NCBI GenBank assembly: GCA_002221445.1
Contig: NMUI01000003.1
Location: forward strand, 1 to 35,305
From: Phenylobacterium zucineum
GTDB taxonomy: Bacteria; Pseudomonadota; Alphaproteobacteria; Caulobacterales; Caulobacteraceae
Direction of reading: 5' to 3'
Length of the DNA stretch: 35,305 nucleotides
Shown here: positions 1-35,305 of the stretch, piece by piece
How the letters are laid out: every line of letters begins with the position of its first letter
Numbering within the stretch: position 1 is the stretch's first letter
The notes under the pieces: model-generated
What the model was told of the DNA's origin: nothing
The model's database searches: none
What the model saw: only the letters and a program-made list of their open reading frames with translations
Translations under genes and position numbers: made by a program

Positions 1-24
1 ACTCTAACATCTTGAATGAGAGCT

Positions 25-945
25 CTAAGCCTTGGCCGCCGCGATCAGTTGCCCAGGGGTCAGGGCGTAAACTGAGGCACAGTATTCGCAGGTGACGCGG
101 ACCTTGCCATCATCCTCCACCATGTCGGCCTGGTCTTCCGGCGAGAAGGAGGCCAGAACACCGATAATTCGATCCTTGGAACACCGGCATACAGCTTTTA
201 GCTCTTTAGGCTCGAACACACGAACACCATCTTCATGGAACAGCCGAAACAGCAGGCCCTCTGAGGTCAGGGTAGGATCGATCAGTTCGTCCTCGCCGAC
301 GGTTTCGAAGAAGGCCTGGGTTCGGGTCCAGGCCTCGGCGGTAGAGCCCCTGGCCTCGTCCTCGGCAATATTCTGGATCAACATGCCGCCCGCTCGCCAA
401 TGGGTCCCTTCGGCATTGACCACCTGCCCCACCGCGAGACGGACCCGGGTGGGGGTCTGTTCCGACTGGGCGAAATACTGCTCGGCGCACAGGGCCAGGG
501 TCTCGCCGTCAATGGCCGTAACCCCTTGATAGCGGTCCATGTCTGGACCCTGATCCACGGTCATGATGAAAACGCCCTGACCCAGCAGGGTCTTGGCACC
601 GGGACGGATAAAGCCCTTCCCCACCTCGGCCACGGCGGTCTCATCATAGCGGCAATAGCCGCGGATATGGCCAGAGGTGTCATAGTCACAGACCACATAT
701 CGCACAGGTCCGTCTCCCTGGGCCTGGACGATCATCCGCCCCTCGAACTTCAGATTGGACCCCACCAGAGCCGCCAGGGCGCAGGTCTCACCCAGCAGGT
801 TGGCCACCGCTTCAGGATAGGCATGAGCCGCCAGGATGGTGTCGATGGTTCCACCCAGGCGCACAATACGACCGCGCACGGGCTCGCCCTCAATCTGAAA
901 GGGAGCGACATGATCGTCAGTGACAGCCGTGAACGGAAGGGACAT
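25..945 (-). CDS. hslO: Hsp33 family redox-regulated molecular chaperone; ORF is open to 1137 but the likely start is MSLPFTAVTDD at 945
   Basis: Translation from MSLPF matches Hsp33 family character and has the C-terminal zinc/redox switch cysteines (AVCRCSKDR...VTCEYCASVY). Confidence 0.93.
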   Translation of the reverse strand: MSLPFTAVTDDHVAPFQIEGEPVRGRIVRLGGTIDTILAAHAYPEAVANLLGETCALAALVGSNLKFEGRMIVQAQGDGPVRYVVCDYDTSGHIRGYCRYDETAVAEVGKGFIRPGAKTLLGQGVFIMTVDQGPDMDRYQGVTAIDGETLALCAEQYFAQSEQTPTRVRLAVGQVVNAEGTHWRAGGMLIQNIAEDEARGSTAEAWTRTQAFFETVGEDELIDPTLTSEGLLFRLFHEDGVRVFEPKELKAVCRCSKDRIIGVLASFSPEDQADMVEDDGKVRVTCEYCASVYALTPGQLIAAAKA

Positions 946-1171
946 AGGAGGACCCATGAATTTGCGGGGGCAAGCGCGGTCGTATAACCGTCGATTTGGT
1001 CGATGGCGAGCGGTCCTGCGTCGGAACATCAGGCGCGCATACCTGATCGCAGCGGCGGCTCGACCATCTGACTGATGAGCAGCCGGGGTCGCAACCGTTA
1101 ATGATTCGCAAATAGGCCCGACCCCATCGGCGTTCATAGAGTATTGGTGGACGCTGTGTTAGTATGCCGCC

Positions 1172-1518
1172 GTGAACAATCTGCTGACACACGATGAGCG
1201 CCGCGCCGATCCGCGGAAGACCGTCAACCAACGCGCCCGCGTATTTTATGGGCCAAAGCGAGCCTTGTGGGCCGATGCCAGATCATCGACAAGTCCAAGT
1301 CCGGAGCCAAGCTGATGGTGCCGGCGCTTTACCCCCTCCCCCCGAGGTTCCTGGTTCTACAGATTTTTGGCGGGGTGGCCTATGACGTCCGGCTTCGCTG
1401 GCGCCGGGGAGATTTGGCGGGTTTGGCGGTTGAGAACCGTCGCGAGATCGAGGGTTCAAAAGATCAAGACCTGTTAGATTTGGAGTCAACCTGGCGGGGC
1501 TTGGCCGAAATATCCTGA
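1172..1518 (+). pseudogene. PilZ domain protein interrupted by one frameshift near 1278-1283
   Basis: GTG at 1172 reads MNNLLTHDERRADPRKTVNQRARVFYGPKRALWADA. Adding one base near 1280 continues as RIIDKSKSGAKLMVPALYPLPPRFLVLQIFGGVAYDVRLRWRRGDLAGLAVENR, the classic PilZ pattern (ERRxxPR...IIDxSxSGAKL...LRWRRGDLAGL). Confidence 0.72.
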
Positions 1519-1627
1519 GGCCGAGGCTGACCCCTGCGGGGGTATTGATACAGCCCTGTGGCAGGTGAGAGTGGCGTGCTGGCCTTAAATCGGCTTAAGG
1601 TCCCATGAGTTCGCCTGAGATCCAACC

Positions 1628-3325
1628 ATGCCGGCCTTGCCAAAATCCACTGTGACCGGGGGCCTGCCCACCGTAATCCCTGTCACCCTAGAGGGGCAAT
1701 TCAGCTGGCTCCATGTGTGCGAGCAGACTCCGATCAGGCGCGCTGGGTTTGTTTTCTGCGCCCCACCCGGACGAGACGGCCGATGTGCTCATCGACCCAT
1801 GCGCTCCCTTGCTCAATCTCTGGCCGCGCAAGGCTTTCCCGTGCTGAGGGTTGAACCCTTGGGGATCGGAGATTCCCTGGATCTTGAAGAGTCTGAAAAT
1901 GCCTGGGCGATCTGGCAACGAGGAGCCGAAGTCGCCCGGGACTTTCTGAGAGCACAAACGGGCATTGATCAGGTGATAATGGGCGGCGTGCGCATGGGTG
2001 GACGCCTTGCCGCAGAGGTGACGGCCGACGGGCTTGTCCTGCTGGCCCCAATCGCGTCGGGCAGAACCTGGCTACGGGAGCTGAAACTTGCGGCATCCGT
2101 CAGCGATACCTTGGGACCGGCAGACGCAGCAGGTGTTGAGTCCGAAGGCCTGACATTCAGCCCACGGGCTTTGGAGGGCTTGCAGTCTGTGGACCTCGCC
2201 AATCTCGCGGGCGATTGGAAGGCAGCGCTTATCTTTGCTCAAAACCCTCAGGCGGCCCGTGTGGGAGCGAGATTGACCGAACTTGGGGTTAACACGCAAA
2301 TCCATGGCTTTCCGGGGTATGAGGAGTTTCTCCGCGACACAGACAGTAACCGCGCCCCCGAGGCCGTCTTCGACTTAATTCTAACCTGGGCCCAGGAGAC
2401 CTATCCGGACCTCCGCACATCCCGCCCCGTCATGACCCTTCCGCCCTGTCGTTTGGCCGGTGAGGCTTATGAGGAAATATCCGTCAAAATGGCCCCTGGC
2501 TTGATTGGCTTGATGACAAGAGCGAGAGCACCCTCAGGTCTCGGAATCATCATCTGCAGCACCAGTAAGGAACCCCGATCCGGCATCGGCCGCCTTGCCG
2601 TGCAGATCGCCAGGGATCTGGCCGGGGATGGGGTAACGACAATCAGATTCGATTTCTCCGGTGTGGGTGACAGTGAGATTGACTGCGACGAGCACGTCTA
2701 TCTAGCCGATCGCAATCAAGAGCTTGCACAGGCGGCGGACTGGCTTCGTCAAGAAGGCTGCACCTCTGTCACCGTCGTAGGGGTCTGCTCAGGCGCGTTT
2801 CATGCTCTCCGCGCCATCAGCACAAATCCCAGACTGGATAAGGCCTATTGCGTCAGCTCCAGGTTGGTCTGGCGAGGCCGTGATCGGGTGGAATCGCAAA
2901 ATTGGGATCAAGGCGCGGCCATCGCTAGATATGTCGCCAAGCTGAAAAATCCCGAAACTTGGTGGCGCCTGATGAGGGGTAAAATTGATGTCCGGGCGGT
3001 TGCCGGAACGCTCCGGGATCGGTTGGCTCAAAAAATCGTGGCAGGTTTGGACAGCAATCTCAGCGCGCCCTTAAGAAACGGCATGACCGCTGTTTCGGAC
3101 AGGGGCGGTGCTGTCAGACTGGTTATGGGGCTCGATGACTCGTCTTTGGATGAGGTTGAAACCTATTTCGGCCCCAGGGCGAAACGTTTGACCCGTCTAC
3201 CGGGCATGACGATACGGGTGATAGAGGACCTAGATCATAGCTTGGCCAAGGCCGCCAGCCGCGCGGTCATCCTGGCTGACCTCAGGGCTTTCCTGAATCT
3301 CGCCGAAGAGAAGGGGTCGCGATGA
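1628..3325 (+). CDS. Two-domain (tandem) alpha/beta hydrolase-fold protein of an exopolysaccharide locus
   Basis: 565 aa. Two successive hydrolase-like halves: N-half VLRVEPLGIGDS...GGVRMGG; C-half IRFDFSGVGDSE...VVGVCSGAFHAL...DLDHSLAKA. Confidence 0.7.
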   Translation: MPALPKSTVTGGLPTVIPVTLEGQFSWLHVCEQTPIRRAGFVFCAPPGRDGRCAHRPMRSLAQSLAAQGFPVLRVEPLGIGDSLDLEESENAWAIWQRGAEVARDFLRAQTGIDQVIMGGVRMGGRLAAEVTADGLVLLAPIASGRTWLRELKLAASVSDTLGPADAAGVESEGLTFSPRALEGLQSVDLANLAGDWKAALIFAQNPQAARVGARLTELGVNTQIHGFPGYEEFLRDTDSNRAPEAVFDLILTWAQETYPDLRTSRPVMTLPPCRLAGEAYEEISVKMAPGLIGLMTRARAPSGLGIIICSTSKEPRSGIGRLAVQIARDLAGDGVTTIRFDFSGVGDSEIDCDEHVYLADRNQELAQAADWLRQEGCTSVTVVGVCSGAFHALRAISTNPRLDKAYCVSSRLVWRGRDRVESQNWDQGAAIARYVAKLKNPETWWRLMRGKIDVRAVAGTLRDRLAQKIVAGLDSNLSAPLRNGMTAVSDRGGAVRLVMGLDDSSLDEVETYFGPRAKRLTRLPGMTIRVIEDLDHSLAKAASRAVILADLRAFLNLAEEKGSR

Positions 3326-3372
3326 TCAGAGGCAGATCAATAAAAGTATTTTCCGATGTAAGGCCCTGAGTC

Positions 3373-5490
3373 TCAGAGCGACCGGTAGAGCCAGCGAGGA
3401 ATGTAGAACGACCGCTTGTTCAGCACGGCCCCAATCACTTGACCGCCCGCATCATCAATCTGGTCTACGAGACGGCGGGCCACAGCGGCACGGGTCATCT
3501 CGGCTTCAACCACCACCAGGGTGGCGTCGGCCAATCCCGCGACTTCTATGCCCGCAGAGGAACGCTCGAAGGCCGGAGAATCAATCAAGATCAGATCAAA
3601 GCTGGTGCGGGCTGCCTGAATTATTTTGCCCCATTTTGCCTCTTCAACCTTGAGCCCACCAGCCCCGATGGGCGCTGAGACATATAAGGTGGTGTCGCCA
3701 ACCTGAAGGGTGCGGCGCTCAGGCGAAACAGGGGTAAGGGGCTGGCCCTGGGCTGCAAACATAGCCGCTGCCCCGCGTCCGTCCGGCGGTTCGATGTCAA
3801 GAAGCAGAACCTTTCTCATCCCGCCCGAAACGGCGATGGCCGCCAAGTCCCGCGCCAGATTTGAAACCCCCTCACCTTCATGGGCGGAGATCAACTGCAT
3901 CACGCTGCCGCCGGTGTTTCTCAGGGTCGACATAATGCGCAGTAACAGTCGGCCTTCATCCTGGCTCAGACGAGTGGGTGACAATCGACCAGGCCTGCGG
4001 GGCAGGATGTCATCATTGAGTGCCACTGACAGCAGGACAGGTACACCCACCTTGTCCTCAAGATCCCGGGGGGTGACCATGACCTCAGACAGGGCTGAGG
4101 CTACAAGAACGGTGGCGAGGGCCGTGATTAAACCAGCAAGGCAACCCGCCAGGAGGATCAGACTGCGGCCGGCCTTACCCCGGGTCGGGGGCTCAGCCGG
4201 TTGAATCACCCGAACATTGGCCCGGGACCGGGCAGTGGAATTGGCGAGGCTGCCATCCTCAACCGTGCGATCAAGGTCTTGAAGCGCGCTCTCGACCACA
4301 GTGCGTGCCCGGATAAGCTCCCGATACTCCGGCCCGATCCTTACAAGGTCTTCCAGACGGCTTGCGACGCGATCCAGGGCTTGAGTGAGGGCGGCTCGAC
4401 CGTTCCGCAGGCCCGCAACATCCCCGAATGAATCGGCCAATTCCGTATCGATTTGCTGATGAACCGGATTGAGCCCACGACGCTCAACCGATACCTGCTG
4501 GGCGGGAACCTGCCGCATCTCAGCCTGCACCCTAGCAATTCGAGCATCGAGATCGGCGAGAAGCGGATAGCCTTCGCGATATTTTTCCGCCGCCTCACGC
4601 CGCTGGGCCTGAAGAGCGACCAGATTTTGCATCAGACCTTCCATGGCGGTCGAGCGCGATCTGTCCGTAAACACCTGGATTTCCTGGGGTGTTGACCGAT
4701 TCAGTATGGAGAGTTGATTGGCCCGACCCGCACGGGTGGCGATCTGTTGATCCAGGGACTGAAGTTGACCCTGGAGTAGGGCCTGTTGGGATTGAACGGC
4801 ATTGAACTCCTGCCCATAGTCGCCAAACCCGTAGCGGGTGGAAAAATCCGTGATCTGGGCTTCGACCTGGCTCAGGCGTTGACGAAGCACATCTCTTTGA
4901 ACACTGACCGTGGCCGGATCTGCCCGCTTGAACACCTCATTTCGGCGGATTTGATAGACTTCGACCAACTTATTGAGCAGGTCCGCGGCGACCTTGGGAT
5001 CGCCAGCCTTCAACTTCAATTCGATGACATTGGAAGTTGGAATATTCTCAACCGTCAGATCTTTCTCAAGCTGATCAACCCCCTTGGCAAAACCTTGTGG
5101 TTCCGCGACGAGTTTCGGATACACCCTAGCAAGGCCAATGGCCTTTAGGGCATCTGACCGGACGCCCCTGGAACTGAGAATTTCCATTTCCGCATGAACG
5201 ATCTGAGACCGATCAAAGGACTGTGCCGAGCCCGGATCTGCGACGGAAGCCTTAAACACATAGTCACCACCCAATAGAATCAGCAGCCGCGACTGCGCGA
5301 CAAAGACCGTATGGGCGAAAAAAATGGCAATGCAGGCGGCCAGGACCGGCAGTAGAAACGCCAGGATGGCGTGTCTCATATAATAAAATACCGGAGTCAG
5401 CAGTTCGCGAATCGTCAGGGGCGAGCGCACTCTCCGCTTTGTCGGCGATGCGGAGTACGATGTCTGATCGAGAACCGCAGAAGTCATCAA
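3373..5490 (-). CDS. Polysaccharide co-polymerase (Wzz/GumC type) with a C-terminal BY-kinase-like P-loop domain
   Basis: 705 aa. N-terminal TM segment, coiled-coil GNVR-like region, second TM (ILLAGCLAGLITALATVLVASAL), then a MinD/CpsD-like domain (VLLLDIEPPDGRG...FDLILIDSPAF...ADATLVVVEAEMTRAAVARR). Confidence 0.85.
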   Translation of the reverse strand: MMTSAVLDQTSYSASPTKRRVRSPLTIRELLTPVFYYMRHAILAFLLPVLAACIAIFFAHTVFVAQSRLLILLGGDYVFKASVADPGSAQSFDRSQIVHAEMEILSSRGVRSDALKAIGLARVYPKLVAEPQGFAKGVDQLEKDLTVENIPTSNVIELKLKAGDPKVAADLLNKLVEVYQIRRNEVFKRADPATVSVQRDVLRQRLSQVEAQITDFSTRYGFGDYGQEFNAVQSQQALLQGQLQSLDQQIATRAGRANQLSILNRSTPQEIQVFTDRSRSTAMEGLMQNLVALQAQRREAAEKYREGYPLLADLDARIARVQAEMRQVPAQQVSVERRGLNPVHQQIDTELADSFGDVAGLRNGRAALTQALDRVASRLEDLVRIGPEYRELIRARTVVESALQDLDRTVEDGSLANSTARSRANVRVIQPAEPPTRGKAGRSLILLAGCLAGLITALATVLVASALSEVMVTPRDLEDKVGVPVLLSVALNDDILPRRPGRLSPTRLSQDEGRLLLRIMSTLRNTGGSVMQLISAHEGEGVSNLARDLAAIAVSGGMRKVLLLDIEPPDGRGAAAMFAAQGQPLTPVSPERRTLQVGDTTLYVSAPIGAGGLKVEEAKWGKIIQAARTSFDLILIDSPAFERSSAGIEVAGLADATLVVVEAEMTRAAVARRLVDQIDDAGGQVIGAVLNKRSFYIPRWLYRSL

Positions 5491-5672
5491 GGCGCTGGAT
5501 AAAAGGGGTTGCGGCGACAGACACCAAGGAATCGGACAACCTCAATTGGTAAAGATTTGCGGTTAACAAAAAGCTGCTGACAATGACTTTGCCAACGCTT
5601 TGATAACCATAGACAGCGAAACTAGGGTGAATGGGTCTGCGCGCCGCGCGGTAAGCGTCTCTGGAACGGGTT

Positions 5673-6524
5673 ATGTTGAAGCTATCGTGGACGGGATTAT
5701 CCCTTTGCACCGGGTTGGCGAGCTTGCTCGTGACATCATTCTCCGGCAGCCAGATGCAGGCTCAAGGCTACCGGCCGCCCCCTTACAATCCGGCCTGGGT
5801 GCCTCAACCTCATAGCCCCCCCCAAGAGGCACCTAACCCGATAACCCCACCACCCCCGCAGCGGCAAACTAGGATCTACGCGCCACCGTCGCGCTACACT
5901 AGCAGTCGATTTGCCGCTTGGTCGGACAGCGACGATCACTACCGGATCAACGCCGGGGATGAACTCTCTCTCCGGTTTCTGCTGAACCCGGATCTGAATG
6001 CAGGCGTACTGGTCGGTCCGGACGGACGGGGTATCTTTCCGCTGATCAGCAGTCTTAAAGTCGCTGACTTGACGGTGGATGAGGCCGACAGCGTCCTCTC
6101 GGAAGCCTATTCTAGAATTCTAAAGCGACCGGATGTGCAGGTGATGATCACCTCCTACGGATCTTCGCCGGTCTATGTAGGTGGTGAGGTTCGAACTCCC
6201 GGAGTTTATCCGATCCGGGGCAAGTTGACGCCGGCCCAAGCCGTCATGATGGCCGGTGGTCTCTCCCCCACAGCGCGCCTCGGACACATTGCCGTTATCC
6301 GGCAACGGCCTAATGGTCAGATGTTGATGAAAGAGCTTGACCTCCGGGCCTATCTGACCAAGGGACAAAGCCTTGGTCCCTTCATCATCCTGCCTGGGGA
6401 CTTGATCTTTGTGCCGCGAAGTTCAATCGCCGAAGCTGATCGGTTCGTTGATCAGTATATCACCGGTCTCTTGCCCCTGGGGCGGGTGCTAGGCTACCGC
6501 GATCACTCCACGATAACCTACTAG
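5673..6524 (+). CDS. Outer membrane polysaccharide export protein (OPX, Wza/HfsD-like)
   Basis: Signal-like N-terminus, proline-rich linker, then YRINAGDELSLRFLLNPDLNAGVLVGPDGRGIFPLI...VYVGGEVRTPGVYPIRGKLTPAQAVMMAGG...ILPGDLIFVP (Poly_export plus SLBB pattern). Confidence 0.88.
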   Translation: MLKLSWTGLSLCTGLASLLVTSFSGSQMQAQGYRPPPYNPAWVPQPHSPPQEAPNPITPPPPQRQTRIYAPPSRYTSSRFAAWSDSDDHYRINAGDELSLRFLLNPDLNAGVLVGPDGRGIFPLISSLKVADLTVDEADSVLSEAYSRILKRPDVQVMITSYGSSPVYVGGEVRTPGVYPIRGKLTPAQAVMMAGGLSPTARLGHIAVIRQRPNGQMLMKELDLRAYLTKGQSLGPFIILPGDLIFVPRSSIAEADRFVDQYITGLLPLGRVLGYRDHSTITY

Positions 6525-6540
6525 ACGACCGCTCAATCCA

Positions 6541-7782
6541 GTGACCCGATATCTGACGGCGGCCGTTGAGCAGGCCCTATGGTCGATCCTGAATCTCGGG
6601 GTCAATCTCATGTTGTTGCGCGTCGCAACACCTGAACAATATGGGACTTTTGCGTTTTGGGCTAATGTGGCCTTTGTCCTGATCAGCTTTCAGAATGCGT
6701 TGACCGTAACCCACCTGATGGTCTTGCCACCAGGTGATGACCTCCACCCAGAACGTCTGCCGACCGAGCGGATCATGCACGGGGTGACGGCAATTTTCCT
6801 GGGGTTTACAGCGGTTGCCATATTGGCGATCACCCTGATCTTGCACAGCAGCGGCCAGGAACTAGGTGCGCCCCTGGCGGCTCTTTTTGTGCCCGCCTTC
6901 CTCATACAACAATATTTTCGCTTCCTCAGCTTTTCGCGCGGTCGACCGAATGACGCCTTAAGGCAAACCCTGGCGGTCCTATTGAGCGCGATAATCCTGT
7001 TGATCCTGGGATCGAGAATGAGAGGCTCCCTGACGGCCAATACCAGCCTGGGTCTGCTCGGTATAGCCTACGGGGTGGTGGGACTTTTCGCCGGTGCTGT
7101 AGCTGTTCGCCGCCAGGGTCTTAGCTTCACCCGCCCAGTTCTGTCAGGTTTTCGCGACTATCTGCGCCCGTCAGGATGGCTATTTTTGGGGGTGACATCG
7201 ACGGAATTTCTTGCCCGCTTCTACGCCTTTGCCGTAGCCGGTGCTTTCGGCTCTGTCGCCCTGGCGTCGCTGACCGCAACCCAGGTCTTGTTGCGCCCGA
7301 TTCCGTTACTAGCAATCTCTTGGTCTCAGGCGGCACGGGTCGATCTCGTCGGCCATCGTGACGCTCGCCGGTGGCGCACTTTTAGCGGTATGATTATCGC
7401 AGCTTTGATCGGGGGTCTGGCCGTCGCCATCCTATGGTCCGGATTTGTGGATCTTGCCTGGTCCTGGCTCGCCCGACTGGCTTTTCGAGGTAAGTATTTG
7501 GATGACCGAGGAATGGTCGTGCTTTGGGGCGTATCGACGGCCTTGAGCCTGATACAGGTCGTCATCAGCACCCCCATGCAAGTCTTGAAAGACTATCGCG
7601 CCCTAGCCATCGCCAATACCTTGGCCTCAGTTGTATCGGTGGTCGGCATTCAGGTGTGTATGCGGCTGTTCGGACCTGGGGGTGCAATCATCGGCACCTC
7701 GCTTGGGCAGTTCGCAGGCGTGTTGGTGACTAGCGCCCAACTTATGGTCGCCCTGAGGGAGGCTCAAGCCGCAACCCATTGA
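6541..7782 (+). CDS. Polysaccharide flippase / MATE-like membrane protein (Wzx/HfsF-like); GTG start
   Basis: 413 aa polytopic protein directly downstream of the OPX gene; hydrophobic pattern and locus context fit a lipid-linked oligosaccharide flippase. Confidence 0.7.
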   Translation: MTRYLTAAVEQALWSILNLGVNLMLLRVATPEQYGTFAFWANVAFVLISFQNALTVTHLMVLPPGDDLHPERLPTERIMHGVTAIFLGFTAVAILAITLILHSSGQELGAPLAALFVPAFLIQQYFRFLSFSRGRPNDALRQTLAVLLSAIILLILGSRMRGSLTANTSLGLLGIAYGVVGLFAGAVAVRRQGLSFTRPVLSGFRDYLRPSGWLFLGVTSTEFLARFYAFAVAGAFGSVALASLTATQVLLRPIPLLAISWSQAARVDLVGHRDARRWRTFSGMIIAALIGGLAVAILWSGFVDLAWSWLARLAFRGKYLDDRGMVVLWGVSTALSLIQVVISTPMQVLKDYRALAIANTLASVVSVVGIQVCMRLFGPGGAIIGTSLGQFAGVLVTSAQLMVALREAQAATH

Positions 7783-9157
7783 CACCGCCGGGTTGATGGC
7801 GATCAGGCCAACGAAGATCAATATCCATGCCGACCATCAGCATCAGCACACCCAGGGCAGAGTTCGGGGTGAAATAACTGCTTTCTAATAGGTTATGAAA
7901 CAAGAAGAGCAGGGGAAATATTCCCAGATAAACAAGGTAAGGAACACCTTCACGGTCCTCAGACCGCACCGAAAGGAGGGCCAGTCTAAGCAGGACAAGA
8001 CCGCGCCAAATCCATCGTCCCAGCAGGGGCAAGGCACCGACGAGACCCACCACGCCGGTAGTCACGAGGATGTCGATGTATCCATTGTGGCCTTCATTGG
8101 CAAAAGCCTCAGGACGGGAGAACCAGGCATCGGTCTGCAAACTAGGTTGAACAGCCGGATCTACATCCCAAAAAGAGCCGAAGCCGATGCCCTTCCAGGG
8201 ATGGTCTGCCCAAACCCCAAGGGCGAAACGCCAGACATCGGTTCGCATGGTGAAGGTAACCGTCGATAGGGGCGCAAGGGGATCAGTGCCCCCAATGGCA
8301 TTCCAGCCGATCCAGGCTAGAAACAAAATAGCGGCAAACGCGAAGGTCGCAGCGATGATCGCCCAGATCAGACTCATCCTTTGGCGCAGCAGCCATAGCA
8401 AGCCCACACCGGCAAAGGCACCGCCGCCCAGGGTACCCAGACTGGTTTTCGACTTTGAGGCGACCAGCAGAGCAAGCGCCGCCAGGACGATAATAAGCCA
8501 GAAGACGCGGCTCAAAGGGGACTTTTGTCCTTGAAAATACGCCACACAAACAATGCAGCAATACATCATGATCGCACCCAAGGTGTTCTTATGGGTGTGA
8601 ATAGCAGCCAAACCGAACTCCGTCATACTGGCGGTCGGCGCGAGGCCCCAAGAGAAAAAATCAATCGTGACCATGAGGGCGCAAGTCATAGCCAGAGTAA
8701 CCAAAATTCGATCACCCCGGCGAATTGACAGGCTTAAAGCCAGGCAAATGACCGTCTGAATCAGGTAGAGTACAATGCGCCTGACTGAAACAACGGGATC
8801 CAGCGCCCATTGAGTGCTGGCGGCGAACCATAGCAGGAGAATTATCAGAGGCCACACCCGCTTGAACGCCGTTGCAAGAACTTGCCGACGAAACCAGAAA
8901 ACAGGGGTCGCCAAGGCCAAAAGCGACAACCAGATCAGCCGATTCCACGGCGAAACCGGGGCTGCACCGGTCTGAAGATCGGGAATGATCTCATGTTGAT
9001 AAGGCGCGACCCCGATCATGATAAACAACAGCATGATCATCAAAATGGTCTGCCCCAGCAAACCCAGCCAATAATCACCGCGTTCCGTCCGCGCCTGATG
9101 CGCCGCCACCTGGCCTGCCCGCCAATCCGCTAATATATTAATGCGCCGTTCAGACAT
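7742..9157 (-). CDS. O-antigen ligase/polymerase family protein (Wzy/HfsC-like)
   Basis: 471 aa polytopic protein with a Wzy_C/ligase-like segment (TMRTDVWRFALGVWADHPWKGIGFGSFWDV...NEGHNGYIDILVTTGVVGL). Confidence 0.82.
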   Translation of the reverse strand: MSERRINILADWRAGQVAAHQARTERGDYWLGLLGQTILMIMLLFIMIGVAPYQHEIIPDLQTGAAPVSPWNRLIWLSLLALATPVFWFRRQVLATAFKRVWPLIILLLWFAASTQWALDPVVSVRRIVLYLIQTVICLALSLSIRRGDRILVTLAMTCALMVTIDFFSWGLAPTASMTEFGLAAIHTHKNTLGAIMMYCCIVCVAYFQGQKSPLSRVFWLIIVLAALALLVASKSKTSLGTLGGGAFAGVGLLWLLRQRMSLIWAIIAATFAFAAILFLAWIGWNAIGGTDPLAPLSTVTFTMRTDVWRFALGVWADHPWKGIGFGSFWDVDPAVQPSLQTDAWFSRPEAFANEGHNGYIDILVTTGVVGLVGALPLLGRWIWRGLVLLRLALLSVRSEDREGVPYLVYLGIFPLLFLFHNLLESSYFTPNSALGVLMLMVGMDIDLRWPDRHQPGGVNGLRLEPPSGRP

Positions 9158-9955
9158 TGGTCAGTTCAGCGCCGTACGCCGATCTCAGACCCAAACGAAT
9201 AGCCACAACATCACGCAGACCAAGCCCCAGTCCTATCAGGGCGCGTACCAAATACCGCCGCCAGAGTCGTTTCGGTTCGCGGAACAAGCGATAGAGCCAA
9301 ACCAGCCCGGCCTGTTCCATCCAGTCTGGGGCCGGGGTCTGCTGTCCGGTAATCACACTGAGGGAAGATCCTATACACAAACCAAGACCGACGGCACGAC
9401 CATCGGCGATCACAAACTGGCAGAACTTCTCCGACTGTGGTGGCCCCATAGTCACAAAACAAAGCGCGCTGGATTCTTCACCACGAAATCCACCGCCCGG
9501 GCAACAGCCTCGGGGTCATTGATAAAGCCCATGGGCGGGATGTGTTGCACGACCATAGTCAGACCAAATTGCCTGACCAGATCGGCGACAATCTGGGGGG
9601 TGGCACCGACAATGCTGATCGAGTCATTCGGCGAAATGGCGGTCTTAAACATCTGATCGACGACGTAAACACCCGGGGCAAATTTCAGATCCAGTCCTGC
9701 CAAACGGGCGGCTCGGCCTAGTACGCGACTGTCATTGGTACTGATCCAGCAGGTATCACCACACCGACGAAATTGTGCATCCCGACGGCGCAGAAAGGCA
9801 TGTTCAGCATTTGGTGTAACGAAGGCGGCAAAGGTGGCGTCTGGAGCACGGGCCATAAGGGCTGCAACCGTGTCTTCAACACTGAGGGGCGTAAACCGCA
9901 ATCCAGCGAAGCGAACCTGGGCGAAAGCCGGATTTAAGTCGGAACCAGTTGTCAA
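9150..9955 (-). pseudogene. WecG/TagA/CpsF family glycosyltransferase (HfsJ-like), split by one frameshift near 9456-9459
   Basis: ORF 9452..9955 (FVTPNAEHAFLRRRD...ISIVGATPQIVADL...) continues in another frame as TMGPPQSEKFCQFVIADGRAVGLGLCIGSSLSVITGQQTPAPDWMEQAGLVWLYRLFREPKRLWRRYLV, the typical C-terminus of this family. Restoring one T in the coding-strand T-run fuses them (ARFVFVTMGPPQSEK). Confidence 0.8.
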
Positions 9956-10006
9956 CGCATTGCCTTTATCTGTCAGCGTCTAAAGTTTTCGGTCGTATGA
10001 TTCACC

Positions 10007-10660
10007 ATGACACACACCATAAGTTTACGCCCCGTTCTCGCCGAAGGTCGACCTGTCGGAATCGAACTGGCCCTGAAGCGGGTCATGGATGTCATCCTTT
10101 CGGCTTTGCTATTGCTTTCCCTGTCGCCCCTGCTGGTGCTGGTTGCCCTTATGGTAAAAATGACCTCGAGGGGGCCGATTTTCCATACCTGCCATTGGAT
10201 CGGTCATGAAGGGCGACCTTTCAAGGGGTGGAAATTCCGGACCATGGTTGAGAATGCTGATGCCATGGAAGCCCAACTGAGTTCGCAAAATGAAATGGTT
10301 GGGCCGGCCTTCAAGATCACCAATGATCCTCGTGTGACCCCGGTCGGTCGCGTCCTGCGTCGCTATAGCATTGACGAATTACCCCAGCTTTGGAATGTAC
10401 TCCGGGGCGACCTCAGTCTGGTCGGACCGCGGGCTCCGCAAGCCCACGAATACGCCCGTTTCACTGATTTTCAGCGGCAGAAATTGGCGGTTCGTCCCGG
10501 GATTACATGCCTGTGGCAGGTGACTGGTCGTCACAGGATCAATGACTACGACCGGTGGGTCGAGCTGGATCTCGAATATATCCGCTCCTGGTCACTATGG
10601 CTGGACATCAAAATTCTGGCCCGTACAGCCCTGGTGGTCGTTCAGGGGACCGGCGTTTGA
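10007..10660 (+). CDS. Undecaprenyl-phosphate sugar phosphotransferase (polyprenyl phosphoglycosyl transferase, HfsE/PssY-like)
   Basis: Family motifs: KRVMDVILSALLLLSLSPLLVLVALMVKMTSRGPIFH...KGWKFRTM...DELPQLWNVLRGDLSLVGPRAP...RPGITCLWQVTGR...DYDRWVELDLEYI. Confidence 0.93.
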   Translation: MTHTISLRPVLAEGRPVGIELALKRVMDVILSALLLLSLSPLLVLVALMVKMTSRGPIFHTCHWIGHEGRPFKGWKFRTMVENADAMEAQLSSQNEMVGPAFKITNDPRVTPVGRVLRRYSIDELPQLWNVLRGDLSLVGPRAPQAHEYARFTDFQRQKLAVRPGITCLWQVTGRHRINDYDRWVELDLEYIRSWSLWLDIKILARTALVVVQGTGV

Positions 10661-11607
10661 AACGCCCTGACATCAGCGTCGTCGTTCTGAGCTATAACCG
10701 CGTCCACCTGCTCAGACACACCCTGGTCGAGGGTTTGAAACAGGTTATGGCAGCGGGGCGATCCTACGAATTCATCGTGGTCGATAATCACCCGGACAAA
10801 CTGGCCGAGGGCCTTGTGACCGAGCTTATTGCCACCGGTGCGCCCCTGACCTATCTGGCCGACGATCGCCGCAATATCTCTATTCTGCGTAATATCGGTA
10901 TCGCCGCCTCCCGCGGGCCTTATGTGGCCTTTATCGATGACGATGAGGCACCGGAACCGCGCTGGCTGAACGCATTGTTTGAGTGCCTGGAACGCACCGG
11001 TGCCGATGCCGCCTTTGGGCCCAAACTTCCGTCATTTGAGACAGGTAAGGCCCCAGATTGGGATAAGGATGCTTGGCTATACACCCTAGACTTTCGTTTA
11101 CCTGCCGATGCGCCGATTGAAATGTTCGGGCGCTTGCGACGAAAGGGTAAGGGGCTGGGCAGCGGCAATGCCGCCTTCCGAGTCGCAACCTGTTTCAACA
11201 CCGCAGAACCCTTCAGCGTGGCCTTCGGGGATGCCAATGGGGAAGACACCCAACTCTTGTTCCGGCTGGCGCTTGAGGGAAAGCGATTTGTCTGGTGTCC
11301 CACCGCGATCGTCAAAGAGTTTATCGAAACCGATCGTACCCGCCCTGAATATATGATCACCCGCATGAGGCGAGGCAGCCAACATTATGCGGCTTCGCGG
11401 ATCAATACCAGCGCGGCCCCGCAACTGACCCGGCTAAAGGTCATGGCCTTGGGCTTAGCCCAGATCGGCGTCCACGCCACGCTCTATATTCTAAGTTTCG
11501 AGTTCCTGAGCAGCACCCGCTATACGCATCAGATCGGCATGGCCAAGGGTCTAGGAAAGCTCAGCTACAGAGTGCCAATCGGCTTCATTGACGAGCAAGC
11601 CGTATGA
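10657..11607 (+). CDS. GT2 family glycosyltransferase (TTG start overlapping the upstream TGA)
   Basis: ISVVVLSYNRVHLL...IVVDNHPD...ISILRNIGIAASRGPYVAFIDDDE: GT-A fold with DDD motif. The ORF track opens earlier at 10555. Confidence 0.85.
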   Translation: MKRPDISVVVLSYNRVHLLRHTLVEGLKQVMAAGRSYEFIVVDNHPDKLAEGLVTELIATGAPLTYLADDRRNISILRNIGIAASRGPYVAFIDDDEAPEPRWLNALFECLERTGADAAFGPKLPSFETGKAPDWDKDAWLYTLDFRLPADAPIEMFGRLRRKGKGLGSGNAAFRVATCFNTAEPFSVAFGDANGEDTQLLFRLALEGKRFVWCPTAIVKEFIETDRTRPEYMITRMRRGSQHYAASRINTSAAPQLTRLKVMALGLAQIGVHATLYILSFEFLSSTRYTHQIGMAKGLGKLSYRVPIGFIDEQAV

Positions 11608-12572
11608 GTTCCGTGGATGTCTCTATCGTCATCGCCACCTATAACCGCCCGCAACAGCTGGCGCAGACCCTGATGTCGTGCCTGGGTCAATCCAACCGCC
11701 TGGGCCAGGTCATCGAGATCGTGGTCGTCGATAACCACCCGTCACAAAACGGCGGACCCGTCGTCGAGCAGATGGACGCCAACTCGCCCTTCCCCATCCG
11801 CTATATTGCCGATCCTGTCCGGAACATGTCAGCCCTACGCAACCGTGGTTTCACCGAGGCGAGAGGCCGCTGGGTCGCCATCATCGACGATGACGAGATC
11901 GCCGATCACGATTGGCTGGACGAACTGATTGGCACCGCCCAGGCTCGGGACGCGGACATTGCTGTCGGCCCTTGCCTAGCAAGTTTCAGTACCGGGTGCC
12001 CGCCGGCCTACGATCCCACAGGCGCATATTTTAAGAGGGATCTCGGTCTGAAGGACGGATCTATCATCGATTTGAGCCATGCCGACGGAAAGCCACGCTA
12101 CGGTCTCGGCTCAGGAAACTCCGCTTTCAATATGGCGCGTTGTTTTCCAAATCTGGAAGCTCCCATGCGTCTGGAATTCGGAGACGGCGGCGGCGAGGAT
12201 TCGGAGCTGTTTCTTCGACTTCACCGTTCGGGTCGCAGGATTGTCTGGGCGGCCAAGGCTTTTGTGACGGAAACTGTGCCTGCCCATCGCACGAAAATCG
12301 ACTACAGGCTAAAGCGAGCGCGCCGGGAGGCTCAGGATTATGTGCGTCTTTATGTCGATGTGACACCAAAACCCGCTCTGGTCCGCACCATACTCCTTGC
12401 CAAGGGCATGATTCAAGTAATGGCGGGTTTTATGATCGCCCTCCTCACCATCGAATTCGGTTCAGAGTTAAGGCTTCGGGGCCGCCTCATGATGGCGCAC
12501 GGCATGGGAAAGCTGATCTGGACGCCACGGGTTGGGTATATTTCGGAACCGGGCGGTCCAACGGCACTCTGA
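11604..12572 (+). CDS. GT2 family glycosyltransferase, tandem paralogue of the preceding gene
   Basis: VSIVIATYNRPQQL...VVVDNHPS...MSALRNRGFTEARGRWVAIIDDDE; shares GLGSGN(A/S)AF and the ED(T/S)(Q/E)L segment with the preceding gene; ATGA overlap. Confidence 0.87.
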   Translation: MSSVDVSIVIATYNRPQQLAQTLMSCLGQSNRLGQVIEIVVVDNHPSQNGGPVVEQMDANSPFPIRYIADPVRNMSALRNRGFTEARGRWVAIIDDDEIADHDWLDELIGTAQARDADIAVGPCLASFSTGCPPAYDPTGAYFKRDLGLKDGSIIDLSHADGKPRYGLGSGNSAFNMARCFPNLEAPMRLEFGDGGGEDSELFLRLHRSGRRIVWAAKAFVTETVPAHRTKIDYRLKRARREAQDYVRLYVDVTPKPALVRTILLAKGMIQVMAGFMIALLTIEFGSELRLRGRLMMAHGMGKLIWTPRVGYISEPGGPTAL

Positions 12573-12647
12573 GGGCGATCACTCATCCTGCGGGGATTCC
12601 TTCGGGATTGGCACAACCCTTGAAATCCTCCCCTCAATCTTCCGCGA

Positions 12648-13418
12648 ATGGAGGTTTTGAGGGTCAAAATGCTACAGTCACTGACATTTTCAAACGACGT
12701 CATCGACATCCGCGCCCCTATGGCCGTCAAACTGTACGGCGATGGCGCAACCCTCACCGATTTTGCCCGTTTGCATCAGGAAGGCATTGTCACCGGTTTT
12801 ACGACCAATCCCAGCCTGATGCGCCGCGCGGGCGTCGCCAGCTACACCACCTTCGGTCGCCAGCTGCTGAGTATCATTCCGGACATGCCGATCTCGTTTG
12901 AAGTCATCGCCGATGACTTTGCCGAAATGCGTCGTCAAGCCCTGGTGCTCACGTCCTGGGGCTCAAATGTCTATGTGAAGATCCCGATCACCAACACCCG
13001 GCGTCAATCCAGCCTGCCGCTGATTGCTGAGCTTTCCGCCATGGGTGTGAAGGTTAATGTCACGGCGGTTCTCACTTTAGAACAGGTCGCCGGTGCGGTC
13101 GAAGCCCTTGATCGGACCACCGCCTCCATCATTTCGATCTTCGCCGGGCGCATCGCTGATACGGGCATTGATCCCATGCCGATCATGCGCGCCGCCGTGG
13201 CCATGGCCGCCCGTCGCCCCAACGCTGAAATTCTGTGGGCGTCGATTCGAGAGGTTTTCAATATCTATCAAGCGCAGGAATGCGGCTGTCACATCATTAC
13301 CGCCACACCGGACCTGCTGAAAAAGCTCGACATGGCGGGTAAGGATCTGACCGATCTGTCGGCGGAAACCGTCGCCATGTTCGACACCGACGCCCGTGCC
13401 GCTGGCTACAAGCTCTAG
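12648..13418 (+). CDS. Transaldolase family protein; start could also be ATG 12669 or 12721
   Basis: MAVKLYGDGATLTDFARLHQEGIVTGFTTNPSLMRRAG...NVYVKIPITN (Schiff-base Lys context)...VKVNVTAVLTLEQV...SIFAGRIADTG...ILWASIREVFNIYQAQECGCHIITATPDLLKKL. Confidence 0.9.
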   Translation: MEVLRVKMLQSLTFSNDVIDIRAPMAVKLYGDGATLTDFARLHQEGIVTGFTTNPSLMRRAGVASYTTFGRQLLSIIPDMPISFEVIADDFAEMRRQALVLTSWGSNVYVKIPITNTRRQSSLPLIAELSAMGVKVNVTAVLTLEQVAGAVEALDRTTASIISIFAGRIADTGIDPMPIMRAAVAMAARRPNAEILWASIREVFNIYQAQECGCHIITATPDLLKKLDMAGKDLTDLSAETVAMFDTDARAAGYKL

Positions 13419-13426
13419 GCGCGCCC

Positions 13427-14164
13427 ATGACCCACGCTCTTGTTCTTGCCGCAGGTTTGGGAAGTCGCATCCGCCATATTGCGGGGGGCCTCCCAAAACC
13501 CCTAATGCCCTTTGGAAATTCCACCATTCTGGAACATAACCTGGCTTGGCTGGCCGTCGCGGGAATCCGGGATGCTTGGATTAATCTGCACTATGGGGCC
13601 GATCTGATCCGCAGCCGGATTGGCGATGGCTCGGCCTATGGCCTAAGGGTCCATTATGTTTATGAGCCGGAACTACTCGGCACAGCCGGTGCCCTGAAAA
13701 ACTTCGGGCCCGCCGCCAACCAATCCATGCTGTTGGTCTATGGCGACAATGTTGTCCGGTTTGACCTGGACAAACTCAACCAGGCCCATGAGCGATCCGG
13801 GGCCGAGGCCACTGTGGTGGTCTATGATCGCCATCGGCATTTGAACACGGGTATCGCCGGTGGCGGCGTACAGATCGCCGACGACTTCGCCATCACGCGC
13901 TTTGTGGAAGGCCCGAAGACCGCGCGTATGTCCAGCTTGGTCAATGCCGGAGTCTACCGGCTTGAGCCCAGCATTTTGGATCTAATTCACCCCGGTGTCT
14001 CGACCGACTTCGGTCGAGATGTTTTCCCGGCCATGGTGAAGCAGGACCGCAAACTTATGGCACATATCATGGACGATGCCGGGCTATGCTTGGGCCTCGA
14101 CACCCCGGAAAGTCACGCCGCAGGCCAATCCCTGTTGAGCGACAACCGTCTGGTGTTGGCATGA
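13427..14164 (+). CDS. Sugar-phosphate nucleotidyltransferase (HddC-like, first copy)
   Basis: ALVLAAGLGSRIRHIAGGLPKPLMPFGNSTILEHNL...LLVYGDNVV...VNAGVYRLEPSIL. Confidence 0.87.
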   Translation: MTHALVLAAGLGSRIRHIAGGLPKPLMPFGNSTILEHNLAWLAVAGIRDAWINLHYGADLIRSRIGDGSAYGLRVHYVYEPELLGTAGALKNFGPAANQSMLLVYGDNVVRFDLDKLNQAHERSGAEATVVVYDRHRHLNTGIAGGGVQIADDFAITRFVEGPKTARMSSLVNAGVYRLEPSILDLIHPGVSTDFGRDVFPAMVKQDRKLMAHIMDDAGLCLGLDTPESHAAGQSLLSDNRLVLA

Positions 14165-14700
14165 TCCGCGCTGTTTTCCTCGACCGTGACGGTGTCGTCA
14201 ACGCCATTACCAAGCGAAACGGTGTACCCGCCTCGCCCCGCACACCCGATGAGTTGCGTATCGAATCTGACGCACCCGGAACTGTGAGATTTCTCAAGAG
14301 GGCTGGGTTCAAAGTCTTTGTGGTGACCAATCAGCCAGACGTCCGGCGCGGCCTGATGTCCGGGGCAAGCCTAGATGCGATCCACGCCAAGCTTGCCACG
14401 GCCGTGCCGGTAGATGACATCGCAGACTGTCGACATGATAATGCCGACAACTGTCATTGCCGAAAGCCGAAGCCAGGCCTGCTTCTTGATCTGGCGCTCG
14501 TCCATGGGGTAGACTTGTCTCAGTCCTGGATGATCGGTGATCAGGATCGCGACATTACCTGCGGACAGGCCGCCGGTTGCCGAACGATACTCTTGAAACG
14601 CCCCTATAATTCCGGTGCCGGTACTGGCGCGGATCAGGTCCTGGAAAGCCTGTCTCAAGTAATCCCGGTTATCGCAGATGCTCAGCGCCTTTGTGCGTAA
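14161..14700 (+). CDS. gmhB: HAD family heptose bisphosphate phosphatase-like (GmhB-like)
   Basis: MIRAVFLDRDGVVNAITKRNGVPASPRTPDEL...VVTNQPDVRRG...CRHDNADNCHCRKPKPGLLLDLA...WMIGDQDRDITCGQAAGCRTILL; starts at 14161 with ATGA overlap (track ORF opens at 14086). Confidence 0.85.
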   Translation: MIRAVFLDRDGVVNAITKRNGVPASPRTPDELRIESDAPGTVRFLKRAGFKVFVVTNQPDVRRGLMSGASLDAIHAKLATAVPVDDIADCRHDNADNCHCRKPKPGLLLDLALVHGVDLSQSWMIGDQDRDITCGQAAGCRTILLKRPYNSGAGTGADQVLESLSQVIPVIADAQRLCA

Positions 14701-14718
14701 GCTAACGGAGTCGCCAGC

Positions 14719-15338
14719 GTGTTCACGGACCATTTCTTCGACACAACGACCCGGGCCATAGCCGCCATCGACCGCGCGTCGGTTGAAGCTGCGGCCCTCA
14801 CTCTCGCCAAGGTCAGGGACAGGGGCGGGCGGTTGTTCATTCTCGGCGTTGGCGGCAGTGCTGGCCATGCCAGTCACGCGACCAACGATTTCCGTAAGAT
14901 CTGCGGGTTCGAGGCCTATTGTCCCACCGATAATGTCTCGGAACTCACCGCTCGCATGAACGATGAGGCTGGGAAGGCACATTTTCGACCTGGCTTCAGT
15001 CCAGCCGCCTTCGGGCCGACGATGGTCTGCTCATCTTCTCGGTGGGCGGTGGCAGCGTCACTCCGCCGGTTAGCGCCAACATTGTCCGGGCTGTCGAATT
15101 GGCCAAGAAACGGGGCGCGACCGTGACCGGCATTGTCGGACGCGACGGCGGTTTCACCGCCCAGGTAGCCGATGCCTGCATCCTTATTCCCACGGTTGAG
15201 GATCAGCTGATCACGCCAATTGTCGAAGGTCTGGCTGCGGTGGTCTGGCACCTTCTGGTTTCGCACCCAGCCCTGGCCGTGTCTAAGGGCCACTGGGAGC
15301 AAATCGCGGCCGGGACTGTGTCAGGTCACGCCACATGA
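14719..15338 (+). pseudogene. gmhA: SIS-domain sedoheptulose-7-phosphate isomerase-like (GmhA-like), split by one frameshift near 14967-14968
   Basis: ORF 14719..15126 (LFILGVGGSAGHASHATNDFRKICGFEAYCPTDNVSELTARMNDE) plus ORF 15042..15338. Restoring one G after GATGAGG gives NDEGWEGTFSTWLQSSRLRADDGLLIFSVGGGSVTPPVSANIVRAVELAKKRGATVTGIVGRDGG. Confidence 0.83.
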
Positions 15339-16342
15339 TCTCGACCCGCACCCCCCTGCGCATCACCTTGGGCGGTGGCGGCACCGATCTGGACAGCTAT
15401 TATCGTCACGGCGGTGGCTTCATCTTCGCTATTGGCATCAACAAGTACATCCATATTGCCGCTCACCGCCCGGCCTTCCATGGCGATGTGGTATTGCATG
15501 GCCCTGACCCGGAATCCTGCACTTCTGCGGCCGACCTGCGTCATGAACTGGTACGCACAGCCCTGCAGGCTCATGGCATAAACGACCGCTTTGAGGTTGC
15601 TTCCATCAGTGACATTGCTGGCGGGACCGGCATGGGATCATCCAGCTGTTTTCTGGTTGGATTTCTCAATGCCCTCCACGCGCTGAAAGGACATACACCT
15701 GATCGTCAGGCCCTGGCCGAAGAAGCCTGCCGGATTGAAATCCAGGCCCTCGCCAAGGGGATCGGCAAGCAGGACCAGTATATGGCTGCCTTTGGCGGGC
15801 TAACCACCCTGGACATCGCACGGGACGGTACAGTTCAGGTCGGAAGCATCCAGATTTCTGAAGCGGTCGAAGCGGCCTTTATCGACCACACCCACATCTA
15901 CTACACAGGCTTGCGTCGAGATGCGGCAGTCATTTTGGACGACCAGAACAACGCCATGCTGTCGGATCATGCCGACCGACATCAGGCCGTAAGCGAAAGC
16001 CTGGGGGCCATTAAGGCCTTGGGCTACCGCATCCGCGACGCTTGGGTTGAGGGTGACCTCAACGGCTGGGGCGAGATGCTGCACGAGCACTGGGTGGCGA
16101 AAAAGACGCTCTCCTCAAAGATTTCCTGGCCCCATCTTGATCAGCTCTATGATCATGTGCGTGCTGAATACGGTGTCCTGGGCGGTAAGGTCTCGGGGGC
16201 AGGCGGCGGCGGCTTCCTTATGCTGTTCGATCCCAGCGACGGTCGCGAGCTTGAAGCCTATATGGCCGGTCAAAACATGCCGCGGCTGAATTATCGAATT
16301 GACCGGGGTGGGACCCAAGTCCTGCTTGGTCGCGACGGTTAG
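15335..16342 (+). CDS. hddA: GHMP family heptose-7-phosphate kinase-like (HddA-like, first copy)
   Basis: STRTPLRITLGGGGTDLDSYYRHGGGFIFAIGINKYIHIAA...IAGGTGMGSSSCFLVGFLNALHAL...GIGKQDQYMAAFGG...GGKVSGAGGGGFLMLF; ATGA overlap with the upstream gene. Confidence 0.86.
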   Translation: MISTRTPLRITLGGGGTDLDSYYRHGGGFIFAIGINKYIHIAAHRPAFHGDVVLHGPDPESCTSAADLRHELVRTALQAHGINDRFEVASISDIAGGTGMGSSSCFLVGFLNALHALKGHTPDRQALAEEACRIEIQALAKGIGKQDQYMAAFGGLTTLDIARDGTVQVGSIQISEAVEAAFIDHTHIYYTGLRRDAAVILDDQNNAMLSDHADRHQAVSESLGAIKALGYRIRDAWVEGDLNGWGEMLHEHWVAKKTLSSKISWPHLDQLYDHVRAEYGVLGGKVSGAGGGGFLMLFDPSDGRELEAYMAGQNMPRLNYRIDRGGTQVLLGRDG

Positions 16343-16357
16343 CCAAAGCCTCACCGG

Positions 16358-17418
16358 ATGATCATTCGCCCGACACCCAAGGATTTCGACGTCCGCGCCC
16401 GGGCTCCCCTGCGACTGGGTCTTGCTGGCGGGGGTACCGACCTATCGCCCTATTGCGACCGGTTTGGCGGGGCGGTGCTGAACGCGACCATCGGCAGGTT
16501 TGCCTTTGCGCATATCACCCCAAGCCAGGATGGTCGGATTTGCTTCCGCGCACGGGATCTAGGTGGCGCTGAAGAACGCTTCGACAGCCTGGAAGACATC
16601 AGCCTGGACGATGGTCTAATCCTGCATCGCGCCGTCTATCGTCACGTGGTCGATACCTGGCTGAACGGCATGGCCCCCGCCCTCACCGTCTCCACTAATA
16701 TCGACGCCCCGGCAGGCTCAGGCCTCGGCTCATCTTCGGCCCTGGCCGTAGCCCTGATCGAAGCCTTCCGGGTCGCCTTAAACCTGCCCCTCGGTCCCTA
16801 CGAGATCGCTCATCTGGCTTTTGATTTGGAGCGGGTTAAGCTGGGGCTCGCCGGTGGACGTCAGGACCAGTACGCAGCAGCCTTCGGGGGGTGAACTATA
16901 TCGAATTCCTCTCAGATGATCGGGCTCTGGTGAGTCCTGTGCGCGTACCGCGGGCCTATCTGAATGAATTCGAGAGCTCCCTGGTAATCTGTTTCACGGG
17001 CCAGTCGCGCCGATCCGATAGCATTATCCGTGAACAGATTGATGGCCTGACCGCCATGGACACCCTGACTCTGATGGGTATGCACGCGCTAAAGGCCGAT
17101 GCCATTGCCATGCGGGAGGCCCTATTGCGCGGTCAGGTCCGCGAGGTCGCGGACATCATGATGCAATCCTGGGCCTCCAAGAAACAAACCGCCAAGGGTA
17201 TCGCTACGGCGGCGGTGGACCGTCTATTCGATCACGGCATGGCCAACGGTGCCTGGGGCGGAAAGGTGTCCGGTGCCGGTGGCGGGGGCTTTCTGATGTT
17301 CTGCACGGATCCTGAAAACCGCTATCGCCTGGTCAGCGCGCTCAACCACGCTGGCGGGCAGGCGACCTCCGTCAGCTTTAGTTTCGAAGGGGCAGAAGCT
17401 TGGAGCGTGCCCAGGTGA
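16358..17418 (+). pseudogene. Second GHMP family heptose-7-phosphate kinase-like protein (HddA-like), split by one frameshift in the G-run 16886-16891
   Basis: ORF 16358..16894 (ARAPLRLGLAGGGTDLSPYCDRFGG...PAGSGLGSSSALAVALIEAF...GGRQDQYAAAFGG) and 16891..17418 (NYIEFLSDD...GGKVSGAGGGGFLMF). One extra G gives AAAFGGVNYIEFLSDD. Confidence 0.83.
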
Positions 17419-18098
17419 GGGTGCGCCAGTGTGTCATTTTGGCGGGAGGAGCTGGCACCCGGCTTGGCGACCTCACCCACGACATACCCAAGCCGCTCCT
17501 GCCGGTGGCCGGACGACCGTTTCTCGAACACCTGATCCTCAAGGCGGCACGGCACGGCTTTGAGCAGATTCTGCTGCTGGTCGGTCATCATGCAGCGGTG
17601 GTGGAAACCTGGCTTGCCCAATCTGATGTAGCGACCGGGTCGGGACTAGAAATCACCTTATCAGTTGAACCCCACCCCCTGGGCACTGGCGGGGCTTTAG
17701 CCTTGGCCCGCCCTCGACTGGATGAGGCCTTTCTGCTGATCAATGGCGACACCTGGTTCGATTTCGACTGGCGGACCCTGGCCGACTTGGAGGGAAATAT
17801 CCTGGCCCTGCGCGGAGTTTCCAACGCCGACCGCTATGAGACCGTGCAGGTGGAGGGCGAGCACGCCATCGCCTTCCTGCCACGGTCAGGTCTTGCCCGC
17901 TCGGGCTTGATTAACGGCGGCGTCTATCGATTGACCCAGTCTATCATCCCAACCGCCCTTACCTCTATCTCCCTGGAGGCCGATATTCTCCCGGTTCTTT
18001 GCCAGGCAGGCAGACTAACGGCCCGGATTTTCGACGGCACCTTCATCGACATAGGCCTCCCGGAGAGCTATGCTGCAGCCCAAACCCTGCTAATCTAA
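17400..18098 (+). CDS. hddC: Sugar-phosphate nucleotidyltransferase (HddC-like, second copy)
   Basis: QCVILAGGAGTRLGDLTHDIPKPLLPVAGRPFLEHLI...LGTGGALALARPRLDEAFLLINGDTWFDFD...LINGGVYRL...FIDIGLPESYAAAQ; alternative non-ATG starts a few codons downstream. Confidence 0.86.
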   Translation: MERAQVRVRQCVILAGGAGTRLGDLTHDIPKPLLPVAGRPFLEHLILKAARHGFEQILLLVGHHAAVVETWLAQSDVATGSGLEITLSVEPHPLGTGGALALARPRLDEAFLLINGDTWFDFDWRTLADLEGNILALRGVSNADRYETVQVEGEHAIAFLPRSGLARSGLINGGVYRLTQSIIPTALTSISLEADILPVLCQAGRLTARIFDGTFIDIGLPESYAAAQTLLI

Positions 18099-18166
18099 GT
18101 ATAGACAAGGAATTAAGGTTGTGATTGCTTCGATCATGGGTGTGAACCACAGAGGCTTGAAAATTC

Positions 18167-18969
18167 ATGGCGACGATGTCTGTTTCTTTGGAAAAGCTGG
18201 ATATCGGAAAAGTCTTTGATCTAGCCCTTGGCGTGGGGCGGCGAAATTTCGGGCGATTTGCCACCATCTCGGGACTCTTTCTGGTGGCCTTTATTTTGAT
18301 AGGTGTCGTGGCCGTGCTCGCCGGGGGTGTGTCAATAGTACCGCACCTCATGTCGGCGCGTCCCATAAACCTCGAAGTTATTGAAAAATCTGGCCGATTT
18401 TCGGGATCAGCATGGTGCTGCTATTGCTTGCGGCCACAGTGCAGGAATGTGCGGGGTTACATGTCGCCCTGATAGATTTGGCCGGGCATAAGACAAGTCT
18501 CCGGGAAGATTTGAACTTCGGCTTTCGTAATGCCCTACCCATGTTCGGACTTATGGTCTTGCTCACCCTCGCCTATTTGGCAGGCTTTTTACTACTGGTG
18601 GTGCCCGGGATCATGATGGCACTAGCCTTCTCCGTCGCCCTGCCGGTCGCATTGATGGAAAGAACCGGAGTGTTCGGGGCGTTCCGGCGCAGCCGCGACC
18701 TGACGCGGAATAACAGATGGCGGATATTGGGCCTATTTTTGATCTTTTCATTCGCCAATATTGCGGTTTCTCTGATCATCCGGATTTTGGGCGGCGGCGG
18801 TCTTGTTATAAGTTCCCCTCGCGGCGAACTCGCCGTTGCAGCGTTGAGCTTTATTCAGAGCACGGTCTTCACCAGTGCGGGATTTTGTATCTATGCCGCT
18901 CTCTATACAGAGCTGTGCAGGATCAAGGCCGGGAACGGCCCTGCCGAAGTCTCCACCGACACCTTGTGA
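18167..18969 (+). pseudogene. Polytopic membrane protein of unknown function, split by one frameshift at the T-run 18398-18401
   Basis: ORFs 18167..18472 and 18412..18969. One extra T reads EKSGRFFGISMVLLLLAATVQECAGLHVALIDLAGHKTSLREDLNFGFRNALPMFGL..., a continuous multi-TM protein. Confidence 0.6.
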
Positions 18970-18973
18970 AATC

Positions 18974-19750
18974 TTAACCGACCCGCCCCAGAATATCGAT
19001 ATTCAGCCCACTAGGTCCGTGTCCGACATCGGCGCGGACGCCATAGGCCGCCGCAATCACCGGGGGGGTGAGAGCCTGATCAGGCACGCCGTCGGCCAGT
19101 ATCTGACCGTCAGCCAGAACGATCACCCGGTCGGCAAATCGACCCGCCAGGGCCAGATCATGTAGAGTCAGGACAATGCCACACCCGTTCGTCCGAGCCA
19201 GGGCGCGAAATAGGGTCAGGGCATCAAGCTGGTGGCCGAGATCCAGTCCCGTCAGGGGTTCGTCGGCCAACAGCCACTCGGGTTGCCCGGCAAGGGCCCG
19301 GGCGATCAGCACCCGCGCCCGCTCACCGCCCGACAGGCTCGCCACATCCCGATCCGCAAGATCCAGGGCGTCAGCGGCTTTGAGCGCCGCCTCAATATAG
19401 ACGGCGTCGTCGGCTGACAGTCCCCGCGCCCCGATGAAGGGGGTGCGACCCAAGCCGACCAATATCCGGGCCTCCACCGCCCAGGTGATTTCGGGCGTCT
19501 GTGGCAGGAAGGCCATGCGCTGGGCCCGTAAACGCGGCCTGAGATCGAAAATGTCCCGGTCATCCAGCCGAACCCGTCCCCCATCGGGACGCCGAAGCCC
19601 CGCCAGAGCCGCGAGCAGGGTAGACTTGCCCGCCCCATTGGGTCCCAAGATCACCGTGACCTGACCTGGAGCCAGAACCCCGGAAATACCATCCAGCACC
19701 TTCCGTTTTCCGAAGGCCACAGCGATTGCCTCGAAGGCGAGCCGACTCAT
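18974..19750 (-). CDS. ABC transporter ATP-binding protein (FecE/FhuC/BtuD type)
   Basis: Walker A VILGPNGAGKSTLLAALAGL, signature SLSGGERARVLIARALAG, Walker B WLLADEPLTGLD. Confidence 0.93.
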   Translation of the reverse strand: MSRLAFEAIAVAFGKRKVLDGISGVLAPGQVTVILGPNGAGKSTLLAALAGLRRPDGGRVRLDDRDIFDLRPRLRAQRMAFLPQTPEITWAVEARILVGLGRTPFIGARGLSADDAVYIEAALKAADALDLADRDVASLSGGERARVLIARALAGQPEWLLADEPLTGLDLGHQLDALTLFRALARTNGCGIVLTLHDLALAGRFADRVIVLADGQILADGVPDQALTPPVIAAAYGVRADVGHGPSGLNIDILGRVG

Positions 19751-20724
19751 CCCAGCCGCCGCCGCATGGATAGGAGCAGGATCAGAAAGAAGGGACCGCC
19801 CAACAAAGCCATGGCCACGCCCAGCTTGACCTCTCCGGCACCGGGGGTCAGTCGCACAGCAATATCGGCCGCCATCACCAGGACCGCCCCTCCGAGGGCA
19901 CTCGGGATCAGGAGACCACCGGGTCTTGCTCCGACCAAAGGACGCAGCAGGTGGGGTACGATCAGGCCGACAAAGCCGATCACCCCGGTCACGGCGACAC
20001 CTGCCCCCGCCGTCAAGGCGATGCCGAGAGCAAGAAGAACCCGAGTGCGCCCCGGATCAATGCCCAGGGACCTTGCCCCGGTCTCGCCCAAGGTCAGGGC
20101 ATCAAGGGCCGGTGCCAGGGCCAGCAGCAGGGCAAGACCAACCAGAATCAGCGGCCCGGCCAGGGCCAGATCGCCCAGGCTGCGGTCCGTGAGCGCCCCC
20201 ATCAACCAGGTGATGATTTCATCCTTGGCCCAAGGATTGGGGGCAAGGCTTAAGGCCAGGGCAACCCCGGCGGCGGCAAGGGTTTGAAGGATGACGCCAG
20301 ACAGGACAAAAGCTACCAGGCTTGACCCTTCCCCCGCCAGGGCGATCAATAGGCCCACAGCTATAAGGGCACCGATCATCGCAGCCACCGCGATGATCCA
20401 GGGCTGCTGAGCACCCGCCCCGAAATAGAGGGTCAGGACGGCACCAAGGGCCGCCATGGACGCCACGCCCAGCGCACCCGGATCGGCCAGGGGGTTGCGC
20501 GTATAACCCTGCATGGCGGCACCGGCCATGCCCAGCGCCGCACCGATGATCAGGGCGAGAAGGGTCCGGGGCAGTCGCAGGTCGAACAGAATGGGGGCCA
20601 GGGGATTATGCGGCTCCAGCCAGATCGAAAGCGGGACCCAGACCTTGCCCGCCATCAGGCTCAAGACACTTAAGCCCACAACCCAAACCCATAGGCCCAC
20701 AAGAGTCAGGACACGACGGCTCAT
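19747..20724 (-). CDS. FecCD family ABC transporter permease (BtuC-like)
   Basis: RLPRTLLALIIGAALGMAGAAMQGYTRNPLADPGALGVASMAALGAV...ITGVIGFVGLIVPHLLRPLVGA-type motifs (VTGVIGFVGLIVPHLLRPLVGARPGGLLIPSALGGA). Confidence 0.93.
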   Translation of the reverse strand: MSRRVLTLVGLWVWVVGLSVLSLMAGKVWVPLSIWLEPHNPLAPILFDLRLPRTLLALIIGAALGMAGAAMQGYTRNPLADPGALGVASMAALGAVLTLYFGAGAQQPWIIAVAAMIGALIAVGLLIALAGEGSSLVAFVLSGVILQTLAAAGVALALSLAPNPWAKDEIITWLMGALTDRSLGDLALAGPLILVGLALLLALAPALDALTLGETGARSLGIDPGRTRVLLALGIALTAGAGVAVTGVIGFVGLIVPHLLRPLVGARPGGLLIPSALGGAVLVMAADIAVRLTPGAGEVKLGVAMALLGGPFFLILLLSMRRRLG

Positions 20725-21572
20725 GCGCGGAACGCCTGAGCGCGACGGTAGATGTCAGCCAGGACCCCGGCAAGCTCGATCAGAACAGGGCCGCCGCAAT
20801 AGGTCAGTCTCTGAGGTAAGGTTGCGCGGAACATACCGGGCCCTATGCGGGCCAATGCCGGATGGCGCAACAGACGATCAGCCCAGTTGGGCGCATCCGC
20901 CCGCAATTGTCCCGCCAGCAAAACCTCAGGCGGATTGGCGATTAGCCTTTCCAGAGGAAGGTCACCCGTCCGGGTCAGGCCATAGTCTGTGGCGGCGTTG
21001 GTGAACCCGGTCCGCCGCAGCATCTCGTCCATCAGGGTTCCAGGGGCCACAGCAAAGCCGCCGGTCTGGTAGACGAGGGCCCGTAGGGGGCGAGCACCAA
21101 GCTCCGGCGCGGCAGCCGCAAGGGCGCGGTCGATCCGACGGCAAAGGACCTCTCCGCGCTCAGGCCAACCGATGACCCTCGCCAGCCGCTGCACCTGGGC
21201 CCGACTGTCCCTCACCGTATCCGGAAGACCAAAGGTTTCCAGCCTAAGACCCCGACGCCTCAAAGCCGCCATGGTCGCAGGTGCCGCATAGGGCGAACAG
21301 AGGACCAGATCAGGATGCAGCAGCAAAACCTCTTCAGCCGTCCCATAGGTGTAGGGCAGACTCAAACCGGGGTTTCCGAGGCTGGAACTGGAGATGTCGT
21401 GCGAATAGTGGCTGACGGCAGCAATCTGGGCCCGGTCGGCCAGGGCGTAGAGCATGACGTCTAGGCAGGGATTCAGAGACACCACCCGTCCTGGCCGCTC
21501 TGCACGACCCGCCATCAGGCCGACGCCCAGGGCGAGGGCAGATCTGCGGGTAGGGTCAGGTGAAGAAATCAT
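20721..21572 (-). CDS. Periplasmic substrate-binding protein of a metal-chelate/cobalamin-type ABC importer (BtuF-like)
   Basis: RVVSLNPCLDVMLYALADRAQIAAVSHYSHD...LLLHPDLVLCSPYAAPATMAALRRRGLRLETFGLPDTV; N-terminal RRSALALG signal; ATGA overlap with the permease gene. Confidence 0.82.
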   Translation of the reverse strand: MISSPDPTRRSALALGVGLMAGRAERPGRVVSLNPCLDVMLYALADRAQIAAVSHYSHDISSSSLGNPGLSLPYTYGTAEEVLLLHPDLVLCSPYAAPATMAALRRRGLRLETFGLPDTVRDSRAQVQRLARVIGWPERGEVLCRRIDRALAAAAPELGARPLRALVYQTGGFAVAPGTLMDEMLRRTGFTNAATDYGLTRTGDLPLERLIANPPEVLLAGQLRADAPNWADRLLRHPALARIGPGMFRATLPQRLTYCGGPVLIELAGVLADIYRRAQAFRA

Positions 21573-21614
21573 TATCCGGTTATGACGGAAAACAGGGTCC
21601 TGAGCGACCCAGAC

Positions 21615-22868
21615 TCAAGCCGGTTCCACCGGGGGCAATCGGTACTGTCCGTCTAGCAGCGCAGGTTTGGCGAAATAGGCCCGCATAAAGAGGGCGAAGG
21701 GACCAGCCGGGGCAGGCAGCCAGTTGCCTACGGCCTCACCGGTCGGGGGCTCATGACGGATCAGGATGTCCAGCGATCCATCGGAGCCATAGGTGAGGCC
21801 CGGCGTTCGATCACCGATGGCATAGCGGTGAATGGGGTTATCTGTGAAAAAGAACTGACCATCTGCAGTGCCTTCATAAAGGCTCAATGACCAGAAGCTG
21901 GCCACCGGGATCAATTGATCAGCGGGAAAATGCAGCCGCCAGGCCTTGGTGCCGTCATAGAGACCCCGGTGCTCGCCAACCGCGCGCATATACATGGCCT
22001 CTACCGGCGGCAGAGCCGCCAGTCCGCTGAGGGCCACCAGGGCTCGGAACCCGTAACTTTGCCCGAAATTTCCCAGCTCGGATTTTGGATAGGTCCAGCC
22101 TCCGATCACGCCGGCCCTGCCCGGGGCATAGTGATGCAGGGTGGACTGGGCCTTGGCCACGCCAGCGGCGATGGCGGCGGCCTCATCGGCTGAGAACTTG
22201 GTCGGATCAAAATGCCCATGCCCCAGACCAAGACTGGCGATGCGTTCGAGCAGGGCACCATCCGTTGCCGGGGGTGGGTTTTCGACCATCAAGGCATCAG
22301 CAGCAGCAAAATAGGTTTGCCAGTCGCCCTTGCGCCCCGCCCGTAGAGGTTGGGGCGGACAAACCGGACCCTGAACTGAGATGCCTGACTGGACAGCGCG
22401 GGCCGCGTCCAGATCATGGGCACCATCAACTAGGATACGCGCCAGGGCCCAGACATGGTTGGTGGGCGCGCGCACTGTTCCCGGCCCCCCGCCGGGTTCA
22501 TCGGGTCCGACTAGGCGAAAGGTGCCGCCCCGGCTCCCCGTGGTGCGTGTGCCCAGAACGACAAAATTGTTCGTGTAGGCATCCATAAGCGCCAGAGACA
22601 AATACCGCCCACCTGATACCGGCAAGGTCAGGGTCACCGGACCTCGGCTCAGGTCCAACTGAGCACTGGAATAAAGGGTATCATTATTCGGGGTCGTGAC
22701 CGCTCGAGAGGTATGGTCAGCAAGATCCCTTTGGTGGGTTATCTGATTAATGCCACCCCCAAAGGCCCCGGTCCCGGTTCGTGTCGAGGCCACTTCAATG
22801 AGCGGAAGTGCGAAAACCCAGGCCTCCCGGGCGGCTTCACTTAAGGTCGTGAGGTGATCCGTAGTCAT
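21615..22868 (-). CDS. DUF1254/DUF1214 domain-containing protein; likely start MTTDHL at 22868
   Basis: AWVFALPLIEVASTR...TTPNNDTLYSSAQLDLSRGPVTLTLP (DUF1254) and FWSLSLYEGTADGQFFFTDNPIHRYAIGDRTPGL (DUF1214); GGAGGG RBS upstream of 22868. Confidence 0.85.
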   Translation of the reverse strand: MTTDHLTTLSEAAREAWVFALPLIEVASTRTGTGAFGGGINQITHQRDLADHTSRAVTTPNNDTLYSSAQLDLSRGPVTLTLPVSGGRYLSLALMDAYTNNFVVLGTRTTGSRGGTFRLVGPDEPGGGPGTVRAPTNHVWALARILVDGAHDLDAARAVQSGISVQGPVCPPQPLRAGRKGDWQTYFAAADALMVENPPPATDGALLERIASLGLGHGHFDPTKFSADEAAAIAAGVAKAQSTLHHYAPGRAGVIGGWTYPKSELGNFGQSYGFRALVALSGLAALPPVEAMYMRAVGEHRGLYDGTKAWRLHFPADQLIPVASFWSLSLYEGTADGQFFFTDNPIHRYAIGDRTPGLTYGSDGSLDILIRHEPPTGEAVGNWLPAPAGPFALFMRAYFAKPALLDGQYRLPPVEPA

Positions 22869-23115
22869 GGGAAAGTCCCTCCGCATTTCGCCGCTCGGCT
22901 GCTGTCTAACCGTCCCCGGACACGAGAGGCAAGGATAATACCGTAGAGTTCCTTCCCATCAGACCGGATCGTCAAAAGGGATAAAAATTAACTACTTCAA
23001 AAGGTTAGTACATGTTCCGATAACCGGATCCGGCTCAGAAGAACACGCTCTAACTAGGCCTCGTCGTACCATCACCCTGTTTAGGCCAGGCTAGGCCACG
23101 CATAGGGCACTGCCC

Positions 23116-23841
23116 TCAGTCTTCGGGAATAAGGCGGTATCCCAACCCGGGTTCGGTCAGCAGGATCTGCGGTAAGGCCGGGTCAGCCTCCAGCTTCTGT
23201 CGCAATTGTCCGACCAGCACCCTGACAAACTGCGGATCCATAGGTGCCCCGGCACCGCGGATGGAGGTCATGATCTGTCTGTGGGTAACCACCCGCCCCG
23301 CATGTCGTGCAACGGTATAAAGCAAGTCGTATTCCCGGGGGGTCAGGCGAATTTCACTATTTTGAAGATAGACCTTGCGCCCAGAAAAGTTGATTTCCAG
23401 ATCACCGGCCTTAAAACGGGTCCGGTCTGAAAACCGCTTTTCGCGGCCACGTAGGGCAGCCCTTAATCGCGCCAACAGTTCGCTGACGGCAAAGGGCTTA
23501 TTGATGAAATCGTCTGCCCCCAGGTCAAGCGCGGCAACCTTTTCATCCTCAATATCCCGCGCCGAGAGCACGACGATCGGCACGTTCGACCATTCCCGGA
23601 TACGCCTGATCACCGTCTTGCCGTCCATGTCCGGCAGACCCAGATCCAGCACAACAATGTCACAGCCGTCTGACGACAAAATTTCCAGGGCAGCCTTGCC
23701 CGTCTGGGCGACAGACACACCATAGCCAGCAGCCGTGACGGCCGGCGTCAGAGCACGAACCAACTGTGGTTCGTCATCGACAATCAGAACCTGACCCGGA
23801 TTAGGCAAGAGCCTCACCTCCGTGACGAAGAACAAATTCAA
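23116..23841 (-). CDS. OmpR/KdpE family response regulator; an internal start near VRLLPNPGQVLIVDDEP is possible
   Basis: VLIVDDEPQLVRALTP...DIVVLDLGLPDMDGKTVIRRIREWSNVPIVVLSARD...DDFINKPF...winged-helix LTPREYDLLYTVARHAGRVVTHRQI. Confidence 0.9.
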   Translation of the reverse strand: MNLFFVTEVRLLPNPGQVLIVDDEPQLVRALTPAVTAAGYGVSVAQTGKAALEILSSDGCDIVVLDLGLPDMDGKTVIRRIREWSNVPIVVLSARDIEDEKVAALDLGADDFINKPFAVSELLARLRAALRGREKRFSDRTRFKAGDLEINFSGRKVYLQNSEIRLTPREYDLLYTVARHAGRVVTHRQIMTSIRGAGAPMDPQFVRVLVGQLRQKLEADPALPQILLTEPGLGYRLIPED

Positions 23842-25387
23842 TCACCAGCCCCCGTCGACCGTCCGACCGAGACTTGGCTCGGACGCTCCCGTCCATCGCC
23901 ATTACCAGCCCCCTTGCAATCGAAAGTCCCAGTCCGGTTCCCTGCACATCGCCTGCACTGTCGGCCCGATAGAACTTGTCAAAAATCCGTTCGTATTCGC
24001 TCGCCGGAAGGCCGCTCCCTTCATCTGCCACTTCTATGACAACGCCATCGTCCTCAATACGGGTTTTGATCGAAATGCCCCCCACCCCTTTGGAATATCG
24101 AGCTGCGTTATCTGCCACATTCTCCAAGGCCTGCTCCAGCAAAAGCGGATCGCCCAGTACAATCAGTGCGTCGGTATTTGATGGGTGATCAACCTTGCAA
24201 CCTGTCCGACGCAGACGATCGACCACCCGATTGATCACCTCTGACCCGTTGAATGGGTGCCGGTCTAAGCTGAGCATCCCCGACTCAAGACGGGTCATGC
24301 TTAGAAGGTTGGCCACAAAGCGGTTGAGCCTTTGCGCCTCTTCTTCAATGGTAACCAACAGGTCCGTCCGGGTCGCCTGGGAGAATTGAGCTCCGAATTC
24401 GCGCAGACTGCTTGCAGAGGCAAGGATGGCCGTCAGAGGCGTGCGCAAATCATGGGATATGGATGAAAGTAAGGCATCGCGCAGTCGTTGGGTTCGCGCC
24501 AGGGTCTCGATTTCCGCCCGCTCCCGACTGAGCCGGGCACGGGCAATCGCCGTTGCACCAAGATCGATCATAACGTCGATAACTTGTTGATCTTCCGAGC
24601 TGACCTGACTTTCACGCGCCACGCGCCATATCACAAATCCCAGGCTCGCATCCCCCGGCTTGAGCATTCTACCCTGCCAGCCAGAATCAGGGACCTGAAA
24701 ATGGCCGGCAACGGTCGCTCGAGCTAAAGACTCTGCGGCTAAGGCCAGGAGGTGATGATCAACCTCGAAAGAATTTGGAAACTGCCAAACCTGAATCCGA
24801 TCCACACAGATCGCAGATCCACCCGATGTAATTGCTATACTTTCGGAGAGTATTTCACGGATTTCTTCTTCGGAATCGACTCGGGAAAATTTTTGACTTG
24901 CTCCAAAGAGCCTGGAAGTATTTTCTGCAAGTTCCTCATTTCGATCAGACTCCTTACGGATGCGGCGCGAAAGATTTCCGGAAAGCATAGACACAATAAT
25001 AAATCCAGCCAAAACCGTGAAATCATCCACACGTTCAAATTTTATTGAAAATCTGGGTTCAAGATAGTAAAAATGAAATATAAAAAACGCACAAATTGTC
25101 GCCAAATAAGATTGATACTGACCATATATAAGAGCCGATGAAAGTATCGCAGCCGAAAAAAGCATTGATAAATGAGTTACGTCGAAATATCGATATAATA
25201 TCTCAGATAATACAGCTGCAATGGCAACAAATCCGAGTGTCATAAAATAACTATTGTAAATTTTACTACTAAATATTCGCACTTTACCTCCAAAATTTTC
25301 GCTTAAAATATGCTGAACGCCGTTTTCGAACTGTAAGCGATCCTGCGTGCGGATTTTCCCGGCCGACTCATCGTAAGACGCGTCCAT
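23801..25387 (-). CDS. KdpD-like sensor histidine kinase: DUF4118-like TM region, GAF-like region, HisKA, HATPase; lacks the N-terminal KdpD/Usp cytoplasmic domains
   Basis: Four-TM N-terminal region, H-box SSISHDLRTPLTAILASASSLREF, ATP-binding motifs NVADNAARYSKG...VADEGSGLP...GTGLGLSIARGLV. Confidence 0.88.
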   Translation of the reverse strand: MDASYDESAGKIRTQDRLQFENGVQHILSENFGGKVRIFSSKIYNSYFMTLGFVAIAAVLSEILYRYFDVTHLSMLFSAAILSSALIYGQYQSYLATICAFFIFHFYYLEPRFSIKFERVDDFTVLAGFIIVSMLSGNLSRRIRKESDRNEELAENTSRLFGASQKFSRVDSEEEIREILSESIAITSGGSAICVDRIQVWQFPNSFEVDHHLLALAAESLARATVAGHFQVPDSGWQGRMLKPGDASLGFVIWRVARESQVSSEDQQVIDVMIDLGATAIARARLSRERAEIETLARTQRLRDALLSSISHDLRTPLTAILASASSLREFGAQFSQATRTDLLVTIEEEAQRLNRFVANLLSMTRLESGMLSLDRHPFNGSEVINRVVDRLRRTGCKVDHPSNTDALIVLGDPLLLEQALENVADNAARYSKGVGGISIKTRIEDDGVVIEVADEGSGLPASEYERIFDKFYRADSAGDVQGTGLGLSIARGLVMAMDGSVRAKSRSDGRRGLVIEFVLRHGGEALA

Positions 25388-25450
25388 TTCCTATTGAGGC
25401 CTAACAGAGGCAGGAAGCTACCCCGAAATTCAACCTACAGTCTTACTATT

Positions 25451-25481
25451 AATCATATTTTCAATCATATATGGTTCATAT
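25451..25481. promoter_or_regulatory. Three phased direct repeats (AATCATAT / AATCATAT / GTTCATAT) in a divergent promoter region
   Basis: Read directly: ATCATAT at 25452 and 25464, TTCATAT at 25475 (spacing 12 and 11 bp), between the divergent kinase and TPR/ATP-grasp genes. Confidence 0.5.
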
Positions 25482-25541
25482 GTTTGACCGTTGGCGCTGC
25501 ATACGAAACTACCCGTCTTAGAAAGGTCAGGTAGCGGGGAT

Positions 25542-27146
25542 ATGAAACGTCAAGACATACAGGCGCGGATCATTGCCCCGGGGGCAGCGAAACGTGACCT
25601 CAGGCAGAGACTGCTGTCTCAGGCCGTTTCCGTTGTCGCCCCTGCCTTGCCCGATACCCCTTCGGTTCAGCACTGGTCAGCCTTCACTCTAGCAAAATCT
25701 CTTGCTAAATCGGGGCGTTATGCCGAAGCGATTGGACACGCCGAAAAGGCGGTTCATCTCAATCCGACGTCGCAATCGGCAAAAATACTGCGGGATCAGG
25801 TGTTGGATGCGCTCAAGTCAAGCGAGCCTCACCTCGTCGCCATGGAGCTCAGCATCGGTCTCTCTCCTGACGATGCTGATACCTATCTCACCTTGGGGGT
25901 GGCCTACAGCGCCCGAAATCGGTTTGAAGATGCGGAAAGGGCCTTTAATCGGGCGCTCGAACTGGGACGCCCGCTTGAGAGCCACACCGAGCTTGCGGTT
26001 CTCTATTGCGATCAGGCCCGCTATGACGACGCAGCCCGACACGCTGAAGCCGCGCTTGCCATAGCACCGAGCCCCAGCGGACTATGCGGTTCCATGGCCA
26101 ATGAAGTCATGGCTCGCATCGCCCTGGCCCGCGGGCAGACGCAGGCATACGAAAAATACCTCCGGCGTGCTTTTGCTGAACAGAATATGTTTCACATTAC
26201 GCCGATGGAAACACCATTCAACCTAGTGATCCTTGTAAGCCAGTCTGCGAGCAATATACCGCTCAATTCATTGCTTCCGGTGGAGCAGTTTGGTCGGGTA
26301 CTTTGGTATATGGAATACGCTGGCCTGGAACAGATTGATCATCTTCCCAAGGATGCGGTTTACTTCAACGCGATCGGCGAACCTGACAATGCCAAGGCCG
26401 CCCTGGACCTTATCGCAGAAATATCCCCTCAACTCGCAGGCAAGATTCTCAACCCACCCGACAAGGTTATGGCCACTCGCCGGGATCATCTCGCGGAAAC
26501 CTTGAAGGGTATCGACAACCTGTGGACACCGGCCACCGTGAGATGTCCCGCCATATCGCTCACGCCGGAATTTTTAGGCAGCTTGTTCGCGAACGCCGGT
26601 CCGACCGAATTTCTAATTCGCCCCATAGGGTCGCATGTGGGCTTGGGTCTGCAACGGATTCCAAAACCAAGCGACCTCAACCAATACGACTTCGGGGATG
26701 CTCATACGCTCTATGTCAGCCGTTTCTGGGAAGGGCGGAGCAAGGAAGGCCTTTACCGGGCCTATAGGGTTATCTGCATAGACAGACAGATTTATCCTTA
26801 TCATCTGGCCATTGCATCTGACTGGATGGTTCATCGTCACACGACGGAAATGGACAGTCACCCTGATCTTGTCATGGAAGAATTGGCATTTCTCGACAAT
26901 CCAGCGGCGGCTATCGGACAAAAGGCCTATGACGCCCTATGTCAGGCAGCGAAAAGGCTCGACTTAGACTTTGTCGGGATTGATTTTGGCATCACTGAAG
27001 CGGGTGAGGTCGTTGTCTTTGAGGCCAATGCCACCATGCTTGTTCGGCCAGAAGCCGAGGATGGGCTTTTTGCCGACAAATCCCGACACATAGGGCGGAT
27101 TATCAAGGCTTTCCAAGATCATATGCACGCCGCAGCGAGCGGCTGA
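25542..27146 (+). CDS. TPR protein with a C-terminal ATP-grasp-like domain; ORF open from 25491, likely start ATG 25542
   Basis: Three TPR-like units (WSAFTLAKSLAKSGRYAEAIGHAEKAVHLNP; ADTYLTLGVAYSARNRFEDAERAFNRALELG; LAVLYCDQARYDDAARHAEAALAI), then LIRPIGSHVGLGLQRI...YRAYRVICIDRQIYPYHLAIASDWMVH...LDLDFVGIDFGITEAGEVVVFEANATM (ATP-grasp/RimK-like end). Confidence 0.7.
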   Translation: MKRQDIQARIIAPGAAKRDLRQRLLSQAVSVVAPALPDTPSVQHWSAFTLAKSLAKSGRYAEAIGHAEKAVHLNPTSQSAKILRDQVLDALKSSEPHLVAMELSIGLSPDDADTYLTLGVAYSARNRFEDAERAFNRALELGRPLESHTELAVLYCDQARYDDAARHAEAALAIAPSPSGLCGSMANEVMARIALARGQTQAYEKYLRRAFAEQNMFHITPMETPFNLVILVSQSASNIPLNSLLPVEQFGRVLWYMEYAGLEQIDHLPKDAVYFNAIGEPDNAKAALDLIAEISPQLAGKILNPPDKVMATRRDHLAETLKGIDNLWTPATVRCPAISLTPEFLGSLFANAGPTEFLIRPIGSHVGLGLQRIPKPSDLNQYDFGDAHTLYVSRFWEGRSKEGLYRAYRVICIDRQIYPYHLAIASDWMVHRHTTEMDSHPDLVMEELAFLDNPAAAIGQKAYDALCQAAKRLDLDFVGIDFGITEAGEVVVFEANATMLVRPEAEDGLFADKSRHIGRIIKAFQDHMHAAASG

Positions 27147-27274
27147 TTGCATTTTTTCGGCGACGAATGGAACATATTCCGGTTCGTTTCACCACATCTA
27201 CAAAGCGTTAGGCCAGACCTGGAATTGCCCAAGTCGCTTGCAGCTCCAGGCTTGGTAGGCCAAGCTCAGGGCCT

Positions 27275-28520
27275 ATGAACGAACCGCCAGAAGACCTTTC
27301 CGTTCGCGCCCTTCTCAAGCGGCGGGATTTTGTCCTGTTTTGGGGGGCGCGCATGGCAGCCACCCTGGGTGTCCAGATTCAGAGCGTCGCCTTGGGCTGG
27401 CAAATGTATTCGGTTGCCCGAGAAACCATGGGGGTCGCCCAGTCAGCCTTCTATGTGGGCATGATTGGTCTAGCGGCCTTTGTGCCGGTTTTCCTGCTGG
27501 CCCTGCCGGCCGGTGAGACTGCTGATCGGCACAACCGTCGAACCATACTGCTGTTTTGCTATCTTGGTGAAATCACCACGGCGATGATCCTGGCAGCGGC
27601 GGCAATCTTTCACTTTGCGACTATTCCCCTGCTCCTGGCTCTATCAGCCTGTTTGGTGCCAGCCGCGCCTTTATGGGACCGGCATCCACCGCCATGGGGC
27701 CGATGCTGGTGTCCAAGGGTCTGCTGCCAAGAGCCATTGCCTGGAACTCCTTGGCTTGGCAGGGGGGCTCGATTGTCGGGCCCGCTCTGGGCGGGATTCT
27801 GGTCGGGATTTCAGCAGGCTTGTCCTACAGCGTGACCACCATCCTCTACCTGACCGCCACGCTCTGCATCTTCCTGGTGCGCAGCAATACCCAACCTGTG
27901 GTCAATCCAGGCTCTCGCTGGGCACTGATGCGCGAAGGGCTCAGCTATGTCTGGACCAACAAGATCGTCTTCGGTGCTATTTCCCTAGACCTGTTTGCCG
28001 TGCTTCTGGGGGGGCCACAGCCCTGTTGCCGGTGTTTTCCCGCGATATTCTGCACGCCGGGCCACAGGGTTTCGGCATTCTGCGAGCAGGCCCCGCGATA
28101 GGAGCCACCCTCGTGGCGGCAAGTCTAGCCAGCTTCCCGATCCGCCGTCATGCAGGCATCATCATGTTCTGTGGGGTGGGTCTCTTCGGGGCAGCAACCA
28201 TTGTCTTTGGCCTTTCCAACTGGTTGCCCCTGTCGGTCCTAGCCCTGGCAACCCTAGGCGCAGCCGACATGCTCAGCGTCTATGTACGGCAGACCCTGGT
28301 CCAGATCGTTACTCCCGATCAGATGCGCGGCCGGGTGGCCGCTGTATCCTCGCTTTTCATCGGCGCATCAAACGAATTGGGGGAATTTGAGAGCGGTGTG
28401 GTCGCCCGATTTCTGGGTCCAGTGGGAGCGGCAGTTTTTGGCGGTGTTGGTGCGTTGATCGTCACCGGGCTTTGGGCCAATCTGTTTCCGGCCTTGCGTA
28501 AGGCCGACAGGCTCGAATAA
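27275..28520 (+). pseudogene. MFS transporter (EntS-like), with two frameshifts near 27652-27654 and 28008-28014
   Basis: Three ORF pieces in three frames tile one 12-TM MFS protein: FVLFWGARMAATLGVQIQSVALGWQMY... / MGPASTAMGPMLVSKGLLPRAIAWNSLAWQGGSIVGPALGGIL... / ATALLPVFSRDILHAGPQGFGILRAGPAIGA...DQMRGRVAAVSSLFIGASNELGEFESG. Confidence 0.85.
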
Positions 28521-28556
28521 CAGACGTCAGACGGATTTCATCAGGGAGATAATTTC

Positions 28557-29489
28557 ATGGGTGCCCTCACCGGTAAGGTTGTTCTGGTTACAGGGGGCGG
28601 CAACGGTATCGGCCGCGACTGCGCGCTGATCGCGGCGCAGGAAGGGGCCAAGGTCGTGGTCAATGATCTCGGCGGCGGCCTTAAGGGTGAGGATGAAGGG
28701 TCTGCGAGTGCCGCCGAACTGGTGGCGCAGGAGATCCGCGCCGCTGGCGGGGAGGCAGTCTCCAACTCTGACAGTGTCACCAACCTGAAGGCGGTGGAAG
28801 GCATGGTCGAGCAAGCCCGTGACACCTTCGGCGGCCTACACGCCGTGATCAATCCGGCCGGGATTCTACGGGACGTCATGTTCCACAAGATGAGCGAACA
28901 GGACTGGGATCGGGTCATCGACGTCCATATGCGCGGTTCCTTCAACGTCGCCCGCGCCACCATCGAGCTGTTCCGCGAACAGAACGATGGTGCATACATG
29001 TTCTTTACATCCACCTCAGGCCTGTTCGGCAATATCGGCCAGGCCAATTATGGCGCGGCCAAGATGGGCATTGCCGGTCTGTCGCGGATCATCGCTATGG
29101 AAGGCGCGCGTAACAATGTGCGCTCCAACTGTCTGGCCCCGGTCGCCTGGACCCGCATGACCCAGTCCGTGCCGGTCAAGGATGAAGCCGCCGCCGCCCG
29201 TCGGGCCGTGATGGCTGAAAAAATTCGTGCCGACCAACCGGCCCGCTTCTCGGTGGCCATGGTGGCCCCTGCCGCCAGCCATGTCTCGGGTCAGATCTTC
29301 GGCGCGTCGGGTGAAAACATCATCCTCTATTCACAACCCCGGCCCATCGAGACTGTGACCAAGGAAGAGGGTTGGACGGTCGACACCATTCTGTCGGAAG
29401 CCGTTCCGGCCATGGCACCGAAGTTCTTTGACCTGAACCGCGCGGCCATGCCGGGCGCTCAAGCCAATCAGTCTGCCAAGACCAGCTGA
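28557..29489 (+). CDS. Short-chain dehydrogenase/reductase (HSD17B4/MFE-2-like 3-hydroxyacyl-CoA dehydrogenase type)
   Basis: GKVVLVTGGGNGIGRDCALIAAQEGAKVVVNDLGG...YGAAKMGIAGLSRIIAMEGA: Rossmann TGxxxGIG and YxxxK. Confidence 0.93.
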   Translation: MGALTGKVVLVTGGGNGIGRDCALIAAQEGAKVVVNDLGGGLKGEDEGSASAAELVAQEIRAAGGEAVSNSDSVTNLKAVEGMVEQARDTFGGLHAVINPAGILRDVMFHKMSEQDWDRVIDVHMRGSFNVARATIELFREQNDGAYMFFTSTSGLFGNIGQANYGAAKMGIAGLSRIIAMEGARNNVRSNCLAPVAWTRMTQSVPVKDEAAAARRAVMAEKIRADQPARFSVAMVAPAASHVSGQIFGASGENIILYSQPRPIETVTKEEGWTVDTILSEAVPAMAPKFFDLNRAAMPGAQANQSAKTS

Positions 29490-29516
29490 TCGACGAAATC
29501 GGACGCCTGCGCAGGT

Positions 29517-30113
29517 TCAGAGCCTGTGCAGGCGCTCCCATTCTTCCCGGGTCAGCTCCCAATAGAGCGACCTTCGCGACGAGCCGTCTGGCTTGACGCT
29601 TTCCACCTCGCCCAAGGACCGGAAGCCTGCCCCTTCAATGGCCCTGGCCGAGCGCACATTGTCCAGGGCCGCCGTCAAACCGATCAACCTCAAATTCAGC
29701 ACCTCAAACATCCAGCCGATGGACTGGGTAACACCCTGCCGTCCGCTCCCTGAATTTTGCAGGTCCGCACGCCTCGCCCCCGCCAGCTCACCAGACGCCC
29801 GTTCTGGCCAGATGCTGAAGCGGGAATAGCCCGACACTTCGCCGACCTCGTCCAGATTGACCGCCAATATGCAACGGCCCTGCCGGTTCAGTGCCGCGCT
29901 TTGTTCTACCCAACGGGCGATGCTATCGCGGGTGATCGGTCGCGGCAGGTCATAAATCGGCCCCGACACCCGCTCATCTGACAGCAGGGCATAAAGACCG
30001 TCCACCTGTTCCGGCCCCGCCACGATCCGCCCCGGTGCCGCGCGGACGGCGGTGATAATGGCCGCTTCCTCCTCAGGTGAGGCATTGAGAACTGTGACAG
30101 GCGGCGCGCTCAT
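29517..30113 (-). CDS. GNAT family N-acetyltransferase (RimJ/RimL-like)
   Basis: GYSRFSIWPE...GWMFEVLNLRLIGLTAALDNVRSARAIEGAGFRSLGEVE. Confidence 0.78.
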   Translation of the reverse strand: MSAPPVTVLNASPEEEAAIITAVRAAPGRIVAGPEQVDGLYALLSDERVSGPIYDLPRPITRDSIARWVEQSAALNRQGRCILAVNLDEVGEVSGYSRFSIWPERASGELAGARRADLQNSGSGRQGVTQSIGWMFEVLNLRLIGLTAALDNVRSARAIEGAGFRSLGEVESVKPDGSSRRSLYWELTREEWERLHRL

Positions 30114-30589
30114 GATCGAGCCAGAGCGCTGAGGGCCTGTCCGGTGAGCCTACGGGTGATCCACTCGGTCTTGGCGCTGGCACCAAGGGCGTCATAAAAG
30201 GCGATGGACGGCGCGTTCCAGTCCAGGACCGACCATTCCAGACGCCCCAGACCCTCAGCCTCGCACCGCTGGGCCAGGACCCGGAGCAAGGCCTTGCCGC
30301 CGCCTAGCCCTCGGGCCTCCGGGACAACGAACAGGTCCTCCAGATAAATGCCATGCCGACCCTGGAAGGTGGAATAGTTATAGAACCAGACCGCAAAGCC
30401 GATGGGCTTACCGTCGACCTCGGCGATGTCGCAGAACAGGCGAGGATTGGACCCAAACAGGTCTCGGCTCACCTCGGCGGGCTTGATCTCCACCTCGTGG
30501 GCCAGCTTTTCATACTCAGCCAGGGCCACGATGAAGCTATGAATGAGGTCGGCGTCGTCGGGGCGCGCAGGGCGGACAAGAACAGGCAT
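30110..30589 (-). CDS. GNAT family N-acetyltransferase (diamine acetyltransferase-like); likely start MPVLVRPARP at 30589
   Basis: VRPARPDDADLIHSFIVALAEYEKLAHEV...GFAVWFYNYSTFQGRHGIYLEDLFVVPEARGLGGGKALLRVLA...LEWSVLDWNAPSIAFYDALGA; ATGA overlap with the downstream GNAT gene. Confidence 0.9.
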   Translation of the reverse strand: MPVLVRPARPDDADLIHSFIVALAEYEKLAHEVEIKPAEVSRDLFGSNPRLFCDIAEVDGKPIGFAVWFYNYSTFQGRHGIYLEDLFVVPEARGLGGGKALLRVLAQRCEAEGLGRLEWSVLDWNAPSIAFYDALGASAKTEWITRRLTGQALSALARS

Positions 30590-30792
30590 GGGAGTTATCA
30601 TCCATGGCAAATCGCGGGAGGGCAACGGCATGGCGGTGTCGGCATTTACAGCCACGACTTCTTCTTTGCCCTAATCGCCGAGCATGCCCCTTATATCAAG
30701 GTCGACGCCCAGGCAGACCCCGACCTGCTGGTGAACTGGGCCCGCAAAGGGATTGAGGCCGCTATGCGCGCTAAAACAGGCAAGAAGAAGAT

Positions 30793-30960
30793 CTAACCAA
30801 TCGTCTCTTCCGACACCGCCGCCGCCAAGGCCCGGGTGGTTTCGATCCCGATACCGGTGGCATCGCCTGTGACAATCATCGTGCGACCAGACAGGTCATG
30901 CCCCTCGACAATGTCGGCGGCGTCGGTGAAGGGGCTGAGGCCAGCGGTAATGCGGGTCAT
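30793..30960 (-). pseudogene. N-terminal remnant of a short-chain dehydrogenase (55 codons)
   Basis: MTRITAGLSPFTDAADIVEGHDLSGRTMIVTGDATGIGIETTRALAAAVSEETIG*: SDR N-terminus with TGxxxGIG that stops after the first Rossmann helix. Not in the ORF track because of its length. Confidence 0.65.
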
Positions 30961-30978
30961 GGGCGGAAGTCCTTTGGG

Positions 30979-32100
30979 TCAGGAGCGGGTTTGATACCAG
31001 GCGACACCTTGGTTATCGATGGTCTTAGTCATGCGGCCGCGAGTGATGAGGCAGTTGATGTGGGCAAGGCTCTCGCCGGTGGCCATGCCCAGAACCCACT
31101 GATCGATCTTGCGCCGGAACAGAACGTGGAAAACATCCACCGCCCGCTTAGGCTCCACGGCCAGTTTTTCCAGCCGGTCAAGCCCCCGCTCATGACCGCC
31201 GATCAAGTGGTCGATCCGGGCGTGGAGGCCGTAGAAAGGGTCGTTATGGGCGGGCAGAACCAGAACCTCATCGGGCACCAAGGTCTTAATCCGCGCCAGG
31301 GAAGTCAGCCAGTCGGTCAGGGGATCGCCCGCAGGCTCGGTGGGGAAGACCGACACATTGGATGAAATTTTCGGCAGGATCTGGTCGCCGCTGATCAACA
31401 GTTTCAGGGCCGGGCAATAGAGACAAGCGTGCTCAGGTGAGTGCCCAGAGCCCACCACAACCTTCCAGTTATGATGACCGATCCTGATTTCATCTCCGTC
31501 GGTCAGCCGATGAAAACTGTCAGGCAGGGCGTGCAGTCCCCGTCCGAAGCCGCCGAATTTGGCCTTATAGTTTTCAAGGGCATCTTCGTCCCACCCGGCG
31601 GCCTTGTAGAACTCAAGGGCATCATCGGGGGCCTCGCGCCCGGTGTCGGCCGCCAAGGACCGGCACATGAGAAATTCAAGCCGGGTGATCCAAAGCCGAC
31701 AATCGAACTTGCGGGTGATCCAACCGGCCATGCCGATATGATCAGGGTGCATGTGGGTGACGAAGACCCGGGTCACCTTCAGACCCGCCAGGGGACCGGC
31801 AAACGCCTTACGCCAAGCCTGCTGGGTTTCAGGCCCCCCCATGCCGGTGTCCACAATGGCCCAGCCGCCGTCTTCCTCAATCGCCCAGACATTGATGAAG
31901 GACAGGGCACCGCCCAGGGGCATACGCAGCCACTTCACCCCCGGTGCCACATCAATGGCCTCCCCGGTTCTAGGTCCGCTGTCAAACGGATAGGTCAGTT
32001 TGGGGCGCGGCATGTCAGGGATCGGATTTTCAAAACCGTCGCGCATTCGGACCCTCCTAAGGTGAGCCCCCATTGTCGCGCCGGAAAGCCAAAGGATCAA
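30979..32100 (-). CDS. MBL-fold metallo-hydrolase; likely start MRDGFENPIPDMPRPKL near 32043
   Basis: THMHPDHIGMAGWI (HxHxDH variant), GSGHSPEHACLY, SGDQILPKIS. Confidence 0.9.
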   Translation of the reverse strand: MILWLSGATMGAHLRRVRMRDGFENPIPDMPRPKLTYPFDSGPRTGEAIDVAPGVKWLRMPLGGALSFINVWAIEEDGGWAIVDTGMGGPETQQAWRKAFAGPLAGLKVTRVFVTHMHPDHIGMAGWITRKFDCRLWITRLEFLMCRSLAADTGREAPDDALEFYKAAGWDEDALENYKAKFGGFGRGLHALPDSFHRLTDGDEIRIGHHNWKVVVGSGHSPEHACLYCPALKLLISGDQILPKISSNVSVFPTEPAGDPLTDWLTSLARIKTLVPDEVLVLPAHNDPFYGLHARIDHLIGGHERGLDRLEKLAVEPKRAVDVFHVLFRRKIDQWVLGMATGESLAHINCLITRGRMTKTIDNQGVAWYQTRS

Positions 32101-32137
32101 ACATCCATTGCACGCACCTCAAACCTCTTGATTTTCC

Positions 32138-32209
32138 TGGAGCCGATAAATCTGACATTCGCGCACGGCCCTGAATGTAACGCGAGAGGCGAATGTCAGA
32201 TTAGCTCCA
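32138..32209. repeat. Nested inverted repeat: TGGAGC-(5)-AATCTGACATTCGC-(26)-GCGAATGTCAGATT-(1)-GCTCCA
   Basis: Read directly: 14-bp arms 32149-32162 and 32189-32202 are exact reverse complements; 6-bp outer arms 32138-32143 and 32204-32209 are also exact. Confidence 0.9.
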
Positions 32210-32290
32210 CCAGCTTCACGGGGCGCTTGCCCAATGGCCGCCCTTGGGCTTAAGGACGCCGCAGGAAACACACCCAGGAGAGACTTGATT

Positions 32291-33613
32291 ATGAGGCCAT
32301 TAGGACTCGGCATCGCTGCCGCCCTCATCATCGCTGCGCTGATACCCGTCGCAGTGATGTCCGCACCCAAGGGAGCCGAGGCCATTCCGGAGGCCGCCCG
32401 CAAACAAGGCATGGCCGAAGCCCCGGCTGTGGCCCAGGCCGCCGGGATCACCTGCAAGGTGACCGACGCTCGTTTCGTCGGCAAGGCCACGGACGCCAAG
32501 ACCAAGATCTCGACCTCTTATTATGAAGTCGATTGCGATCAGGGTCTGGGCTTTGTCCTGTCCGCGGCGACCGGTGCCAAGCCCACCGCCTTTACCTGTA
32601 TCGAAGCCAATACCCCGCAGCCCGACGGCAAACCCTCGGCCCTGCCCTGCAAGCTGCCGGGCAATGCCGACCCCAAGGCTGACCTGGCTCCCCTGCTGGC
32701 CAAGGCCAATGTAACCTGCACCCCCGAAGCCGCCCGCGGTATCGGTCAGAGTGCTAAGAACACCTTCCTGGAAATCGCCTGTCAGGGCGGCACCGGCTAT
32801 GTGATGCAAGCTGGCGCGCCGGCCAATCCGGACTCCCCGGCCTTGGCCAGTGACTGCCTGCTTTATGACGGTGCCGACGGCAACATCAAGTGTACCCTGC
32901 ATGACAAGGCCTATCGCCTCGCGGTTATGGATCCTTACATCACCGCCGCCAACAATGGCTGTGTGGCCAAGGACAAGCGTTATATCGGCCTGTCTCAGGC
33001 TGGAGCGGCCTATTACGAAGCCGCCTGCACGGACGGTAAGGGCTATATCTACAAGGTCGAAAAGGGCGTTCTGGCCTCCGCCACCCCCTGTGAAAAGGCC
33101 GCCATGCTGCTGGGCGGTTGTGAACTAACCAATGCCAAGGAAGCCGAAACCGCCCAGGCCGGGCTCTATACTAAGCTGGCGCAGAAGGTTGGCTTTGACT
33201 GCCAGGTCTCGAAATACGCCCCCTTCCCGTCTCCGGCCGGTAAGGACATTGTCGAACTGGCCTGCTCCAACCGTCCAGATGGCGGCGTCGGCATTTTCGG
33301 CGGCCCCAATGACAAGTCCAGCGTCATCGACTGTGCCCACGCCCCTATCGCTGGCTATCGTTGCAGCTTCACGCCGGAATCGGCCACCAACGGCCTGTTG
33401 ACGGCGGACCTGAAGAAGCAGGGCAAGGACTCTTGTCAGGTGTCGAAATCCCGTCTGGTGGGCAAGACCGCCAAGGGCACAACCGTTGTCGAAGTTGCCT
33501 GTTCCGACGGCTTGAAGGGCTACATCCTTGAATATAGCCCCGACCCGATCGCGCCGATCAGCACTGTGGGCTGCGCCTTCACCAAGGACTGCAAGCTACC
33601 CGGCAATACCTGA
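32291..33613 (+). CDS. Secreted protein with five Cys-rich repeats of roughly 60-90 aa; start ATG 32291 (MRPLGLGI)
   Basis: Hydrophobic signal/TM segment, then units beginning ITCKVTDARFVGK, VTCTPEAARGIGQ, GCVAKDKRYIGL, FDCQVSKYAPF, DSCQVSKSRLVGK, each followed by (Y/L)(Y/E)E(V/I/A)(D/A)C and G(F/Y)(V/I). AGGAGAG RBS upstream. ORF track opens earlier at 32234. Confidence 0.85.
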   Translation: MRPLGLGIAAALIIAALIPVAVMSAPKGAEAIPEAARKQGMAEAPAVAQAAGITCKVTDARFVGKATDAKTKISTSYYEVDCDQGLGFVLSAATGAKPTAFTCIEANTPQPDGKPSALPCKLPGNADPKADLAPLLAKANVTCTPEAARGIGQSAKNTFLEIACQGGTGYVMQAGAPANPDSPALASDCLLYDGADGNIKCTLHDKAYRLAVMDPYITAANNGCVAKDKRYIGLSQAGAAYYEAACTDGKGYIYKVEKGVLASATPCEKAAMLLGGCELTNAKEAETAQAGLYTKLAQKVGFDCQVSKYAPFPSPAGKDIVELACSNRPDGGVGIFGGPNDKSSVIDCAHAPIAGYRCSFTPESATNGLLTADLKKQGKDSCQVSKSRLVGKTAKGTTVVEVACSDGLKGYILEYSPDPIAPISTVGCAFTKDCKLPGNT

Positions 33614-33635
33614 TCCTTTCGATCAGCCCATAACG

Positions 33636-33666
33636 AAAGGCCCGCAGAGCGATTTGCGGGCCTTTT
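33636..33666 (+). terminator. Rho-independent terminator
   Basis: AAAGGCCCGCA-gagcgatt-TGCGGGCCTTT followed by a T-run (cctttttctttgg), just downstream of the repeat-protein stop codon. Confidence 0.92.
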
Positions 33667-33692
33667 TCTTTGGAAGGCATGAGGCCGATCCG

Positions 33693-35234
33693 TCAGATCG
33701 CCGCTTCGATGAACTTCGGGCCTTGTTCAGTCATGGCCCGGGCAAAGGCGGCTTCAAACTGTTCGGCTGAGTCACAGCGCACGGCATCGACCCCCATACC
33801 CTTGGCGAGGGAAACCCAGTCGATCCTGGGATTACCAAGGTCGAGAAGTTTGCCGGCCGAGGGGCCGGGCTGGCCTGATCTCGTGCGGCCCATCTCGATG
33901 TTCAAAATGCGATAGCTGTGATTGGCGAATACCACCACCGTGACGTCGAGGTTTTCCCGGGCCAGGGTCCAGAGAGCCTGGACGGTGTACATGCCCGCCC
34001 CGTCGCCGCTGAGGGCCACAACCTTCCGATCCGGCTTGGCGACGGCTGCACCAATGGCCAGAGGCATGGCAATGCCAATCGCCCCGCCGGTCAGGGCCAG
34101 AACCTCATGGGGGGCCGCCGTCAAACAGGGAACAGCCACCGCGCCACCAGAGGTCACGGCGTCGTCGCAGATAATCGCCCCTTCCGGCAGATGACGGGCG
34201 ATGGACTGACCGCAGGCCTGGGGGGTCAGGGTGCCGGTCGGGGCTGCGTCGGGGCGTCGCAGGGGTTGGACAGGTCCCGAAGCTGGCGCGCCAAGAGTAT
34301 CGGCCAGGGCTTGCAGACCGACCACTGCGTCTTGGCTGCGGGTGCAAAGGGTCAGGGTCGCACAACCCTCCGGGACCAGGACGCTGGGTCGCTCAGGATA
34401 AGCAAAGAAGGCGACCGGCAGGGTGGTGCCCACATAGATCATCAGGTCAACGCCTTCGAGATCGGCTAAGGCTGCTTCGCCGAAATACTGCATCCGGCCC
34501 GGCACAAAGACCCCGGCCCCCCGCGCCTGACGCGACACAAAGGTGTCAGCCAGAATCCGAATACCATGAGCCTGTAGACGAGCGGCCTGAGCCAGGGCCG
34601 CCGTTAGACAGGCTTGCCCACCGATCAACAGGACCGGCTTTTTTGCCGCGCGCAGGGCCTTGGCGACAGCGTCAACCGAGTCGCCGCTGGGAGGTGCGCG
34701 GGTCGCAACCACGGCCTTGGTCGCACCCTTGGTAGTCTCCGTCCAGGCAGAGTCCGCCGGGAGGATCAGGCTGACCGGGCCACCAGGGGGGCCATAGCTG
34801 GCGGTGATGGCCTGGGCGGTGATGGTGCCCACCGTATCGGCGGTGTCGGCGGACTTCACCCAGATGGAGTTTGGTTTCACCAGGGTAGGAATGTCGGAGT
34901 TCAGCGGTGCATCATACTGCCGGTGATAGGTGGCATGGTCGCCGACCACATTGACAATGGGCGTATAGGCGCGTCGGGCATTATGTAGGTTTGCTAGGCC
35001 ATTGCCGTATCCGGGCCCCAGGTGCAGCAGGGTGCAGGCCGGAACATCGGCCATCCGGCCATAACCGTCGGCGGCACCGGTGGCCACGCCTTCAAACAGG
35101 CATAAGACAGGCCGCATGGTCGGCTGCCGGTCCAGAGCGGCGACAAACTGCATTTCACTGGTGCCGGGATTGGCAAAACAGGCGGTAACTCCATTGGTCA
35201 CCAGGGTTTCGATCAGGGCGTCTGCACCATTCAT
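33693..35234 (-). CDS. ThDP-dependent enzyme, acetolactate synthase large subunit-like; likely start MNGADAL at 35234 (ORF open to 35252)
   Basis: ACFANPGTSEMQFVAALD...GVATGAADGYGRMADVPACTLLHLGPGYGNGLANLHNARRAYTPIVNVVGDHA...ALSGDGAGMYTVQALWTLARENLDVTVVVFANHSYRIL (ThDP motif GDG...N). Confidence 0.92.
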   Translation of the reverse strand: MNGADALIETLVTNGVTACFANPGTSEMQFVAALDRQPTMRPVLCLFEGVATGAADGYGRMADVPACTLLHLGPGYGNGLANLHNARRAYTPIVNVVGDHATYHRQYDAPLNSDIPTLVKPNSIWVKSADTADTVGTITAQAITASYGPPGGPVSLILPADSAWTETTKGATKAVVATRAPPSGDSVDAVAKALRAAKKPVLLIGGQACLTAALAQAARLQAHGIRILADTFVSRQARGAGVFVPGRMQYFGEAALADLEGVDLMIYVGTTLPVAFFAYPERPSVLVPEGCATLTLCTRSQDAVVGLQALADTLGAPASGPVQPLRRPDAAPTGTLTPQACGQSIARHLPEGAIICDDAVTSGGAVAVPCLTAAPHEVLALTGGAIGIAMPLAIGAAVAKPDRKVVALSGDGAGMYTVQALWTLARENLDVTVVVFANHSYRILNIEMGRTRSGQPGPSAGKLLDLGNPRIDWVSLAKGMGVDAVRCDSAEQFEAAFARAMTEQGPKFIEAAI

Positions 35235-35305
35235 CGGATTTGGGCCTCCCAACCCGTTATTGTTCGTTTCGGGCCGGGCCCAAGAGCCCGTTCCCTTTAG
35301 ACGGA

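Follow-up and report, generated by a model that had tools for sequence, protein, structure and literature searches.

The inverted repeat at positions 32138 to 32209 of the window, by which we mean the whole 35,305-nucleotide stretch of Phenylobacterium zucineum DNA analyzed here, is very likely a solo, somewhat diverged copy of hairpin 2 of a non-autonomous, dispersed repeat family of Alphaproteobacteria. Members of this family are dispersed through genomes, their stems covary and they insert at CTAG, and the window copy is absent at the orthologous locus in relatives. The window element is a passenger in the genome, not a conserved gene switch.

The first-pass annotation had described a nested inverted repeat between two divergent genes, and a check against the sequence found every arm in place. 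The parts of the repeat are as follows.

32138..32143, + strand: left arm of the outer stem, TGGAGC; lower stem of family hairpin 2, with the CTAGTG-type foot degenerated to CTGGAG
32149..32162, + strand: left arm of the inner stem, AATCTGACATTCGC (sequence, covariance model R1)
32163..32188, + strand: loop of 26 bases with the family motif CCTGAATGTAACGCGAGAG, consensus CCTTGATGTCACGCGAGAG (family alignment)
32189..32202, + strand: right arm of the inner stem, GCGAATGTCAGATT (sequence, covariance model R1)
32204..32209, + strand: right arm of the outer stem, GCTCCA, then CCAG (sequence, alignment)

The 14-bp inner arms are perfect, and the junctions to the outer stem are imperfect. No other exact 14-bp inverted repeat with a gap of at most 60 bp occurs in the window, where ~0.012 would be expected by composition. 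Folding of an 80-mer gave z scores of -4.3 as DNA and -5.0 as RNA on both strands, with none of 200 shuffles equally good. The partial echo GAATGTAACGC sits inside the loop, as had been noticed, and is the counterpart of a loop motif conserved in the family, (cc)TTGATGTCAcGCG. The earlier remark that the repeat is not recognizable as a known family holds for Rfam and for the papers searched: Rfam covariance models did not match the element (they detected only a tRNA elsewhere in locus L061), and a sequence-text search did not find the family core sequences in those papers. The window copy contains no GANTC sites, so methylation-based ideas do not apply there.

We next consider the locus in which the repeat lies.

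30979..32052, - strand: gene for an MBL-fold hydrolase (Lactamase_B, PF00753; Pfam match, alignment with relatives)
32090..32101, + strand: host block ATCAAAC, also intergenic and conserved, across the insertion from the block at 32210..32250
32124..32136, + strand: stretch resembling the family spacer (CAACTCTTTGATTC in genome G003), element membership uncertain
32134..32209, no strand assigned: inserted segment of 76 bp, missing at the orthologous loci of seven relatives, each boundary good to within a few bases
32210..32250, + strand: conserved host intergenic block GTTCACG...CTTG, directly 3' of the insertion and kept in insertion-free relatives
32291..33613, + strand: repeat-protein gene, with a conserved start at ATGAGGCC, preceded by AGGAGAGA

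The divergent gene pair is syntenic in many genomes of the genus, and it is kept there although the repeat protein (32291-33613) found no match in Pfam or NCBIfam. For the hydrolase, relatives share the start at the ATG of MRDGFENP, near position 32050, not the mechanically listed TTG. In a multiple alignment of the locus with seven relatives (G084, G013, G046, G016, G041, G023 and G072), the ~76 bp from 32134 to 32209 were absent from all seven, while both genes were present and the region could be aligned on both sides. The ATCAAAC block was conserved in five of the seven, and the GTTCACG...CTTG block was conserved as well. The window repeat is a lineage-specific insertion of one hairpin between two divergent genes. 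Whether the stretch at 32124..32136 belongs to the element is uncertain, since its left part also aligns with host sequence. Hairpin 1 is missing from the copy, and its feet are CTGG and CCAG instead of CTAG, which marks it as old or partial. The possibility of a decayed hairpin 1 on its left side (~32050-32118) was considered and rejected, as that stretch aligns with element-free relatives. We envisage that a hairpin unit of ~76 bp was placed between two genes, neither of which would need it, to judge from the relatives; it may have moved as a single hairpin or may be the remnant of a twin element. Effects of the insertion on the neighboring promoters are possible.

The search for the 14-mer and the full element that the annotation had suggested, across the genome and its relatives, uncovered copies dispersed in the genome itself and in 10 of 60 genus genomes. 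With the segment 32100-32250 as query, three further places in the same genome were detected at E<0.001 (74-85% identity), and the 14-mer, allowing up to 2 mismatches, occurred 33 times there, compared to 6 times for a reversed control. Eight aligned window-type copies from the source genome (G000), G003 and G013 served to build a covariance model (R1; 87 positions, 20 pairs). In the source genome it identified 18 places at E<=1 and 9 at E<1e-6, six of the latter being training sequences. Among the 60 genus genomes there were 10 carriers, and nothing reached E<=0.01 in the other 50. Full-length copies outside the training set were numerous in G075 (35), G042 (30) and G002 (17) and were also present in G014, G008 and G056, with E values down to 4e-12.

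Within the source genome, copies adjoin unrelated genes (UvrB-like, RNase H/MarR-like and TerC-like, as named from their reading frames). Many of them lie in promoter or 5' regions, whereas most copies in other genomes lie at gene ends; a secondary regulatory role is therefore possible. An orientation bias of the source-genome copies was examined and set aside: most copies with a downstream gene start lie between divergent genes, and such copies carry no orientation information.

The complete family element is ~162 bp long and consists of CTAG, hairpin 1, a conserved spacer of ~14 nt, hairpin 2 and CTAG. Hairpins measure ~70-78 bp, and their feet are CTAG. In elements of the type found in G002, G042 and G075, hairpin 1 reads CTAGTGTCC-C-GATTCCGAAGTTCGC, loop, GCGAACTTCGGAATC-(2-5 nt)-GGACACTAG, and hairpin 2, which follows the ~14-nt spacer, reads CTAGTGTGC-(4-5 nt)-GGATCTGAAGTTCGC, loop, GCGAACTTCAGATCC-A-GCACACTAG; with both CTAGs these elements come to ~166 bp. 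The outer 25 bp at one end form an imperfect inverted repeat with those at the other (CTAGTGTCCCGATTCCGAAGTTCGC / CTAGTGTGCTGGATCTGAAGTTCGC). Within this twin element, the window copy matches hairpin 2, the 3' one. A copy in G003 (L058) links the two forms, since it joins a CTAG-bounded hairpin 1 and the spacer CAACTCTTTGATTC to a window-type hairpin 2; the spacer of Hyphomicrobiales copies, CAACTCTATGATT, is nearly identical. GANTC sites occur in the hairpin-1 stem and the spacer, with a mean of 2.7 per twin element. Partial forms include solo copies of hairpin 1 (L337 and L338), chimeras reduced to the two outer halves (L127 and L112; others were detected by a 47-bp spacing). Short chimeric copies of ~72 bp, again with the two outer halves only, were seen in G075 (contigs C70, C65, C62 and C113) and G002 (C104).

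Covariation in the stems is extensive, as in a structure under selection. The consensus fold of 16 diverse full elements contains 50 pairs in two hairpins; 98.9% of the cells are paired, and 23 of the 50 pairs show double changes, compared to 9.1 in shuffles and at most 7 when partners were slid against each other. Hairpin 2 is the most diverged part and is compensated throughout.

The family is wide but patchy across Alphaproteobacteria. At least 115 contig stretches from GTDB genomes contain an exact 25-mer from hairpin 1. The 80 matches listed come from Xanthobacteraceae, Hyphomicrobium, Rhodoplanes, Pseudolabrys, Caulobacter ginsengisoli, Phenylobacterium and others, and all 80 are titled Alphaproteobacteria or plain Proteobacteria. 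When up to 2 mismatches were allowed, the 25-mer was found in 11 of 289 genomes of the class, in well-separated families, with zero control matches. Weaker relatives occur on Roseibium and Labrenzia plasmids, where the one copy inspected lies between convergent genes. The hairpin-1 25-mer is also present in five viral contigs; annotated phage records had no match to the element. The dispersed copies, the empty orthologous site in seven relatives and the class-wide mobile family bear out one of the three roles first suggested for the repeat, that of a small repetitive or mobile hairpin element.

To look for empty sites, we compared the joined flanks of 17 copies with 101 genus genomes. A filled site reads CTAG-element-CTAG, and the orthologous empty sites have a single CTAG. 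For the copy in L064, ten relatives have an empty single-CTAG site, and so do most of the relatives for L060; further empty sites are L212 for L076 and L213 for L074. In some relatives the target site itself has diverged. In the three copy-rich genomes most element ends have CTAG on both sides. One whole twin element lies inside another's internal CTAG (L340, reverse strand, ~130-510, on a contig classed as viral), and tandem copies in L142 share a CTAG. Copies of the family insert at CTAG. Because this palindrome is constant, a target duplication of 4 bp, of 2 bp or none at all fits the flanks and the empty sites alike. TTAG/CTAA ends were considered as evidence of a 4-bp target duplication; since the empty site for L072 has CTAG, the odd end probably arose by later mutation and is no guide to the length.

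CTAG contains TAG on both strands, so that insertions at gene ends often keep stop codons intact and would be nearly neutral. Of 62 twin elements, 48 have an end whose TAG closes an open frame of at least 60 codons, compared to only 10 of the 45 CTAG sites in the window. We note that CTAG is under-represented in the window (positions 1-35305; 45 sites versus 129 expected), making it a rare target.

Filled and empty sites show that the family has moved, and this movement would depend on an enzyme that works in trans, either on the hairpins or on the terminal repeats. It is conceivable, with the balance leaning against it, that the family is a MITE of a DDE insertion sequence, with an IS5-type 4-bp or an IS630-type TA target duplication and the outer 25 bp serving as terminal inverted repeats. 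The imperfect inverted repeats at the outer ends would suit such an origin, as would CTAG on both sides of filled sites, the single CTAG of empty ones and the deletion derivatives that retain the two outer ends. The search for a parent insertion sequence covered two DDE families. DDE_3 (PF13358, IS630-type) had no match over the cut-off in 12 carriers, and DDE_Tnp_1 (PF01609, IS4/IS5-type) was absent from five carriers (G002, G014, G056, Caulobacter ginsengisoli and Hyphomicrobium CS1BSMeth3), negatives limited by the incompleteness of metagenome-assembled genomes (MAGs). Transposases of the IS630 and IS4/IS5 types were rejected as movers, none of the transposase loci examined having the family's ends, and the CTAG palindrome leaves the duplication length ambiguous. 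Unpaired element ends were also followed as possible edges of an autonomous element; the subset inspected proved to be solo, truncated or contig-edge copies. A frame at the edge of L120 had no Pfam match, and no autonomous element or linked transposase was found among the loci examined.

A REP/REPIN-type repeat with a REP-associated tyrosine transposase (RAYT) as its mover is unlikely. As in REP/BIME elements, the hairpins are imperfect and bulge asymmetrically, the tetranucleotide foot is fixed, and singlets occur alongside inverted doublets; a Y1 transposase is present in three carriers (G000, G002 and G008). However, in a search confined to genus genomes, the carriers G003, G013, G014, G042, G056 and G075 gave no Y1 match, a result that the incompleteness of these MAGs limits. 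RAYT was rejected as the mover, since none of the three Y1 genes is near a copy and the one in G008 is flanked by hairpins of its own, different from those of the family. REP families have hairpins of 20-40 bp with a GTAG or CGTC tetranucleotide foot (PMC3733652), not hairpins of ~70-78 bp with CTAG feet. The G008 gene (L086, G008:C35:391000-399500, at ~4132-5044) encodes a RAYT-like Y1 protein and has hairpins CGGGGACACG...ACGACTTTCC on both sides, which makes it a separate candidate REP/RAYT system. The Y1 gene of the source genome (G000:C29:844-1164; L084 and L087) has no flanking CTAG hairpins and adjoins what by eye resembles a toxin-antitoxin pair.

Two regulatory roles had also been suggested for the window repeat. 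An operator pair for a dimeric regulator controlling both divergent genes is very improbable. In its favor, the 14-bp inverted repeat is perfect and lies between divergent genes, as do several other copies in the same genome. The reading is nevertheless unsupported because the seven relatives have both genes and the conserved intergenic blocks but not the repeat and because other copies flank the unrelated UvrB-like, RNase H/MarR-like and TerC-like genes; moreover, the compensatory changes preserve pairing, not a fixed binding sequence. A structured leader, or some other regulatory RNA, for the repeat-protein gene is just as improbable. Strong folding on both strands and the position of some source-genome copies just upstream of start codons could point to it, but the element is missing from upstream of the orthologous genes and has no Rfam match, and most family copies in relatives lie at gene ends in either orientation. 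In the window, moreover, the probable promoter of the gene lies in conserved sequence downstream of the element.

The window repeat is best regarded as a copy from a broad mobile repeat family that has apparently been little described. As a tentative proposal, for which we would claim somewhat less than an even chance, this would be a previously undescribed, class-wide, CTAG-homing family of twin hairpins, in which compensatory change maintains the hairpins and the spacer because a putative enzyme, possibly acting on single-stranded hairpins, moves the unit or single hairpins, and in which the use of CTAG spares stop codons. What looked like an operator has turned out to be an insertion that belongs with a repeat family widespread in Alphaproteobacteria. 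This cautions against taking every inverted repeat in a divergent promoter region of these genomes for an operator. With filled and empty sites, a defined CTAG target and strong covariation in hand, the movement of two-armed (CIR-like) repeats becomes directly testable.

Among described repeats, the nearest kinds appear to be CIR repeats, which by their description come closest, MITEs and REP doublets. CIR elements, the Caulobacter CcrM-associated intergenic repeats of Chen and Shapiro (2003), are described in PMC2229807 and PMC10969869; they are ~110 bp long and have two inverted-repeat arms and a linker, with GANTC at the terminal loop of one arm (PMC2229807). As portrayed there, CIR resemble the twin element in being alphaproteobacterial, intergenic and conserved between species and in carrying GANTC sites. 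Two arms and a linker are likewise found in complete family elements, whereas the window copy has one arm. The twin element is longer (~162 bp versus ~110 bp), its GANTC sites lie in the hairpin-1 stem and the spacer instead of a terminal loop, with none in the window copy, and the passages on CIR in PMC2229807 and PMC10969869 mention no CTAG target. REP, BIME and REPIN elements (PMC3733652, PMC2817692, PMC3116915) share bulged hairpins, a fixed tetranucleotide foot, and singlets and inverted doublets with the family; the twin element differs in its longer hairpins, CTAG feet on both sides and lower copy number, and no RAYT gene is linked to or flanked by the family repeat. MITEs such as RUP, Correia/NEMIS and ERIC are, like this family, short, non-coding, dispersed in multiple copies and bounded by terminal inverted repeats, imperfect ones in the family; fixed targets, an intergenic bias, and tandem and nested copies are further points of likeness. 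In contrast to the one hairpin of MITEs, the twin element has two separate hairpins and a conserved spacer, and no parent insertion sequence with the family's ends was found in PF13358 or PF01609. The RIME and Bru-RS repeats of Rhizobiales, intergenic palindromes of ~100 bp, also come from the Alphaproteobacteria.
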